DNA from: Sediminivirga luteola
GTDB lineage: Bacteria; Actinomycetota; Actinomycetes; Actinomycetales; Brevibacteriaceae
Direction: 5' to 3'
DNA length: 64,000 nucleotides
NCBI RefSeq assembly: GCF_014639315.1
Contig: NZ_BMFY01000008.1
Coordinates: 1-64,000, forward strand
The stretch's first letter is position 1. Each line of letters opens with the position of its first letter. The translations under genes and the position numbers were made by a program. The notes below the pieces were generated by a model that was not told where the DNA came from, made no database searches, and worked only from the letters and a program-made list of their open reading frames with translations. Shown here in pieces: positions 1-64,000 of the stretch.

Positions 1-51
1 GGGAGCGGGCATGGTACACATCCTTCCAGGCCGCCCAGTGGGCAAGCCAGA

Positions 52-645
52 TCAGATGTCACCTATCGGTGCGGCAGTCCCGGTGGCTGCAACCTCACGC
101 TCCATGAACGCAACCACCTCCGCAACCGCCCGATGATGCGCCTCACCGATCAGCGCCTGGGTGCCGGCGTCGGCGACCGCCCAGAGCGCGGAGGCGGACT
201 TCGGGACGCTGAACGTAAAGTCGAATCCCGCCACGGCCCGGCGTCTGCCGCGCTCGGTCTCCTCGGCCTCGATCTGCGCGACCGCCTCACCCTTCGCACC
301 CGGACTCAGGCCAGGGTCGAGGTCCGCGATACGGGCCTCGATCCGCTCCGGCACAGACCTGTATGCAGGGAACGCGTGCCCGAGCGGGTCACCGGTGATC
401 GGGTCACGACCCATCCCCATCAAGAGCTGGAGCTGGGCCTCCGACACCCGATCTCCCATCGCGAGCTGACCCTTGCCGAGCGAGACGACACCGGACCCGA
501 GCCATTGGCCCGGTGGTGTTCCCGCCTCCACGTAGTACCTCGTCAGAGGCGTCGACAGCCACCGATCACCATCGCCGGCCGCAACGGTGCGCAGCAGGTA
601 CTTGCAGCCGTCACCTGCCGACATCACGCGCATCGAAACCGTCAC
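52..645 (-). pseudogene. Truncated TrwC/MobF conjugative relaxase (N-terminal remnant)
   Basis: The product resembles the N-terminal part of actinobacterial TrwC-type relaxases, which nick oriT and lead the strand into the recipient. Visible family features are the opening SMRVMSAGDGCKYLLRTVA, the LTRYYVEAGTPPG tyrosine segment and the FDFTFSVPKSASALWAV motif. The frame stops at 52-54 just after FMEREVAATG, before the HxxxHTH metal-binding motif and before any helicase domain. About 200 residues remain of a family usually above 1,000. Sequence 1-51 after the stop is not recognisably relaxase in that frame. A GTG at 645 is the likely start, because homologous sequence begins there; the frame is open upstream to 732. 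It is probably non-functional unless the missing half is supplied elsewhere. Confidence 0.8.
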
Positions 646-852
646 CGCGTTCACCGCCCTTCGGCGGTCAGGTGAGCAGACCTCGACCGCGCGAAGCGCC
701 GTCAACTCTGGTTGACAAGCCTCGACCTGCAAGAGGCGTGGCAGCTCCGATGGGGGGCTGAGCGATAAGCGGACGGGGGCTGGTGTGACGGGCGGAAGCC
801 TTGGTGCCTCGTCGTGACGTCAGCGAGGCGTCAGCGGCGGGTGAGCGGTGTC

Positions 853-861
853 GCGCACCTG
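853..861 (+). repeat. GYGCACCTG intergenic motif, copy 1
   Basis: GCGCACCTG lies between the divergent relaxase remnant and the methyltransferase. Here it is part of a perfect 13-bp palindrome, CACCTG-g-CAGGTG (856-868). It is one of eight intergenic copies in the element. Function unknown; operator or processing site are options. Confidence 0.4.
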
Positions 862-932
862 GCAGGTGATCAGCCCGGCGATGGGCTCCGTGAGGGGTTC
901 GGGTCCGGGGTCGCCGAACTGCCGGAGCCCTC

Positions 933-1826
933 ATGCACGCCCACACCCCTTCCGGGGACCGTCGTCTGCGGGTCGGGTCGCTGTTCTCCGGATACGGCGG
1001 CCTCGACCTGGCTGTCGAGCACGTCTTCGACGCCGAGACCATCTGGTTCTCCGAGATCAACGAACCCGTCGCCCGCGTCTTCGCCCATCACTGGCCCGAC
1101 GCACCAAACCTGGGCGACGTCACCACCATCGACTGGAGCGACGTGCCGCCGGTGGACATCCTCTGCGGCGGCTTCCCTTGTCAGGACGTCTCGACCGTCG
1201 GCAAGCAGGCCGGCCTCGCGCCCGGCACACGCTCGGGACTCTGGTCGCACATGGCGACCGCGATCGAGGCACTGCAACCGGAGTTCGTGGTGATCGAGAA
1301 CGTGCGCGGTCTGCTCTCCGCACCGGCAGTCCGCAACCTCCCGGAAGGAGCCCCCGATGACCGATGCAACCCCGACAACGCAACTCCCGGTGGCGATGCG
1401 ACCGCAACCCTTCGCGAGGTGGAACCCGACCCGTGGGGTCTGGGAGACGAGCCAGCCCGACCTCTCCGGGCGTTTGGCGCCGTGGCTGGAGACCTGGCCG
1501 ACCTGCGGCGCGATGCGCGATGGATCGGCCTACTGGCAGCCGCCATCGGCGCTCCCCACCAGCGGTTCCGCATCTTCGTCCTCGCCCACCACCCTGTTCC
1601 GGACCCCGCTGGCCTCGGACTCCTCCCGCGGCGGCGAGAGCCTGGAACAGGTCCGAGCCCGTCAGGGCACGATCGCACTGTCGCATCAGATCATCGACCT
1701 GGCCCTGCACGGACCGCATGGCTCACCGAGGCAGAACGCCGAGTCGGAGACGCTGTGGTCCCTGATCGGGGACATCTTCGCCGCTGGGGGCTGGGTCACC
1801 GATCCGGCTCACGGCCTCACCGATAA
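933..1826 (+). CDS. C5 cytosine DNA methyltransferase, motifs I-VIII
   Basis: Transfers methyl groups from S-adenosylmethionine to cytosine. Visible motifs in order are the SAM-binding motif I (LRVGSLFSGYGGLD, about residues 11-24), catalytic Pro-Cys motif IV (CGGFPCQDVS, about 79-88), motif VI (VVIENVRGLLS) and a motif VIII-like GAPHQRFRIFVLAH (about residues 205-218). The frame then loses resemblance to the family and stops without the C-terminal motif X, which is found in the overlapping frame 1357-1911. A GGAG sits 5 nt before the ATG. Methyltransferases on conjugative elements often protect against host restriction. An intact enzyme probably needs both overlapping products or a frameshift. 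Confidence 0.8.
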   Translation: MHAHTPSGDRRLRVGSLFSGYGGLDLAVEHVFDAETIWFSEINEPVARVFAHHWPDAPNLGDVTTIDWSDVPPVDILCGGFPCQDVSTVGKQAGLAPGTRSGLWSHMATAIEALQPEFVVIENVRGLLSAPAVRNLPEGAPDDRCNPDNATPGGDATATLREVEPDPWGLGDEPARPLRAFGAVAGDLADLRRDARWIGLLAAAIGAPHQRFRIFVLAHHPVPDPAGLGLLPRRREPGTGPSPSGHDRTVASDHRPGPARTAWLTEAERRVGDAVVPDRGHLRRWGLGHRSGSRPHR

Positions 1827-1911
1827 CCAGCAGCTCGCTGCTCTCGGGAACGGAGTCCTTCCGCTGCAAGCCATAGGCGCACTCGACGCCCTCCATGCTG
1901 GACCGACCTGA
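1357..1911 (+). CDS. Methyltransferase C-terminal frame (target-recognition-like region and motif X), overlapping
   Basis: This 184-residue frame lies +1 relative to the methyltransferase at 933 and overlaps it by 470 nt. It contains segments usual in the C-terminal half of phage and plasmid C5 methyltransferases: VWETSQPDL, LETWPTCGAMRDG, LFRTPLASDSSRGGE, and at the end NQQLAALGNGVLP, which matches motif X. It has its own strong Shine-Dalgarno (GGAAGGAG, 6 nt before the ATG), and its third codon positions are strongly G/C, so independent translation is likely. The two products may form a split enzyme. A frameshifted single gene is the alternative, but motif VIII in the first frame and the TPLASD segment in this one occupy the same DNA, which a simple frameshift does not explain. 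Confidence 0.65.
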   Translation: MTDATPTTQLPVAMRPQPFARWNPTRGVWETSQPDLSGRLAPWLETWPTCGAMRDGSAYWQPPSALPTSGSASSSSPTTLFRTPLASDSSRGGESLEQVRARQGTIALSHQIIDLALHGPHGSPRQNAESETLWSLIGDIFAAGGWVTDPAHGLTDNQQLAALGNGVLPLQAIGALDALHAGPT

Positions 1912-1946
1912 AAGGGGGAGGAGAGTTTGTCGCTACAGCGTTCTGC

Positions 1947-3134
1947 TCACGATGGCACCGATGTCTGAGGATGCAGGTCAGACAGGCGTTCACGGACTTG
2001 GCCGACGGCGTCGATCCCGGTGAGCGCGACGAGGGCATCGCCGAGGTAGTGGCCGGCGAGCAGGGGTTCGCTGGAGAGGAGCCGTGTGCTGGTGGCGGGT
2101 GCCGGGTGGCCAGCTCCGGTGAGGGTGTGGCCGTGGATGCGTGCGGAGAAGGTGGAGGTCGGGAGGTAGGGGCCGGGGTCGTCGTCGTGGCCGAGGTCGT
2201 GGAGGAGTGCCCGGGCGGCGTGGGTGCCTTGGGCGGCGGAGTCGTCCCAGTGGTCGATTCGGTAGGAGGCATGGCCGGGATAGTGGTGCACCGCGACGCC
2301 TCCGGCGGCGTAGATGCGCTGGTCGGGGGCTTGCAGGGCTCGCAGCCGGCTGTCGACGGGGATGCCGTCGGGTCCGCTCCAGGGGGCTGGGGCGGCGGGC
2401 AGGGTGCCGTGGGCGAGGACGATGAGGTCGCCGTCGACCTGAGTGTCGTCGTCGAGGACGACGGTGATGCGGTCGGCGGCGGTGCGGATGGCGCGCGGGC
2501 TGCATCCGAGGTAGGCGGCGTGCTGGCGCCGGTGCAGGTCGAGCAGCTGCTGGGCGACGGCTTCGCCGAGAGCGCTGGCCCCTGGCAGTGCTGAGCGGGT
2601 GATGAGGGCGACGTCGTGCCCGGCGTCGGTGAGCAGGGACGCGGTCTCGGAGCCGAGGACGCCGCCGCCGAGCATGATCACTCGCGCCCGATGGTTGGCG
2701 ATGCGGTCGCGGACCCGGACGGCGTCGGCGAGGGAGTGCAGCGTGGTGAGGCGTCCGGTGGCGATGGCTTGGTCGCGGCCGATGACGTCCTCGTCCAGGT
2801 GGCGGGGCCGGCTGCCGCTGGCGATGATCAGCGCGTCGAAGGTCTCGCTCCGGCCGGAGTCGAGGTGAACCCGTCGGGCGCGGGGCTCGATGCCGCGCAC
2901 GGTGTCGGCGGTGAGTCGGACACCGGTCTCGGGCAGGGCGGTCTGGTGCGGTTCGAGCAGCCCGATCGCGACACCCTTGTTGACCAGGGTCCGGTTGTGG
3001 GGCTGTTCGCCGGTCCGGGCGAACAGCTCGACGTCGACCTCGATACCGCTGTCGGCGATGCGCGTGCGCAGGGCCGTGGTGGCGGCGGTCCCGGCGGCAC
3101 CGGCACCGACGACGGCGACCGTGCGGGTGCTCAT
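1947..3134 (-). CDS. FAD-dependent NAD(P) oxidoreductase, ferredoxin/rubredoxin-reductase-like
   Basis: A 395-residue two-dinucleotide-binding flavoprotein. The N-terminal VAVVGAGAAGTAA is the FAD-binding GxGxxG and VIMLGGGVLGSETASLL (middle) is the NAD(P) one. The later HWDDSAAQGTHAARALL segment is typical of ferredoxin/rubredoxin reductases. No CxxxxC redox disulfide is visible. Oddly, the second FAD motif reads YAAGGVAV where the family has AAGD; loss of this Asp could weaken FAD binding or mark a divergent subfamily. The start (ATG at 3134) overlaps the stop of the TetR gene in an ATGA junction, so the two are co-transcribed. The partner electron carrier is unknown; with the TetR regulator and divergent MFS pump, a role in detoxifying a pump substrate is an inference. 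Confidence 0.75.
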   Translation of the reverse strand: MSTRTVAVVGAGAAGTAATTALRTRIADSGIEVDVELFARTGEQPHNRTLVNKGVAIGLLEPHQTALPETGVRLTADTVRGIEPRARRVHLDSGRSETFDALIIASGSRPRHLDEDVIGRDQAIATGRLTTLHSLADAVRVRDRIANHRARVIMLGGGVLGSETASLLTDAGHDVALITRSALPGASALGEAVAQQLLDLHRRQHAAYLGCSPRAIRTAADRITVVLDDDTQVDGDLIVLAHGTLPAAPAPWSGPDGIPVDSRLRALQAPDQRIYAAGGVAVHHYPGHASYRIDHWDDSAAQGTHAARALLHDLGHDDDPGPYLPTSTFSARIHGHTLTGAGHPAPATSTRLLSSEPLLAGHYLGDALVALTGIDAVGQVRERLSDLHPQTSVPS

Positions 3135-3787
3135 CGCGGGTCTGTCTCGCCGGTGACGGTGAACGCCGGGATCAGGATCGCCTCGATGAACCAGGGCGCG
3201 TCGTCGGGGTCGAGGCGTCCGACCCGGACCTCTTCTGCGGCGCCGTTCATCACGACGTGGGTGGTGGTGAGCAGCCAGGTCACCGGCAAGTCGCTGCGGA
3301 AGGCACCCTCGCGCTGACCGCGCAGCAGCAGGCCCCGCATGCGGGCCTCGGCCTTCTCGTGCATCTCGCGGATGCGCGCGGCGGGCAGCTCCTTCTGCGC
3401 GGCCGCGAGCAGGGCACGGGACTGATCGACCAGCACCCAGCTGGAGGCGACCAGTCCTCGGAACGCCTCGGTCGCCTCTCCGTCGAGGGGTACCTCGCGC
3501 AGCACCTCCTCGCCGCGCTCGATGCTCTCGGCCAGGGCGGCGTCGATCAGCTCGGCCCGGTTCTGGAAGTGCCCGTACAGCGTCATCCGGCCCACGCCGG
3601 CCTCGGCGGCGATGTCGGCGACCGAGGCGTCGGGGTTCTTGCGGATCGCGGTTACGGTCGCGGCCAACATCTTGGCCCGGTTCCGCTGCGCGTCCGCCCG
3701 CTGATTCGCCGCCCGACCCCCTGACGTCGGCCCGGACGCCGGTGCCCGCCGTGTGCCGCTGGCCTGGGTGCCCTTCTTGGTCGGCAT
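3131..3787 (-). CDS. TetR-family repressor of the divergent MFS pump
   Basis: A 218-residue TetR regulator. The N-terminal helix-turn-helix is visible as SVADIAAEAGVGRMTLYGHF, followed by a helical ligand domain. The ATG at 3787 was chosen because AGGTGG lies just upstream; the frame is open further but would then run through the operator region. A basic, Gly/Ala-rich N-terminal extension of about 30 residues precedes the HTH. It is divergent from the MFS gene at 3954, with a large inverted repeat between them, and co-transcribed with the flavoprotein gene. It probably represses both directions until the pump substrate binds. Confidence 0.85.
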   Translation of the reverse strand: MPTKKGTQASGTRRAPASGPTSGGRAANQRADAQRNRAKMLAATVTAIRKNPDASVADIAAEAGVGRMTLYGHFQNRAELIDAALAESIERGEEVLREVPLDGEATEAFRGLVASSWVLVDQSRALLAAAQKELPAARIREMHEKAEARMRGLLLRGQREGAFRSDLPVTWLLTTTHVVMNGAAEEVRVGRLDPDDAPWFIEAILIPAFTVTGETDPR

Positions 3788-3800
3788 GCTCCACCTCACA

Positions 3801-3860
3801 ACTCGTATCGGAATGTATGAGATAGTGTAGCCGTTACATCCTGTACACCGATGCACGAGT
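3801..3860. promoter_or_regulatory. Interrupted inverted repeat, likely TetR operator
   Basis: Two arms, ACTCGT.ATCGG.(A)TGTA (3801-3816) and TGTACACCGAT-GCACGAGT (3842-3860), are imperfect reverse complements. An inner repeat TGTA-gccgt-TACA (3826-3838) sits between them. The site is midway between the divergent TetR and MFS genes and is AT-richer than its surroundings, as expected for promoters and operator. Confidence 0.6.
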
Positions 3861-3953
3861 TTTGGTGTGGTCACCAGTCCCGGTGGCAAGGAAGGGACGC
3901 GAGAGGAGCGGCACGACCATGAGACCGACACGCACACGCGCCGGAGGTGCGAC

Positions 3954-5513
3954 ATGAGCGGCGCACACAGTCAGGCGCCCAAGGCCGGCGCGAAGCAGTG
4001 GTGGGGTCTGGCGGTCCTGGTGACCCCCTCGACGCTGCTGTTCATGATGCTGACGATCCTGTTCCTGGCCGCGCCGAACATGGCTGCGGACCTGAACCCG
4101 TCGAGCACGCAGCTGCTGTGGATCCTGGACATCTACGGGTTCGTGATGGCCGGGTTCCTGGTCGCGATGGGCGTGCTGGGCGATCGGGTGGGCAAGCGCC
4201 TACTGATGGTCCTCGGCGCGATCCTGTTCGCCGCGGTGTCGATCGCGGCGTCGCTGACCACGATCCCGGAGCTGATGATCGTCTGGCGCGCGATCCTGGG
4301 GCTGGCGGCGGCGATGATGATCCCGGCCACGCTGGGGCTGATCTTCGTGCTCTTCGCCGACGCGAAGCAGCGCGGGATGGCGATCGGGGTGTGGGCCGGC
4401 GGCATCTCCGCCGGTGTCGCGCTCGGTCCGTTGCTGTCCGGGCTGCTGCTGGAGGGCTTCGGGTGGCAGGCCGCCTTCCTGGTCGCGGTGCCGATCATGG
4501 CCCTGGTGGCGATCGGCGCGCCGCTGCTGCTGCCCGAGCACAAGGACCCGACCGCGCGGATCGACCTGTTCAGCGCCCTGCTGCTGGTCGGCGGGCTACT
4601 GGCGATCATCTACAGCATCAAGCGCTTCGCCGCCCAGGAGCCGGCCGGCCCCTCGATCGGCCTGCTCGTCGCCGGCGTGCTGATCGGCATGTGGTTCGTG
4701 ATCCGGCAGCTGCGCGCGGAGCGGCCCCTGCTGGACGTGCGGCTGTTCGCCAACCGCACCGTGTCCGGGGCGCTGGCGGTGTTCCTGCTGTCGGCCGCAG
4801 CGCTCGGCGGGGTGTACTCGCTGTTCACCCAGTACCTCCAGCAGGTCCAGGATCTCTCGCCGCTGCAGGCGGGCCTGTCGATCCTGCCGGCGGCCGCGGT
4901 GCTGATCGTCGTCTCGACGCTCTCTCCGGTGTTCGCGCGGAAGTTCCGGCCCGGGAACGTGATCGCGATCGGCCTGCTCACCCAGGTCGTGGGCTACCTG
5001 CTGTTCACCCAGCTCGACGCGGACACCGGCCTGGCGCTGGTGATCGCGAGCTTCGTGATCACCTACCCCGGCGTCGCCCCCTCGATGGCGCTGACCACCG
5101 ACCTGGTGGTCAGCTCGGTGCCTCCGGAGAAGGCCGGCGGCGCCTCGGGTCTGGCGACCACCGCGAACGATCTGGGCATCTCGCTCGGCGTCGCGGTCAT
5201 CGGCAGCGTCGGGATCGCCGCCTACCGCAGCAACATCGAGAGCACGCTGCCCGACGGCCTGCCGCCGGAGGCCGCCGCAGCGGCCTCCGACAGCATCGAC
5301 GGTGCGTTGCTCTCAGCCGCCGAGCTCCCCGGAGCACTCGGCCAGCAGCTCGTCGACGCAGCACAAGACGCGTTCTCCGGTGGCCTCAACACCGCCGCGA
5401 TCGTCTCCGCCGCCATCGCCGGCGTGGCCGCGATCATCTCCGCCACCCGACTGCGCCACCTGCGCCCCACCGGCGAGACGCAGCCGGCCTCGGCGGAAGT
5501 AGACGCCGATTGA
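3954..5513 (+). CDS. MFS drug efflux transporter, DHA2 (QacA/EmrB-like, ~14 TM)
   Basis: A proton-driven multidrug exporter of 519 residues, the size of 14-helix DHA2 members. Evidence includes the hydrophobic N-terminal helix (LFMMLTILFLAAP), the WILDIYGFVMAGF helix and the loop 2-3 motif GVLGDRVGKRLL. The C-terminal half has alternating long hydrophobic stretches and a long extracytoplasmic loop near the last helices. The ATG at 3954 has GGAGGTG 7 nt upstream; the frame is open further upstream without a better site. It is divergent from its TetR regulator. Substrate cannot be read from sequence; quaternary ammonium, antibiotic or metal-complex export are all possible. Confidence 0.85.
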   Translation: MSGAHSQAPKAGAKQWWGLAVLVTPSTLLFMMLTILFLAAPNMAADLNPSSTQLLWILDIYGFVMAGFLVAMGVLGDRVGKRLLMVLGAILFAAVSIAASLTTIPELMIVWRAILGLAAAMMIPATLGLIFVLFADAKQRGMAIGVWAGGISAGVALGPLLSGLLLEGFGWQAAFLVAVPIMALVAIGAPLLLPEHKDPTARIDLFSALLLVGGLLAIIYSIKRFAAQEPAGPSIGLLVAGVLIGMWFVIRQLRAERPLLDVRLFANRTVSGALAVFLLSAAALGGVYSLFTQYLQQVQDLSPLQAGLSILPAAAVLIVVSTLSPVFARKFRPGNVIAIGLLTQVVGYLLFTQLDADTGLALVIASFVITYPGVAPSMALTTDLVVSSVPPEKAGGASGLATTANDLGISLGVAVIGSVGIAAYRSNIESTLPDGLPPEAAAAASDSIDGALLSAAELPGALGQQLVDAAQDAFSGGLNTAAIVSAAIAGVAAIISATRLRHLRPTGETQPASAEVDAD

Positions 5514-5516
5514 TTG

Positions 5517-5533
5517 ATACCCCTATGGGGTAT
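5517..5533. promoter_or_regulatory. CsoR-type operator of the copper operon
   Basis: ATACCCC-tat-GGGGTAT is a perfect 7-bp inverted repeat of the C/G-tract type bound by CsoR repressors. A possible -35 TTGATT (5510-5515) and -10 TATACA (5531-5536) overlap it, so bound CsoR would block RNA polymerase. It lies 47 nt before copZ. The only csoR in the window is the last gene of the operon it would control. Confidence 0.75.
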
Positions 5534-5579
5534 ACAGTCAAGACATCCAAGTCGTACATAAGTGAAGGAGTTCAGCATC

Positions 5580-5792
5580 ATGGCAACCACGACCGAGTAC
5601 CAGGTGACCGGGATGACCTGCGGACACTGCGAGGGATCGGTGCGAGCCGAGGTCTCGCAGGTCCCGGGCGTCACCGGGATCGAGGTCAGCGCCCAGACCG
5701 GGCAGCTGGCCGTGACCAGTGAGCAGCCGGTCGACGACGCCGCGGTGCTCGCGGCCGTCGACGAGGCCGGCTACGCCGCGGTCAGGAGCTGA
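5580..5792 (+). CDS. copZ: Copper chaperone, CopZ-like heavy-metal-associated domain
   Basis: A 70-residue single-domain metallochaperone that would carry Cu(I) in the cytosol to the CopA ATPase. The family signature GMTCGHC (residues 11-17, Cys14 and Cys17) and the rest of the HMA fold are present at normal length. The ATG at 5580 follows GAAGGAG; an in-frame GTG at 5562 lies before that site and is unlikely. First gene of the copper operon behind the CsoR-like operator; 1 nt separates it from the next gene. Confidence 0.93.
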   Translation: MATTTEYQVTGMTCGHCEGSVRAEVSQVPGVTGIEVSAQTGQLAVTSEQPVDDAAVLAAVDEAGYAAVRS

Positions 5793-5793
5793 G

Positions 5794-6787
5794 ATGAAGG
5801 CGCCTGCGCGGCTCGGCCTGTACGGCGCCGGGCTGGTGACCGTGTTCGCCGTGGCGTTCGCCACGGCGGGCGCGGTCGTCCCCGAGAGCGCCGTGCAGGC
5901 ATGGGCAGAGGACAGCGGCGAGCACGCCGCCCACAACGACGGGGAAGGAGAGGACATGAATGGGCAGGGCGGACACGCCGGCCACGACGCGGCCGCGTCG
6001 TCGCTGGGGCTGGGCGTGGCGCAGGACGGCTACCAGCTCACCGACCTGGGCGCCCCGAGTGCGATCGGCGCCGACGGTGAGCTGTCGCTGACGATCACCG
6101 GGCCTGACGGCCAGGCGGTGACCGACTTCGAGACTGAGCACGAGAAGGAGCTGCACCTGATCGTCGTGCGCGCCGACGGGCAGCAGTTCCGCCACGTGCA
6201 CCCCGAGATGGACGCAGGCGGCACCTGGTCGATCCCGTGGCAGTGGGACGCGGCCGGCAGCTACCGGGTGTTCGCCGACTTCGTCCCTGCCGAGACCGGT
6301 GAGGGCATCACGCTCTCGACCACGGTGCAGGTGCCCGGCGACTACGCGACCGTGGCGGCCGAGCCGACCGCGGAGACCACCGTAGACGGGTTCGACGTCG
6401 CGGTGGCCGGTGACCTGGTCGCGGGCGAGTCCTCGGCGCTGACCATGACCATCACCCGCGACGGGCAACCGGTCACGACGCTGGAGCCGTACCTGGGCGC
6501 GTTCGGGCACCTGGTCGCGCTGCGCGACGGGGACCTGGCCTACCTGCACGTCCACCCCCACGGCGACGCACCTGCCGCCGGGCAGACGTCGGGACCGGAG
6601 ATCGTGTTCGAGGCCACCGCCCCCACGCCGGGCCGCTACCTGCTGTTCCTGGACTTCCAGGTCGACGGGCAGGTGCACACCGCGCCGCTGGTGATCGATA
6701 CCAGCGGCACCAGCAGCGGCGGCGGCAGTGATGGCGGCTCGACGAGCACCGGCGACGGGCAGGGCGAGCACGAGGAAGGAGAGGACC

Positions 6788-6798
<11 letters not shown>
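5794..6798 (+). CDS. Exported His/Met-rich metal-handling protein
   Basis: A 334-residue protein with an N-terminal hydrophobic signal or anchor segment (about residues 8-27), then an acidic His-rich stretch ([16 protein letters not shown]). Two beta-rich repeats follow, each with a histidine cluster ([38 protein letters not shown]). The tail is Ser/Gly-rich and ends in Asp, Glu and His. The pattern fits an extracytoplasmic copper-binding protein commonly found beside actinobacterial CopA. The start codon follows AGGAG within the end of copZ. The last 11 nt overlap the start of copA, so the two are translationally linked. Exact biochemical role is unproven. Confidence 0.7.
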
Positions 6799-9115
<2,317 letters not shown>

Positions 9116-9160
9116 ACCATCCTCTCCATTGTCATCACCACTACCGAAAGGACACCTCCG

Positions 9161-9436
9161 ATGACCGCACACGACCACCACCACACCGACACCGGGAGCA
9201 CCGCCGCGTCCGGAAGTGGATGCAGCGGCCACGGCCCCAGCGCCGAGGCCATCGCCCAGACGCCCGCGGCCGAGATGGCCGAGTGCCCGGTCATGGTCGG
9301 CACCCCGGTCGTCAAGGCCGAAGCGGAAGCCGCCGGCCTGGTCCGCGACCACAACGGGCAGCGGTACTGGCTGTGCTGCGCGTCCTGCGGGCCCCTGTTC
9401 GATGCCGATCCGGACCGCTACGCGAACGCCGCCTGA
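9161..9436 (+). CDS. YHS-domain metal-binding protein
   Basis: A 91-residue small protein. After a His-rich N-terminus (HDHHHTDTG) comes an YHS-type domain with paired cysteines: AECPVMVGTPV, then WLCCASCGPLFDADPDRY. YHS domains often bind soft metals and occur in copper and mercury systems, sometimes fused to ATPases. No signal peptide is seen, so it is probably cytosolic. The start has GAAAGGA 8 nt upstream. It lies between copA and the lipoprotein in the same direction; a copper chaperone or buffer role is inferred. Confidence 0.75.
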   Translation: MTAHDHHHTDTGSTAASGSGCSGHGPSAEAIAQTPAAEMAECPVMVGTPVVKAEAEAAGLVRDHNGQRYWLCCASCGPLFDADPDRYANAA

Positions 9437-9481
9437 GGCCGAGACACAGCCAGCGGCGCTTGGTCGCAAGGAAGGACACAC

Positions 9482-10078
9482 ATGATGACACGACACACTG
9501 ACCAGCTCCCGGCCAGGCGTCTGGGTGCCATCGTTGGCGCCGGGCTGCTGAGCGTCGCCGTTCTGCTCACCGGCTGTGCCGCTGAGGACACCGACGAGGA
9601 TCCGCCCGCAGGCGCCTCGCAGGATCATGGCGAGCATGGCGGGATGGATCACCCGGCCGACGGCGGCCCGGTACCCGAGGGGATGACCGAGGCCACAGAC
9701 CCCACCTACCCGGTCGGCACCGAGGTCACCCTGACCGCGGACCACATGGCGGGCATGGACGGGGCGGCGGCGACGATCGTGGGCGCTTACGACACCTACA
9801 CCTACGCGGTCGACTACACCCCCACCACCGGCGGCGACCCCATCACCGATCATCGCTGGGTCGTCCAGGAAGAAGTCGCCGACGCCGGCGACGAGCGTCT
9901 GCCCGACGGCAGCGAGGTCACCCTTGCCGCCGCGCACATGGAGGGCATGGACGGGGCGAGGGCCACGATCGTCTCCTCGACCGAGGAGACCGTCTACGTC
10001 GTCGACGTCGAAGCCGGCGGCATGACCATGACCAACCACAAGTGGGTCGTCGAGAGCGAGATACAGCCCGCGCCCTGA
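9482..10078 (+). CDS. YdhK-family (DUF1541) lipoprotein
   Basis: A 198-residue lipoprotein: basic N-terminus, hydrophobic segment, and lipobox LLTGC with the lipidated Cys at about residue 32. A His/Met-rich linker (HGEHGGMDH) follows, then two tandem DUF1541 repeats, each with VGTEVTLTADHMAGMDGA-like and DHRWVVQEE / NHKWVVESE-like segments. The DHMxGMDGA motifs are Met/His pairs suited to copper. Family members commonly sit beside copper ATPases. It would be anchored on the outer face of the membrane. GGAAGGA lies before the ATG at 9482; an in-frame ATG at 9485 is an equal alternative. Confidence 0.85.
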   Translation: MMTRHTDQLPARRLGAIVGAGLLSVAVLLTGCAAEDTDEDPPAGASQDHGEHGGMDHPADGGPVPEGMTEATDPTYPVGTEVTLTADHMAGMDGAAATIVGAYDTYTYAVDYTPTTGGDPITDHRWVVQEEVADAGDERLPDGSEVTLAAAHMEGMDGARATIVSSTEETVYVVDVEAGGMTMTNHKWVVESEIQPAP

Positions 10079-10149
10079 GACGCGGCGGCCACGCCACCAG
10101 CGCCGCTACCAGGGGCGCCACGAAGCGGCGACACATCGGAGAGACGAAC

Positions 10150-12420
10150 ATGAACGAACACACCACCCACCACGGCGAGGACCACACCGGCCACGCCCCA
10201 GCCACGCAGGGCCAGGCGGAACACGCTGACCATCACGAGCACGCCCCGGACGCCGAACACCAGCACCGCGGTCACCACACCGGCCACGACGATCACGCGG
10301 GTCACCGCGGCGCCGCGGGGGCACCTCACGGTCACGACCACCACGGTGGCCATGGTGGCCATGCGGGTCACGGTGATCACGTCGGGCAGTTCCGGCGGCT
10401 GTTCTGGATCATGCTCGCCTTGGCGGTGCCGGTGGTCGGGTTCAATGAGATGTTCGCCCATCTGCTCGGCTATCACCTCCCCGACGCCGAGTGGGTGTGG
10501 TGGGTCTCGCCCGTGCTCGGCACCGTCATCTACGCCTGGGGCGGCTGGCCGTTCCTGACCGGTGCCCTCTCGGAGGTCCGCTCCCGAAAACCGGGCATGA
10601 TGCTGCTGATCGGGCTGGCGATCACGGTCGCCTTCGTCGCCTCCTGGGGCGCCACGCTGCACCTGATCGACCACGAGTTGAACTTCTGGTGGGAACTGGC
10701 CCTGCTAGTGGTCATCATGCTGCTCGGTCACTGGATCGAGATGCGCTCCCTGGCCCAGACCACCTCCGCCCTGGATTCCCTGGCCGCGCTGCTGCCCGAT
10801 GAGGCCGAGAAGATCGACGGCGGCCAGGTCGTGAAGGTCGCCCCCGCCGATCTCGCGGTCGGCGATCTCGTCATCGTGCGCCCCGGATCGGCAGTGCCCG
10901 CCGATGGACGGATCGTCGACGGGTCGGCCTCGATGGACGAGTCGATGGTCACCGGGGAGTCCAAGACCGTGCGCCGTCAGGTGGGTGACTCGGTGGTCGC
11001 CGGCACTGTTGCGACCGACTCGGGACTGCGGGTCGAGGTCACCGCGACCGGTGAGGACACCGCGCTGGCGGGAATTCAGAAGCTGGTCTCCGATGCGCAG
11101 GCATCCTCCTCCCGCGCGCAGCGGATCGCAGATGTCGCCGCGGCGTGGCTGTTCTGGTTCGCGCTCGGCGCGGCCGCGATCACCGCCGTGGTCTGGTCCG
11201 TCCTCGGCCTGCCCGACACCGCGGTGGTGCGCACCATCACCGTGCTGGTCATCGCCTGCCCCCACGCGCTGGGCCTGGCGATCCCGCTGGTGGTCTCCAT
11301 CGCCACCGAACGCGCCGCCCGCGGCGGAGTACTCATCAAGGACCGCCTCGCGCTGGAGTCGATGCGCACGGTCGATGCGGTGCTGTTCGACAAGACCGGC
11401 ACCCTCACCAAGGGCGAGCCCACCGTCACCGGCATCGAACCGGTCGGCGGCCGGACCGACGACGAGGTGCTGGCGTTGGCCGCCGCAGCAGAGGCCGATA
11501 GCGAGCATCCGCTCGCCCGTGCCATCATCGGGGCCGCGAAGGAACGCAACCTCGACGTCCCATCAGCTCGTGACTTCTCCTCTTCCCCGGCCGTGGGAGT
11601 GAAAGCGACCGTGGGCGGCACGGTGGTCGAGGTCGGGGGTCCCTACCTGCTCGAACAGCGCCACCTCGGCGAGCTGCCGGTGGCCGAGCAGTGGCGATCC
11701 GAGGGGGCGATCATCCTGCATGTCCTCGCCGACGGCGAGGTCATCGGCGCCCTGCGGCTGGCCGATGAGATCCGCCCGGAGTCCAGGGACGCTGTCGATG
11801 CGCTCCACGCTGCCGGCGCGCAGGTCGTGATGATCACCGGCGATGCCCAGGCCGTCGCCGACACCGTCGCTGCCGAGCTCGGCATCGACCGGGTCTTCGC
11901 CGGAGTCCGGCCCGAGGACAAGGCCGCCAAGGTCGCCGAACTCCAGGGTGAGGGGCGCAAGGTCGCGATGGTCGGTGACGGCGTCAACGACGCCCCGGCC
12001 CTCGCCCAAGCCGATGTCGGCATCGCGATTGGCGCCGGCACCGATGTCGCGATCGGCTCGGCCGGGGTCATCCTCGCCTCTTCCGACCCGCGTTCGGTGC
12101 TCTCGGTCATTGACCTCTCCCGCGCCAGCTACCGCAAGATGAAGCAGAACCTGTGGTGGGCAGCCGGCTACAACCTCATCTCCGTACCCCTGGCCGCCGG
12201 CGTCCTGGCGCCGATCGGATTCGTGCTGCCGATGAGCATCGGCGCAATCCTGATGTCGGCCTCTACCGTCGTCGTCGCGCTCAACGCTCAGCTGCTGCGC
12301 CGCCTCGACCTCCGGCCTGAGACAAGCACCGGCACGTTCCTAAACCGCACCGTGCCGAACCACCCAACCAGCGCTGATCGGGGCACCACCGAGATCAGAA
12401 AGGACACAGTCTCGCCATGA
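10150..12420 (+). CDS. copB: P1B-type ATPase with CPH motif and His-rich N-terminus (CopB-like)
   Basis: A 756-residue second heavy-metal ATPase. The first ~80 residues are an extreme His-rich tail (about a third His), replacing the Cys-based HMA domain of CopA. Then come membrane helices, TGES (MVTGESKTV), the intramembrane site CPH (IACPHALGLAIPL), DKTGT, the EHP loop (DSEHPLARAI), TGDA and [13 protein letters not shown] pumps are the CopB class, linked to copper or silver, and differ in metal preference from CPC pumps. Having both types suggests coverage of different metal forms. Start at 10150 is preceded by GGAGAGA; its stop overlaps csoR in ATGA. Confidence 0.92.
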   Translation: MNEHTTHHGEDHTGHAPATQGQAEHADHHEHAPDAEHQHRGHHTGHDDHAGHRGAAGAPHGHDHHGGHGGHAGHGDHVGQFRRLFWIMLALAVPVVGFNEMFAHLLGYHLPDAEWVWWVSPVLGTVIYAWGGWPFLTGALSEVRSRKPGMMLLIGLAITVAFVASWGATLHLIDHELNFWWELALLVVIMLLGHWIEMRSLAQTTSALDSLAALLPDEAEKIDGGQVVKVAPADLAVGDLVIVRPGSAVPADGRIVDGSASMDESMVTGESKTVRRQVGDSVVAGTVATDSGLRVEVTATGEDTALAGIQKLVSDAQASSSRAQRIADVAAAWLFWFALGAAAITAVVWSVLGLPDTAVVRTITVLVIACPHALGLAIPLVVSIATERAARGGVLIKDRLALESMRTVDAVLFDKTGTLTKGEPTVTGIEPVGGRTDDEVLALAAAAEADSEHPLARAIIGAAKERNLDVPSARDFSSSPAVGVKATVGGTVVEVGGPYLLEQRHLGELPVAEQWRSEGAIILHVLADGEVIGALRLADEIRPESRDAVDALHAAGAQVVMITGDAQAVADTVAAELGIDRVFAGVRPEDKAAKVAELQGEGRKVAMVGDGVNDAPALAQADVGIAIGAGTDVAIGSAGVILASSDPRSVLSVIDLSRASYRKMKQNLWWAAGYNLISVPLAAGVLAPIGFVLPMSIGAILMSASTVVVALNAQLLRRLDLRPETSTGTFLNRTVPNHPTSADRGTTEIRKDTVSP

Positions 12421-12734
12421 CAAGCGCAGCCCCAACACCACAGGCTCCTGCCGGGCACGGCTACATCAGCGACAAAGACCGCTACCTCGCCCGCCTCAAG
12501 CGCATCGAAGGTCAGGCCCGCGGCATCCACCGCATGATCGACGAGAACACGTACTGCATCGACATCCTCACCCAGATCAGCGCCGCCACCGCAGCACTGG
12601 AGAACGTCGCTTTGGGCCTGCTCGAGGACCACCTCAAACACTGCGTCGCATCCGCGATCCACGACGGCGACACAAGCGCCGAGGCGAAGATCAAGGAAGC
12701 CTCCGATGCGATCGCTCGTCTTGTGAAGTCGTAG
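12417..12734 (+). CDS. csoR: CsoR copper-sensing repressor
   Basis: A 105-residue all-helical repressor. The Cu(I) ligand set is intact with exact family spacing: Cys47 (TYCIDIL), then His72 and Cys76 (DHLKHC), +25 and +29 residues. Copper binding releases the protein from a C/G-tract operator; the site at 5517-5533, 7 kb upstream at the head of the same operon, fits. Being last gene and ATGA-coupled to copB, it would give delayed negative feedback. A 15-residue Ala/Pro tail precedes the core. Confidence 0.93.
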   Translation: MTSAAPTPQAPAGHGYISDKDRYLARLKRIEGQARGIHRMIDENTYCIDILTQISAATAALENVALGLLEDHLKHCVASAIHDGDTSAEAKIKEASDAIARLVKS

Positions 12735-12969
12735 GGCCTGCGATGCTGACCCTCCTAATGCGCGCCGTCACCTCGGCCGTCGCGATCCGCGAGATCGACG
12801 TCTCCGTCCAACGCTGCTGTCAGGCAATGCGCTGGCGCGTCACCGTGCGCCTTACCCGCGAAACGAGTGGCCCGTGAGCGACGTCGTCCCAGGTCGAACT
12901 GGTCATTGTCACCCACGATCCGCGGAAAGACGCTGCCCGGTCGCATGCGGGTGACCGTGGCCTGAGTAG

Positions 12970-13887
12970 ATGCGGCGCGACACCGAGAACCTGGCCGGAC
13001 CGGTCCTTGCTCGTAGCCGGAGCATCTACACACCGATCCCGCCTGTGGCCTATGACTGGGTGAAGCTGATCTTCGTCCGTCATGGGTCGGCAATCCTGCT
13101 GAGCGAGTTCGGTGAGAAGCCCGTCTCTATCGGTGACGTCGTGGCACTCGGCGCGAACACTCTCTGCGGGATTGAGCCAGAGGGCTCCATTACGGTCACC
13201 ACGCTCTATCTCGATCGCGATTACGTCATCGACCAAGTGTTCTGGCAACACACACCCATGTTGACCGACAGATTTCATGCGCGAGACTTCGCTGAGGAGC
13301 TGTACTCCGAGCCCGCGCAGATACTCCGTCTCGGCGAGAACCGCGCAGGGATGCTCATGCCATGGCTCGACGAGCTGGCCACCCTCAGTCTCGACGGCCA
13401 GTCGCCGGAATACTTCTACCGAATGCAAGCGCTGCTGTTCGCCGTGCTTGACGTGGTCATGCCTTACGTAAAGACCACCCTCGTGCGTCGGTCAGCAACC
13501 CAGCGCAAGACCACCCATCCCGGACCACTACGGCTGCGGCCGTGCGCACCGTTGCGGGGCGAGGCGCGTGAGGTGGCAGAACTTCTGCGTAGAGTGCCGG
13601 CGCGAAGGTGGACGCTCGGTGCCCTCGCTGAGACCGTGCACCTGTCCCCATCCCAGCTTGGCCGAGTGTTCGTCGACGCCTACGGCAAGTCACCAATGGC
13701 GTACCTGATGACCGTGCGCGCCGAGCAGCTTGCCCGACTGCTTCGGGAAACCGACCTGCCGATCGAAGCCGCAATGCGTGAGGTTGGCTGGAACAGCCGC
13801 GGCCATGCCGCTCGACTGTTCCGCCAAGCAGTCGGAGTCACACCGGCCCGTTACCGCGAGCTGGCACAGCAAAAAATTGCAGCCTGA
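12970..13887 (+). CDS. AraC-family transcriptional regulator
   Basis: A 305-residue regulator with a cupin-like N-terminal sensing half and a C-terminal AraC double helix-turn-helix: TLGALAETVHLSPSQLGRVF for the first HTH, and IEAAMREVGWNSRGHAARLF plus GVTPARYRE for the second. The ligand is unknown. It stands alone between the copper operon and the replication/transfer genes, with 235 bp before it and 237 bp after it and no clear Shine-Dalgarno at the ATG. Codon use is somewhat less G/C-biased than its neighbours, hinting at a different origin. It may regulate the flanking ArdC-led operon. Confidence 0.8.
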   Translation: MRRDTENLAGPVLARSRSIYTPIPPVAYDWVKLIFVRHGSAILLSEFGEKPVSIGDVVALGANTLCGIEPEGSITVTTLYLDRDYVIDQVFWQHTPMLTDRFHARDFAEELYSEPAQILRLGENRAGMLMPWLDELATLSLDGQSPEYFYRMQALLFAVLDVVMPYVKTTLVRRSATQRKTTHPGPLRLRPCAPLRGEAREVAELLRRVPARRWTLGALAETVHLSPSQLGRVFVDAYGKSPMAYLMTVRAEQLARLLRETDLPIEAAMREVGWNSRGHAARLFRQAVGVTPARYRELAQQKIAA

Positions 13888-13897
13888 GTAGCGCCCG

Positions 13898-13940
13898 GCG
13901 ATACAGATCGCCGCATTCGCGATACACACATCTGCATCGC
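13898..13940. repeat. Inverted repeat downstream of the AraC gene
   Basis: GCGATACAGAT (13898-13908) and ATCTGCATCGC (13930-13940) are reverse complements with one mismatch, 21 nt apart. Also a direct repeat of GCGATACA inside. It starts 11 nt after the araC-like stop. Either a regulator site for the ardC operon or a terminator; there is no U-tract. Confidence 0.4.
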
Positions 13941-14124
13941 AACCGGTTCCGGGGTCCACTGCGCGCTCCGAGCTGGTAGTCCGGTACGGACTCGTCGGGT
14001 TCACCATTACGCCTGACGGTCACATCGTCCGTTGTCCGTCTCTCGTTGCTGGTCTTCCCGGCGTACCTGGTGGTCACCGAGGCCCAGTTCGGCCCGGTGC
14101 TCACCGTATCGGGAGGACACGACG

Positions 14125-15246
14125 ATGGCGACGACACGGAAGCAGACCCAGGCCACGCGCGAGGCCAAGCTCGATGAGTTGCACGAGCGCCTGACTGGTG
14201 CGGTCGAACGGCTCGTCTCGGGTGAGGACTGGGCGCGGGCGCTCGCGTTCGCGGCACGGTTCAGGACCAGATCGTTTTCCAACACGCTGCTGATCTGGAC
14301 ACAGCACCAGGCGGCGTTCGAGACCGGCCTGGTGCCCGACCCGTTCCCCTCGTGTGTGGCCGGGTATCGCCAGTGGCAGCAGTTCGGGCGGCAGGTGGAG
14401 AAGGGCCAACCCGGCTATCAGATTCTCGCTCCCGTAACGGGCCGGTTCGCCTCGGCCAACACCTCGGACGTGGACTCCTGGCGGCGTCTGGGCAAGGGTG
14501 AGAAGCCCCGGGCCGGTGAGGTCGTGCGCACGCGGATGGTCGGTGTCCGGCCCGCCTATGTGTGGGACGTGAGCCAGACTGCCGGTGATCCGATCCCCGA
14601 ACCACCGGCACCGAAGCTACTCGAAGGCGAAGCCCCCGTCGGGCTGTGGGACGGACTCGCGGGGCAGGTCGAGGCGGCCGGGTTCTCGGTGGTGCGGGTG
14701 CCGCACGAGGGCATGATCCGCGGCGCCAACGGGATGACCGACTACACCGCGAACACCGTGGCGGTGCGGGAGAACATGGACCCGGCCGCGCAGGTCAAGA
14801 CTCTCGCCCATGAACTCGGCCACGTGCTCCTGCATGGCCCCGATGCCGAGGAGGCCCGTCAGCATCGCGGCATCGGTGAGGTCGAGGCGGAGTCGGTGGC
14901 GCTGATGGTCGGCGCCGCCCACGGGATGGACACGTCCGGTTACACGATCCCGTACGTCTCGACCTGGGCGGCGCGGGTGGATGACAAGGAGCCGGTCGAG
15001 GTGGTCAAGGCCACCGGGGAGCGGGTCCGCAAGACCGCGCTGGCGATCCTGGATCAGCTCGACACCGCGCAGGTCGGTGACGGCACTCCACCAGGTCTGG
15101 ACCGCGAGAAACCCCAGCGCAGCGAGCCGCAGCGCGGTGAGCCGGCGCACGAACGCAACACGCCCAGGCGTCCGGCGGCGTTGGTGCCTGAGCCGGGGGT
15201 GCGTCCTGTCAGGGTCTCGGTGGCGCCGGCGGGGCGGGAGCTGTGA
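14125..15246 (+). CDS. ArdC-like antirestriction protein / zinc metallopeptidase
   Basis: A 373-residue protein. Residues about 10-150 match the ArdC-type N-terminal domain (SFSNTLLIW, QFGRQVEKGQPGYQIL), which binds single-stranded DNA. Residues about 170-290 are an ImmA/IrrE-like metallopeptidase with HELGH (His229, Glu230, His233) and a downstream Glu (EVEAESVALMVG). The C-terminal 80 residues are Pro/Arg-rich and probably disordered. Such proteins shield incoming conjugative DNA from restriction. GGGAGGA precedes the ATG. It heads a tightly packed run of genes (GTGA junction to the prim-pol). Confidence 0.85.
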   Translation: MATTRKQTQATREAKLDELHERLTGAVERLVSGEDWARALAFAARFRTRSFSNTLLIWTQHQAAFETGLVPDPFPSCVAGYRQWQQFGRQVEKGQPGYQILAPVTGRFASANTSDVDSWRRLGKGEKPRAGEVVRTRMVGVRPAYVWDVSQTAGDPIPEPPAPKLLEGEAPVGLWDGLAGQVEAAGFSVVRVPHEGMIRGANGMTDYTANTVAVRENMDPAAQVKTLAHELGHVLLHGPDAEEARQHRGIGEVEAESVALMVGAAHGMDTSGYTIPYVSTWAARVDDKEPVEVVKATGERVRKTALAILDQLDTAQVGDGTPPGLDREKPQRSEPQRGEPAHERNTPRRPAALVPEPGVRPVRVSVAPAGREL

Positions 15247-16157
15247 TGGTCACCCCGGATGTGCTGACAGGTGTGTGGGCACGGGCTGCGGATGCGTCGT
15301 CATTCTCGGGGGCGGCGAGGGAGTTCGCCGACGCGGGGGTGCCGGTCTTCCCGTGCGTACCGGGCGGCAAGCGCCCGTTGACCGGGCATGGCTTCCGCGA
15401 CGCCACCACCGACGGCGGGCAGGTGTCGGCGTGGTGGCGTCAGCATCCGCAGGCCAACATCGGTGTCCCGACCGGCGTGGCCTCGGGGGTGGTCGTGGTC
15501 GATGTCGATGTCCACGGCCCCATCGACGGGTTCACTGCGTTCGGCCGCGCGCAGGAGGCGGGGCTAGTGGATGGCTGGCAGCTCCTGGTCTCCACGCCCA
15601 CCGGTGGGATGCACGCCTACTACCCAGCGACGCCCGGGGGCGGGCAGCGGTCGTGGCAGGCCGCTCGTGCCGGGATCGACTGCCGTGGCGAGGGCGGCTA
15701 CATCGTCGCCCCGCCCTCGGTAGTGGCCGGTGAGCGAGGTCGCGCCCCCTATCGGGTGCGGCGGATCAACACTGACCCCGTCAAGCCGCTGGATGACCGG
15801 CGGTTGCGGGACTTCCTCGACCCCCGCCCCACACCAGCAACGCGCCCGACCGGCCACGTGCGCGAGGTGAACGCGGAGCGGCTGGCCGGCTGGGTCGCCG
15901 GACGACCGGAGGGTGAGCGGAATCGTGGTCTGTTCTGGGCGGCGTGCCGCCTGGCCGAGAACGGCATCCCACCGGTCGATACGTACGCCGCCCTTGCCCC
16001 GGCTGCTGAGCATGCGGGGCTCACGGCGCGGGAGGTGTCAGCGACGATCCGCTCCGCCTACCGCACCACCGGCCCGGCACCGCGAACACCCGCCGGCTCA
16101 CCGTCCGAGGAACCACGTCGGAGCGTGCAGCAGGCATCAGGACGGTTGCTGTCATGA
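15243..16157 (+). CDS. Prim-pol (AEP primase/polymerase) domain protein
   Basis: A 304-residue archaeo-eukaryotic-type primase-polymerase. Residues about 20-200 carry the family features: GVPVFPCVPGGKRPL near the start, the catalytic VVVVDVDVHGP (DxD), TPTGGMHAYY and a basic GGYIVAPPS segment. The C-terminal 90 residues are a helical bundle (GERNRGLFWAACRLAENG) typical of primase C-terminal regions. It may prime replication of the transferred strand or the excised circle. Start GTG 15243 overlaps the previous stop; ATG 15246 is an equal option. The full helicase half of many phage prim-pols is absent. Confidence 0.85.
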   Translation: MMVTPDVLTGVWARAADASSFSGAAREFADAGVPVFPCVPGGKRPLTGHGFRDATTDGGQVSAWWRQHPQANIGVPTGVASGVVVVDVDVHGPIDGFTAFGRAQEAGLVDGWQLLVSTPTGGMHAYYPATPGGGQRSWQAARAGIDCRGEGGYIVAPPSVVAGERGRAPYRVRRINTDPVKPLDDRRLRDFLDPRPTPATRPTGHVREVNAERLAGWVAGRPEGERNRGLFWAACRLAENGIPPVDTYAALAPAAEHAGLTAREVSATIRSAYRTTGPAPRTPAGSPSEEPRRSVQQASGRLLS

Positions 16158-16861
16158 CGGCGACGGACACGCTGGGGGTGCGGCGTCGTGGCCGGCGCCT
16201 CGCGGTGATCACCGCCGTGGCCGGGACGGTGCTGATCGCCTTGGGTGCGTTCTGGCTGTCCTTCACCGCGTTGGCCGATCTGGCCCGCCGCTCGGGTATC
16301 GAGGAGGGGCAGGCGTGGGCGTGGCCTCTGATCGTGGACGGCATCATCGTCGTCGCGACCGTCTCCGTCGTCGCGCTGGCAGGCCAGAGATCGGCCTGGT
16401 ATCCATGGGTGCTGCTGGCGGCCGGGGCGATCGTGTCGGTGACCGCGAACGCGCTGCACGCCGTCGTGGCCGCGGACGCTGACGTGCCCGGTGTGCTGGC
16501 CGCGTCGGTGGCGGCGGTCCCACCGCTGGTGCTGCTGGCGATCGCCCACCTGACGGTGATCCTCACCCGGCCCGTCACGGAGACGACCGGACCACCAGCA
16601 CTCGTCGTCGCGGAAGACGAGCCCCAGCCGCCGGCCGAGTCGCCCCGCGATGAGGAACTGACCCAGGCCGACGCGGACCGGCCGGGCGTGCGGGATCGGC
16701 GTGAAGTCGCCGCCGGACTGCGCGGGCAGGGCTGGTCGAACAAGCGCATCGCCCGCCACCTCGACGTGCACCCGTCCACGGTAGGCCGCTGGTTCACGCC
16801 CGCGCACCTCCCCGGCGAGCAAACCATCGACGACACCGGCAGCGAGGCGAGGACACCATGA
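16154..16861 (+). CDS. DUF2637 membrane protein with C-terminal helix-turn-helix
   Basis: A 235-residue protein with four hydrophobic segments (about residues 15-40, 55-75, 80-100, 110-135), matching DUF2637 proteins that sit near spread genes of Streptomyces plasmids. The C-terminal third is cytosolic and contains a homeodomain-like HTH: REVAAGLRGQGWSNKRIARH with HPSTVGRWF. It is thus a membrane-tethered potential DNA-binding protein, perhaps holding element DNA at the transfer site. ATGA junctions at both ends place it firmly in the operon. Confidence 0.75.
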   Translation: MTATDTLGVRRRGRRLAVITAVAGTVLIALGAFWLSFTALADLARRSGIEEGQAWAWPLIVDGIIVVATVSVVALAGQRSAWYPWVLLAAGAIVSVTANALHAVVAADADVPGVLAASVAAVPPLVLLAIAHLTVILTRPVTETTGPPALVVAEDEPQPPAESPRDEELTQADADRPGVRDRREVAAGLRGQGWSNKRIARHLDVHPSTVGRWFTPAHLPGEQTIDDTGSEARTP

Positions 16862-17325
16862 GCACGACCACCGACCGGGCCCGCGAACGGGACCACCGCA
16901 AGGACCCCCGCGAGCGTCAAGATCAGGTGACCGTTCAGGACACCGGCCGTAGGGTCCCGGACCCAGCTGAGGAGACGGCGCCGGAGGCGGTACGCGCGGC
17001 CCGTGTAGCCCAACGCGATCGTGCCGACAAAGCGACGGCGGCGGATGCCGCGAGGCGGTTGCGGGGTGTGGAGTGGGTGCGGCCGACCGATCTGCTCGCC
17101 CGGCAGTCGGCGGCGGTGGCGGGGCGGGGTATCGACTTCGAGGTCGAGCTCGCTCGTCGCGCCCGTCAGTTCACCGGCCAGATGACGCGGTCCGGCGGCC
17201 GCGGTGCCGGCGAGGTCGGCAAAGCGATTAGTGAGCGTGCGCGGCGGCTGCCGGATGTGTCGGAGTTCGGCCGTGGCAGTCGGCACCAGTCGTGGGTGTC
17301 TCGTTCGGGGATCGGGCTGGGGTGA
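16858..17325 (+). CDS. Conserved element protein of unknown function (155 aa, highly charged)
   Basis: Not assigned to a family. The first half is rich in Arg, Asp and Glu and probably disordered. The second half (LRGVEWVRPTDLLARQSAAVAGRGIDFEVELARRARQ) looks helical, and the tail is Gly/Arg/Ser-rich. Its relaxase-adjacent-style composition and ATGA coupling to the DUF2637 gene suggest a mobilisation or relaxosome accessory role, which is only an inference. Confidence 0.6.
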   Translation: MSTTTDRARERDHRKDPRERQDQVTVQDTGRRVPDPAEETAPEAVRAARVAQRDRADKATAADAARRLRGVEWVRPTDLLARQSAAVAGRGIDFEVELARRARQFTGQMTRSGGRGAGEVGKAISERARRLPDVSEFGRGSRHQSWVSRSGIGLG

Positions 17326-17384
17326 CCTGACATGCGCGCCCCCACCAGCACTTCGCCGTCGCGGCCGGTGGTGTGGGGGCGCGT

Positions 17385-17393
17385 GTGCACCTG
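17385..17393 (+). repeat. GYGCACCTG intergenic motif, copy 2
   Basis: GTGCACCTG inside GCGTGTGCACCTG, 21 nt before the ATG at 17415 and just upstream of its Shine-Dalgarno. The same 13-mer recurs at 19379-19391. Confidence 0.5.
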
Positions 17394-17414
17394 TCTGTCA
17401 GGAGGTGCCCGACC

Positions 17415-18338
17415 ATGACCACGACAACACCCACCCATCCGCACACCACCGATGGCGAGGGCGGTGAGGACTTCACGACCAGCGACGGGCTGCGGACGCT
17501 GCTACTCCGGCTCCACGACGCCGGGCCAGGGGCATGGAGCCATGACCCGGTCGCCGCGGAGCTGATGGCCTACACCGCGACCAAGTACGAACCCCTCGCC
17601 CGCAAGCACGGCCTGGACCCGTGGGAGGCCGCGTCGGCGGCGTTCAAGGTGATGATCACCCGCGCCGCCCGCGAAGCACGCGACCCGTGGGCGGTGATCA
17701 CGCATGCGGTGCGGATCACCTGCATCTTCGAAGAACGCGCCCAAGGACTGCTCTGCTCGGTGCACCAGGCTCGCCGCCCTCATGTCTCGGCGTTCCACGA
17801 CCCCGAACGGTTCTCCGACCGCGAGAACCCCCTGACCGACTACCACCCCGCCTTCCACATCACCGACCCTCACGATCACGCCGACGCCGAGACGGATGCC
17901 GACGGGGCGGGCTCCGATGGTGGCGGGCGCGGGTCGGATCAGGCGTGCATGACGGCCGGGTCGGCAGCCGAGGACGCGATCGCCTTGTTCACGCTGCTGG
18001 GCTGGGACCCGGCCACCGCCCGGGCCGGGGTGGAGCATGTCTGCGCCGCGCTGACCAAGACCGGCACCCGCCAGGCCGCCTACGAGACGTTGCGGCGGGA
18101 CAAGCACGCACGCGCCCTGCTGGACCTCCCCCGCTCCTCCTGGACCGCGCTGCTGCGCGCCTTGCTGGGCAACCCCCACCCCGCCTACGCCGCCACGACC
18201 GCGGGGCGGGGTGTGCTGCTGCGGCTGCTGATCGGCGAAACCCTGGGCGTGCTGCTACGCGACGACGACCTCATCTTGACCATCTCGCTGGCCGCGCCCG
18301 GTGGCCACGACGGCCGCCCTGGTGGTGATCGGTCGTGA
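17415..18338 (+). CDS. Conserved ICE protein of unknown function (307 aa)
   Basis: No named family recognised. Two halves are separated by an acidic/Gly linker. The N-terminal half (HGLDPWEAASAAFKVMITRA, DPWAVITHAVRITC, ERFSDRENPLTDYHPAF) looks helical and, loosely, like a sigma-factor or replication-protein fold. The C-terminal half (ALFTLLGWDPATARAGVEHV, RRDKHARALLDLPRSSWTALLRALLG) resembles a helical DNA-binding domain. A strong AGGAGGTG precedes the ATG. It is GTGA-coupled to the ParB-like gene, so a DNA-maintenance role is likely. Function not established. Confidence 0.65.
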   Translation: MTTTTPTHPHTTDGEGGEDFTTSDGLRTLLLRLHDAGPGAWSHDPVAAELMAYTATKYEPLARKHGLDPWEAASAAFKVMITRAAREARDPWAVITHAVRITCIFEERAQGLLCSVHQARRPHVSAFHDPERFSDRENPLTDYHPAFHITDPHDHADAETDADGAGSDGGGRGSDQACMTAGSAAEDAIALFTLLGWDPATARAGVEHVCAALTKTGTRQAAYETLRRDKHARALLDLPRSSWTALLRALLGNPHPAYAATTAGRGVLLRLLIGETLGVLLRDDDLILTISLAAPGGHDGRPGGDRS

Positions 18339-19348
18339 CCGCACCAGCCGGATACATCGAGCTGGAGCGCACCGTGGACTCGATCTCTGTGGGGCGCCGG
18401 CATCGCGGCGACCTGGGCGACATCGACGCACTCGCTGCCTCGATCGAGCGGGATGGGCTGCTGCAGCCCATCACCATCACCCCCGACGGGGTGCTGGTGT
18501 GCGGGGCCAGGAGGTTGGCGGCGATCAAACAGCTCGGCTGGCGCAAGGTCAACGTGTGGGTCCGGAGCGGGATCTCTGACCGGCTCGGGCATCTGTTGGC
18601 CGAGCAGGACGACAACGTGCTCCACAAGCCGCTGACCCAGACCGAGGCGGCCGCCCTGTATCGGGAGCTGAAGGCGCTGATGGCCGAGGACGCTGAGCGC
18701 AGGAGGGCCGCGACGCAGTTCAGCCGGGAGCGACAGCCAGGAAGCGACGGTCCCGGCGAATCGCCGGGACCGTCAGGCGCACTCGGTGAGGCGCGTGAAC
18801 AGGCCGCCCGCATGGTCACCGGCACCGCCTCCTACAAGCGACTCGAACAGGTCGGCTGGCTCCAGCAGATCGCCGAGGACCCCGCCCAACCCGCGTCCCT
18901 GCGGGCACAGGTCGTCGCGGAGTTGGCGCGCATCGACGCCGGGGCTCCGGTGCATCCGGTCTATGAGGCGGTCCGGCGCGCGGTCGAGACTGCCCGAGAG
19001 CAGCGGGAGGCCGATCTGCATCAGCTCGCCGCCGACGCCCTCGCCCGCGCCAAGCAGACAAAGACCGGTAAGCGCGCGCCTCGGCCCCGCCCTGTTCCCG
19101 ACGACGACGGCGAGCCGGTCCGGTATCCAGTGCGGGCATTCGTGCTCACCTGGACCGAGCTGGAGCGGTGGTGGACTCATTACGACGCCGAACAGCTCGC
19201 CGCCGAGCTGACCGATGAGCAGATCGAGTCCTTCCTTGCCACCGTCGAGGGCACCAGCCGGTTCGCCGAGGAACTGCGCACCGCCCGCGACCACCACACC
19301 ACCGGCGACGAGCCGGTCCCGGTCCGGGGTCATCTACGCGCCCTCTGA
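18335..19348 (+). CDS. ParB/Srx-fold domain protein
   Basis: A 337-residue protein. Residues about 10-110 form a ParB N-terminal domain: DIDALAASIERDGLLQPI, then VLVCGARRLAAIKQLGW (the GxRR nucleotide-binding type motif) and LTQTEAAALYRELKALM. The remaining two thirds are helical, with basic and acidic stretches and a C-terminal LTWTELERWW segment. ParB-fold proteins bind CTP and DNA in partition or act in regulation. No ParA ATPase is found nearby, so classical partition is uncertain. GTG start overlaps the previous stop. Confidence 0.8.
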   Translation: MTAPAGYIELERTVDSISVGRRHRGDLGDIDALAASIERDGLLQPITITPDGVLVCGARRLAAIKQLGWRKVNVWVRSGISDRLGHLLAEQDDNVLHKPLTQTEAAALYRELKALMAEDAERRRAATQFSRERQPGSDGPGESPGPSGALGEAREQAARMVTGTASYKRLEQVGWLQQIAEDPAQPASLRAQVVAELARIDAGAPVHPVYEAVRRAVETAREQREADLHQLAADALARAKQTKTGKRAPRPRPVPDDDGEPVRYPVRAFVLTWTELERWWTHYDAEQLAAELTDEQIESFLATVEGTSRFAEELRTARDHHTTGDEPVPVRGHLRAL

Positions 19349-19382
19349 CAGCAGCCTTCCCGCTGAGTGCTTGGTGGCGCGT

Positions 19383-19391
19383 GTGCACCTG
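19383..19391 (+). repeat. GYGCACCTG intergenic motif, copy 3
   Basis: GTGCACCTG, 6 nt before the ATG at 19398, inside the 13-mer GCGTGTGCACCTG (19379-19391) shared exactly with copy 2. Here it occupies the place of the Shine-Dalgarno region. Confidence 0.5.
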
Positions 19392-19397
19392 GTGGGT

Positions 19398-20087
19398 ATG
19401 AAGACTCCCGACCTCTCCGACCAGCGGACCCGCCGCCGACTCATCACCGCCCTCACCGCGGTGGTCATCGTGCTCGTGCTCGCCGGTGTCGGCGTCTACG
19501 GCCTCCTGGCCGGACCACCCAGCCCGGGCCGGGACGATGACGGCGAGCGCCCCGGGCCGGGCGTCACCGCGCCGTCCGATCCAGTCCCCACCACGACGCC
19601 GCGGCTGCCGGTGGTGCGGTCCTCGGACGAACCGCAGGCCTTCGCCCGCAACGTCGCCACCGCGTTGTTCGAGTGGGACACCGCCTCGGGGTTCATGCCC
19701 TTGGACTACACCAGCGTGATCCTCGACGTCGGCGACCCCACCGGCCAAGAGCAGGCGGGGCTCGCTTCGGACATCGCCGCCTACCTTCCGTCCCGGGATG
19801 CCTGGCTGGAGCTGCGGCAGTACGCCACCACCCAGCACCTCACCATCGACAACACCTACATCCCCGACACCTGGGCGACCGCCGAAGAGCAGGCCCAGCC
19901 CGGCCAGCTCGCTGGGGGCACAGTCGCGGTCACGATCGAGGGCACCCGCCACCGCGAGGGCCTGTGGAACGACGAACCGGTCACGTCTGAGTATGCGGTG
20001 GCGTTCACGGTGTTCGTGGTCTGCGCGCCGACCTACGACACCTGTCATCTGCTGCGGCTGTCCCAGCTCGACAACCCCCTCCGATAG
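19398..20087 (+). CDS. Bitopic conjugation protein, VirB8/TcpC-like position
   Basis: A 229-residue protein: short basic N-terminus, one transmembrane helix (LITALTAVVIVLVLAGVGVYG, about residues 15-35), a Pro/Thr-rich linker, and an extracytoplasmic domain (residues about 80-229) with mixed alpha/beta pattern starting QAFARNVATALFEWD. Size, topology and location directly before the cell-wall hydrolase fit the VirB8/TcpC scaffold of conjugation channels, although no signature motif is seen. Two cysteines in the domain (VVCAPTYDTCHLL) could form a disulfide. The start has no good Shine-Dalgarno. Confidence 0.6.
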   Translation: MKTPDLSDQRTRRRLITALTAVVIVLVLAGVGVYGLLAGPPSPGRDDDGERPGPGVTAPSDPVPTTTPRLPVVRSSDEPQAFARNVATALFEWDTASGFMPLDYTSVILDVGDPTGQEQAGLASDIAAYLPSRDAWLELRQYATTQHLTIDNTYIPDTWATAEEQAQPGQLAGGTVAVTIEGTRHREGLWNDEPVTSEYAVAFTVFVVCAPTYDTCHLLRLSQLDNPLR

Positions 20088-20104
20088 GACCGGAGGTCGT
20101 CGTC

Positions 20105-21748
20105 GTGTTGAAGAAGCTCGCCATCGCCGCCGGGGTCTTGGTGTTCATTGCGCCATCGCTGGTGCTGGTCGGGATCGGCGTGGTGATGAACCCCGCCCTG
20201 ACCGCGACCGCCTCCTGCACCATCCCCAGCGGTTCCAACGTCACCGTCGGCGACGTCCCTGACGAACTGACTGTGACGACGGCCAATGGTGAGACGTTCA
20301 CGCTCAACCGGACCCAGCTCACCCACGCCGCGACGATCATCGAGACCGGCAGTCAGATCGACGGGATCACCCGTGACGGCCTTCAGATCGCGTTGATGGC
20401 GGCGCTGACCGAATCGACGCTGCGGATGCTCGCCAACACCAGCGCCTACCCCGGGTCCGCGGACCATCCGAACGACGGGGACGGCTCCGACCACGACTCC
20501 CTGGGCCTGTTTCAGATGCGGCCGCAGTCTGGGTGGGGCACGGTCGCCGAGCTGATGGACCCCGTCTACCAGGCGCGGGCGTTCTTCGGCGGCCCCACCG
20601 GACCCAACCACCCGAGCCCCAGAGGTTTGCTGGACATTCCCGGGTGGGAGCAGATGGACAAGGGCGAGGCCGCTCAAGCCGTCGAAGTCTCCGCCTACCC
20701 GGACCGGTACCGCAACTATCAGCCGGTCGCCGAGAGCATCCTGACCACCCTCACCGGCGCCGGTGGTATCGGCCAGGCCGGCCCCTCTTCTCGCGGCGTG
20801 GCGGCAGGACCGGGGCCGCAGTCGGCCCGGGTGGTGTTCCCGCTCCCCGCAGACACCTGGGTGCTCACCAGCGACTACGGCCCACGCGTGCATCCGATCA
20901 CCGGCGAGCAGAGCTTTCACACCGGCACCGACTTCGCAGCCCCCGACGGCACCCCGATCCTCGCCGCCGCCGACGGCACGGTCACCGTGGCGGAGTTCTC
21001 CGGCGGCTACGGCGGCCTCATTGTCATCGAACATGCCATCAACAGCCAGACGGTGGCGACGGCGTATGCGCACATGTGGGAACACGGCATCCACGCCACA
21101 GTCGGGGACCGCGTGGCCGCGGGCCAGCACATCGGCGATGTCGGCTCCTCCGGCAACTCCACGGGGCCGCATCTGCACTTCGAGGTCCGATCCGGCGGCA
21201 CAAACGGTGAACACACCGACCCCGCCGCCTGGCTGAACACCCATGACGCGGCCAATCTGCCCGAACCCGAGACCGGAGCACCCGGCGGCGCCTGCGACCC
21301 CAGCGGCGGCACACCAGGTGGCGAGCCGGACCCCCTCGACGGCGACCCCGATCGTCTCGTGGACGACCCGACCACCACCGGGCAGATCACCGCGCGGACG
21401 CTGCACCTCTACACCCAGACGATTGCCGCGTTCCCCGACACGAGCTGGGCCTGCTATTCACCCCGACCCGGCACCGTCTCCGAACACCCCCTCGGGCGCG
21501 CCTGTGACCTGACCTTCGGCAACACCATCGGGGAGGCAGCGACCGGACCCGCGCTCGACCTCGGCTGGAACGTCACGAACTGGATGAAAGACCACGCCCA
21601 GACCCTCGGGGTGGAGTACCTGATCTGGCAGAACCAGATCTGGTCCACCGCCCGCGCCGGTGAGGGCTGGCGGCCCTACGAACGCGGCACCGACGTCACC
21701 ACCCGCCACGACGACCACCTCCACGTCACCGTCCGGCCCGGGAGCTGA
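20105..21748 (+). CDS. Conjugative cell-wall hydrolase: transglycosylase-like + M23 peptidase + C-terminal domain
   Basis: A 547-residue exported hydrolase. It has an N-terminal membrane anchor or signal (about residues 5-28). A lysozyme/transglycosylase-like domain follows (about 75-210, with MAALTESTLRML and SLGLFQMRPQSGWG). Next is an M23 zinc peptidase (about 260-375: FHTGTDFAAPDGTPI, AYAHM, GPHLHFEVR, holding the HxxxD and HxH zinc ligands). Last is a domain with SEHPLGRACDLTFGN and RHDDHLHV, the ARB_07466-like D-Ala-D-Ala-carboxypeptidase-type fold seen in such proteins. It would open peptidoglycan for the transfer channel. GTG start 18 nt after the previous gene. Confidence 0.88.
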   Translation: MLKKLAIAAGVLVFIAPSLVLVGIGVVMNPALTATASCTIPSGSNVTVGDVPDELTVTTANGETFTLNRTQLTHAATIIETGSQIDGITRDGLQIALMAALTESTLRMLANTSAYPGSADHPNDGDGSDHDSLGLFQMRPQSGWGTVAELMDPVYQARAFFGGPTGPNHPSPRGLLDIPGWEQMDKGEAAQAVEVSAYPDRYRNYQPVAESILTTLTGAGGIGQAGPSSRGVAAGPGPQSARVVFPLPADTWVLTSDYGPRVHPITGEQSFHTGTDFAAPDGTPILAAADGTVTVAEFSGGYGGLIVIEHAINSQTVATAYAHMWEHGIHATVGDRVAAGQHIGDVGSSGNSTGPHLHFEVRSGGTNGEHTDPAAWLNTHDAANLPEPETGAPGGACDPSGGTPGGEPDPLDGDPDRLVDDPTTTGQITARTLHLYTQTIAAFPDTSWACYSPRPGTVSEHPLGRACDLTFGNTIGEAATGPALDLGWNVTNWMKDHAQTLGVEYLIWQNQIWSTARAGEGWRPYERGTDVTTRHDDHLHVTVRPGS

Positions 21749-21793
21749 CCGGGGGCGCCGGGTCATGGTGTCTGAGAAGCGGGTCTGCCGATG

Positions 21794-22702
21794 TCACCTC
21801 ATGAGGTGGGAGATCCGCGCCGGCGACGCCGCCGACGTCCGGCGGCTGTGATGTCCGGCGAGTTCGCGGAGCCGCTGGACCCGGTCGCTGGTGGGCGGGT
21901 GGGTGCGGAACAGCGCGGTCATGCCGTCACCGGCCAGCGGGTTGGCGATCATGAGGTGGGCCTGAGCGGCGGATGAGCCATTCTGCGCCATGGGCATCGC
22001 CCGGGTGCCGTGTTCGATCTTCTCCAGGGCGCTGGCCAGGGCGAGCGGGTCGCCGGACAGGCGCGCGCCGTCGGCGTCGGCCTGGTACTCGCGGCTGCGG
22101 CTGATCGCGAGCTGGATCAGCCCCGCCGCGATAGGGGCCAGCAGCAGCATCAGCAGCGCGGCCAGCGGGTTTGGCGCATCCTCCTCATCGGAGCCGAAAG
22201 GCAGCAGCAGGGCAAGGTTCGCCAGCGAGGTAAGGATGCCGGCCAACGCGGCGGCGACACTGGAGATCAGGATGTCCCGGTTGCCGACGTGGGACAGCTC
22301 ATGGGCCAGCACCGCACGCAGCTCCCGCGGGCTCAGCATCCGCAGAATGCCCTCGGTGACGCACACTGCGGCGTTCTCGGGGTTGCGGCCGGTGGCGAAC
22401 GCATTTGGCTGCGGCATCCGGCTGACGTACAGCCGGGGCATCGGCTGCCCTGCGGCGGCTGCCAATTCGCGCACCATCGTGTACAGCTGCGGCGCCTGGC
22501 GCTCGGTGACCGGCTCGGCGGCCATGGCGGCCAGGGCGATCCGGTCCGAGGCGAAGTAGGCCACGCCGTTCATCGCCAGCGACAGCACCGTCGCCACGAG
22601 TAGGCCAGTGCTGCCACCGAGCCCGTAACCGACAGTCAGGATCAGACCGGTCAGCAGACCGAGCAGCACGGCTGTCTTCAGTCCGTTGTAGTAGCGGCGC
22701 AT
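21794..22702 (-). CDS. htpX: HtpX-like M48 membrane metallopeptidase
   Basis: A 302-residue membrane protease that removes damaged or misfolded membrane proteins. Two N-terminal helices (about 10-50) precede the zinc site HELSH (His134, Glu135, His138) and the third ligand Glu205 in SREYQADADGA; two more helices lie between (about 143-200). Length and motifs are standard. It is transcribed away from hsp20 across a 246-bp gap and opposite to the transfer genes. With Hsp20 it forms a small stress module inserted in the conjugation region. The first codon is ATG at 22702 with GGGAGG upstream. Confidence 0.92.
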   Translation of the reverse strand: MRRYYNGLKTAVLLGLLTGLILTVGYGLGGSTGLLVATVLSLAMNGVAYFASDRIALAAMAAEPVTERQAPQLYTMVRELAAAAGQPMPRLYVSRMPQPNAFATGRNPENAAVCVTEGILRMLSPRELRAVLAHELSHVGNRDILISSVAAALAGILTSLANLALLLPFGSDEEDAPNPLAALLMLLLAPIAAGLIQLAISRSREYQADADGARLSGDPLALASALEKIEHGTRAMPMAQNGSSAAQAHLMIANPLAGDGMTALFRTHPPTSDRVQRLRELAGHHSRRTSAASPARISHLMR

Positions 22703-22795
22703 CGCTGAATTACCTCCCTGTTCCCCTCTTCCTCATGTCCTGTCGATGTGTACGAGTGGGCGGCGCGCCCCACGCTCACCACTGACAACACGTAC

Positions 22796-22825
22796 GGCTC
22801 AGCCCACATTCCCGAAAGCTGAGCC
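22796..22825. promoter_or_regulatory. Inverted repeat in the htpX-hsp20 divergent promoter region
   Basis: GGCTCAG (22796-22802) and CTGAGCC (22819-22825) are perfect reverse complements 16 nt apart, midway between two divergent stress genes. A heat-shock regulator site is plausible, but it does not match the HAIR/HspR consensus (CTTGAGT-N7-ACTCAAG) or CIRCE. Confidence 0.45.
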
Positions 22826-22948
22826 GATGTGACTCAACTTCGGAATGGTGTGGCGCCTTCGTGCGTTGTGGAGGGTGACGGCGCGGACCACCGCACCGTC
22901 GAGACGTCATCGCAGACACAACGGCACGACAGTGGAGGTGAAGAAGTC

Positions 22949-23404
22949 ATGGCACTGCCCGTACTGCGATCGAACAGCACTGCGGATCGGTGGGACCCGT
23001 TTCGTGAGTTCGAGGACCTCTACACCCAGATGGGACGGTTGATGGACTCAGCCTTCGGTCGCGTGGACCAGAGCACTGGTGGCTGGTCGCCGTTGGCCGA
23101 TGTGACCGAGACCGACGACGCCTACCTGGTCGAGGTCGAGCTCCCCGGCGTCAAACGCGACGACATCACCATCGATCTGATCGGCACCGATCTGGTCGTC
23201 GCCGGAGAGCTCAAGGAGAAGGAACGCCAAGGGCTGCTACGACACCGCACTCGCCGCGTGGGCCAGTTCCACTACCGTGTCCAGCTGCCCGACAGCGTGG
23301 ACGCCGACAGCGTGGAGGCGAAGCTGGAGGAGGGGGTGCTCAGCATCCGCGTCCCCAAGACCGAGATCGCCAGACCACGCCGCATCGCCATCAGTAGTTC
23401 CTGA
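22949..23404 (+). CDS. Small heat-shock protein, Hsp20/alpha-crystallin family
   Basis: A 151-residue ATP-independent holdase chaperone. The N-terminal region (WDPFREFEDLYTQMGRLMD) and the alpha-crystallin domain (about 45-140; DDAYLVEVELPGVKRDDI, the LEEGVLSIRVPK strand) are intact. It would bind unfolding proteins under heat, acid or metal stress. GGAGGTG 8 nt before the ATG at 22949 fixes the start. It is followed by a strong hairpin terminator. Divergent from htpX; the pair resembles part of transferable heat-resistance islands known in Gammaproteobacteria, where sHsp and HtpX-type proteins co-occur. Confidence 0.93.
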   Translation: MALPVLRSNSTADRWDPFREFEDLYTQMGRLMDSAFGRVDQSTGGWSPLADVTETDDAYLVEVELPGVKRDDITIDLIGTDLVVAGELKEKERQGLLRHRTRRVGQFHYRVQLPDSVDADSVEAKLEEGVLSIRVPKTEIARPRRIAISSS

Positions 23405-23424
23405 CCATTGCGGTCCGACCCGAG

Positions 23425-23454
23425 ATGGCCCTGGCCTGTACCGGCCGGGGCCAT
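23425..23454 (+). terminator. Hairpin terminator after hsp20
   Basis: ATGGCCCTGGCC (23425-23436) pairs with GGCCGGGGCCAT (23443-23454) over 12 bp with one T-G wobble and a 6-nt loop, followed by ACTCTT. It starts 21 nt after the hsp20 stop. Confidence 0.65.
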
Positions 23455-23866
23455 ACTCTTGCGGCACGACATCCGTTCGACCATCGCTCCAGGCGAGGGG
23501 TGACCCCGGAACCCGCCGATGAGTCTCGACAGCACGCCGGTGATAGTGGACGGACCCACGTCACCGCATCCGCCGACGCGACTTCGCTCATGTGGCCAGC
23601 AGAGCGATAGCCGTGTCAGTGCCCGGCGGCAGCCGAGGAGATAGACCGCGAACTCAGCAGCGGGTACGTCCCCGCAGCCTTGCGGGTGCCGTTGTCACGA
23701 ATGCGCCGCCCATCGGGCAGCTCCACCGCACCTGGCTCGTCGGTCCACGCCCCACACCTCGACGCTAGCTGCTGACCTCCCCACCAGCGACACCGCCAGC
23801 GCACCTGGCCAGCATGAACATCTCGAACGCCTCGAACAATCGCTAGCGCCGGTTGAGCTGACCGGC
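23455..23866. other. Gene-poor gap; possible remnant ORF on the minus strand
   Basis: No convincing gene is seen between the hsp20 terminator and the first DUF6112 gene. A 62-codon minus-strand frame (23616-23804) includes VELPDGRRIRDNGTRK, which looks like a fragment of a coding sequence, but it has no start signal or family match I can name. The last part carries copy 4 of GYGCACCTG. The gap may be the scar left by insertion of the htpX-hsp20 module. Confidence 0.35.
23799..23807 (+). repeat. GYGCACCTG intergenic motif, copy 4
   Basis: GCGCACCTG, 59 nt before the ATG at 23867. Confidence 0.4.
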
Positions 23867-24133
23867 ATGGATGTGTTCCCCGACTTCGACAGCCTGGACG
23901 GCATCGGTGATCTGCGCGAGGTCATCGGTGCGCTGCTGACCTTCGTGCTCATCATCGCGGTGCTGATGCTGATCGTCTGCGCCATCGCCTGGGCGCTGTC
24001 GACCGCGAACGGCCACCACAGTGCCGCCACCAAAGCAAGGACCGGCGCCTGGACCGCCCTGGGCGCCGCGGCCCTGGCCGGCGGCGGGGTGGCCTGGCTG
24101 AACTGGCTGATCGACCTCGGCCAACAACTCTGA
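23867..24133 (+). CDS. Small membrane protein, DUF6112-like (pilin-sized), first copy
   Basis: An 88-residue protein with two transmembrane helices (about 20-45 and 62-85) and a short basic loop (TANGHHSAATKAR) between. The acidic N-terminus has no cleavable signal. It is a paralogue of the next gene: both have the pattern I-x-x-L-R-x-x-(I/V)-G-A, a basic Gly-rich loop and a C-terminal INWLIDLGQQL / INFFWDVGQQV ending. Size, topology and position just before TrbL resemble VirB2/TrbC subunits. A pilin or channel subunit role is inferred. Confidence 0.7.
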   Translation: MDVFPDFDSLDGIGDLREVIGALLTFVLIIAVLMLIVCAIAWALSTANGHHSAATKARTGAWTALGAAALAGGGVAWLNWLIDLGQQL

Positions 24134-24185
24134 ACCACACCCCACCAGCGGACCTCTCATCGGCTCCGACCGCGTGGGGCGGGTG

Positions 24186-24194
24186 GTGCACCTG
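24186..24194 (+). repeat. GYGCACCTG intergenic motif, copy 5
   Basis: GTGCACCTG, 44 nt before the ATG at 24239, between the two DUF6112-like genes, in a GGGCGGGTGGTGCACCTG context. Confidence 0.5.
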
Positions 24195-24238
24195 ATCGGC
24201 GAGAACCCTCTGCCTCGCGATGAAGGAGCACCCCCACG

Positions 24239-24568
24239 ATGAGCACCCTGATCCTCGCCGCCGAAACCGCCACCGCCCTCGGCCCACTGCTGCCGATGCA
24301 GGTCGACATCAACCCCAACGACTCCGGCCTTCCCGGCATCGCCCAGCTGCGCACCATCGTCGGCGCCGTCATGACCATCGGCCTCATCCTCAGCGTCTTG
24401 GCGCTGATCGTCTCGGCGATCGTGTGGGGCTTCGGCGCCAACAGCAGCAACCCGCACCTGGCCGGTCGGGGGAAGATCGGCGTCCTCGTCTCCTGCGGCG
24501 CCGCCGTGATCTGCGGTGCGTCCGTCACATTGATCAACTTCTTCTGGGACGTCGGCCAGCAGGTCTGA
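24239..24568 (+). CDS. Small membrane protein, DUF6112-like (pilin-sized), second copy
   Basis: A 109-residue protein. A hydrophobic/Ala-rich N-terminal extension (STLILAAETATALGP) is followed by two membrane helices (about 40-65 and 80-103) joined by a basic loop (NPHLAGRGKIG), ending in GQQV. The N-terminal extension is absent from the first copy and could be a processed leader. GAAGGAG precedes the ATG. Tandem duplication followed by divergence is likely, perhaps making major and minor subunits of the transfer apparatus. Confidence 0.7.
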   Translation: MSTLILAAETATALGPLLPMQVDINPNDSGLPGIAQLRTIVGAVMTIGLILSVLALIVSAIVWGFGANSSNPHLAGRGKIGVLVSCGAAVICGASVTLINFFWDVGQQV

Positions 24569-24616
24569 CCCCCACCCACCAAACCTTCTCGATCCTGCGT
24601 AAGGAAGTGATCTGCG

Positions 24617-26026
24617 GTGGGTGTGTGCGATATCCCCCTCGTCTCGACCGTCTGCGATACCGCCGGCGAAGCCGCCGCCTCCCTAGTCTCGGCGCCGTTC
24701 GACTGGCTCGCAGGAGCCATGGGCGCCGCCGCCGGGTGGCTGTTCGAGGCCGTCTGGACGGTCTTCGACACCACCACCCTGGTCGACGTCACGTCGCCGG
24801 AGTACGTGGCGGTCTACAACATCCTGTTCGGCATCGCCGTGTTCGTGATGCTGATCTTCTTCTGCCTCCAACTCATCACCGGCCTCATCCGCCGCGACCC
24901 CACCGCCTTGTCCCGCGCCGCCCTCGGGTTGGCGAAGTCGGTGCTGGGGTCGTTCGTGGTCATCACCCTGACCGCGCTGTTGTTGGAGATCGTCGACCAG
25001 CTCTGCATCGGCATCATCCAAGCCGCCGGCGAGACCACCGAATCCATGGGCGACAAGATCACCCTCCTCGCCGCCGGGCTGGTCGGGATCAACATCGCAG
25101 CCCCCGGCGTCGGGGCGATCATCACCATCTTCCTCGCCGGGCTGGCCATCAGTGCCGCTGCGATCGTCTGGCTCAGTCTTCTCGTGCGCAAAGCGCTGCT
25201 GCTGGTCGCGATCGTCCTCGCGCCGCTCGCGTTCTCCGGGGCGTCGTGGGACGCCACCAAGGGGTGGATCAGCAAGTGGGCGATGTTCGTCATCGCCCTC
25301 ATCGTCTCCAAACTCGTCCTGGTCGTGATGTTCCTCGTCGCCATCACCCAAGTCTCCGCACCCATCGACGGCGACCTGGCCTCCGTGGCGGACCCGATCG
25401 CCGGGATCGTCCTCATGGCGATGGCCGCCTTCGCCCCCTATCTCACCTACAAGTTCCTGTCGTTCGTCGGGTTCGACATGTACCACGCGATCGGGTCCGA
25501 ACAGGACGCCAAGAACGCCCTCAACCGGCCCATCCCCACCCCCGCCAAGCCCGGAAGCAACGGGAACGAGCCCAAGAAGATCCTCGACGACAACACCGGC
25601 GGCGGGGACAACGGCGGTGGCGGCGGTGGTGGGAAGAAGCCACCGGAGCCGAAGAACCCCGCGCCCGCAGGCAGCGGGACGGCCGGCGCCGCTGGCGGCA
25701 AGACCGCAGCAAGTGGTTCCGCCGGAGCAGGTGCGGGCGCCGGTGCCGGGGCCGGTGCCGCGGCGGCTGGCCCCGCAGCCGCGGCCGTCGTGGCGGCGAA
25801 GGTCGCCAAAGACGCCTCGACCGCCGGACCCAAAGTCGGCACGGCCCTCGGCGGGCAAGGTGAGGCCGCCGCCGGTGCCGCCGGCCAAACCGGCAACACC
25901 CCACCGGCCACGCAGGCACCCCCGCCCTCGACGCCACACCCCCAGGCACCCACCAGCGGGCCGTCAGAGGGGCGTCCGCCAAAGCAACCCCCGCCGCCGG
26001 CACCGAAGCCGACCGGGAAGGAGTGA
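24617..26026 (+). CDS. TrbL/VirB6-like polytopic conjugation protein
   Basis: A 469-residue protein with at least six membrane helices between about residues 20 and 285 (ILFGIAVFVMLIFFCLQL, SFVVITLTALLLEIV, IVWLSLLVRKALLLVAIVLA and others). The WLSLLVRKALLLVAIVLAPL segment is typical of TrbL/VirB6 inner-membrane channel proteins. The last ~160 residues are low-complexity Gly/Ala/Pro, with a run of Gly at 334-341, and probably hang free in the cytosol. Start GTG at 24617. It forms the membrane channel of the type IV-like system. Confidence 0.8.
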   Translation: MGVCDIPLVSTVCDTAGEAAASLVSAPFDWLAGAMGAAAGWLFEAVWTVFDTTTLVDVTSPEYVAVYNILFGIAVFVMLIFFCLQLITGLIRRDPTALSRAALGLAKSVLGSFVVITLTALLLEIVDQLCIGIIQAAGETTESMGDKITLLAAGLVGINIAAPGVGAIITIFLAGLAISAAAIVWLSLLVRKALLLVAIVLAPLAFSGASWDATKGWISKWAMFVIALIVSKLVLVVMFLVAITQVSAPIDGDLASVADPIAGIVLMAMAAFAPYLTYKFLSFVGFDMYHAIGSEQDAKNALNRPIPTPAKPGSNGNEPKKILDDNTGGGDNGGGGGGGKKPPEPKNPAPAGSGTAGAAGGKTAASGSAGAGAGAGAGAGAAAAGPAAAAVVAAKVAKDASTAGPKVGTALGGQGEAAAGAAGQTGNTPPATQAPPPSTPHPQAPTSGPSEGRPPKQPPPPAPKPTGKE

Positions 26027-26032
26027 AGCACT

Positions 26033-27502
26033 GTGCCCACGAAGCAGAACGATCGCGCCACGTCGTCGGAATTGGAGCCGGTGAAGTTCTCCCGCCTCAC
26101 CCGCCGCGGGGTGTTGTTGGGGCTATCGTTGTCGCAGCTCATCACCCTCGCCACCGGCATCCTCTCGGTCGTGGGGGCGCTCTACGCCGGTGGCGGCATC
26201 CTCCTCGCCTACACCGCACCCATCTGGGTCATCGCCGCCGCCTTGACATGGACACCCATCGCCGGACGGCCCGCGGTCGAATGGCTGCCAGTCGCGTTCT
26301 GGTGGCTCTGGCGCTCCACCGGCGGACAACTCCTGTATCGCCGCCGCATCGTCACACCCCGCCCCGTCGGCACCCTCGCCCTGCCCGGCGACATGGCCAG
26401 GCTGCGCGAATACACCGACCCCGACACCGGCGCGGGCATGATCCACGACCCCCACGCCCAGACCCTCACCGTCGTCTGCGAGGTGACCCACCCGGCGTTC
26501 GTCCTCCTCGACCCCGGCGAGCAGGAACGCCGGGTCACCTCCTGGGGCCGCGTCCTGGCCACCGTCTGCCGCTCCGGACGCATCGCCACCTTGCAGGTCT
26601 TGGAGCGCACTCTGCCCGATTCGGGGACCGGCCTCGCGGAATGGTGGGCCGCTCACGGCACCGCCGACGACACCTGGGCCGCGACCACCTACGCCGAGCT
26701 GATCGACCGCGCCCGGCCTGCCGGAGAACGCCACGCCACCACCCTGTCGCTGTCGCTGGACATGAAGAACGCCGCCCGCCAGGTCAGGACCGCCGGCGGC
26801 GGCATCCGAGGCGCCGCCGCCGTCCTGCGGCAAGAGATGTCCACCCTCCTCGCCGCACTCCGCTCAGCCGACCTCACCACCACCGGGTGGCTGTCACCGG
26901 GCGAGATCGCCGTCATCCTCCGCAGCGCGTATGACCCGGCGATCGCCGCCACGCTGGAACGTCACGGCGAACTCGGCCAATCCCTCGCCACCGCCGGGCC
27001 GGTCGCGGTCAACGAGTCCTGGACCCGGCTGCGCACCGATTCCGCCCACCACGCAGTGCTCTGGATCAGTGAGTGGCCCAGGTCGCTGGTCTATCCCGGC
27101 TTCCTGTCACCGGTTCTCCTCTCCACGGGCATTCAGCGGTCGTTCTCGCTGATCTGCACCCCGATGCGCTCCGACCAAGCCGCCAGAGATATTCGCAAGA
27201 AGAAGGTCGAGCACATCTCCGATCAGGCGCAGCGGGCAAAGATCGGGCAGATCGAAGACGCCGCCCAGACCGCCGAGTACCAGGACGTGCTCCAGCAGGA
27301 AGCCGACCTCACCGCAGGACACGGAATCCTCAGATACACCGGCCTCATCTCCGTCTCCGCCCCGACAGTGGAGGAACTGGAAGCCGGGGTCGCGGCGATC
27401 GAGCAGGCCGCCATCCAAGCCTCCTGCGAAACCCGGCTCCTGGTGGGCCAGCAGGCCGCGGCGTTCACCGCCGCCGCACTGCCGCTGTGCCGCCGCGTCT
27501 GA
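26033..27502 (+). CDS. SCO6880-like conjugation protein (PrgI-type membrane region plus long cytosolic domain)
   Basis: A 489-residue protein with two close N-terminal helices (about 28-75) and then a soluble region of 400 residues. The layout and sequence (KFSRLTRRGVLLGLSLSQL near the start) match SCO6880-like proteins, which in actinobacterial elements lie directly before the VirB4-like ATPase and may supply the N-terminal half that VirB4 lacks here. No Walker motifs are seen. A long basic helix (RKKKVEHISDQAQRAKIGQI) with coiled-coil character lies near 390-420. GTG start 6 nt after the previous stop, with GGAAGGAG upstream. Confidence 0.75.
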   Translation: MPTKQNDRATSSELEPVKFSRLTRRGVLLGLSLSQLITLATGILSVVGALYAGGGILLAYTAPIWVIAAALTWTPIAGRPAVEWLPVAFWWLWRSTGGQLLYRRRIVTPRPVGTLALPGDMARLREYTDPDTGAGMIHDPHAQTLTVVCEVTHPAFVLLDPGEQERRVTSWGRVLATVCRSGRIATLQVLERTLPDSGTGLAEWWAAHGTADDTWAATTYAELIDRARPAGERHATTLSLSLDMKNAARQVRTAGGGIRGAAAVLRQEMSTLLAALRSADLTTTGWLSPGEIAVILRSAYDPAIAATLERHGELGQSLATAGPVAVNESWTRLRTDSAHHAVLWISEWPRSLVYPGFLSPVLLSTGIQRSFSLICTPMRSDQAARDIRKKKVEHISDQAQRAKIGQIEDAAQTAEYQDVLQQEADLTAGHGILRYTGLISVSAPTVEELEAGVAAIEQAAIQASCETRLLVGQQAAAFTAAALPLCRRV

Positions 27503-27550
27503 CCGCACACAGCCGCCGGCCCCGGTCCAGTCATGGCGGTGGAGTGCTGC

Positions 27551-27559
27551 GCGCACCTG
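27551..27559 (+). repeat. GYGCACCTG intergenic motif, copy 6
   Basis: GCGCACCTG, touching the left base of the hairpin at 27559-27592. Confidence 0.4.
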
Positions 27560-27592
27560 AGGGGTGAGCCCGAACCACTGGGCTCACCCCTC
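27559..27592 (+). terminator. Strong hairpin after the SCO6880-like gene
   Basis: GAGGGGTGAGCCC and GGGCTCACCCCTC form a perfect 13-bp stem with an 8-nt loop, followed by TCTGTTC. It would end or attenuate the upstream transfer operon, or stabilise the 3' end of its mRNA. Confidence 0.7.
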
Positions 27593-27621
27593 TCTGTTCG
27601 CTCACCGTCTTGGAGGCTGCG

Positions 27622-28848
27622 ATGCCCACCTTCCGCGACCCGCTCGCCGATGCGGCCGAAGCCTCCGAGGCACTGCGGGGCCTGGCCCACGCCTCCCGCG
27701 TGTTCGATGACCCGGCCGACACCTACACCGTGTTCGGTGACCTCGTGGCCGGTGTCCGCTCGCTGCGCCAAGTCCTCGACCAGCTCGCCGCCACTCACCT
27801 GAACGCGCGGGATCGCGCGTTCGACGACAACGGCAACGCCGCGGCCGGCGCGGCGTCCGCGCTGGCCGCGGCCGACGAGTTGCACCAGGCCGGCACCCTG
27901 CTCGATCGGGCCTACGACCGGCTCGACGCGGCGTTCTCCCACTCCGGAAGGATCGCCTGGCACCCCGAACCGGTCATCGATCGAGAAGCCGCGCGGGAGC
28001 GGTTGGCCGCCCGGCTCGGCGGCGACCCGACGATCACGACCGTGCAGGCCGGGACGCTCACGTTGACGGTGTGGCCCGATGCGCCGGTGGGTGAACACCA
28101 GCGCTACGCCTACCGGATCACCGACACCACCACCGGCCAGACGGTGGAGGGCCGGGACCTGTTCACCGGCGCCGGCACCCCCGTCGACCCCCGCCACGCC
28201 CTCCGTGATCTCGCGACCTTTCTGAGCGCCGCCGGTCAGGCCCGCCAGTACGCGCTCGACCAGTCCGGGAGCAGCCCGGAGCACGAGGGCCTGTTCCCGG
28301 TGTGGGTTGCCGAGGCCGCCCGCACCAACACTGACGCCCTGGCCGAGCTGAGCGAGCACGACCACTCCGAGCCCGAACAGGCGGTGGGGCGGCGCTGGCT
28401 GAACGTTGCTTTCCTCCAGGGCGAGGAGGCCGATGCGGTACGCGATCTGATCGACCGCGACGGCGCCGAAGCGGCCATCGCGCACCTGAGCGGGTACGAC
28501 TATGGCGAGGAGACCACTCAGGCGGCCCTGGAGAACGGGTACGTCTACGACGACCAGCCACCTACCGGCAGCGCCGACCGGACCGTCCAGGACGGCCGGT
28601 ATGCGCTGACCTACAACCACGGCCTTGGGCATGTGGGCCTATACCGGGAGTTCGACACGCCACCCGATCCCGCACTGCACGAGGCCGAGCAGCCGGCCTC
28701 GGCGGTCGTCCACGAGCAGCCACACCACGCGCCCGTACCGGCTCGGGAGGCGTCGGCCGCCCGGCGCTCTGCCCTCGGCGCGGACCGTGACTGGTACGCC
28801 AGTCCAGCCAGTGCTCCCACCGGTTCCCCGCGGGGGTTGTCGCTGTGA
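27622..28848 (+). CDS. Conserved ICE protein of unknown function (408 aa)
   Basis: No family recognised. The N-terminal ~110 residues are helical (ADAAEASEALRGLAHASRVF, LRQVLDQLAATHLNARDRA). A middle beta-containing part has a repeated segment (WPDAPVGEHQRYAYRITDTT). A further helical part (GRRWLNVAFLQGEEADAVRD, AAIAHLSGYDYGEE) precedes a Pro/Ala-rich tail. No signal peptide or membrane helix is seen, so it is probably cytosolic. GGAGG before the ATG at 27622 favours this start over a TTG 12 nt upstream. GTGA-coupled to virB4, suggesting a partner of the transfer ATPase or the transferred DNA. Confidence 0.65.
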   Translation: MPTFRDPLADAAEASEALRGLAHASRVFDDPADTYTVFGDLVAGVRSLRQVLDQLAATHLNARDRAFDDNGNAAAGAASALAAADELHQAGTLLDRAYDRLDAAFSHSGRIAWHPEPVIDREAARERLAARLGGDPTITTVQAGTLTLTVWPDAPVGEHQRYAYRITDTTTGQTVEGRDLFTGAGTPVDPRHALRDLATFLSAAGQARQYALDQSGSSPEHEGLFPVWVAEAARTNTDALAELSEHDHSEPEQAVGRRWLNVAFLQGEEADAVRDLIDRDGAEAAIAHLSGYDYGEETTQAALENGYVYDDQPPTGSADRTVQDGRYALTYNHGLGHVGLYREFDTPPDPALHEAEQPASAVVHEQPHHAPVPAREASAARRSALGADRDWYASPASAPTGSPRGLSL

Positions 28849-30371
28849 CCGGCGCCGAACGGGAGCGGCTGCACACCTCGGTCCTCGTCGCCCCCGCCAA
28901 GGAGCGCCGCCGGCTGCGCAAGCAGCGCAGGCAGGCAGCGGCGAGGCTCCAGGCCGAACAGCACGCCGCCGAGAAGGCCGCCGCACGCGCGAAGGCCGTG
29001 GCTGAGCGGGCCGAACGTCGCGCCACCCGCTACCTGCCCGCCGCCGGTGAACCCGGACCCGCCGCTCTCAGATCGCCGGGCCGGTTCCGGCTCCCGCGCC
29101 ATCAAGACACCTCCGCGACCCTCGCCGGGGCGTATCCTTTCATCGCCGAAGGCGGCCTGGGCTCCGACGGGGTGTTCGTCGGCCAAGACCTCTACTCCGG
29201 CGGATCGTTCGTCTACGACCCCTGGGTCTTGTATGCCCGCGGGATCATCACCGCACCCAACGTGGTGCTCGCCGGGATCGTCGGCTCCGGCAAGTCCTCC
29301 CTCGCCAAGTCCCTGTACACCCGGTCCCTGCCGTTCGGGCGCCGCGTCTACGTTCCCGGTGACCCCAAAGGAGAGCACACCGCGGTCGCCGAGGCAGTCG
29401 GAGGCCGGGCGATCGTGCTGGGCCACGGCCTGAACACTCGGCTCAACCCTCTCGACGAGGGCCACCGACCGGGCGGCCTCAGCGATGAGCAGTGGAGGAC
29501 GACCGTGGCCGCCCGTCGCCGCGACCTGATCGGTGCGCTGGCCGAGACGGTGCTGGCGCGGGGGTTGACGCCGTTGGAGCACACCGCCATGGACCTCGCG
29601 TTGACTGTCACGGTGCGGGAGAACGACGTGCCGATCCTGCCCACCGTCGTCGACCACATCCTCAACCCCAGCGCCTCAAGGGCGGACGCTGACGACAGGT
29701 TGGCTGAGGACGGCCGACTCGTCGGCCACGCCCTACGCAGGCTCGTGGCCGGAGACCTCCAAGGGCTCTTCGACGGACCCTCCACCGTCACTTTCGACCC
29801 GTCACTGCCGATGATCAGCCTCGACCTGTCGCGGGTCACCGAGAACTCAACGCTCATCAGTGTGTTGATGACCTGCTCCAGCGCGTGGATGGAGTCCGCC
29901 TTGCTCGACCCGAACGGTGGGCAGCGGTGGGTGATCTACGACGAGGCCTGGCGGCTCATGTCCCACCCCGCCCTGCTCAAGCGGATGGACGCGCACTGGC
30001 GGCTCGCTCGTCATTACGGGATCGCGAACATGCTGATCTTCCACAAGCTCTCCGACCTCGACAACGTCGGCGACGCCGGATCAGCCATGCGTTCCCTCGC
30101 CAACTCCCTCCTGGCCAACGCGGAGACGCGGATCGTGTACCGGCAAGAATCCGACCAGCTCGGCCCCACCGCCACCGCCCTGGGACTCACCGGCACCGAA
30201 CAGAACCTCCTTCCGGCGCTGGGGGTGGGTCAGGGGTTGTGGAAGATCAAGTCCAGGAGCTTCGTCACGCAGCACCAGTTGCATCCGGCTGAGCTGGAAC
30301 TCTTCCGGACCGACGCCCGCTACCTCGGGGAAGCCCACAGGTTCAGGAATCGTGTTGACACGAGCGAGTGA
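28845..30371 (+). CDS. VirB4-like conjugation ATPase
   Basis: A 508-residue ATPase powering assembly of the transfer channel. A basic Ala-rich coiled-coil N-terminus (about 15-62) precedes the ATPase core with Walker A GIVGSGKSS (144-152), the VPGDPKGEH segment, and Walker B WVIYDEAWRLM (Asp366, Glu367). An LARHYGIANMLIFHKLSDL sensor region and an ANAETRIVYRQ motif follow, all typical of VirB4/TraC. It is shorter than classical VirB4 (about 800 residues) because the N-terminal domain is absent; the upstream SCO6880-like protein may provide it. GTG start overlaps the previous stop. Confidence 0.88.
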   Translation: MTGAERERLHTSVLVAPAKERRRLRKQRRQAAARLQAEQHAAEKAAARAKAVAERAERRATRYLPAAGEPGPAALRSPGRFRLPRHQDTSATLAGAYPFIAEGGLGSDGVFVGQDLYSGGSFVYDPWVLYARGIITAPNVVLAGIVGSGKSSLAKSLYTRSLPFGRRVYVPGDPKGEHTAVAEAVGGRAIVLGHGLNTRLNPLDEGHRPGGLSDEQWRTTVAARRRDLIGALAETVLARGLTPLEHTAMDLALTVTVRENDVPILPTVVDHILNPSASRADADDRLAEDGRLVGHALRRLVAGDLQGLFDGPSTVTFDPSLPMISLDLSRVTENSTLISVLMTCSSAWMESALLDPNGGQRWVIYDEAWRLMSHPALLKRMDAHWRLARHYGIANMLIFHKLSDLDNVGDAGSAMRSLANSLLANAETRIVYRQESDQLGPTATALGLTGTEQNLLPALGVGQGLWKIKSRSFVTQHQLHPAELELFRTDARYLGEAHRFRNRVDTSE

Positions 30372-30412
30372 ACATGAGGGCTGTGACGCAGTGCTGTGCG
30401 GTGAGGGTATGG

Positions 30413-30427
30413 GCTCGCTGAGCGAGC
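30413..30427. terminator. Short hairpin between convergent virB4 and MFS genes
   Basis: GCTCGC-tga-GCGAGC is a perfect 6-bp stem with a 3-nt loop in the 106-bp convergent gap; no U-tract on either side. It could act for both directions. Confidence 0.45.
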
Positions 30428-30477
30428 GCACACGCGTGTTGTCTACTGCCGTCGCGTGCGGTCTGGGTGAGTCTCAG

Positions 30478-31713
30478 TCATGAACCTCGCTGCTCGGCGG
30501 TCTTTGAGGAGTCCGCGCTCGTGCGCCAGGTGAGAGCGGTGAAGAGCGCGCCGAGGATGCCAAGACCGACGAGCACGAGCGCGATGGGAGGAAGCCCGAT
30601 CGCTGCGCCGAGGATCCCGGCCAGGGGGTAGGTGATGAGGAAGCAGGCGTGGGAGAGGGAGAACTGGGCGGCGAACACCGCCGGCCGGTTGTGCGCGGAG
30701 CTGTTGCGGCGCAGGAGTCTGGCCGAGGGGGTCAGAACGGCGGAGGTCGCCGTTCCGAGCAGGAACCACATGATCAGCAGGACAGTCCATTGCCCGGTGT
30801 GCTCCATCCAGGCCATGACGGCGGCCGCGGCCAGCAGCAGGATGGGCAGGGCGATGCCGCCGGTGAGCATCACGCCCCGGTCGGCCACGGTGTCGAGGAG
30901 CTTGGGCACGACGAGCGCGACGAGCATGGAACCGGCGCCATAGGCGCCGAGCATGAGGGCGACGTCGGGCTGGGGGCGGTCGAGGTGTCCCTGGACCAGG
31001 ACGACGGTGTTGACGATCACCATGGCCGTGGTGGTGGCCACGACGAGGTTCAGGCCCATCAGTCCGCGCAGCTCGGTGCTGGCCCAGAAAGCGCGTGCCC
31101 CGCGGGTGAGCCGGTCGAGGAATCTCGTCGGCGGCGGGGTCTCGATGTGCGGGAACCGGCAGGCGATCACCAGGACCGCCGAGACGCAGAACCCGGCCAC
31201 GGTTCCGACGAAGAGCTGGTGGTAGCCGACCACGGTCAGCAGCGCGGCGGCGAGCATCGGGCTGAGCAGCGATTCCAGGTCATAGGCCAGACGCGACAGC
31301 GACAACGCCCGGGTGTACTCGCCCTCATCGGGCAGCACCGAGGGGATGACCGCCTGGAACGTGGGCGTGAACGTCGCGGAGGCGGACTGCAGCAGAAAGA
31401 TCAGAACGTAGATGTGCCATGCCTCGGTCACGAACGGCAAAGACATCGCGACACCGGCCCGGATCAGATCGGCGCCGACGAGCACCGGCTTGCGAGGAAG
31501 GCGTGCCAGCACAGCGGTGGTGAGCGGGGCGACGGCGACGTAGGCGATCATCTTGATGCTCATCGCCACCCCCAACACGATCCCGGCGTCACCGCCGGCG
31601 ATATCGAAGGCGAGCAGGCCGAGCGCGATGGTGAGCACTCCGGTGCCAAGCAGGGCGATGACCTGCGCACTGAACAGCTTGGCGTAGGTCGGGTGCCGAA
31701 GGACGTCGATCAT
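30478..31713 (-). CDS. MFS efflux transporter (~12 TM), ArsR-linked
   Basis: A 411-residue major-facilitator exporter with about 12 hydrophobic helices. It begins MIDVLRHPTYAKLFSAQVIALLG, a pattern typical of MFS members encoded with ArsR/SmtB regulators. The loop 2-3 basic motif appears as LARLPRKPVLVGADL. Sequence does not tell the substrate; the ArsR partner points to a metal(loid) or a small toxic compound. It follows arsR by 36 nt on the same strand, so both are one cargo operon, set against the direction of the transfer genes and splitting virB4 from the coupling-protein gene. Confidence 0.85.
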   Translation of the reverse strand: MIDVLRHPTYAKLFSAQVIALLGTGVLTIALGLLAFDIAGGDAGIVLGVAMSIKMIAYVAVAPLTTAVLARLPRKPVLVGADLIRAGVAMSLPFVTEAWHIYVLIFLLQSASATFTPTFQAVIPSVLPDEGEYTRALSLSRLAYDLESLLSPMLAAALLTVVGYHQLFVGTVAGFCVSAVLVIACRFPHIETPPPTRFLDRLTRGARAFWASTELRGLMGLNLVVATTTAMVIVNTVVLVQGHLDRPQPDVALMLGAYGAGSMLVALVVPKLLDTVADRGVMLTGGIALPILLLAAAAVMAWMEHTGQWTVLLIMWFLLGTATSAVLTPSARLLRRNSSAHNRPAVFAAQFSLSHACFLITYPLAGILGAAIGLPPIALVLVGLGILGALFTALTWRTSADSSKTAEQRGS

Positions 31714-31749
31714 CAGTGCCTCACGACTCGCCCGCGAAGAACAGTGTCG

Positions 31750-32115
31750 TCACGAGCTCGGCCCGTGGTGGTGCGGGGGGATCTGTCCGCCCGCGACAGC
31801 GTGTTCGGCCTGCTTGATCGCCTCGGTGACCACGGCAAGGGCGTGCTCATCGGCGAGGCGGTACAGCACACGGGTGCCTTCCTGCCGGGTGGTGACCATC
31901 CGCGCCATCCGCAACCGGGCAAGATGCTGGGAGACCCCGGAGGGCTTCTTGCCGACGATCTCGGCCAGCGCGTTCACCGGCAGCTCATCGGTCTGCCGCA
32001 AAGCGAGCACGATTCTAATCCTGGTCGGATCAGACAGGATGCCCAGCACCTCGGCCGCCAGGTCCACGAACTCCGACGACGGGTCCATTCCACATTGCTT
32101 ACTATCCGCGTTCAT
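31750..32115 (-). CDS. ArsR/SmtB-family repressor
   Basis: A 121-residue winged-helix repressor. The core reads LGILSDPTRIRIVLALRQ, then the recognition region ALAEIVGKKPSGVSQHLARLRMARMV and the wing TTRQEGTRVLYRL. Cys8 near the N-terminus, the helix-5 sequence DEHALAVVTEAIKQAEH and a C-terminal HHHG provide possible metal ligands, similar in position to NmtR-type nickel/cobalt sites, but a metal cannot be assigned. Typical length. It would repress its own operon with the MFS gene until the inducer is bound. Confidence 0.88.
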   Translation of the reverse strand: MNADSKQCGMDPSSEFVDLAAEVLGILSDPTRIRIVLALRQTDELPVNALAEIVGKKPSGVSQHLARLRMARMVTTRQEGTRVLYRLADEHALAVVTEAIKQAEHAVAGGQIPPHHHGPSS

Positions 32116-32166
32116 ACGCAGATACTAATACTACTGGAGTGGTTTGGTATGCCGTCTTGCGGCAAT

Positions 32167-32184
32167 CCCAGGTCGCGACCTGGG
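32167..32184. repeat. Perfect 18-bp palindrome
   Basis: CCCAGGTCGCGACCTGGG reads the same on both strands. It sits between divergent arsR and the gene at 32272, only 7 nt before copy 7 of the GYGCACCTG-like motif. Dimeric regulator site or junction-borne sequence are options. Confidence 0.55.
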
Positions 32185-32191
32185 TGACGGT

Positions 32192-32200
32192 GTGCACCTC
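32192..32200 (+). repeat. GYGCACCTG-like intergenic motif, copy 7 (last base C)
   Basis: GTGCACCTC in a GGTGTGCACCTCAG context, upstream of the gene before virD4. One mismatch to the other copies. Confidence 0.35.
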
Positions 32201-32271
32201 AGCGGCATGGAGCCGTTTGAGACGACCGAGATTTCACGGATACGGCACGCCTGATGAAGGGTCGCCGCCGC

Positions 32272-32799
32272 ATGCCAGAACGCATCGCCGATGAGGCGCC
32301 AGTCGTCGTGCCGCACGTGATCATCACGGTGACCGGGGACGGCGGCCTGGACGTCACCGTCGACGGGACCCCGTTCCCGCCACCGCCAGACGCTCCTCAA
32401 TGGACACGCAGCACTCTCGGGCGCCTGCTCGACGCCATCACGAATGACCGCACCGTCACGGTACGAATCGAGGTCCGCGAAACCGACGGCTCCGTGTTCA
32501 CCGACCTCATTCAGGCCAACGCGCCCAAACAGTCAGAACCGCCAGCCCCCCGGCTGCCGAAAACCCGCCGTAACCACACCAGGCGGCTTGGACGGGTGGA
32601 AGTTGCCTACGAGGGGTTCGTGCCCGGTGAGGATGTCGCGGTCGCGCTGATCGTCGCTCACACCGACGCCACCGGCACCGGCCGCGCTCGCGCCCTGATC
32701 GACACCAGCCACCTCGCTGATCTGCTCGACAAGGGCACCGGTGAGGTCGTGCTGTTGGGCCGGGTCTCCGGAACCCTGCACGTCCGGCGGCTGTCATGA
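32272..32799 (+). CDS. Conserved ICE protein of unknown function (175 aa)
   Basis: Family unknown. The N-terminal part (VVVPHVIITVTGDGGLDVTV) and the C-terminal part (LGRVEVAYEGFVPGEDVAVA, GEVVLLGRVSGTLHVRRL) look beta-rich, joined by a basic Pro/Arg linker. No membrane helix. The start could also be the in-frame ATG at 32254; neither has an ideal Shine-Dalgarno. ATGA overlap with the coupling-protein gene suggests a partner of VirD4, perhaps an accessory DNA- or substrate-handling protein. Confidence 0.6.
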   Translation: MPERIADEAPVVVPHVIITVTGDGGLDVTVDGTPFPPPPDAPQWTRSTLGRLLDAITNDRTVTVRIEVRETDGSVFTDLIQANAPKQSEPPAPRLPKTRRNHTRRLGRVEVAYEGFVPGEDVAVALIVAHTDATGTGRARALIDTSHLADLLDKGTGEVVLLGRVSGTLHVRRLS

Positions 32800-34577
32800 T
32801 GAGCGGGCAGCGGCAGACCGGGGGCATGGGCGATGAGCTGACCAACGCCGCCATCGTTGCCCTGATCGGTGCGTTCGGCTTCGCGCTCGTCCTGCGCGCG
32901 GCAGGATCGGTGGCGGCGTTCCTGACCGGCACGCCCCAACCCACCGCCGGACCAGCTTCCGGGCTCGGTGTGCTGTTCAACCCCACCGACCCCGCCACCG
33001 CGCTCGACGCCGACGGACTGAACCCGGTCGCCTACTGGATCATCACCGGGCTCATGCTTGCGACCCTCACCGCTGCCGGGGCGTGGATATGGGTGCGACT
33101 CAGGCGCCATTCCAGGAAAGCCGAGACCAACCCGCGACGCCTGGCCGGGACCGCCACCGCCCACGAGGTAACCCAGACCGCCTCGGCCAAGGCGCTCTTG
33201 AAGCGCGCCTCGACGCTGCGCCCTTCGCTGAAGGGCCCGGCTCCAACCGAGGTCGGATATCTGCTGGGCCGCTCACGCGGGAAGCCGGTGTGGGCCAGCG
33301 TGGAGGACTCGATCCTGCTCATCGGCCCGCCCCGATCGGGCAAAGGCCTCCATGTGGTCATCAACGCCATCCTCGACGCCCCCGGCGCCGTCGTCACCAC
33401 CTCCACGCGGCCGGACAACCTCACCGTCACCCTCCGCGCCCGCCAACGCGACGGCAGGCCAGTGGCGGTCTTTGACCCCCAACATCTCGCCGAGGGCATC
33501 CCCGCAGGGATGCGCTGGTCACCCATCCGCGGCTGCCACGACCCGCTCACGGCGATGATCCGCGCCACCGGACTGGCCGCCGCCACCGGGCTCTCCGCCG
33601 GTGGGGTTGAGTCCGGCGGGTTCTGGGAAGGCAAGACCCGCACCGCCCTGCAAGCCCTCCTGCACGCCGCCGCCCTCGACGGACGACCACCCTCAGAGCT
33701 GTTCCGCTGGACTCTCGACCCCACCGCCGCCGCAGAAGCCGTCGCCGTCCTCACCAACACAACCCACGCAGCGACAGGGTGGGCCGACTCCCTCGGGGCG
33801 ATGATCGACTCTGACCCCAAGACCCGCGACTCCATCTGGCAAGGCGTCGCACTGGCCCTCGGAGCCCTGGCCGACCCTCGGGTGCTTGATGCGGTCTCAC
33901 CGCGGGCTGGTGAGGACTTCGACCCCGAAGCCTTCCTCCAAGCCCGAGGGACCCTCTACCTCCTCGCCACCGGCGCCGGCGCCGGCGCCTCCGCTGCGCT
34001 GGTGGCGGCGTTCGTCGAAGACCTCGTCGAGACCGCACGCCGCATCGCCGCACGCTCGCCCGGCGCACGTCTGGACCCGCCGCTGCTGCTGGCGCTGGAT
34101 GAGATCGGCAACCTCGCCCCCTTGCCCTCCCTGCCAACGCTCATGGCCGAAGGCGGCGGCACCGGCATCACCACCCTGCCAGTGCTCCAGTCATTGGCTC
34201 AGGCGCGAGAGAAATGGTCCGACAACGCCGCCGGAGCCATCTGGGACGCCTCCATCGTCAAGATCATCCTCGGTGGCGCCTCCAACTCCCGCGACCTCCA
34301 AGACCTCTCCACCCTCATCGGCGAACGCGACGAGTACACCGACTCGGTGACCCTGGGCGATCACGGCACCCGCTCCAACCAACGCTCCATCCGCCGGGTG
34401 CCGATCCTGCCGCCAGACCGAATCAGGACACTGCCGTTCGGCACCGGGGTGACCCTGCTGCGCTCAGCACCCCCGATCGTCACCGACCTGCGCCCTTGGC
34501 CCTCACGTCCTGACGCGGCTCAGTTGACGGCCGATCGGGCCGAGGTCGAGGCGCTGCTGCGCGGCCCCGGCTCGTAA
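32796..34577 (+). CDS. Type IV coupling protein, VirD4/TraG-like
   Basis: A 593-residue ATPase that would bring the relaxase-DNA complex to the transfer channel. It has two N-terminal membrane helices (about 18-42 and 80-102), Walker A GPPRSGKG (about 177-184) and Walker B LLLALDEIGNLAPLPSL. A TraG-type segment GGGTGITTLPVLQSLAQARE and the C-terminal RRVPILPPDRIRTLP complete the match. Length is within the family range and all ATPase motifs are present. ATGA start overlap with the preceding gene. Its natural substrate, the relaxase, is truncated at the left edge of the window. Confidence 0.9.
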   Translation: MMSGQRQTGGMGDELTNAAIVALIGAFGFALVLRAAGSVAAFLTGTPQPTAGPASGLGVLFNPTDPATALDADGLNPVAYWIITGLMLATLTAAGAWIWVRLRRHSRKAETNPRRLAGTATAHEVTQTASAKALLKRASTLRPSLKGPAPTEVGYLLGRSRGKPVWASVEDSILLIGPPRSGKGLHVVINAILDAPGAVVTTSTRPDNLTVTLRARQRDGRPVAVFDPQHLAEGIPAGMRWSPIRGCHDPLTAMIRATGLAAATGLSAGGVESGGFWEGKTRTALQALLHAAALDGRPPSELFRWTLDPTAAAEAVAVLTNTTHAATGWADSLGAMIDSDPKTRDSIWQGVALALGALADPRVLDAVSPRAGEDFDPEAFLQARGTLYLLATGAGAGASAALVAAFVEDLVETARRIAARSPGARLDPPLLLALDEIGNLAPLPSLPTLMAEGGGTGITTLPVLQSLAQAREKWSDNAAGAIWDASIVKIILGGASNSRDLQDLSTLIGERDEYTDSVTLGDHGTRSNQRSIRRVPILPPDRIRTLPFGTGVTLLRSAPPIVTDLRPWPSRPDAAQLTADRAEVEALLRGPGS

Positions 34578-34596
34578 CCGGGGCCTGGGGTTGCCT

Positions 34597-34605
34597 GTGC
34601 ACCTG
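34597..34605 (+). repeat. GYGCACCTG intergenic motif, copy 8
   Basis: GTGCACCTG in a GCCTGTGCACCTGCCTG context between the coupling-protein gene and ssb. Confidence 0.5.
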
Positions 34606-34661
34606 CCTGACATCAGCGGCTCCGATCGGCGGGGTCGCGTGAGTGTCAGGAGGAGAGTCAG

Positions 34662-35108
34662 ATGGCTATCCGCACCCAGGAGTCGTTCTCCGGGTTCATC
34701 GCCTCGGACCCCCAACTCAGCCAGACCTCGAAGGGTGATCCTCGGTTCTACGCCCGGGTCGGCAAGGAGCACTTCCGCCGCGAGGACGACGGATCGTTCA
34801 CCCAGACCGAGACGACCTATCACCATCTGGTGATGTTCGGCCGGCCGGCCGAACACGCGCATGACCGGTTCACCAAGGGCGACAACTTCATCGCCGAGGG
34901 CTACACCCGCGAGGTCAACTACGAACGCGACGGCCAGGCAGTCGAGAGCGAGGAGTTCGTGGCCAAGAAGATCGGTCACGACACCGCCCGCACCCGTTAT
35001 GAGGTTGACCGCACCCCACGCCGCGCAGCGGCGGAGCGGGACGCGGCCGCGTTCGAGCCACCGTCCCGGCCCGCCCAGGCACCGCAATCCACGGCCATCG
35101 GCCTGTGA
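34662..35108 (+). CDS. ssb: Single-stranded DNA-binding protein
   Basis: A 148-residue OB-fold protein. The family pattern is seen in SGFIASDPQLSQTSKGDPRFYARVGKE, TYHHLVMFGRPAEHAHDRFTKGD and FIAEGYTREVNYERDG (the last is the usual RxxxYE-type strand). The C-terminal tail is Pro/Ala-rich but lacks the acidic DDDIPF-like tip that recruits replication partners. It would coat the transferred strand during conjugation. GGAGGAGAG is just before the ATG. Confidence 0.85.
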   Translation: MAIRTQESFSGFIASDPQLSQTSKGDPRFYARVGKEHFRREDDGSFTQTETTYHHLVMFGRPAEHAHDRFTKGDNFIAEGYTREVNYERDGQAVESEEFVAKKIGHDTARTRYEVDRTPRRAAAERDAAAFEPPSRPAQAPQSTAIGL

Positions 35109-35127
35109 ACGCCGGGAGCCGAGCATC

Positions 35128-35757
35128 ATGACTGACACCCCCGAGGCCGATCCACCCGGCGCCGACCCGACCAACGGTGAGGGGCCGGAGTTGGATGAGC
35201 CGGATGTGTTCGACGGTCCGCCGCGCGTCAGCGACGCCGATGTGCCCGAGATGCCGCACCCGGTGAACTGGAACCTGCTGTCCGCGCATGACCTGGAAAC
35301 CGAATGGCTCGCGCTGAACCGGTGGGTGGACTGGTTGCGCCACACCTACGGACTTCCCGTCAGCGTGCTGCCGCCGTTCTGGCACCACCACCCCGAACTG
35401 GTCTGGGAACTGTCCGCGCTGCACCTGCACTGGCTGGGTGCCTACGACCCCGAGCAGAATGCTTCCGCGGCGATCGGCTGGCACCGCGACTTCGCCGACG
35501 CCCGCGCCCGCCTCCGGGACTGGGTGGCCGCCTCGGGCACCCGGATCGATCGTGACCGGCCCACCCGGCAGACCACCTGGCCGGGCGAAGAACCCGGACC
35601 GCCGGTGGAGGATGTGGTGATCGCCGACCGCGACGCCGAGTTCGTGGAGTTCGTCCACGCTCAGGTCCGCAGACGCCAGGAGGCCGAGGACGAGTTCTAC
35701 GCCAGCCTCGACGACGACCTCGATGTTGACCCGGTCACCGGGGAGGTGCGGGAGTGA
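35128..35757 (+). CDS. DUF4913-like protein of unknown function
   Basis: A 209-residue acidic protein. After a disordered Asp/Glu/Pro N-terminus it has a Trp-rich helical core (VNWNLLSAHDLETEWLALNR, WVDWLRHTYG, LPPFWHHHPELVWELSALHL, WHRDFADARARLRDW), the pattern of DUF4913 proteins found in actinobacterial mobile elements. The C-terminal part is charged. Function unknown. GGGAG precedes the ATG at 35128. It overlaps the next small gene by a GTGA junction. Confidence 0.65.
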   Translation: MTDTPEADPPGADPTNGEGPELDEPDVFDGPPRVSDADVPEMPHPVNWNLLSAHDLETEWLALNRWVDWLRHTYGLPVSVLPPFWHHHPELVWELSALHLHWLGAYDPEQNASAAIGWHRDFADARARLRDWVAASGTRIDRDRPTRQTTWPGEEPGPPVEDVVIADRDAEFVEFVHAQVRRRQEAEDEFYASLDDDLDVDPVTGEVRE

Positions 35758-35999
35758 TGGGCGGCTACATGAAGAAGACCGACCGGCGCCGCTACGAAGA
35801 CCGCTCCTTCTCCGTCCGGGCCGTGCACCGGGACCCGGCCGATCTGCACAAGCTCGCCGAGGTGCTGATCCGGTTGACCTTGCAGGAGACTGGCCGCAGC
35901 CGCGCCGACCGCCGCGCCGCCGAACCACCTGAGACCTACCGCGACCCAGCCGCAGCCCTCCGCTCAGCGGCGAGTGTCGCAGGCCCGTTGGTAGAATGA
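35754..35999 (+). CDS. Small basic element protein of unknown function (81 aa)
   Basis: A small protein starting KKTDRRRYEDRSFSVRAVHR followed by a helical DLHKLAEVLIRLTLQETG and a charged tail. GTG 35754 overlaps the previous stop; ATG 35757 or 35769 are alternatives. The charge and last position before the recombinase suit a recombination directionality factor or a mobilisation accessory protein, but there is no direct evidence. Confidence 0.55.
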   Translation: MMGGYMKKTDRRRYEDRSFSVRAVHRDPADLHKLAEVLIRLTLQETGRSRADRRAAEPPETYRDPAAALRSAASVAGPLVE

Positions 36000-36009
36000 C
36001 ACCAGCAAG

Positions 36010-36166
36010 CCTCGCGTACGCGGGGTGTTGTGGTCCCAAACCTCACCCGCACGGGTGGGCAACACGCACCGTGACCCGGTCGGGTCTCGTCCTACAGCCA
36101 CACCGATGGCTGCTCTCACGATCAACACTCCTCCCAGGCGTCTGGGAGCGCGAGGGTCGAATCGCG
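36010..36166 (+). ncRNA. Highly structured leader upstream of the recombinase
   Basis: At least five hairpins follow each other in 157 nt. They are: 36010-36025 (CCTCGC/GCGGGG); an outer stem GTGTTG (36025-36030) with CAACAC (36060-36065), enclosing CACCC/GGGTG (36044-36057); GACCC/GGGTC (36073-36086); CAGCCA/TGGCTG (36095-36112); CTCCCAG/CTGGGAG (36131-36148); and CGCGA/TCGCG (36149-36166). It ends 17 nt before the recombinase ATG. It may be a 5' leader RNA that controls translation or an attachment/regulatory region; structure is visible, function is inferred. Confidence 0.4.
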
Positions 36167-36183
36167 TGAGAGGCAAGGACCCG

Positions 36184-38106
36184 ATGACCACCACAACGAC
36201 TGCTACCGATCCAGCCGGCAGCCTGATCGACCCGCCCACCAGCACCGCGGTCGCGATCTCCTACCTGCGGGTCTCCACCCGTGAACAGGCTTCCAAGGGC
36301 GGCACCGACGAAGGCTTCTCCATCCCCGCTCAACGCGACGCGGTGCGCCGCAAAGCCGACCAGCTCGGCGCGGCGATCGTGGAGGAATTCGTCGACGCCG
36401 GAGCCTCGGCCAAGTCCGCCGACCGGCCCGACCTAATGCGGATGATCCAGTACGTCAAGACCAACAAGGTCGCCTACTGCATCGTCCACAAGGTCGACCG
36501 GCTCGCCCGCAACCGCGCCGACGACGTGACCATCCACCTCGCCCTCCAACAGGCCGGAGTCATGCTCGTCTCGGCGACGGAGAACATCGACGAGACCCCC
36601 TCGGGGATGCTGCTACACGGGATCATGTCCACCATCGCGGAGTTCTACTCCCGCAACCTCGCCACCGAGGTCACCAAGGGCATGACCCAGAAGGCCATCA
36701 GCGGTGGCACCCTCGGCAAGGCACCGATCGGCTACCTCAACGTCCGCACCCGCGACGACCAAGGCCGCGAGGTCCGCACCGTCGAACTCGACCCCGAGCG
36801 AGCGCCCCTGATCGAGTGGGCGTTCAAGGCCTACGCCTCGGGGAACTGGACCGTCAGCCAGCTCCACGACGAACTCACCTCCCGCGGACTGGTCAGTCTG
36901 CCCACCCCGAAGCGGCCGTCGAAGCCGCTGGCGGTCTCCTCGGTACATCGCCTGCTGACCAATCCCTACTACAAGGGCGATGTCGTCTACCGCGGCACGC
37001 GCTACAAGGGCACCCACCCCGCCCTCGTCCCACCCGAGGTCTGGTACCAGGTCCAGTCCGTGCTCACCGCTCACAAGACCGCCGCCGAAGCCACCCAGGT
37101 CCACGACCACTACCTCAAAGGCACCATCCACTGCGGACAATGCGGGTCCCGGCTGATCGTCTCCAACGCCAAGAACCGACACGGCAACGTCTACTGCTAC
37201 TTCGTGTGCTCCGGCCGGCACTCCAAACGCACCGACTGCACCCGCGGCGCGATCCTGATCGAAGACGTCGAGAAGCTGATCGAGGACTACTACACCCGCG
37301 TACAGATCAGCCCCGCCCAGCGCGACGCACTCTCCGGGATGCTCCACCACGAGTTCGACCGACTCATGGCCGCCGAGACCGACGAACTCGAACGCCTCAC
37401 CACTCACCGAGACCGGCTCGAACACGAACAAGACCGGCTCATGCAAGCCCACTACGCCGACGCCATCCCGCTGCCCGTCCTCAAACGAGAACAAGACCGC
37501 GTCCTGGGCGAACTCGACCGCCTCAACCGGCGTATCGACGCCCACCACGGCGACTACGCCGACGCCCGCGCTCACCTCGACGACGCCCTCGGACTCCTGG
37601 CCAACTGCGCCGACATCTACCAACGGTGCGACGACGCCAACCGGCGCCTGTGCAACCAAGCCTTCTTCACCAAGGTCTACATCGACGAAGACAACGAACT
37701 CCGCGTCGAGAACAACCGACCCTTCGAGATGCTCCTCGACCCCGAGGTCAACGCCAATGCCCTCAACTGGACCCAGAACGGCAACAAGGCCCGAACCCCA
37801 GCCAACGATTCCATTGGCAAGGGTTCGAGCCTTGTGCGCGGGGTGGAGGTAACGGGATTCGAACCCGTGACCTTCTGCATGCCATGCAGACGCGCTACCA
37901 ACTGCGCCATACCCCCGTGCCGGCTTCCCGGCGACCTGATCAATAGTAGCGGACCCCGGGGCGGACGCAAAATCGATGAGCGCCGTCACAGGTCCTGTGC
38001 CAGCCACCGGATCACCTCGCCTGCCGGACCGGTCCGCGCCTGCCGGTATCCGGTGCCGGCCCAGAGGTGCAGCCGCTCGGCATCGCCCGCCGCTCCTGCC
38101 GCCTGA
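36184..38106 (+). CDS. Large serine recombinase (ICE integrase) with hybrid C-terminus
   Basis: A serine integrase. The resolvase domain starts at ISYLRVSTREQ (nucleophile Ser31), followed by VDRLARNRAD and EFYSRNLA. The recombinase domain has KAPIGYLNVR and VHRLLTNPYYKGDVVYRG. The zinc ribbon is IHCGQCGSRL with CYFVCSGRH and its later Cys. The coiled-coil is RLTTHRDRLEHEQDRLMQ. Residues 1 to about 545 are genuine. Beyond NANALNWTQNG the frame runs into the inferred ICE end, the antisense of tRNA-Ala (VTGFEPVTFCMPCRRATNCA is a known look of antisense tRNA) and chromosomal sequence before stopping at 38104-38106. The functional C-terminus cannot be placed; in the circular form it may differ. 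AAGGA precedes the ATG. Confidence 0.85.
   Translation: MTTTTTATDPAGSLIDPPTSTAVAISYLRVSTREQASKGGTDEGFSIPAQRDAVRRKADQLGAAIVEEFVDAGASAKSADRPDLMRMIQYVKTNKVAYCIVHKVDRLARNRADDVTIHLALQQAGVMLVSATENIDETPSGMLLHGIMSTIAEFYSRNLATEVTKGMTQKAISGGTLGKAPIGYLNVRTRDDQGREVRTVELDPERAPLIEWAFKAYASGNWTVSQLHDELTSRGLVSLPTPKRPSKPLAVSSVHRLLTNPYYKGDVVYRGTRYKGTHPALVPPEVWYQVQSVLTAHKTAAEATQVHDHYLKGTIHCGQCGSRLIVSNAKNRHGNVYCYFVCSGRHSKRTDCTRGAILIEDVEKLIEDYYTRVQISPAQRDALSGMLHHEFDRLMAAETDELERLTTHRDRLEHEQDRLMQAHYADAIPLPVLKREQDRVLGELDRLNRRIDAHHGDYADARAHLDDALGLLANCADIYQRCDDANRRLCNQAFFTKVYIDEDNELRVENNRPFEMLLDPEVNANALNWTQNGNKARTPANDSIGKGSSLVRGVEVTGFEPVTFCMPCRRATNCAIPPCRLPGDLINSSGPRGGRKIDERRHRSCASHRITSPAGPVRACRYPVPAQRCSRSASPAAPAA
37792..37827. 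other. Hairpin at the right end of the element (candidate att arm or terminator)
   Basis: CGAACCC-ca-GCCAA (37792-37805) pairs with TTGGC-aa-GGGTTCG (37814-37827) around an 8-nt loop. A second short repeat CAAGG-GTTCGAG-CCTTG (37818-37834) overlaps it. Sixteen nt separate the stem from the 3' end of the tRNA gene. It may mark the recombinase recognition arm or end transcription; the crossover point itself is not resolvable here. Confidence 0.4.
37844..37916 (-). tRNA. tRNA-Ala (anticodon GGC), ICE integration site
   Basis: The 73-nt gene folds as a normal tRNA. The acceptor stem GGGGGTA/TACCTCC carries a G3-U70 wobble, the identity mark of tRNA-Ala. The D-arm is GCGC..GCGC, the anticodon stem TCTGC/GCAGA encloses the loop ATGGCAT with anticodon GGC, and the T-arm is ACGGG-TTCGAAT-CCCGT, with discriminator A. 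CCA is not encoded (CCC follows). The 3' end faces the element, as expected when an ICE integrates at the 3' end of a tRNA gene. The gene reads intact. Confidence 0.95.
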
Positions 38107-39008
38107 CGCAGTGCGCGCGTGAGGTGGTGGACGGCCGGGTAACCGACCGGTGCGGCGTCCTGGTGCCGGTCGATGAACCCGTTGCGCAGTGCCCGGGCGG
38201 GCCTGCCGGTGAACGCGCGGGTGAGAACCGTCTCCCTCGTCCCTTCCGCCAGGGCCGCGCGGTGCGTGGGGGAGGTGCCGGCCTCGTCGGTCCGCAGGAG
38301 CAGCGTGCCCACGGCGACGGCCTCGGCTCCCGCATCGAGAACCGCCCGGAACGACACCGGCCCGTCGACGCCCCCTGCCCCCACCACCGGAAGCCCGGTG
38401 GCAACGCTGATCTGCCCGACCAGCTCGGCGGTCGGGACCTCTGCCGGCAGGCAGCCAGGATCGTGAATCGCGCTGTGGCCGCCCGCTCCCGGGCCCTGGA
38501 CGACGAGCCCATCGGCGCCCGCCTGCTGCGCGGCCCGTGCCTCCTCGGGCGTCGTGACAGTGGCGAGCACGCGTGCGCCGGACAGTTGCAGAGCGGCGAT
38601 GTCGCTCTGATCGGGCAGTCCGAAGGTCAGTGACACCACGGGCACTTGCAGCGACAGCAGCAGTTCGAGCTTGGCGTCCCAGGAATCGTCGTCCCAGACC
38701 GGCGCGGGGTCCAGCTGCAGACCGAACTCGTCGGCCTCCGGCTGCAACCGCCCCGCATAGCCGGTGAAAGCGCTCAGATCCGGGCTGCGGCCTTCCGGTA
38801 CGAACAGGTTGACGCCGAAGGGGGCATCGAGCCCGCGCATCTCTTCGATCTCCGAACGCAGGGCGTCGACGCTCTTGTAGCCGCCGGCGAGGAACGGGAA
38901 CCCGCCCGCTCTGCTGACGGCTGCCGCGAGGGCGGTAGTCGTCGGTCCGCCGGCCATGGGCGCGGCCACGATCGGCAACCGGGAATCGAGCAGACGGGAT
39001 CCTGTCAT
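37986..39008 (-). CDS. Nitronate monooxygenase (2-nitropropane dioxygenase family)
   Basis: A 340-residue FMN-dependent TIM-barrel enzyme that oxidises alkyl nitronates to carbonyl compounds and nitrite. Visible features: N-terminal LPIVAAPMAGGPTT; SRAGGFPFLAGGY; the FMN-phosphate region QAGADGLVVQGPGAGGHSA with its His; LPVVGAGGVDGPVSFRAVLDAGAEAVAVGT. The ATG at 39008 has AGGAGG 7 nt upstream; the frame is open further without a signal. It is divergent from the LysR gene at 39150, which probably controls it. First chromosomal gene beyond the tRNA. Confidence 0.85.
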   Translation of the reverse strand: MTGSRLLDSRLPIVAAPMAGGPTTTALAAAVSRAGGFPFLAGGYKSVDALRSEIEEMRGLDAPFGVNLFVPEGRSPDLSAFTGYAGRLQPEADEFGLQLDPAPVWDDDSWDAKLELLLSLQVPVVSLTFGLPDQSDIAALQLSGARVLATVTTPEEARAAQQAGADGLVVQGPGAGGHSAIHDPGCLPAEVPTAELVGQISVATGLPVVGAGGVDGPVSFRAVLDAGAEAVAVGTLLLRTDEAGTSPTHRAALAEGTRETVLTRAFTGRPARALRNGFIDRHQDAAPVGYPAVHHLTRALRQAAGAAGDAERLHLWAGTGYRQARTGPAGEVIRWLAQDL

Positions 39009-39149
39009 GACGTGGCCTCCTGGTGACGAACGGTGGCGCGCGGCGGGGACTCCTGCCGGGACAGACCGGTCCTGCGCGCTACGAACGACCCTACGCAGCC
39101 GGGACCGCACGCGGAATTGCCGGTGCCGGAGCATCTATGCTTGGGAGTT

Positions 39150-40031
39150 ATGGATCTTCAGCTGCGGCACCTGCGGGCGTTCAGCGCGGTCGCCGATGCC
39201 GGTTCCTTCACCGCCGCGAGTGCCCGGCTGAGGATCACTCAGCCCGCTCTGTCCCGTACCGTGCAGCAGCTCGAATCGTCTCTGGGCGTCCAGCTGTTCG
39301 AGCGGACGTCGCGCACGGTCGAGCTGACCGCCGCCGGCCGCGACTTCCTGCTCCGCGTCCGTGCGGTTCTGCACGACCTCGACCACGCCGTGGCCGATGT
39401 GCGGCGCGAGCGGATCCTGAGAGTCGGCTTCTCCTGGGTGCTGCCGGACCCCTGGGCTGCGGAGAAGGTGGCTTCGTTCGAGGCGGCCACCGGGGCGCAG
39501 GCGGATTTGCTGCGCCGGGACGACATCGACGCCGCGCTCCTCAGCGGTGAGGTGGATGTGGCGCTGATCCGGCACGAGACCGTCCCCGACGGGGTGGCCG
39601 TGCGGACGTTGCTCAACGAGCCACGGGTGGCGGCGGTGAGCAGCCGTTCGCCGCTGGCGGCTCTCGACCGGATCGACTGGCTTGAACTGGGCACGCATCC
39701 GGTCGTGGTCAACACCCTCAACGGCAATACCCGCCCCGGGCTCTGGCCGCCGGGCAAGCGCCCGCCGCGCACGGTGGAATGCCGCAACTACGACGAGTGG
39801 ATCGCCCTGATCGCGGCCGGCCGCGGCGTCGGCGCGACTGCGGCCTCGGCCGCGGGCAGCTATCTGCACACCGGCATCGTCTACATCGCGCTCACCGGCG
39901 CCCCACCCGTCCCCTTGAAACTCGCATGGCTGCCGCGACGCCGTAGCCCGCTCATGCGCAGCTTCATGGAAGCGGTCACCGGCCCGGCGCCGGCAGGGTC
40001 TTCACGCAGAGCAGCCCCAGAGGCGGAATGA
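39150..40031 (+). CDS. LysR-family transcriptional regulator
   Basis: A 293-residue regulator with N-terminal winged HTH (LRHLRAFSAVADAGSFTAAS, ITQPALSRTVQQLESSLGVQ, LFERTSRTVELTAAG) and a substrate-binding domain. It is divergent, 141 bp from the nitronate monooxygenase gene, the usual arrangement for LysR regulators and their targets. GGGAG precedes the ATG at 39150. Confidence 0.9.
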   Translation: MDLQLRHLRAFSAVADAGSFTAASARLRITQPALSRTVQQLESSLGVQLFERTSRTVELTAAGRDFLLRVRAVLHDLDHAVADVRRERILRVGFSWVLPDPWAAEKVASFEAATGAQADLLRRDDIDAALLSGEVDVALIRHETVPDGVAVRTLLNEPRVAAVSSRSPLAALDRIDWLELGTHPVVVNTLNGNTRPGLWPPGKRPPRTVECRNYDEWIALIAAGRGVGATAASAAGSYLHTGIVYIALTGAPPVPLKLAWLPRRRSPLMRSFMEAVTGPAPAGSSRRAAPEAE

Positions 40032-40142
40032 GGCCCCGGCGAAGGCCCGCACCCCCGGGCTGAGACCACGGAGCCGGCACAACACAGCAGCACAAGAACT
40101 CCACGGAACGATCCTGTCCGCGGATGCCGCCATAGTGGACAC

Positions 40143-40739
40143 ATGACCACAGAGATGAACGCACAGACACCGCAAGCCCTGGACTGGGGCCACCTGCTCC
40201 GCGACCAGTTCGATTGGCATTGGACGCACCAGTTACGGCCGCGACTGGAAGGCCTGAGCGATGAGGAGTACTTCTGGGAGCCGGCGCCCGGCTCCTGGAG
40301 CGTCCGTCCCCGCGGCTCCGGCACCGCCCCGGTGCAGGGCGGCTCGGGTGCGATGACCATCGACTTCGCCTTTCCTCCGCCGGAGCCGGCGCCGGTGACC
40401 ACCATCGCATGGCGCCTGGGTCATGTGATCGTCGGAGTCCTGGCGATGCGCAACGCCAGCCACTTCGGCCGTGCCGCCACCGACTATGAGTCCTTCGACT
40501 ACGCTCCGACCGCTGCTGAGGCGCTCACCCAGCTTGACGCCGAGTACGCCGCCTGGCTGGCCGGCGTGAGGTCGCTGAGCGCGGAACGTCTGGCTGAACC
40601 GTGCGGCGAGCATGGATTCGAGCAGGATCCGATGGCGCGTCTGGTGCTCCACATCCACCGCGAACTCATCCACCACCTCGCGGAGGTCTGCCTGCTCCGC
40701 GACCTGTACCTGCACACGCACGGGCACCTGAAGGGCTGA
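40143..40739 (+). CDS. DinB-superfamily protein
   Basis: A 198-residue four-helix-bundle protein of the DinB/YfiT metalloenzyme superfamily. In actinobacteria these often are mycothiol-dependent. Features: LLRDQFDWHWTHQLRPRLEG, YFWEPAPGSWSVR, TTIAWRLGHVIVGVLAMRN and the C-terminal IHRELIHHLAEVCLLRDLY. The potential metal ligands are His104-like GH, and HRELIHH near the end. Substrate unknown. It stands alone after the LysR gene. Confidence 0.85.
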   Translation: MTTEMNAQTPQALDWGHLLRDQFDWHWTHQLRPRLEGLSDEEYFWEPAPGSWSVRPRGSGTAPVQGGSGAMTIDFAFPPPEPAPVTTIAWRLGHVIVGVLAMRNASHFGRAATDYESFDYAPTAAEALTQLDAEYAAWLAGVRSLSAERLAEPCGEHGFEQDPMARLVLHIHRELIHHLAEVCLLRDLYLHTHGHLKG

Positions 40740-40825
40740 ACAGGCCGGCGCCGGCGACGTTGACGGACCGGATGCTATGAAACTGGAGCTACCGGCCCGC
40801 CGGCCGGGGCTGGGATCATCGGCTC

Positions 40826-41761
40826 GTGGCACAGAAGGACAATCCGGTGGGCGCCGGGCTCACGCTCGGCCTCGGTCTCGGTTTCTACAGCGCCCTCCCG
40901 CTGCTCTTCGGCTGGACAGTGGCATATTTCGTGGTGCTCGACTCCGCCGCGCCTTTCTGGCAGGTCTACCTGGGACTGGTGGGCGCAGTCGTCGCCCTCG
41001 GTATGCTGCTGGGCGCCTCCTCGGCGTTCCGCGCTGGCCGCTCGGCCCGGCGGCACGAGCGCGAACGGAAGGAGCAAGCTCGGCGCGACGAGCTCGCCCG
41101 CGCCTACGATGGTGCCAGCCGGGCCGCCGCCGACGCCATCGACACGATTGAGTCGCTGCAGGGTTGGCTCGCCACCGCGCGCGGACATGCCGCCGATGCC
41201 GGAGCCCACTTCCGCAACGGCGCCTACTCGCCGTTCTGGTCCGCCATCGAGGGGGCCTATGCCGCGCTGGGCGGATATCACCGCGCCATCCAGGCACTCC
41301 AGGCGCTGCCCGGGGCATACGCGGGTCATGCCGGCGAGTACCGCCGCGGGGGCGGGGAGACGCCGCTGCCGCCGTTTCCCTCGTCCGTCGACACCGCGGT
41401 CCTCGGTGCCGCGGCCGGTACGCTTCTGCGCCGGCTGGGAAGCCTGGTGTACGAGGCTCAGCGCGATCCGGTCTTTGCGCAGATCTGGGAGCAGCGCCGC
41501 ACGACTGCCGCGGTGGTCGCGGGTTTCGCCAGCCTGGAACACGCCGTGGGGCGCATGGGCGGCGCCATCGCCGCGTCGGTGCACGACCTTGCGGGAACCC
41601 TGGAGCACGCGGAATCTGCGGTGAGCGCCGCCGTGGGCGAGGTCAATGCGAGCACCCGTGCCGTGGCCGCCACCGTGACCAGCGCATCCGCGGAGAGCCT
41701 GCGCCTCCAGCGGGTGCTCAACGAACGCATCGCCGCCGTCGAACGCCAGCTCACCGCCTGA
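40826..41761 (+). CDS. Membrane protein with long helical/coiled-coil cytosolic part, unknown function
   Basis: A 311-residue protein with two N-terminal membrane helices (about 8-35 and 44-65). An Arg/Glu-rich stretch (RSARRHERERKEQARRDELA) follows, then a long helical region with Ala-rich segments, some resembling methyl-accepting-type coiled coils (LAGTLEHAESAVSAAVGEVN, ASTRAVAATVTSASAESLRL). No enzyme motif recognised. GTG start. Monocistronic. A structural or envelope-associated role is possible. Confidence 0.6.
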   Translation: MAQKDNPVGAGLTLGLGLGFYSALPLLFGWTVAYFVVLDSAAPFWQVYLGLVGAVVALGMLLGASSAFRAGRSARRHERERKEQARRDELARAYDGASRAAADAIDTIESLQGWLATARGHAADAGAHFRNGAYSPFWSAIEGAYAALGGYHRAIQALQALPGAYAGHAGEYRRGGGETPLPPFPSSVDTAVLGAAAGTLLRRLGSLVYEAQRDPVFAQIWEQRRTTAAVVAGFASLEHAVGRMGGAIAASVHDLAGTLEHAESAVSAAVGEVNASTRAVAATVTSASAESLRLQRVLNERIAAVERQLTA

Positions 41762-41828
41762 CGGAGCTGGACCGCTGCAATCCGATGTGGCTGGCCGCGG
41801 GCAGGCCCCTCGCCCGAGCCGGGGCCAT

Positions 41829-41847
41829 TTAGGTAAGGCTAAGCAAG
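41829..41847. promoter_or_regulatory. DtxR/IdeR-type iron box
   Basis: TTAGGTAAGGCTAAGCAAG matches 14 of 19 positions of the DtxR consensus TTAGGTTAGCCTAACCTAA. It is 58 nt before the siderophore-interacting-protein gene, consistent with iron-dependent repression. Confidence 0.75.
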
Positions 41848-41905
41848 TGGTAGCCTCAATGTCTGGAGCCTGCCGAGGGCGCGGGCGCAGACGTCGAGGA
41901 CGACC

Positions 41906-42709
41906 ATGAGCAATGTCACCGTCACCCACGCCGAGTCGGGGTTGCTGCGGGTGCAGGTGCTTCGCCGGCAGCGGGTCACTCCGCATATGACCCGGGTGAC
42001 CTTCGGGGGTGCGGACCTGGAACGTTTCGAGTTCCGGGGATTCGACCAGTGGTTCCGCCTGGCCCTGCCGATCCGCGATGACCTGGGCCTGGACCGCATG
42101 CCGGACCGGTTCGGCATGCGCGGCTACCTGCGGTACCTGACCGTGCCGAAGGGGATGCGGCCGGTCGTGCGCAACTACACCGTGCGGGACTTCCGCGCCG
42201 CCGGTCCGGAGCTCGATGTGGACTTCCTGGTTCACGGCAGCGACGGCATCGCCGGTCCCTGGGCTGAGCGCGCAGAACCTGGGGACGAAGCCGCGCTGAT
42301 CGACCAGGGCTGCGGCTGGAAGCCCGTCCCCGCCGGGTGGCACCTGATTGCCGCGGACGAGAGCGGTCTGCCCGCCGCTGCGGGAATCCTGCGGGATCTG
42401 CCGCGCGAGGCGACGGGACACGCGCTGATCGAACTCTTCGATGAGCGGGACGCGCAGCCGGTGGAACCGCCCCCGGGCTTCACGGTGCACTGGCTCGTCC
42501 GGGAGCCGGGAGCAGCACCCGGGTCGGTGCTGCTCCCGGCTCTGGCGGCGCTCCGGTTCCCGCCGGGCGATCCCTATGCCTTCGCGGCGGGCGAATCGGC
42601 TCTTGCCACCGGGGTGCGGCGCCATCTGGTGCGCGACCGCGAAGTGGACAAGGGGCGGGTGACCTTCTGCGGCTACTGGAAGCTCAGCTCACCAGCGCGC
42701 GCCAGGTGA
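41906..42709 (+). CDS. Siderophore-interacting protein (NAD(P)H-dependent ferric-siderophore reductase)
   Basis: A 267-residue flavoprotein that reduces ferric siderophores in the cytosol to free iron. N-terminal FAD-binding barrel: VLRRQRVTPHMTRVTFGGAD, FRGFDQWFRLALP, VVRNYTVRDFR. Central VDFLVHGSDGIAGPWAERA, and the C-terminal half with HLIAADESGLPAAAGILRD (NAD(P) side) and GRVTFCGYWK at the end. Full length for the family. Iron box just upstream. Its last 26 nt overlap the convergent M23 gene. Confidence 0.92.
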   Translation: MSNVTVTHAESGLLRVQVLRRQRVTPHMTRVTFGGADLERFEFRGFDQWFRLALPIRDDLGLDRMPDRFGMRGYLRYLTVPKGMRPVVRNYTVRDFRAAGPELDVDFLVHGSDGIAGPWAERAEPGDEAALIDQGCGWKPVPAGWHLIAADESGLPAAAGILRDLPREATGHALIELFDERDAQPVEPPPGFTVHWLVREPGAAPGSVLLPALAALRFPPGDPYAFAAGESALATGVRRHLVRDREVDKGRVTFCGYWKLSSPARAR

Positions 42710-43649
42710 CGGGGCCTGCTTGCCCATCCGCGGCCAGGCGGTTGGCGCGCTGCCAGTTCTTCAGCGCGGTGTCCATCACCGGGCCGAAGTTGCCGTCCAC
42801 CAGCAATCCCGCGCTGCGCTTGTTCATGACGGTCTGCAGGGCACGCACATGATTGCCGTCGGCGTTGCTGCGGGTGAGCGTGTAGATCAGCTTGGGCCAG
42901 CTCTTCGGGCCGATCTGCCCGTCGGCGACCAGTCCCTGAGAGGACTGCCAGGACTTCACCGCAGAGGTGGTCTGCGGGCCCATATAACCGTCGATGGTGA
43001 CGGACCGGCCCCGCTGCCGCAACAGGTACTGGATCGCCCGGGCCCGTTCGCCACGTGCCTCCGGATCGAGCGCCGGCCACTGACTGCCGCCGATCTGCGA
43101 GCCCCGGTTGGACAGGTACGTCCGCGGATTCGTGTCCGAGCCGATCGAGCCCGTCTGCACCTCGAAGTGCAGATGCGGCCCGGTCACATTGCCGGTGGCG
43201 CCCATATCGCCGATGCGCTGCCCGGCCTTGACGCTGGCGCCCTGCGAGACCCGGAACGCCGAGAGGTGCCCGTAGTAGGTGTAGACGTTGCTTCCATGGG
43301 AGACGACCAGGCCGTTGCCGGTCCGGCCCGTGATGACGTTCCAGCCGCGGCGCACCACGGTGCCCGCGGCGGCGGCGTAGATCGGCGTGCCGGTGGGATT
43401 GGCGATGTCCCAGCCGGCATGCGGGTACTGGCGGCCGGCGGTGTCGCCGTAACCGGAGGTGAGAGTGCCGATGGCCGGATTGCACCAGCGGCCGTTCTTC
43501 AGGGTGGCCGCGAGCGCCGGTGGCACGTCGAGGCCGCCGCCGATGAGGCCGGCCCCCAGGACGGAGGCCGCGCCGGCGGCGGTGATCAGGACGAGGCGGC
43601 GGCTCGGGCCGGAGGACAGGGGAGCGGGGGAGTCGGGCAGTTCGGACAT
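42684..43649 (-). CDS. Tat-exported M23 endopeptidase with peptidoglycan-binding repeats
   Basis: A 321-residue cell-wall enzyme. A twin-arginine-type signal (SRRLVLITAAGAASVLGAG) ends near ALAA. The M23 domain follows (about residues 75-185: HAGWDIANPTGTPI, YGHLS, GPHLHFEV, giving the HxxxD and HxH zinc ligands), then two peptidoglycan-binding repeats (AIQYLLRQRGRSVTIDGYMG; ALQTVMNKRSAGLLVDGNFG). GGAGG 5 nt before ATG 43649 fixes the start; the frame is open to 43724. It would cleave peptide cross-links for growth or separation. Confidence 0.88.
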   Translation of the reverse strand: MSELPDSPAPLSSGPSRRLVLITAAGAASVLGAGLIGGGLDVPPALAATLKNGRWCNPAIGTLTSGYGDTAGRQYPHAGWDIANPTGTPIYAAAAGTVVRRGWNVITGRTGNGLVVSHGSNVYTYYGHLSAFRVSQGASVKAGQRIGDMGATGNVTGPHLHFEVQTGSIGSDTNPRTYLSNRGSQIGGSQWPALDPEARGERARAIQYLLRQRGRSVTIDGYMGPQTTSAVKSWQSSQGLVADGQIGPKSWPKLIYTLTRSNADGNHVRALQTVMNKRSAGLLVDGNFGPVMDTALKNWQRANRLAADGQAGPVTWRALVS

Positions 43650-43936
43650 GGGAACCTCCATGAGGGGATGGGGATGAGGGGACCTGCCGGTGGCCGTGAT
43701 CGCCCAGGGAAGGCCGATCGGCACCGCCGGCCCGGCGCGGGGACGCCGTACTGCCCACGATAAAGGTGCGCGGTCGCGAATACGACCCTTGACTTCCTGC
43801 GGGGCTTCTGGCTGAGTTTCGGATCCGGCGGATGTGCTTCCGGCACAACCCCGCGTGCCGGCGTGAGGAGAGGTTTGCCGGCGGCATCCGGCTGTGGCAG
43901 GGTGTAGTGGCTCTGACCACGAATCGAGGACCCACT

Positions 43937-45430
43937 GTGAGCGACCAGTCGTATCAGCTGGCGGCCATTGCGATCTACTTCGCCGCCATGCTCGCCATCG
44001 GCTTCTACGCCTATCGCCGCACCGCCGGGCACGAGGACTACATGCTGGCGGGCCGGCGCCTTCCCTCCTGGGCGGCGGCGCTGAGCGCCGGCGCCTCGGA
44101 CATGTCCGGCTGGCTCATGATGGGACTGCCCGGCGCGATCTACCTCGCCGGCCTCATCGAGGCGTGGATCGCCGTCGGCCTGACCATCGGCGCCTATCTG
44201 AACTGGCGTTTCGTGGCGCCGCGGCTACGGGCGTACAGCCAGGTCTCGCGCAACTCGATCACCGTCCCGAGCTTCCTGGGCAACCGCCTCAGGGACTCCT
44301 CCCGGGCGTTGCGCATCGTCTCCGGGGCGATCATCCTGATCTTCTTCACCTTCTACGTCTCCTCCGGCATGGTCGCCGGCGGCGTGTTCTTCGAGAGCAC
44401 CTTCGGCACCGGGTACGTGACCGGCATGGTGGTCGTCGGCGCGGTCACGCTGCTCTACACCATGTTCGGCGGATTCCTGGGAGCATCCCTGACCGATGTG
44501 GTCCAGGGGCTGATGATGATGGTGGCCCTCATCGTGGTGCCGGTCATCGCCGTCATCGCGCTCGGCGGTCCGGCTGAGACGCTGGCAGCCATCGCAGAGG
44601 CCGGCCCCGGGCGCCTGTCCCTGACGGCCGGATCGGCGCTGACCGGTGCCACCGTGCTGAGCATCGTCTCCGCCGTGGCCTGGGGACTGGGCTACTTCGG
44701 CCAGCCGCACATCATCATCCGCTTCATGGCCCTGACCGACCCGGCGGCCGCCAGGCCCGCCCGGCGGATGGGGATCGGCTGGATGCTGATCTCCCTGACC
44801 GGCGCCGTGGCGGGTGGCCTCATCGGCCTGGCGTACGTCACGACGACCGGAGCCGAGCTGAGCGATCCCGAGACCGTCATGCTGGCCCTTTCGCAGCTGC
44901 TCCTGCACCCGCTCCTGGCCGGTTTCGTCCTGGCGGCGGTTCTCGCGGCGATCATGAGCACCGTGTCCAGCCAGCTCATCGTGTGCTCCTCGGCGCTCGT
45001 GGAGGACCTCTACGGCGCGCTGGCCGGCTCGCGGCCCCCGCAGCGGGTCCTGCTGCTGATGGGCCGCGGATGCGTCCTGGCCATCGCCGTGATCGCCGCG
45101 CTGCTGGCCATCGACCCCAGCGACACCATCCTGGGCCTGGTCTCCTTCGCCTGGGCCGGCTTCGGTGCCTCGTTCGGCCCGGTCATCCTGCTGGCCCTGT
45201 TCTGGCGCCGGCTGAGCACCTGGGGCGCGCTGGCGGGCATGGTCGCCGGAACCGTGACGGTGTTCGCCTGGGAGGCCTGGGGCACGGACCTGTACGAGAT
45301 CATCCCGGGATTCGCCGCCGGGCTGCTGATCGCCGTCATCGTCAGCCTGCTGCTGCCGGCCCGCCGCGAGCAGCTGGACGAGATCGAGCAGGAGTTCACC
45401 GAGGCTGCGGGGCTGGCCCGGCGCGGCTGA
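43937..45430 (+). CDS. putP: Sodium/proline symporter, SSS family
   Basis: A 497-residue solute:sodium symporter with about 13 helices. Family features include YYMLAGRRLPSWAAALSAGA-like loop (DYMLAGRRLPSW), ASDMSGWLMMGLPGAIY, FGGFLGASLTDVVQGLMMM, GYFGQPHIIIRFMAL and LSQLLLHPLLAGFVLAAVLAAIMST. These closely follow PutP, which imports L-proline with Na+. GTG start with GAGGA upstream. No proline dehydrogenase is nearby. Ends 2 nt before the convergent M20 gene. Confidence 0.88.
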   Translation: MSDQSYQLAAIAIYFAAMLAIGFYAYRRTAGHEDYMLAGRRLPSWAAALSAGASDMSGWLMMGLPGAIYLAGLIEAWIAVGLTIGAYLNWRFVAPRLRAYSQVSRNSITVPSFLGNRLRDSSRALRIVSGAIILIFFTFYVSSGMVAGGVFFESTFGTGYVTGMVVVGAVTLLYTMFGGFLGASLTDVVQGLMMMVALIVVPVIAVIALGGPAETLAAIAEAGPGRLSLTAGSALTGATVLSIVSAVAWGLGYFGQPHIIIRFMALTDPAAARPARRMGIGWMLISLTGAVAGGLIGLAYVTTTGAELSDPETVMLALSQLLLHPLLAGFVLAAVLAAIMSTVSSQLIVCSSALVEDLYGALAGSRPPQRVLLLMGRGCVLAIAVIAALLAIDPSDTILGLVSFAWAGFGASFGPVILLALFWRRLSTWGALAGMVAGTVTVFAWEAWGTDLYEIIPGFAAGLLIAVIVSLLLPARREQLDEIEQEFTEAAGLARRG

Positions 45431-45432
45431 CG

Positions 45433-46830
45433 TCAGGACCGGCCGGCGGCCTGCGCGCCCTCCTCGCCCAGGTCCCAGAACAACCCCGCCATGAGCCCCA
45501 TCGCTTCCCGGCTCAGGGAAGCCAGCTGGTGCTCGTTCGGGGCGTGCTGGGCGCATCCCGGGTAGGAGTGCGGAACCCAGACGGTCGGTAGGCCGAGACC
45601 GGCGGCGAAGGCGCGGTTGGGCAGGCTCCCGCCGAGATTCGGCAGGATCGCCACTTCCGCGCCGGTGGTGCGCCGCAGAGAGCTCTCGGTCAGCTTCACC
45701 CAGGCGTCCTCCGGGTCCAGGCGCGTGGCGGACATCCGCGCCAGCTCCGTCACCTGCACGCTGCCGAATCCGGCACGGTCCAGGTGCGCGCGGACGTGCT
45801 CGGCGATCCGCTCCTCGTCCGTGCCCACCACGAACCGCAGCTGCACGGTCGCGGCGGCGGTGCCGGGAATGGCGCCCACCGGCTGGTGCGGGTCCCCGGC
45901 CAGGAGGTCCAGCACTTCGAGGGTGTTCCAGGCGAGAACCCGTTCTTCCGGCGTGAGACCGGGTTCGCCCCAGTTCTCACTGAGCTCGGGATCGCCCGGT
46001 TCTCCGCCGACGGTGAGCCGGGCCACCGCGCGCCGCACGGACGCGGGGATGTCCTCCGGCTTCAGCTCGCCCACCAGGAGCCGGCCACGGCCGTTGACGA
46101 GGGCGGCGATGGCGTTGGCGAGGATCGTCGCGGGATTGGCCAGCAGCCCGCCCCAGTTGCCGGAGTGGTAGGAGCCCTCACGCAGCGGCACCTCGAGCCG
46201 CAGCATGCTCATGCCGCGAGAGCCCAGGAACATGGTGGGGGTTGGTGCGGAGATGCGCGGACCGTCGGAGGCGATCAGCACATCGGCGGCGAGTTCGTCC
46301 GCGTGCCGCTGGCAGGCTTCTGAGAGTCCCGGCGAACCGGATTCCTCCCCGGTTTCGAAGATCGCCTTGACCGTGTAGCCCAGCCGCCCCCCGCGCGCCG
46401 CGATCACCTGTTCGAGCGCCGCCAGGTTGATGCTGTGCTGTCCCTTGTTGTCGGCGGTGCCGCGGCCGTACCAGCGGTCGCCCTCGACCACGAGCTCCCA
46501 GGGGTCCAGGCCCCCGCGCCACTGGCCCTCCTGAGCCGGCTGCACATCAGCGTGACCGTAGGTCAGCACAGTGAACGGCGCGTCCTTCTCCTCCCGCACG
46601 GCCAGCAGGAACGGGTGGGCGGGGGAGGCGGGGTTGGGCTCGATCCGGGTGGCAAAGCCCATCCGCCGCAGTCGGGGAACGAGATATTCGTCCAGGTAGC
46701 GGCGTATCTCGGCGCTGTCCGCGGGTGCGGCGCTGACGGTGCGGTAACGCACCCCCTCGGTCACATCGGCCAGCAGCCGGCCGGAGTCGGCGTAGGCGTG
46801 GGCGGCGTCGATGGCGGCCTGTCGGGTCAC
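45433..46830 (-). CDS. M20-family zinc dipeptidase/aminoacylase
   Basis: A 465-residue M20 metallopeptidase. Zinc-ligand motifs are visible: TYGHADVQP, the EGDRWYGRGTADNKGQ region (Asp bridging), IFETGEESGSPGL (catalytic Glu-Glu), LIASDGPRISAP, and the C-terminal HAPNEH. The dimerisation lid domain lies between. It would hydrolyse dipeptides or N-acyl amino acids in the cytosol. GTG start with GAGAGG upstream. It is downstream of a broken AbgT-type transporter gene on the same strand, so it once formed a peptide/aminobenzoyl-glutamate uptake-and-hydrolysis operon and may now lack its own promoter. Confidence 0.88.
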   Translation of the reverse strand: MTRQAAIDAAHAYADSGRLLADVTEGVRYRTVSAAPADSAEIRRYLDEYLVPRLRRMGFATRIEPNPASPAHPFLLAVREEKDAPFTVLTYGHADVQPAQEGQWRGGLDPWELVVEGDRWYGRGTADNKGQHSINLAALEQVIAARGGRLGYTVKAIFETGEESGSPGLSEACQRHADELAADVLIASDGPRISAPTPTMFLGSRGMSMLRLEVPLREGSYHSGNWGGLLANPATILANAIAALVNGRGRLLVGELKPEDIPASVRRAVARLTVGGEPGDPELSENWGEPGLTPEERVLAWNTLEVLDLLAGDPHQPVGAIPGTAAATVQLRFVVGTDEERIAEHVRAHLDRAGFGSVQVTELARMSATRLDPEDAWVKLTESSLRRTTGAEVAILPNLGGSLPNRAFAAGLGLPTVWVPHSYPGCAQHAPNEHQLASLSREAMGLMAGLFWDLGEEGAQAAGRS

Positions 46831-46883
46831 GGTGAACCTCTCTGTTCGGATGGTGTTTCTACGCGGCTGGTGATGCGTGGCGG

Positions 46884-47435
<552 letters not shown>

Positions 47436-48089
47436 GTGGCGTGCTCCAGCGCGTTCTCCACCACCCTCATGGCCCGTGTCGCCGTGCGCCTGCGCACCCG
47501 GTACCCGGCTGTCCGGCTGCGATCGGTCACCGTCAGCAACGAAGAGGCCACCCGGCTGGTGGCCGAGGAACGGGTGGACCTGGCGGCGACCTTCTCGACC
47601 AGGCCAGCCGAGGGCGTCAGGATCGAGCACGCGGTCTACCTGCCCACGTACGCGATCGTGGCAGCCGGCCACCACCTGGCCGGGCGCGGCCAACTGGGCA
47701 TCGCCGAGGCGCTCGACCATCCTTGCGCGCTGCTGCGGGGGCAGAGTTCGCAACGCGAGCTGCTGGTGCAGGCCGCACGCAATGCAGGGCGTGAGCTGGA
47801 ACCGGTCCTCGAATGCGATCAGCACGAGGCGCTCATCGAGTTCGCCAGGCTCGGTGGCGGCGTCGCCTTCGGCTCGACCTTGACGGTGCCGGACGCGGCA
47901 CGGCGCGGCCTGGCGCTGGCGGAGCTGACCGATCCCGAACTCCGCCAGCGCAGCGCGCAGCTTCAGACCTCACCGTGGCGGCAGCTGAGCCCGGCCCAGA
48001 TGGACTTCCTGGAGATCATGAGCGACGAGCTGGCGGCGGTGGCGAGCGGGCCGGCCAGTGGTCCTTCCAGTGAGCCGGCCGCGTCCTGA
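47436..48089 (+). pseudogene. LysR-family regulator, C-terminal remnant without DNA-binding domain
   Basis: The frame from VACSSAFSTTLMARVAVRL to the stop matches the LysR substrate-binding domain (strand-1 start, LVAEERVDLAATF, HALIEFARLGGGVAFGS-like segment). The N-terminal HTH (~90 residues) and any start codon are gone: upstream sequence in this frame is the antisense of the AbgT remnant. A deletion joined the two divergent genes, removing both 5' ends and the shared promoter. Confidence 0.85.
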
Positions 48090-48101
48090 CTCCGCGATGC
48101 C

Positions 48102-50489
48102 TTACCGCCCCAGCTGGTCCAGTGCGGCAGCGGCGATCGAGCCGGCGTCCAGGTTGTGCAGCGCGTAGGCCTCCGAGAGCGAGGCCGACTGCCCGAACTC
48201 CCGCACGCCCAGCATGCGCATCCGGTCGCCCCGCACGCCGGACAGGAACGAGAGCGCGTGCGGGTGCCCGTCCAGCACGGTGACCAGCGGAACCGGGTGG
48301 GCGGCCGGGAAGAGCTGCTCCAGGATCGCCGGGGACCCCTGCGCGCCGGGGTCGTCCCGGGCCATCAGCGCGGCGAACAGCTTCGAGGCGCTCGTGACGC
48401 ACACGATGCCGGCGCGCACGCCCTGTTCGGCCAGCGTCCGGGCGGCCGCGCAGACATTGGGCATGACGGCCCCCGTGCCCACCAGGAGCACCTCGTCCTC
48501 CGCGGCCCGGTGGGAGGAGAGCCGGTAGCCCCCGGCGATCACCTGCCGCCGCCGGCGCTCGCGCACGGCAGGGTCGCCGGGCAGATTCGCCAGCGACTGC
48601 TCCACCGGGCGGGTGGAGAGCCGGAAGTAGGCGGAGGTGCCGCCGGGGCGTCCCAGCTGTGACATGGCGTGCAGCAGGGTCCACTCCAGATCCTGGGCGA
48701 ACGCCGGCTCCCAGCTGTCGATGCCCGGGGTGGAGACCCCGATGGACGGCGTGTTCACCGACTGATGAGCGCCTCCCTCCGGCGCCAGGGTCACCCCGGA
48801 GGGCGTCCCCACCAGGATCGACTGCCCGCCCGCGTAGATCCCGAACATCCAGGGCTCGAGCGCCCGGCCCACGAAGGGATCATAGATGGTGCCGATGGGG
48901 ATGAGCGGCTCGCCCCAGCGCGACCAGGTCGCACCCAGCTCGCCGATCAGGCCGACCAGATTGACCTCCGCGATGCCCAGCTGCATGTGCTGCCCGCCGG
49001 GATCCTCCTGCCAGCGCAGCACCCGGTCGGCGTCGTCGGCGAACCAGTCGCGCCGGTCGCTGGCGGACCAGATCCCGGTCTTGTTGATCCAGCCGCCCAG
49101 GTTCGTGGAGGAGGCCACATCGGGGCTGACGGTGACGACCCGCCGGGCCACCTCCGGCTCGGCGCGCTTGAGATCCGAGAGCAGCCGACCGAGCGTGGCC
49201 TGGGTCGAGGTGACCTGCTTGTGCGGCCACTTCAGTTCCACCGGGACCGCCGGCGGCGTGGCGGATGGCAGCGGCGGGCGGCGCAGTCGTTCCGCGGTCC
49301 GCGCGCACAGCTCGGCCTCCTCGGAGCCCGCGGGGAACCGCTGCCACGGGTCCTCGAGGTCCGTGCCGGAGAGTGAGGCGAGCTCGTGCATCTGCTCCTC
49401 GGTCAGCTGTGCGGCGTGGTTGCTCGGATGCCCCTCCGTGGCGAGCCCCCGCCCCTTGATGGTGTACGCGAAGATCACGGTCGGCCGGCTGTCGTCGATC
49501 TGCGCGTAGGTGGCCAGCAGCTCCTGGATGTCGTGCCCGCCCAGGTCACGCACGGCCTCCGCCACCTCGACGTCGCCCAGACCCGCCACCAGCTCGGCCA
49601 GTGCCGGGCCGGGGGAGTCGCCGAGTAGCCGCGCGGGGACATCGCGAGGATGGGAGCGCAGCAGCCGCTGATACTCCTCGTTCGGCATCTCCTCCAGTCG
49701 GCGCCGGAGCGCGTCGCCGCCCGGCCTGGCGAAGAGCGCCTGCAGGCGACGGCCCCACTTGCAGGTGAGCACCTGCCAGTCGGCCGCCGCGAACATGCCC
49801 TGCAGCCGCGCGATCTGCACGTCCGGGATCACCCGGTCCAGGGACTGCCGGTTCAGGTCGACGATCCACACGGCCTCGCCGAGCTGCCGCACCTCCGGGT
49901 CGATGATCGCCTCCCACACGGCGCCCTCGTCCATCTCCGCGTCGCCCAGGAGACTGATGAACCGGCCCCCTGGCGGCAGGCCGAAGTGGTCGCGCAGGTA
50001 GCGCCGGGACAGCGCCGCCCACAGCGGAGCGGTCGCGCCGATGCCGACGGACCCGGTGGAGAAATCCACCGTATGCGGGTCCTTCGACCGGCTCGGATAG
50101 GCCTGCAGCCCGCCGCGGGCCCGCAGGGTGCCCAGCTGCCCCTCCTCCAGCTCCCCGAGCAGGTACGCGATGGCGTGCAGCACGGGAGAGGCGTGCGGCT
50201 TGACCGATACCCGGTCGTGCGGGCCGAGCTCGGCGAACCACAGCGCGGTCATGATGCCCACCATGGAGGCGGAGGAGGACTGGTGCCCGCCGACCTTCAC
50301 GCCGTCGGGGTTCGCCCGGCCGCGGTTGGCGGCGTCGATGATGGCGGTGGAGAGCCACAGGACGCGCTGGGCGATGGCGTCCAGGGTGGAGCCGCGCAAC
50401 GAGGACGCCGCCGTGAGCGGTCGTTCGTTGACGGTCGGCGCGGGGGTCTGCTGCGTGCTCGTCTCGAACTGACGTCCGTCGTCGCTCAT
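48102..50489 (-). CDS. Homodimeric 2-oxoacid dehydrogenase E1 (MdeB-like; probable 2-oxobutyrate dehydrogenase)
   Basis: A 795-residue thiamine-diphosphate enzyme of the AceE/MdeB class. TPP motif region: LLGDAEMDEGAVWEAI then VWIVDLNRQSLDRVI. N-terminal VGGHQSSSASMVGIMTALWF, central GRGLATEGHPSNHAAQLT and C-terminal transketolase-like part (LGIAEVNLVGLIGELG, EGGAHQSVNTPSIGV) fit full-length E1. It lies 18 nt after an ACC deaminase gene, which makes 2-oxobutyrate. Oxidative decarboxylation of that product to propionyl-CoA is therefore the likely job, as with MdeB beside methionine gamma-lyase in Pseudomonas. A pyruvate-specific E1 is possible but less fitting. Start ATG 50489, GAGGGG upstream. 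Confidence 0.8.
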   Translation of the reverse strand: MSDDGRQFETSTQQTPAPTVNERPLTAASSLRGSTLDAIAQRVLWLSTAIIDAANRGRANPDGVKVGGHQSSSASMVGIMTALWFAELGPHDRVSVKPHASPVLHAIAYLLGELEEGQLGTLRARGGLQAYPSRSKDPHTVDFSTGSVGIGATAPLWAALSRRYLRDHFGLPPGGRFISLLGDAEMDEGAVWEAIIDPEVRQLGEAVWIVDLNRQSLDRVIPDVQIARLQGMFAAADWQVLTCKWGRRLQALFARPGGDALRRRLEEMPNEEYQRLLRSHPRDVPARLLGDSPGPALAELVAGLGDVEVAEAVRDLGGHDIQELLATYAQIDDSRPTVIFAYTIKGRGLATEGHPSNHAAQLTEEQMHELASLSGTDLEDPWQRFPAGSEEAELCARTAERLRRPPLPSATPPAVPVELKWPHKQVTSTQATLGRLLSDLKRAEPEVARRVVTVSPDVASSTNLGGWINKTGIWSASDRRDWFADDADRVLRWQEDPGGQHMQLGIAEVNLVGLIGELGATWSRWGEPLIPIGTIYDPFVGRALEPWMFGIYAGGQSILVGTPSGVTLAPEGGAHQSVNTPSIGVSTPGIDSWEPAFAQDLEWTLLHAMSQLGRPGGTSAYFRLSTRPVEQSLANLPGDPAVRERRRRQVIAGGYRLSSHRAAEDEVLLVGTGAVMPNVCAAARTLAEQGVRAGIVCVTSASKLFAALMARDDPGAQGSPAILEQLFPAAHPVPLVTVLDGHPHALSFLSGVRGDRMRMLGVREFGQSASLSEAYALHNLDAGSIAAAALDQLGR

Positions 50490-50506
50490 CGTGTGCCGCC
50501 CCTCTT

Positions 50507-51511
50507 CTAGAAGATACCGGAGTAGGCGTTCAGGGCCGGCTGGCCGCCGAGGTGGGCGTAGAGCACGTTGGAGCCCTTGCCGATCTCGCCGTCGCGGACC
50601 AGGTCGATCAGGCCGGCCATCGACTTGCCCTCGTAGACGGGGTCGATGATCATGCCCTCCAGCTGCGCGGAGGTGCGGATCGCCTCGACGGTGGAGTCGA
50701 CCGGGATGCCGTACAGGTCCCCGGCCCAGCCCTCCAGCACGGTGATCTCGTCCTCGCGCAGCTCCCGGCCCAGGCCGATCAGCTCCGCGGTGTGCCGCGC
50801 GATCCGCGCCACCTGGTCCCGGGTCTTCTCGATGGTGGCCGAGGCGTCGATGCCGATCACCCGGCGGGGGCGGTCCTGGCCGGCGAAACCAGCGATCATG
50901 CCCGCGTGGGTCGAGCCGGTGACGGTGCACACCACGATGGTGTCGAAGAAGACCCCGAGCTCGCGTTCCTGCTGCTGAACCTCATAGGCCCAGTTGGCGA
51001 AGCCCAGGCCGCCGAGCCGGTGCTCGGAGGCGCCGGCCGGGATCGGGTAGGGCACCCCGCCGGACTCCTCCACCTCGGCGATGGCCTGCTGCCAGCTGGA
51101 TCGGATGCCGATGTCGAACCCGGCGGAGTCCAGCCGGACCTCGGCGCCCATGATCCGGGAGAGCAGGATGTTGCCGACCTTGTCGTTGACCGCGTCCGGC
51201 CAGTCCACCCACTTCTCCTGGACCAGGCGGGCTTTCAGGCCCAGCTTGGCGGCGACGGCCGCGACCTGCCGGGTGTGGTTCGACTGCACGCCGCCGATGC
51301 TCACCAGGGTGTCCGCGCCAGAGGCGAGGATGTCCGGGACGATGTACTCCAGCTTGCGGGTCTTGTTGCCGCCGAAGGCGAGCCCGGAATTGACGTCCTC
51401 CCGCTTGGCCCAGATCGTGGCCCCGCCCAGATGCGCGCTCAGGCGCTCCAGCCGGTGGACCGGGCTCGGGCCGAAGGTGAGCGGATAGCGATCGAAGTCG
51501 GACAGCGGCAT
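50507..51511 (-). CDS. acdS: 1-aminocyclopropane-1-carboxylate (ACC) deaminase
   Basis: A 334-residue PLP enzyme that breaks ACC, the plant ethylene precursor, into 2-oxobutyrate and ammonia. PLP lysine is Lys50 ([11 protein letters not shown]), followed by [12 protein letters not shown]. The diagnostic residues separating ACC deaminase from D-cysteine desulfhydrase are present: VYEGKSM (Tyr-Glu) and [10 protein letters not shown] (Leu). Length is normal. First gene of the operon with the E1 enzyme, divergent from a GntR regulator with a palindromic operator between. D-cysteine desulfhydrase is the main alternative. Confidence 0.88.
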
Positions 51512-51556
51512 GCGGGCCTCCCGGGCTCATGAGCGGCGGTCCGTCCGCCGCAGGGT

Positions 51557-51570
51557 TGCAATATATTGCA
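51557..51570. promoter_or_regulatory. Perfect 14-bp palindrome, likely GntR operator
   Basis: TGCAATATATTGCA is a perfect AT-rich palindrome in the 106-bp divergent gap between acdS and the GntR gene. A further TTGCGGT-type half-site follows (51571-51587). FCD-type GntR regulators bind such TGNAAT-like palindromes. Confidence 0.65.
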
Positions 51571-51617
51571 TACCGCAACTGCCGCAATGTCAATGGGTGA
51601 GGGTTAGGATTCATGGC

Positions 51618-52256
51618 ATGCCCGTTCCTGCGACCCGTTCCGTGCACCGTCGTTCCCTGCTGCGCGACGACGTCTACCGCAGCATCCGTGATGCCATCGT
51701 CCGCGGCGAGATCGAGCCCGGGGAGCGCCTGGTCGACGCGGACCTGCAGGCCTGGCTCGGTGTCTCCCGCACGCCGATCCGCGAGGCGCTGCTGCGCCTG
51801 GAGCGGACCGGGCTGGTGACGGCGATCCCAGGCCGGGCCACGATGGCCACCCCCTACGACCCGGCCGTCGTGGAGGAGAGCAGGGTGGTGGCGGCCGAGT
51901 TGCACGCACTGGCCACGCGATTGGCCGTCCCCCGGCTCGGCGAGGATGATCTGACCGCGCTGAGCCGGGCGAACGAGGGTCTGCGCGCGGGCATCGGCGC
52001 GGGCGACGCCGGACGCGCCGTGGCCGCCGACGACGATTTCCACGCGGTCTTCGTTGACCGCAGCGGCAATGCCGTGCTGGCGGCGCAGCTGGAACAGGCG
52101 ATGCCCTTGCTGCGGCGGGCGGAGTACCTGCACTTCGACTCGGCGGAGGCCAGCGCCTCCGCCGAACTGCACGAGCGGATCATCGCCGCCGCCGGGAACG
52201 GCGAGGCGGACCTGTGCGCCGATCTGGTGCGGCGCAACTGGATGGTGCTTGCCTGA
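51618..52256 (+). CDS. GntR-family (FCD) regulator of the acdS operon
   Basis: A 212-residue regulator. N-terminal winged HTH (LLRDDVYRSIRDAIVRGEIE, WLGVSRTPIREALLRLERTG, LVTAIPGRATMAT) and a C-terminal all-helical FCD ligand domain (AADDDFHAVFVDRSGN, with the metal/ligand-binding Asp and His; ELHERIIAAAGNGEAD). Divergent from acdS; binding the palindrome at 51557 would control both. The inducer may be ACC or 2-oxobutyrate, which is a guess. An out-of-frame ATG at 51613 is ignored. Confidence 0.88.
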   Translation: MPVPATRSVHRRSLLRDDVYRSIRDAIVRGEIEPGERLVDADLQAWLGVSRTPIREALLRLERTGLVTAIPGRATMATPYDPAVVEESRVVAAELHALATRLAVPRLGEDDLTALSRANEGLRAGIGAGDAGRAVAADDDFHAVFVDRSGNAVLAAQLEQAMPLLRRAEYLHFDSAEASASAELHERIIAAAGNGEADLCADLVRRNWMVLA

Positions 52257-52275
52257 GGACTCGGCGCCTAGGCGC

Positions 52276-52389
52276 TCAGCTGTCGTCCTGCGATTCGGGA
52301 TGCCGGCGCAGGCGCAGCACGCTGTAGGCCAGCCCGCCCCAGAAGATCACGATGGACAGGATCATCGTCACGATCGCCAGCGGGGTCAT
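52276..52389 (-). CDS. metS: MetS-like small subunit of an NSS-family methionine/alanine transporter
   Basis: Only 37 residues. One membrane helix (LAIVTMILSIVIFWGGLAYS) is followed by the basic end VLRLRRHPESQDDS, the standard MetS layout. In Corynebacterium glutamicum MetS is needed with MetP for methionine and alanine uptake. The ATG overlaps the metP stop (ATGA), which confirms translation coupling. Easily missed by gene callers with length cut-offs. Confidence 0.85.
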   Translation of the reverse strand: MTPLAIVTMILSIVIFWGGLAYSVLRLRRHPESQDDS

Positions 52390-54011
52390 CGGCGGTCTCC
52401 TTCCTCGTCGGCCGGGCGCGTGTGCCCGTTCTGAGCGGCCCGTTCGCTGGCCAGTTCCGCAGCCAGTTCGCGGGCGTCGTCCGGGGTGAAGTCATCGGCG
52501 CCGGGCCGCCGGTAGCGCTGGTAGCTCAGGGCGAAGGCCAGCACGGCGATGAGCGCGAGCATGCCCCAGCCGGCCACGCCCAGGAACCATGCCGGGTACT
52601 CGTCGTAGCCGTTGACGGCGTAATCCCATGCTCCGCGGGCCAGGATCACCAGCAGCACGGCCGGCGTGATCCAGGTGACGAACAGCCGCCAGAGCCGGCC
52701 GACGGTGAACGAGGACACGGCCGAGAGGTGGGCGCTCAGCTCGGGCGCCTTGCGGCCGACCAAGCACACCAGCACGAGCATCAGCACGGCGGAGGCCACC
52801 ACTCCGACATTGTTGATGAACGCGTCGACCACGTCGAGCGCGTTGAGGCCGTTGGTGGTGGCGTACAGCAGGATCGAGGGGATGCCGGCGGCCAGCCCGA
52901 CCAGGATCCCGGCGGGGGCCGGCTTCAGGCCGGTCTTGTCCTGGATGGCGCCGGTGACGACCTGCATCAGGGACAGCAGGGAGGTGAAGCCGGCGAACAC
53001 CAGCGAGAGGAAGAACAGGACGCCGATGACGTTGCCGCCGGGCATCTCGGCCAGCAGGGTCGGGAAGGTGACGAAGGCCAGGAGCACGCCGGACAGGCCC
53101 TCGAGCTCGCCGACGGTGCTGCCGGCGGTGAACGCCAGGAAGCCGAGCGTGGCGAAGACGCCGATGCCGGCCAGGATCTCGAAGGAGCAGTTGGCGAAGG
53201 CCACCACCAGACCGGAGCCGGCCAGATCGGACTTGCGCTTCAGATACGAGGAGTAGGTCAGCATGATGCCGAACGCCACCGAGAAGGAGAAGAAGATGTG
53301 CCCGTAGGCGGCGATCCAGACGCCGGGCTGGGCCAGCGCGGCCCAGTCGGGAGTGAAGAACGCGTTGAGGCCGTCGACCGCGCCGTCCAAGGTGAGGGAG
53401 TAGATCACGATGATGACGAAGAGCACGACGAGCGCCGGCAGGGTCACCCGGTTGGCTACCTCCAGGCCACGTCGCAGGCCAAGGGCCAGCACGACGGTGG
53501 CGACGACCCACACCACGAGCAGCGCCAGCAGCACACCGGGGGAGAAGGACAGGGTGAAGCCCGGGTCGCCGGCGCGCAGGAAGTCCGCGGTGAAGAAGCC
53601 TGCGGCGTCGTCGCCCCAGGCGAGGTTGCCGGAGAAGAAGACGTAGGCGCCGGCCCAGGCGACCACCACCGCGTAGTAGGTGATGATCACGTAGCAGACC
53701 AGTACCTGCCACCAGCCCAGGGGCTCGAGTTTCTTGTTCAGGCGCCGGAACGCCAGCGGGGGCGCTGCGCGGTAGCGGTGGCCGATGGCGTAGTCGAGGA
53801 ACAGCACGGGGATGCCGGCGGTCAGGAAGGCCGCCAGGTACGGGATGAGGAAGGCGCCGCCGCCGTTGTCGTAGGCGACTCCCGGGAAGCGCCAGATATT
53901 GCCCAGTCCGATCGCGGAGCTGATCGCCGCGACGATGAAGATCGTCCGTCCGCCCCAGCGTTCGCGCTGTGCCGCAGCCGGGGCTGCGCTGCCCGCCGTC
54001 CCTGACGTCAT
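52386..54011 (-). CDS. metP: NSS-family sodium:amino-acid symporter, MetP large subunit
   Basis: A 541-residue neurotransmitter:sodium-symporter-type carrier with 11-12 helices. The NSS signature is clear at the N-terminus (WGGRTIFIVAAISSAIGLGN, IWRFPGVAYDNGGGAFLIPY); later IFFSFSVAFGIMLTYSSYLK and GVFATLGFLAF. Charged C-terminal tail. With MetS it should import methionine and alanine with Na+. GGGAGG 4 nt before ATG 54011 fixes the start (frame open to 54110). Confidence 0.88.
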   Translation of the reverse strand: MTSGTAGSAAPAAAQRERWGGRTIFIVAAISSAIGLGNIWRFPGVAYDNGGGAFLIPYLAAFLTAGIPVLFLDYAIGHRYRAAPPLAFRRLNKKLEPLGWWQVLVCYVIITYYAVVVAWAGAYVFFSGNLAWGDDAAGFFTADFLRAGDPGFTLSFSPGVLLALLVVWVVATVVLALGLRRGLEVANRVTLPALVVLFVIIVIYSLTLDGAVDGLNAFFTPDWAALAQPGVWIAAYGHIFFSFSVAFGIMLTYSSYLKRKSDLAGSGLVVAFANCSFEILAGIGVFATLGFLAFTAGSTVGELEGLSGVLLAFVTFPTLLAEMPGGNVIGVLFFLSLVFAGFTSLLSLMQVVTGAIQDKTGLKPAPAGILVGLAAGIPSILLYATTNGLNALDVVDAFINNVGVVASAVLMLVLVCLVGRKAPELSAHLSAVSSFTVGRLWRLFVTWITPAVLLVILARGAWDYAVNGYDEYPAWFLGVAGWGMLALIAVLAFALSYQRYRRPGADDFTPDDARELAAELASERAAQNGHTRPADEEGDRR

Positions 54012-54257
54012 GGTGCCTCCCTGCGCCGGTCTTCGAGTCCGCATCTCGTCGCTGCCTGGTCGTCCGCGCACGGCGCGGCTGCGAGTTCGCGATGCGATTT
54101 TTTTATCCACATGAGGTTACACCGCCGTAGCATGCCGGTAACACCCCCGACATACGCCCAGGCCAGATGCCACCATAGCCCTACGCGCATGTGCTGGCCT
54201 AGGCTGGTGGCAATCGCCCGCGCGGATGCGGGCGGACACGACTTTCAGGAGGTCGAA

Positions 54258-54611
54258 GTGAGCGAGTCGCCTCGCGGGCCCGGTGCGGCGCCCCAGACCC
54301 CGGACATCCCGGTCGAGATCGTCGACAACCTGGGCCGTGGCCGGTACGAGCTGTGGCGGGTGGACTCCGACGGCGGCCGGACCTTCATCGGTTTCGTCGG
54401 CTATCGCCTTCAGGAGACCGGGGTGGTGGAGCTGCAGCACACCGTGATCTCCGAGCGCTTCTCCCGGCAGGGGTTCGCGCGGCTGCTGGTGACTAACCTG
54501 CTCGACCGCCTGCGCGAGCGCGGCGAGCGCATCGTGCCGACCTGCACCTACGTCCAGAGCTATCTGGAACGGTTCCCGCACTACCAGGATCTGGTCGCCC
54601 AGGGGGAGTGA
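54258..54611 (+). CDS. Small GNAT-fold N-acetyltransferase (NATD1-like)
   Basis: A 117-residue protein matching the compact YidJ/NATD1 GNAT subfamily: FIGFVGYRLQETGVVELQHT, the acetyl-CoA loop SERFSRQGFARLL, and VPTCTYVQSYLERFPHYQDL. The Gln/Arg-x-x-Gly-x-Gly/Ala acetyl-CoA motif reads RQGFAR. Substrate unknown. GTG at 54258 has AGGAGG 5 nt upstream. Confidence 0.85.
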   Translation: MSESPRGPGAAPQTPDIPVEIVDNLGRGRYELWRVDSDGGRTFIGFVGYRLQETGVVELQHTVISERFSRQGFARLLVTNLLDRLRERGERIVPTCTYVQSYLERFPHYQDLVAQGE

Positions 54612-54681
54612 GGCCGCCTGCACGAGCGAGGTCCCGTGCCGGCATGTGAGCAAGGACACCACCGGCCGGCTTGAGGAAAAG

Positions 54682-54696
54682 TTGCACACCGTGCAA
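54682..54696. promoter_or_regulatory. Perfect inverted repeat, likely TetR operator
   Basis: TTGCAC-acc-GTGCAA, followed at 54699-54713 by the partial copy TTGCAC-agt-GTGAAT. The second copy contains the predicted start codon, so repressor binding would cover the transcription start. Confidence 0.7.
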
Positions 54697-54707
54697 AATT
54701 GCACAGT

Positions 54708-55367
54708 GTGAATACTCTTACGACTCCTGCTGCCCAGGAGGGCGACTCGCTGCGTGAGCGCAAGCAGCGCGCCACCCGCATCGCCATCCATGTGGCCGCC
54801 GTGGACCGCGTCCTGGCCGACGGCCTGGAACAGGCCACGGTGGCGGCCATCGCCAAGGACGCGAACATCTCCCAGCGGACCTTCTTCAACTACTTCGCCT
54901 CGAAGGAGGACGCGATCGTCGGCGCCTACGACGACACCCTCCAGGCCGGCGAGATCCAGGCGTTCCTGACGGCCGGCGCCGATGGCGACCACCTCCTGGA
55001 GGACATCGCCACGCTGATCAACGGCGTCTACCTGCTCTCCTTCAACCAGAGCGAGGTCGCCATGCGCCGCCGCGAAGTGCTCCGGCGGTACCCCGCGCTG
55101 CTCGGCCGCCAGATGGATCGCATCCGCCAGATCGAGGAACTCGTGACCGAAGTCGTCGTGGAGCGGCTGGAACGCCGCGACCTGGGCTTCGAGGACCACG
55201 AGGACCTGCGGGACTACGCCGAGATGCTGGTGCAGATCGGCTCGGCGCCGTTCCGGCACGCCGCCCGCCATATGCTCCGCCATCCGGACCGTGACTTCGA
55301 CCCGGAAGCAGAATGTGCCCGCTCGACCGCGCTCATGCTGCGCGTGCACCGGGAGGTGATCGGATGA
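54708..55367 (+). CDS. TetR-family repressor of the DHA2 pump operon
   Basis: A 219-residue TetR regulator. HTH: RIAIHVAAVDRVLADGLEQA, TVAAIAKDANISQRTFFNYF, ASKEDAIVG. The ligand domain is helical. The GTG at 54708 was chosen (a TTG at 54699 is alternative); no Shine-Dalgarno exists because the operator occupies that space, so a leaderless mRNA is likely. ATGA-coupled to the pump gene. Autoregulation through the TTGCAC repeats is inferred. Confidence 0.88.
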   Translation: MNTLTTPAAQEGDSLRERKQRATRIAIHVAAVDRVLADGLEQATVAAIAKDANISQRTFFNYFASKEDAIVGAYDDTLQAGEIQAFLTAGADGDHLLEDIATLINGVYLLSFNQSEVAMRRREVLRRYPALLGRQMDRIRQIEELVTEVVVERLERRDLGFEDHEDLRDYAEMLVQIGSAPFRHAARHMLRHPDRDFDPEAECARSTALMLRVHREVIG

Positions 55368-57007
55368 GACGCAATGAGAACGCCGAAGCCCTCCGCACCG
55401 GAGGCGGCCAGGACCCCGCGTCGCGTGCCGTGAGCACGCCGGCCGCGGAGGCACCCCCGGCGAAGGTGCTGCCGCTGTTCGTGGGGCTGATGATGGCCCT
55501 GCTGATGTTCTCCCTGAACCAGACCATCCTGGCCACCGCCCTGCCCACCGTGGCCGGCGAGCTGCACGGAGTGGGCAGCATGCTCTGGGTCTCGACCGCG
55601 TTCATGCTGGCGGCGACCATCATGATGCCGGTGTACGGCAAGCTCGGCGACATGATCGGCCGCAAGCCGCTGTTCATCTTCGCCATCAGCGCGTTCATGT
55701 GCGGTTCCCTGGTGGGCGTCCTGGCTCAGGACATGAACACCCTCATCATCGGCCGGGTGGTGCAGGGCATCGGGGGAGGCGGTTTGCTGATCCTCTCCCA
55801 GGCGCTGATCGCCGATGTGGTGCCCGCCAGGGAGCGCGGCAAGTACATGGGCGTGCTCGGCTCGGTGTTCGCCGTCTCCTCGGTGGCCGGGCCCTTGCTG
55901 GGTGGCTGGTTCACGGAGGGGCCGGGCTGGCGCTGGACGTTCTGGATGAACTTCCCGCTGGGAGCCATGGCCCTCATCGCGGCGATCTTCTTCCTCAAGG
56001 TGCCACGCACCGCGCGGCGCGAGAAGATGCGCTTCGACATCGGCGGCGCCATGTGCACCAGCCTCATGACGGTGCTGATCACTCTGATCGGCGTCTGGGG
56101 CGGCAACCGGTTCCCCTGGCTGTCCTGGCAGATCGCCGCGATGGCCGCCGGCCTGGTGCTGGTGATCGCCCTGCTGGTGGTCGTGGAGCGCCGCGCCAGC
56201 GAGCCCATCCTGCCGCCGCGCCTGTTCCGGGACCGGACCTTCCTGCTGGCCACCGCGGCCGGCCTGTGCATCGGCATCCTGATGTTCGGCGTCGTCGGCT
56301 ATCTGCCGACCTACCTGCAGATGGCCATGGAGCTCTCCGCCACCGCCGCGGGCCTGCACATGGTGCCGCTGATGGGCGGCATGCTCGTGGTCTCCTCGGC
56401 CGTGGGCTTCCTGGTCTCGCGGACGGGACGGTACAAGGCGTTCCCGCTCGTCGGTGTCATCCTGATCACCGCCGCCGCGGTGCTGCTGTCCACCGTGGAC
56501 GAGCACAGCAGCGATCTGGTGGTCGGTGCGTACCTGGGCGTGATGGGCATCGGACTGGGCATGTCCATGCAGCTGCTGGTACTCGTGGTGCAGAACGCGT
56601 TCCCCAGCAGCATGGTCGGCACCGCGACGGCCTCGAACAACTATTTCCGGCAGGTGGGCGCCACGCTCGGCATGGGCCTGGTCGGGAGCATCTTCACCAC
56701 CCGGCTGCTGAACCGGCTGGGGGACGCGGTACCGGGCGGCGACGTCGCCGGTTCCAGCGTGCAGGCGCTCACGCCCGGGATGATCGCCCAGCTCCCGGCG
56801 AACGTCCGGGACGCGGTGATGGCGGCGTACACGGAAGCGCTCATGCCGCTCTACCTCTACCTGGCCCCGCTGGGCGTGCTCGGGGTGGCGCTGCTGGTCT
56901 TCCTGCCGCACAAGCCCCTGGCGACAAAGATCGACCGGCAGCGTTCGGTCATGGACACCGGCTCGCTGCAGCAGGTGGAAGCGGCGCCTCAGCCGGCTAA
57001 GCGCTGA
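55364..57007 (+). CDS. MFS drug efflux transporter, DHA2 family (EmrB/QacA-like, 14 TM)
   Basis: A 547-residue 14-helix exporter. Motif A GKLGDMIGRKPLFIF, motif C region SVFAVSSVAGPLLGGWF and WTFWMNFPLG are typical of EmrB-type pumps; N-terminal SLNQTILATALPTVAGEL. A long extracytoplasmic loop lies between the last helices. Co-transcribed with its TetR regulator; the drug substrate is unknown. Ends 7 nt before the convergent gapB. Confidence 0.9.
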   Translation: MRRNENAEALRTGGGQDPASRAVSTPAAEAPPAKVLPLFVGLMMALLMFSLNQTILATALPTVAGELHGVGSMLWVSTAFMLAATIMMPVYGKLGDMIGRKPLFIFAISAFMCGSLVGVLAQDMNTLIIGRVVQGIGGGGLLILSQALIADVVPARERGKYMGVLGSVFAVSSVAGPLLGGWFTEGPGWRWTFWMNFPLGAMALIAAIFFLKVPRTARREKMRFDIGGAMCTSLMTVLITLIGVWGGNRFPWLSWQIAAMAAGLVLVIALLVVVERRASEPILPPRLFRDRTFLLATAAGLCIGILMFGVVGYLPTYLQMAMELSATAAGLHMVPLMGGMLVVSSAVGFLVSRTGRYKAFPLVGVILITAAAVLLSTVDEHSSDLVVGAYLGVMGIGLGMSMQLLVLVVQNAFPSSMVGTATASNNYFRQVGATLGMGLVGSIFTTRLLNRLGDAVPGGDVAGSSVQALTPGMIAQLPANVRDAVMAAYTEALMPLYLYLAPLGVLGVALLVFLPHKPLATKIDRQRSVMDTGSLQQVEAAPQPAKR

Positions 57008-57014
57008 GGCGCGC

Positions 57015-58451
57015 TCAGACCCTGGGGAACTTCGGCGCGTGCACGCCCGCCATCTGCTCCACCACGCGCACCACCTGGCAGCTGTAGCCGAACTCGTTGT
57101 CGTACCAGACGTAGACCACGGCGCGGTCGTCGTTGACGATGGTGGCCAGGCCGTCGACGACCCCGGCGCGCTTGGACCCGATGAAGTCCGTGGAGACCAC
57201 CTCCGGGGAGGCGATGTAGTCGATCTGGTTCCGCAGCGGCGAATCCATCGACGTCTGCCGCAGGAAGCCGTTCAGCTCGTCCTTGGAGGTGGCGGTGTCC
57301 AGGTTCAAGTTCAGGATCGCCATCGACACGTCCGGCGTGGGCACCCTGATGGCGTTGCCGGAGAGCTTCCCGGACAGCTCCGGCAGGGCCTTGGCGACGG
57401 CCTTGGCGGCACCGGTCTCGGTGAGCACCATGTTCAGGCCCGCGGCGCGGCCCCGGCGTGAGCCCTTGTGGAAGTTGTCGATGAGGTTCTGGTCGTTGGT
57501 GTAGGAGTGCACCGTCTCGACGTGCCCGTTGCGCACGCCGAACCGGTCATTGAGCACCTTCAGCACCGGGGTGATGGCGTTCGTGGTGCAGGAAGCGGCT
57601 GAGACGATGGTGTCCTCGCCGATCTGCTCGTGGTTGATGCCGTACACGATGTTCGGGATATCGCCCTTGCCCGGCGCGGTGAGCAGCACCCGGGAGACGC
57701 CACGGCTGAGCAGATGCTGTCCCAGGCCCTCGCGGTCCCGCCAGCGTCCGGTGTTGTCGACGACGATCGCGTCGTTGATGCCGTAGGTGGTGTAGTCCAC
57801 CTCAGCCGGACTGGAGGAGTAGATGAACTGGATCCGCACGCCGTTGGCGGTGATCGTGCCGGCCTCCTCATCCACCGTGATGGTGCCGTCGAACTTCCCG
57901 TGCACCGAGTCCCGGCGCAGCAGGGAGGCGCGCTTGATCAGGTCGTTCTCGCTGCCTTTGCGCACCACCACCGCGCGCAGCCGCAGCCGGGAGCCGCCGC
58001 CGGCGTGGTCGATCAGGATCCGGGCCACCAGACGCCCGATGCGGCCGAAGCCGTACAGCACCACGTCCTGCGGGGCATCCTCCTGCACGCCGCCCTGACC
58101 CGCGATCTGGGCCAGCTCCTCGGCGAGGAAGGCTTCGAGGCTCATGCCCGAGGCCTCATGGGCGTCGGAGAGCCGGCCGAGGTCGATGCTCGCGGTGCCG
58201 GGATTGAGCGCCGCGACGGCCTCAGCGAGCTCCAGGCTGCGGGCGGGTTCGAGACCGCGGCCCTCGCGGAAATGACGAGCGTAGCGGTGCGCCTTGAGGA
58301 TGCCGCGGACGGACTTGTTCAGCAGGCTGCGCCCGTAGACGGTGAACAGGACGTGGTTCTGGCGGTGCAGTCGTCCCACCACGGGAACCAGGGCTTCTGC
58401 GACGGCCTCGCGGGAGTTCCATTCCTCCATGCTGGTCGTGACATCGCTCAC
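57015..58451 (-). CDS. gapB: Glyceraldehyde-3-phosphate dehydrogenase, long GapB type
   Basis: A 478-residue dehydrogenase. About 125 extra N-terminal residues precede the NAD-binding VVLYGFGRIGRLVARIL; catalytic cysteine is in SAASCTTNAITPV and the phosphate-site segments are TETGAAKAVAKALPELSG and WYDNEFGYSCQVVRVVEQMA. The long form is the GapB type of corynebacteria and relatives, considered mainly gluconeogenic with NADP. GTG start at 58451 without a clear Shine-Dalgarno; ATG at 58430 is an alternative. Monocistronic. Confidence 0.88.
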   Translation of the reverse strand: MSDVTTSMEEWNSREAVAEALVPVVGRLHRQNHVLFTVYGRSLLNKSVRGILKAHRYARHFREGRGLEPARSLELAEAVAALNPGTASIDLGRLSDAHEASGMSLEAFLAEELAQIAGQGGVQEDAPQDVVLYGFGRIGRLVARILIDHAGGGSRLRLRAVVVRKGSENDLIKRASLLRRDSVHGKFDGTITVDEEAGTITANGVRIQFIYSSSPAEVDYTTYGINDAIVVDNTGRWRDREGLGQHLLSRGVSRVLLTAPGKGDIPNIVYGINHEQIGEDTIVSAASCTTNAITPVLKVLNDRFGVRNGHVETVHSYTNDQNLIDNFHKGSRRGRAAGLNMVLTETGAAKAVAKALPELSGKLSGNAIRVPTPDVSMAILNLNLDTATSKDELNGFLRQTSMDSPLRNQIDYIASPEVVSTDFIGSKRAGVVDGLATIVNDDRAVVYVWYDNEFGYSCQVVRVVEQMAGVHAPKFPRV

Positions 58452-58657
58452 TAGGGGCGCTCGCTTTCCACTTCATCGTAGGGCTGGTGTCCGTGGCGAT
58501 TCTATCCCGAGCGGTGGACGGTCCCGTGCGCTGGCTGCCCGCGGCGCTGCACGCCTACGATATGAATCCGCGGTATACCTGGCGAGAAGGGCAGCGTGAG
58601 CTGTGCCTGGACTGCCCGGCACGTCAGGCGACGTCGGTCCGAGGTGAGGAGTGAGGG

Positions 58658-59446
58658 ATGGAGGCGCTGCGCATCGGGTTCGTGCCCGGGGTGCGACCGG
58701 ACAAATGGTGGCAGCGCTGGCGCACCGCGCATCCGGGCACGTCGCTGGAACCGGTCGCCCTGGAGGACGCCGGGGCGCGGCACTGGACGCGGCCGGGGAG
58801 CGAAGACGGACAGGACGGCCCCCTCCTGGACGGCGTGCTGTGCCGGCCGAGCCTGCTGCCGGAGGACGAGGCGTGGCAGCGGGTGCCGCTGTACACCGAG
58901 GCCGCGGTGGCGGTCGCTGCGCAGGATCACGCCCTTGCCGCGTTGGAGGGCAGCGAGGCCGGCCTCGAGGACCTGGCGGAATTCGAGGACCTCGACGAGG
59001 TCCTGGACCGCTCGGACCCGGGATCCGGGCCGCTGAGCGTCCCGCAACGTTTCGAGCTGCTCGCCGCCGGGACGGGCTACGATCTGGTGCCGGCCTCCGT
59101 GGCCCGGCAGTTCGGTCGCAAGGACCTCGCGATCGTCCCGCTCGCCGAGTCCGCCTGCACCGCGGAGCTGGCGGCGCGTCTGGGCCTTCAGGTGGCGTTC
59201 GTCTTCCGCCGCGCCGACGACGGGCCCCTGCTGCAGGACCTCATCGGCGTGCTCAAGGGCCGCCGACCCGGCAGCACGCGGAACGCGCACGACACGCCGC
59301 CAGAGACCGGTACGGGCAGGGCGGATGGAACCGCGCGGGCCACTTCCCGCCCCGTCGGCGCCCACGGGGCGCGCGGTGGTCATGGCCGGAAACCGCGCCC
59401 GCCACGCCGCGGTCCACGGTCCTCAGGCAGCCGCCGCCGACGCTGA
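58658..59446 (+). CDS. LysR-type substrate-binding-domain protein with basic tail
   Basis: A 262-residue protein that begins directly with strand 1 of a periplasmic-binding/LysR effector fold (LRIGFVPGVRPDKWWQRWRT) and continues through LLAAGTGYDLVPASVARQFG and VAFVFRRADDGPLLQDLIG. There is no HTH domain. The last ~60 residues are Arg/Gly/Pro-rich (GARGGHGRKPRPPRRGPRSS), which could bind DNA non-specifically. Such single-domain LysR-like proteins are known in actinobacteria; function unknown. It is not obviously a fragment because it has its own start with GAGGAG upstream. Confidence 0.7.
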   Translation: MEALRIGFVPGVRPDKWWQRWRTAHPGTSLEPVALEDAGARHWTRPGSEDGQDGPLLDGVLCRPSLLPEDEAWQRVPLYTEAAVAVAAQDHALAALEGSEAGLEDLAEFEDLDEVLDRSDPGSGPLSVPQRFELLAAGTGYDLVPASVARQFGRKDLAIVPLAESACTAELAARLGLQVAFVFRRADDGPLLQDLIGVLKGRRPGSTRNAHDTPPETGTGRADGTARATSRPVGAHGARGGHGRKPRPPRRGPRSSGSRRRR

Positions 59447-59455
59447 GACAGGGGC

Positions 59456-60493
59456 TCAGAGGTCTCCCTTGCGCTCCTCCCAGCGGCGCACGCCCAGCAG
59501 GGTCCCGCCGATGATCCCCGCCGTGACGACGAGGGTGACGACGGCGTCGCGGGTCTCGTTCGCGCGCGGCGCGCCGTTGTCCTCCTCCAGCTCCGCCCTC
59601 GGCACCGGGTCGAGCACGGACCGCCGCTCGTAGGTGCCCAGCCAAGCCGCGACGAACAGGGTCAACCGGGCGAACAGGTTCATCGCCAGCATGATCGCGA
59701 TCACCGGCCCGAACAGGGCGGCCGTCGGAGAGCCGGAGAACGCGTCGATCAGCAGCGTGGCCACGTGCAGCAGGATCGCCGCCGGAACCGCTCCCAGCAG
59801 CGAGCCGCGGACCTTGGCGGTCCCCGGGATCGGCTCGGCTGGCAACAGCGTGAACAACCACATGAAGATCAGCCACAGCGCCCCCACCGCCGCCAGCAGC
59901 GGGATGATGACCATCAGCGGCGTCACCCAGGACGGCAGCTGCAGGACTTCCACAGCCCAGCTCTGCATCGAGGTGCCAAGGACGCTGAGCGCCACGGCCA
60001 CCAGGACGCCGATGAGAACGCCCAGCAGCGTGACCACATTGGTGACCACGCGCACCGGGAAACTCTGCTTCTGCCGGTCGGCGACATCGTCGCGCACCAT
60101 GGTGCGCACCGCGTCCTTGAGGTTCCCGATCCATCCCTGGGCGGTGTAGAGCGCGGAGATGACGGCGACGATGCCGACCGCGCGCCAATTGGCCAGGTAG
60201 TTGTCCAGCAGCCCGTGCACCTGCTCGTTGCCGCCGGTGGCGTTCTCGATCCATCCGCGCACGGTGCCCAGCAGCTCGGGTCGCAGCACGTCCAGGGTGA
60301 AGCCGAGGCCGGCGAAGGCGAACATGATGGTGGGGATGATGGCCAGGACCGAGAAGTAGGTGATGGCCGCCCCGAACTGGTTGCCCAGCCGTTCCCCGAA
60401 GCGGCTCGCGGCCCGCAGCGCGTGCGCGACGGCGGGGCGTCGTTTCAGTCTCTGCAGCCTGTTCACCCGGTGTGTGGCGGTGAGCAGATTCAT
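59456..60493 (-). CDS. YihY/BrkB-family inner-membrane protein
   Basis: A 345-residue protein with about six helices and the family signature around NQFGAAITYFSVLAIIPTIM (N-terminal) and DAVRTMVRDDVADRQKQSFP. Members were once thought to be ribonuclease BN and are now considered integral-membrane proteins of uncertain role. The C-terminal tail is basic. ATG 60493 with GGAG upstream. Divergent from the DedA gene. Confidence 0.88.
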   Translation of the reverse strand: MNLLTATHRVNRLQRLKRRPAVAHALRAASRFGERLGNQFGAAITYFSVLAIIPTIMFAFAGLGFTLDVLRPELLGTVRGWIENATGGNEQVHGLLDNYLANWRAVGIVAVISALYTAQGWIGNLKDAVRTMVRDDVADRQKQSFPVRVVTNVVTLLGVLIGVLVAVALSVLGTSMQSWAVEVLQLPSWVTPLMVIIPLLAAVGALWLIFMWLFTLLPAEPIPGTAKVRGSLLGAVPAAILLHVATLLIDAFSGSPTAALFGPVIAIMLAMNLFARLTLFVAAWLGTYERRSVLDPVPRAELEEDNGAPRANETRDAVVTLVVTAGIIGGTLLGVRRWEERKGDL

Positions 60494-60585
60494 GCCGTGC
60501 TCCTGTCGTCAGCCGACCGGTCTGTGCATTCTCACATCCCTCTCGCCCCCTTCGCATCGAGAGCGGAGGTCTTGAGAGCCATACT

Positions 60586-61194
60586 ATGGTGCGCATGCAG
60601 ATCGCGGAGTGGGCGGTAGCCGTCATGGAGCGCCTGGGCAGCATCGGCGCCGGTCTCCTGGTCCTGATCGAGAACCTGTTCCCGCCCATTCCCAGCGAGG
60701 TGGTCCTGCCGCTGGCCGGGTTCGCCGCCAGCCGCGGTGACATCGACCTCCTCGCGGCGATCCTGTGCACCACCGCCGGCTCCGTCATCGGCGCGGCGAT
60801 CCTCTACTGGCTCGGGCGGGGCATCGGCCTGGAGCGGGTGCGGGCCATCGCGGTGCGGCTCCCGCTGGTGGAGGGCACCGACATCGACCGCACGGTGGAC
60901 TGGTTCCACCGGCACGGCCGCAAGGCGGTGTTCTTCGGCCGGATGGTCCCGCTGTTCCGCAGCTTCATCTCCATCCCGGCCGGCGTGGACCGGATGCCGA
61001 TGCTCCCCTTCGTCCTCTTGACCGCCGCCGGAAGCGGCATCTGGAACACCGTGTTCATCGGTGCCGGCTACTGGCTGGGGGAGAGCTGGCACGTGGTCGA
61101 GCGCTACGCCGGCGTCTTCCAGTGGATCGTGATCGTGGCGGTCGCGGCGGCGCTGGCCTGGTGGATCGTGAACCGGGTGCGCCGGCGAGCCTGA
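60586..61194 (+). CDS. DedA-family membrane protein
   Basis: A 202-residue polytopic protein of the DedA/VTT family, members of which act as polyprenyl-phosphate or phospholipid flippases. Features: LLVLIENLFPPIPSEVVLPL (re-entrant ENxxPPIPSE), and FFGRMVPLFRSFISIPAGVD (the conserved FxR-x-x-P-x-x-R motif). Two C-terminal helices. Full length. ATG 60586; an in-frame ATG at 60595 is possible. Confidence 0.92.
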   Translation: MVRMQIAEWAVAVMERLGSIGAGLLVLIENLFPPIPSEVVLPLAGFAASRGDIDLLAAILCTTAGSVIGAAILYWLGRGIGLERVRAIAVRLPLVEGTDIDRTVDWFHRHGRKAVFFGRMVPLFRSFISIPAGVDRMPMLPFVLLTAAGSGIWNTVFIGAGYWLGESWHVVERYAGVFQWIVIVAVAAALAWWIVNRVRRRA

Positions 61195-61218
61195 GCTCGC
61201 CGGCCACGCACTCGCAGC

Positions 61219-62250
61219 TCAGCCGATCCGGTGCTCCGCCGGGACTTCCTCGCCCGGCCGGACGGGACCCGGAGGCGTTCCCTCGCCGAACGGCGCGCCG
61301 CCGAGGGACTCTCGCCCGTGGGGGCTCAGCCAGCCCGAGAGATCCGGGCCCAGCGGCACCACCTGGGTGGGATTGATGTCCGTCTGCACGATGTAGTAGT
61401 GCTGCTTGATCTGCACGAAATCGGTCGTATCGCCGAAACCGGGAGTCTGGTACAGATCCCTGGCGTAAGCCCACAGATGCGGGAAGTCACGCAGCTGCTG
61501 ACGGTTGGTCTTGAAATGCGAGTAGTAGACCGCATCGAAGCGGGCCAGCGTCGTGAACAGCCGGACATCGGCCTCGGTGATGCTCGCGCCCATCAGATAG
61601 CGCCGGTCCGCGAGCCGTTCCTCCAGCCAGTCCAGCGCCGTGAACAGGCGGTGATAGGCCTTCTCGTAGGCGTCTTGCGAGCCGGCGAACCCGCAGCGGT
61701 ACACCCCGTTGTTCACCTCGGTGTAGATCCGCTGCATGACGTCCTCCATCTCCTCCCGGAGATCCTGCGGCCACAGATCCGGCGCCCCGGGCCGGTGGTA
61801 TCGCCGCCACTCGGAGGAGAGGTCGTGGGTGATCTGCGGGAAGTCGTTCGTCACGACCTTCCCGGAGGGGACGTCGACGATCGCCGGGACGGTGATGCCG
61901 CGCTCGTAGCCGGGGAACCGGGCGAAGTAGGCGTCCTGCAGCCGGGGGATGCCCAGCACCGGGTCCACGCCGCCGGGGTCGAGGTCGAAGGTCCAGGAGC
62001 GCGCATCGTGGGTCGGTCCGGCCAGGCCCAGGGAGATGACCTCCTCCAGGCCCAGCAGCCGCCGGACGATGATGCTCCGGTGCGCCCAGGGGCAGGCCCG
62101 GGCGGCGACGAGCCGGTAGCGTCCGGGCTCGACCGGCCATTCGGCTTGCGGGTCGTCCAGGATCCTGTCCTCGATGTACCGGGTGTCCCGGGCGAACTCG
62201 CCCTTGCCCTTCACATAGCTGCCACGGGTGCTGTGATCGTCATCGGCCAT
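61219..62250 (-). CDS. Glutathionyl-hydroquinone-reductase-type GST-fold enzyme
   Basis: A 343-residue enzyme of the YqjG/ECM4 class. Catalytic Cys53-Pro54-Trp55 (AARACPWAHRSIIV) is in the thioredoxin-like part; VPAIVDVPSGKVVTNDFPQI is the thiol-binding cis-Pro region. The all-helical C-terminal domain (EVNNGVYRCGFAGSQDAYEK, YLMGASITEADVRLFTTLAR) matches. Homologues reduce thiol-conjugated quinols. Actinobacteria lack glutathione and use mycothiol, so the thiol partner here is probably mycothiol (inference). Pro/Gly-rich tail of 30 residues. Confidence 0.85.
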   Translation of the reverse strand: MADDDHSTRGSYVKGKGEFARDTRYIEDRILDDPQAEWPVEPGRYRLVAARACPWAHRSIIVRRLLGLEEVISLGLAGPTHDARSWTFDLDPGGVDPVLGIPRLQDAYFARFPGYERGITVPAIVDVPSGKVVTNDFPQITHDLSSEWRRYHRPGAPDLWPQDLREEMEDVMQRIYTEVNNGVYRCGFAGSQDAYEKAYHRLFTALDWLEERLADRRYLMGASITEADVRLFTTLARFDAVYYSHFKTNRQQLRDFPHLWAYARDLYQTPGFGDTTDFVQIKQHYYIVQTDINPTQVVPLGPDLSGWLSPHGRESLGGAPFGEGTPPGPVRPGEEVPAEHRIG

Positions 62251-62312
62251 GGCTCGAGCCTATCGGTGCCGCGGCGGCCTCCGCCAGGGCCGGCGGCCTA
62301 TGCTTAGGAACC

Positions 62313-63914
62313 GTGCCCCTCCAGTTCCTCTTCTCCGTGCTGTCCTCGCTGGGTCTTGCCGGCGCGATCATCGCCGCGGCCCGGATGGCGGACCTGGGGA
62401 GCCGGGACGGAGTGCATCTGGCGGTGGTGCTCGGCTGCACTGCGGTGAGCGTCGCCGCGACGGCGCTGCTGCCCGGGCGGATCGCCGCAGCTACCGGCAC
62501 TCGCCGCGCCGGCCTGCGCCGGGCGGCCCTGGGCCGCGTGCTGCGGGCCCAGGATCTCCCCGATGCGGGCCGCGCCGTCGCGGTGCTCGGCGATGACGTG
62601 GACCGGGCCGCCGTCTACCGCGGGACCTTCCTGGGGCCGATGCTCGGCAGCCTGACTGCGCCGCTGCTGGTGCTGCTGGCCATCGGGGTGTGGATCGACC
62701 CGGTGTCCGCGGCGGTGCTGGCCCTGGCCGCCGCCGTCATCCCGTTCGCGATCCGCGGCTTCCTGGCGCTCACCAAGAAGAGCTCCGGCGCCTACCGGCG
62801 GTCCTCGGCGCAGCTAGCGGCGCTGCTGCTCGACGCGCTCCGCGGCCTGGCCACGCTGAGCTACCTGGGTGCGGAACGCGCTTTCGGGCGGAGCCTGGCC
62901 CGCCGGGCGGAGGCGCTGCGGCGCAGCGTGCTGCGGGTGCTCGCGGTCAGCCAGTCGATCATCCTGGTGATCGATCTCGTCTTCGTTCTGTTCTTCACGC
63001 TGGGAGCGGCGGCCCTGGCGCTGTGGCGGCTGGAGGACGGCCATATCGGCCCGGCGCAGGCGGCGGCGCTCGTGCTGCTCTCGCTCGTGCTCAGCGAACC
63101 CATCGACCGGGTCGGTCAGTTCTTCTACCAGGGCGCCTCCGGGCGGGCGGCGGAGGCACGCGTGCGGGAACTGGAGTCGCTCCGGCCGCCGTACCCGGAT
63201 GCACCGGGCGTCTCGGTGGCAGACGATCCGGTCGATCCCGGCGGTACGGCCGGCCTTGGCGGCGGACTGCGCGCCGAGAACGTCACCGTCTCCGGTCCGG
63301 ACGGCACCCTCGTCCTGAACGACCTCGACCTGAACGTCCCGGCCGGGAGCACTGTCGGCGTCGTGGGGGAGTCGGGCGCGGGCAAGACGACCCTGCTGCG
63401 GCTGCTCGCCGGCCTGCGCGCCCCCGACTCCGGCCGGATCGTCGTCGCCGGCGCCCAGGCCGCCTCCGCCCCCGATGCCGTGCGCGCCGCCGTGGCCGCG
63501 GTCTCCCAGGAGGCCGGGGTGATCGACGCCAGCATCGCTGCGAACCTGCGCCTGGCCGCGCCCGGCGCCTCGGACGCCGAGCTGTGGGCGGTGCTGGAAC
63601 AGGCCCAGCTGGCGGATGAGGTACGGGCCATGCCCGCGGGCCTGGAGACCCGCACCGGTGAGGCCGGTCGGCTGCTCTCCGGGGGACAGCGTTCCCGCCT
63701 GGCGATCGCCCGGGCGCTGCTGCGCGACGCCCCCGTGCTGCTGCTGGACGAACCCACCGCCCATCTGGATCCGCAGGCCGAGGCCCGGGTCACCGCGGCG
63801 ATCCGCACCGCCGTGGCCGGGCGCACGGCCGTCATCGTCAGCCACCGGCCGGCCGCGCTGGCCGGCGTCACCGATGTCTACGAGCTGCGTGAGGGGAGGC
63901 TGGTGCGCCGATGA
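62313..63914 (+). CDS. ABC exporter half, CydD-like (fused TM and ATPase domains)
   Basis: A 533-residue fused ABC half-transporter. Six membrane helices (about 1-275) precede the ATPase (about 310-530): Walker A GVVGESGAGKTTLL, Q-loop VSQEAGVID, signature LLSGGQRSRLAIARALL, Walker B VLLLDEPTAHLD and the H-loop IVSHRP. It resembles CydD, which with CydC exports thiols for cytochrome bd assembly. No cyd oxidase genes are in view, so other thiol or peptide export is possible. GTG start. ATGA coupling to the next gene marks a heterodimeric pair. Confidence 0.85.
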   Translation: MPLQFLFSVLSSLGLAGAIIAAARMADLGSRDGVHLAVVLGCTAVSVAATALLPGRIAAATGTRRAGLRRAALGRVLRAQDLPDAGRAVAVLGDDVDRAAVYRGTFLGPMLGSLTAPLLVLLAIGVWIDPVSAAVLALAAAVIPFAIRGFLALTKKSSGAYRRSSAQLAALLLDALRGLATLSYLGAERAFGRSLARRAEALRRSVLRVLAVSQSIILVIDLVFVLFFTLGAAALALWRLEDGHIGPAQAAALVLLSLVLSEPIDRVGQFFYQGASGRAAEARVRELESLRPPYPDAPGVSVADDPVDPGGTAGLGGGLRAENVTVSGPDGTLVLNDLDLNVPAGSTVGVVGESGAGKTTLLRLLAGLRAPDSGRIVVAGAQAASAPDAVRAAVAAVSQEAGVIDASIAANLRLAAPGASDAELWAVLEQAQLADEVRAMPAGLETRTGEAGRLLSGGQRSRLAIARALLRDAPVLLLDEPTAHLDPQAEARVTAAIRTAVAGRTAVIVSHRPAALAGVTDVYELREGRLVRR

Positions 63915-64000
63915 CCGTCCTGCTCCGGCTGGCCCGCCGGCTGCCGCTGTGGCCCGTGCTCGGATCCTGCCTGTCCGGCGTGCTCCGTCACGCGCTGGGA
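63911..64000 (+). CDS. Start of the partner ABC half-transporter (CydC-like), cut by the window edge
   Basis: The frame starts at ATG 63911 inside the stop of the preceding gene (ATGA) and stays open to the window end, giving about 30 residues (TVLLRLARRLPLWPVLGSCL) that look like a first membrane helix. As partner of the CydD-like gene it should be the second half of the exporter. Too short to prove. Confidence 0.6.
   Translation, partial: MTVLLRLARRLPLWPVLGSCLSGVLRHALG

Follow-up and report, generated by a model that had tools for sequence, protein, structure and literature searches.

Two overlapping frames and a deletion

The stretch of DNA analysed here—the window, 64,000 nucleotides from Sediminivirga luteola—carries close to its beginning two reading frames of the forward strand that overlap each other. 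The upstream one, frame A or alpha (positions 933–1826; 297 amino acids), is a C5-cytosine DNA methyltransferase holding in a single chain motif I (SLFSGYGG, SAM binding; 978–1001), motif IV (GFPCQ, with the catalytic cysteine; 1170–1184), motif VI (ENVRG; 1296–1310) and a motif VIII-like element (GAPHQRFRIF; 1548–1577), all of them as a previous reading made from the sequence only had proposed. Its match to PF00145 (dcm) is confined to residues 13–131 (E 1.8e-30), the one to phrog_363 covers residues 3–221 (E 2.8e-62), and the nearest solved relative is M.HhaI (E 6e-14). Frame B or beta (1357–1911; 184 amino acids), in +1 relative to A, is of the phrog_1008 type (E 9.9e-15) and has no model in either Pfam or NCBIfam. 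The Shine-Dalgarno, the downstream family segments and the motif X that the same reading had assigned to it were all recovered: AAGGAG (1345–1350) stands 6 nt ahead of the ATG, at the same place as in relatives, and is followed within the frame by WPTCGAMRDG at 1495, the segment TPLASDSSRGGE and the LGNG of motif X (1843–1854). The frame contains a dual-coded core, FARWNPTRGVWET...WPTCGAMRDGSAYW (1411–1536), the same DNA coding for A up to motif VIII, as well as the module LFRTPLASDSSRGGESLEQVRARQGTIALSHQIIDLAL (1594–1707), which is the best-conserved part of B and in which A is merely carried along.

Motif IX is present in neither frame of the window, a point missed by the sequence-only reading. 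Comparison with the loci L142 (Brevibacterium casei) and L143 reveals the junction CGCTGGGG-GC-TGGGTCACC (1782–1800, forward strand), where 136 nt between CGCTGGGG and TGGGTCACC have been replaced by 2. This net loss of 134 bp (2 mod 3) at about 1790 took motif IX away and ended A at 1826; the final ~14 codons of A are thus out-of-frame sequence past the deletion, and the last ~40 residues of B—including motif X—are a fusion made by it. In the intact closest relatives both IX and X lie in frame A, and it is because of the deletion that X sits in frame B of the window; no other locus of the classified set has X in B without IX.

Concerning the surroundings, the truncated N-terminus of a divergent TrwC-type relaxase occupies positions 52–732 of the reverse strand; such a relaxase adjoins the methyltransferase in 76 of the 80 relatives, but the one in the window stops at position 52, ahead of the HLHTH stretch that the relatives keep. 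With motif IX deleted and the adjoining relaxase truncated, the window copy is probably an inactive relic. The genome from which the window comes also harbours an intact nested paralogue, 70% identical (G000:C20), together with a third, decayed and stop-riddled methyltransferase copy (G000:C7:95700-96248). It should be noted that the paralogue belongs to a set of near-identical loci (L091, L092, L095, L096, L151 and G000:C20) from Propionicimonas, Microbacterium, Leifsonia, Leucobacter and the window's own genome, and such identity across genera suggests recent transfer.

Layouts and parts of the pair across the family

Homologues were chosen by alignment of motifs I–VI of frame A, i.e. by its non-overlapping N-terminus alone, and the set is therefore blind to B. 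The sample comprises 80 bacterial loci and 80 viral contigs, sorted by regular-expression motif calls, which may have put a few divergent members in the wrong class. Two layouts are directly visible in it. In the split layout, typical of low-GC phages, A ends after motif VIII and B, about 200–490 amino acids long in viruses, carries motifs IX and X. In the nested layout of high-GC phages and conjugative elements, A spans IX–X and B lies inside it; among relatives of the same order, A has ~387 codons including IX (FVEWLMG) and X, and the nested B ends before IX. IX and X travel together, both being either in alpha or in beta. The bacterial loci have A intact through X in 52 cases out of 80 and IX–X in B in two, while A is broken in 23 and three run off the contig end. 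Viral loci below 60% GC include 36 split members and one nested, those above 60% GC 29 nested and three split. A split design, as put forward for the window, does exist in phages, where 36 of the 46 low-GC viral contigs have IX–X in the second frame. The window itself does not have that design, its beta holding X only and its intact relatives having IX–X in alpha.

Several individual loci depart from these layouts. In L094 and L111, insertions of one base near the stop of B convert the nested arrangement into the split one, reflecting either a real change or a sequencing error. Locus L007 (1027–2178) has a single frame of 384 codons that runs from A (I–VI) through the B core and module back to A (IX–X), motif VIII being lost; it looks like a decaying copy, yet it is a natural A-B-A fusion. 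The alpha of each of the class-level relatives L081, L082 and L086 shifts frame past motif IV and ahead of motif VI, all three at much the same position. An intein-like insert of ~350 residues (C...FVAGTSVLTHDG...FIAAGIVVHN/C) is found at the motif IV catalytic cysteine of gp50 of Propionibacterium phage B22 (L001, 1165–3264), and in the Gordonia phages Inspectinfecti, Ailee, Lennon and Sitar the methyltransferase match comes in two pieces with an annotated HNH/LAGLIDADG endonuclease gene beneath, which suggests a homing intron or intein.

The split betas and the nested B proteins constitute one family (hhalign probability 99.8%, E 1.6e-28, 37% identity over 99 columns), built of a domain with WNP..W and WPxSGxxRxG and of subsequent '[L/F]xTPxAxD' (TP) modules, one in the clade of the window and up to several in phages. 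The betas of split members add WGxFxPAIxRWE, motif IX and motif X after these modules. In the split betas L183–L250, the segment from the B core to motif IX holds TP modules in varying combinations and numbers, much like the interchangeable recognition units of phage methyltransferases with several specificities. From their position between motifs VIII and IX, their repetition in split betas and their conservation, we infer that the TP modules serve in target recognition. A PDB sequence search from the split-beta profile brought no helpful match, and the AlphaFold model of the nested B is poor (pLDDT 48). For a split beta, the modelled C-terminus matched mostly C5 methyltransferases in Foldseek and VIA, but with low scores (E about 1, Z under 3), and these matches serve only as a hint that this end of the protein is methyltransferase-like.

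Constraint in both frames and the start of frame B

The synonymous-rate check across the overlap, proposed together with the sequence-only reading, was run on A and found its fourfold sites depressed. Twenty sister pairs of nested genome loci differ at fourfold synonymous sites by 0.290 upstream of the overlap, by 0.127 in one half of it and by 0.036 in the other (Fisher p 1e-19 and 4e-36 for the two halves against upstream), so that the conservation of both frames noted earlier around 1440–1640 is correct and far above chance. Independent sister pairs gave 0.192 in the overlap against 0.457 outside it for split viruses (p 1e-18) and 0.189 against 0.460 for nested viruses (p 1e-16). The drop is 2- to 8-fold and located exactly in the overlap, the difference being back to normal (0.475) outside; at motif VIII of split viruses the sister pairs exhibit no significant drop (0.504, p 0.35). 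Along the gene, the 41 non-redundant nested bacterial loci show a sharp fall in fourfold variation over codons 136 to 272 and a recovery at IX–X; the 38 non-redundant split viral contigs show it over codons 120–165 alone, the extent of the B core, with its end at motif VIII.

The constraint on frame B itself is seen at the protein level. Over codons 206–257 of the nested genome loci, position 1 of A is the most variable (0.341) and position 3 the least (0.080), and at codons 211–240 of the nested bacterial loci the entropy of position 1 is the highest (1.1–1.4), position 3 being nearly fixed (0.15). With A free at position 1 and fixed at position 3, it is the frame-B protein that is constrained there, not A; an RNA-level constraint as the cause of the synonymous depression was rejected on this same pattern in the B-dominated stretch. 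When synonymous codons of A were shuffled, 77.5 frame-B stops were expected in split viruses and 49.4 in nested loci, none being observed in either, while the upstream control region has 105 observed against 109.5 expected. It should be pointed out that the split-set count is not fully independent, since openness of B to position 850 was part of the choice of that set, a selection of which the synonymous-difference test is free. The stop counts are in any case descriptive, the sequences sharing kinship, which the sister-pair test handles better. A stop in the B core was found in five of the 29 high-GC nested viral members, and some relatives thus manage without beta.

As for the start of frame B, almost all of 81 bacterial loci have an ATG or GTG whose position varies by hardly a codon and which is preceded at ~6 nt by AAGGAG or something very like it, for instance AGGAG. 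Many viral split members start with GTG or ATG directly after the ENVRG codons, with GAGG upstream, the signal being weaker. This conserved start, the synonymous depression in A, and the stop avoidance and protein-level constraint in B together support true dual coding of the methyltransferase pair for the family, whose carriers are actinobacterial mobile elements and phages.

A putative two-chain methyltransferase and its alternatives

Based on the above results, the locus probably originates from an overlapping gene pair in which a catalytic alpha and a conserved partner beta make up one two-chain methyltransferase, the copy in the window being damaged by the deletion. Catalysis would fall to alpha, the C5-methyltransferase chain encoded by frame A; beta, with translation beginning at a ribosome-binding site of its own within the alpha gene, would consist of the WNP..W/WPxSGxxRxG domain and one or more TP modules and may supply the target-recognition region. 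The two would most likely assemble into one enzyme, the IX–X segment being part of beta where the layout is split and of alpha where it is nested. In the window, the deletion that took IX and placed X on beta would have cost the enzyme its activity.

The main alternatives concern what frame B is and whether it is translated on its own. It is unlikely that B, though as real as A, encodes a small protein of its own outside the methyltransferase—a regulator or an anti-restriction factor, for example. This would suit the nested members, where A holds all catalytic motifs and B none, as well as the adjoining relaxase, and the model of the nested B is uninformative on this point; in the split class, however, B is fused to the IX–X that A lacks and must act with A there, and the TP module occupies the place of the variable, recognition region. 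A programmed +1 frameshift from A into B, yielding one polypeptide with no independent start of B, appears improbable. It is listed as a possibility for Corndog gp7/gp6 (PMC4351075), and since split A stops just past motif VIII and IX–X lie in B, a slip would yield a full-length enzyme; but the constrained B core (codons 121–165) lies upstream of the end of A, where a late slip would leave it untranslated, the Shine-Dalgarno and ATG are conserved at the start of B, and a nested A already having IX–X needs no slip. The conserved start signal and the constraint on B upstream of A's end thus point to two separately started proteins rather than to frameshifting as the only route.

The remaining two alternatives turn on the state of the window copy. 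An enzyme still active there as a split pair, with motifs I–VIII in alpha and the recognition module plus X in beta, is quite unlikely. Both frames are open, their motifs are intact except IX, and C5 enzymes tolerate bisection (PMC3404938), but IX is absent from both chains, X in B without IX being unique in the classified set, the neighbouring relaxase is truncated, and an intact paralogue exists at G000:C20. The opposite view, that a frameshift has disrupted one methyltransferase gene and the second frame is an incidental effect of GC-rich codon usage, is hardly credible for the family. The intact relatives do have one continuous A through IX and X, with the window short by 134 bp; A is broken in 23 of the 80 genome loci, and five high-GC nested viral members have stops in the B core. 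That account fits the likely state of the window copy, but not the family, in which B is constrained, has a conserved start and is free of stops in low-GC phages; its substitution pattern contradicts a by-product. The earlier preference for a split, dual-coded pair over a broken gene therefore stands as far as the family overlap is concerned and fails for the window copy, which has lost IX, has a truncated A and adjoins a truncated relaxase.

In the known two-chain enzyme M.EcoHK31I, the beta gene lies within that of alpha in a different reading frame, and the sizes are similar to those seen here. The likeness extends to two polypeptides forming one C5 methyltransferase (PMC3404938), but its small chain has only IX, with X and the predicted recognition domain in the large one, whereas in the present family—compared by motif layout—IX and X stay together and the recognition-like module is apparently in beta. 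In M.AquI, the other two-chain example (PMC3404938), alpha carries I–VIII and beta the distal variable region with IX–X, which is the layout of the split phage relatives and differs from the nested one of the window clade. A further precedent is the pair of the Cluster O mycobacteriophages, in which the second frame was found to have coding potential inside the first and two products, a frameshift, a hop or an intron were stated to be indistinguishable (PMC4351075). Like the alpha and beta of the window, this pair (Corndog gp7/gp6; Firecracker gp6/gp5) combines phrog_363 with phrog_1008 in a +1 overlap, of ~209 nt in Firecracker, where gp6 matches the former and gp5 the latter. It has IX–X in the second protein, whereas the mobile-element clade of the window keeps them in A with B fully nested, and the window copy has lost IX besides. 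The family has a +1 beta with its own start signal and both frames under constraint, a result that argues for two products over frameshifting in this methylase puzzle left open in 2015. A literature search, most subscription papers being outside its reach, turned up no study in which the two frames had been tested for constraint.

As a more tentative extension, somewhat short of an even chance, a widespread two-chain family may be envisaged in which the layout would follow base composition, since only GC-rich genomes can hold A open through the B region, IX–X would move between the chains via single indels, and recognition would reside in an overprinted protein of its own whose TP modules are exchangeable.

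Long same-strand overlaps selected in both frames have rarely been established in prokaryotes, and annotation tends to discard one gene of an overlapping pair. In Arthrobacter phage RedFox (gp42/gp43; L251, 1510–2415), the SEA-PHAGES annotation places the gp43 start, at 1798, about 290 bases late, dropping the conserved overlapping N-terminus of beta; in the Microbacterium plasmid NZ_CP072877.1 (L253, 2956–3423), the gene table has frame B alone, as the hypothetical protein WP_187326295.1, frame A being open through IX–X and absent from the table. New here are the constraint measured on both frames in phages as well as in mobile elements, the nested layout, and the apparent dependence of layout on base composition.
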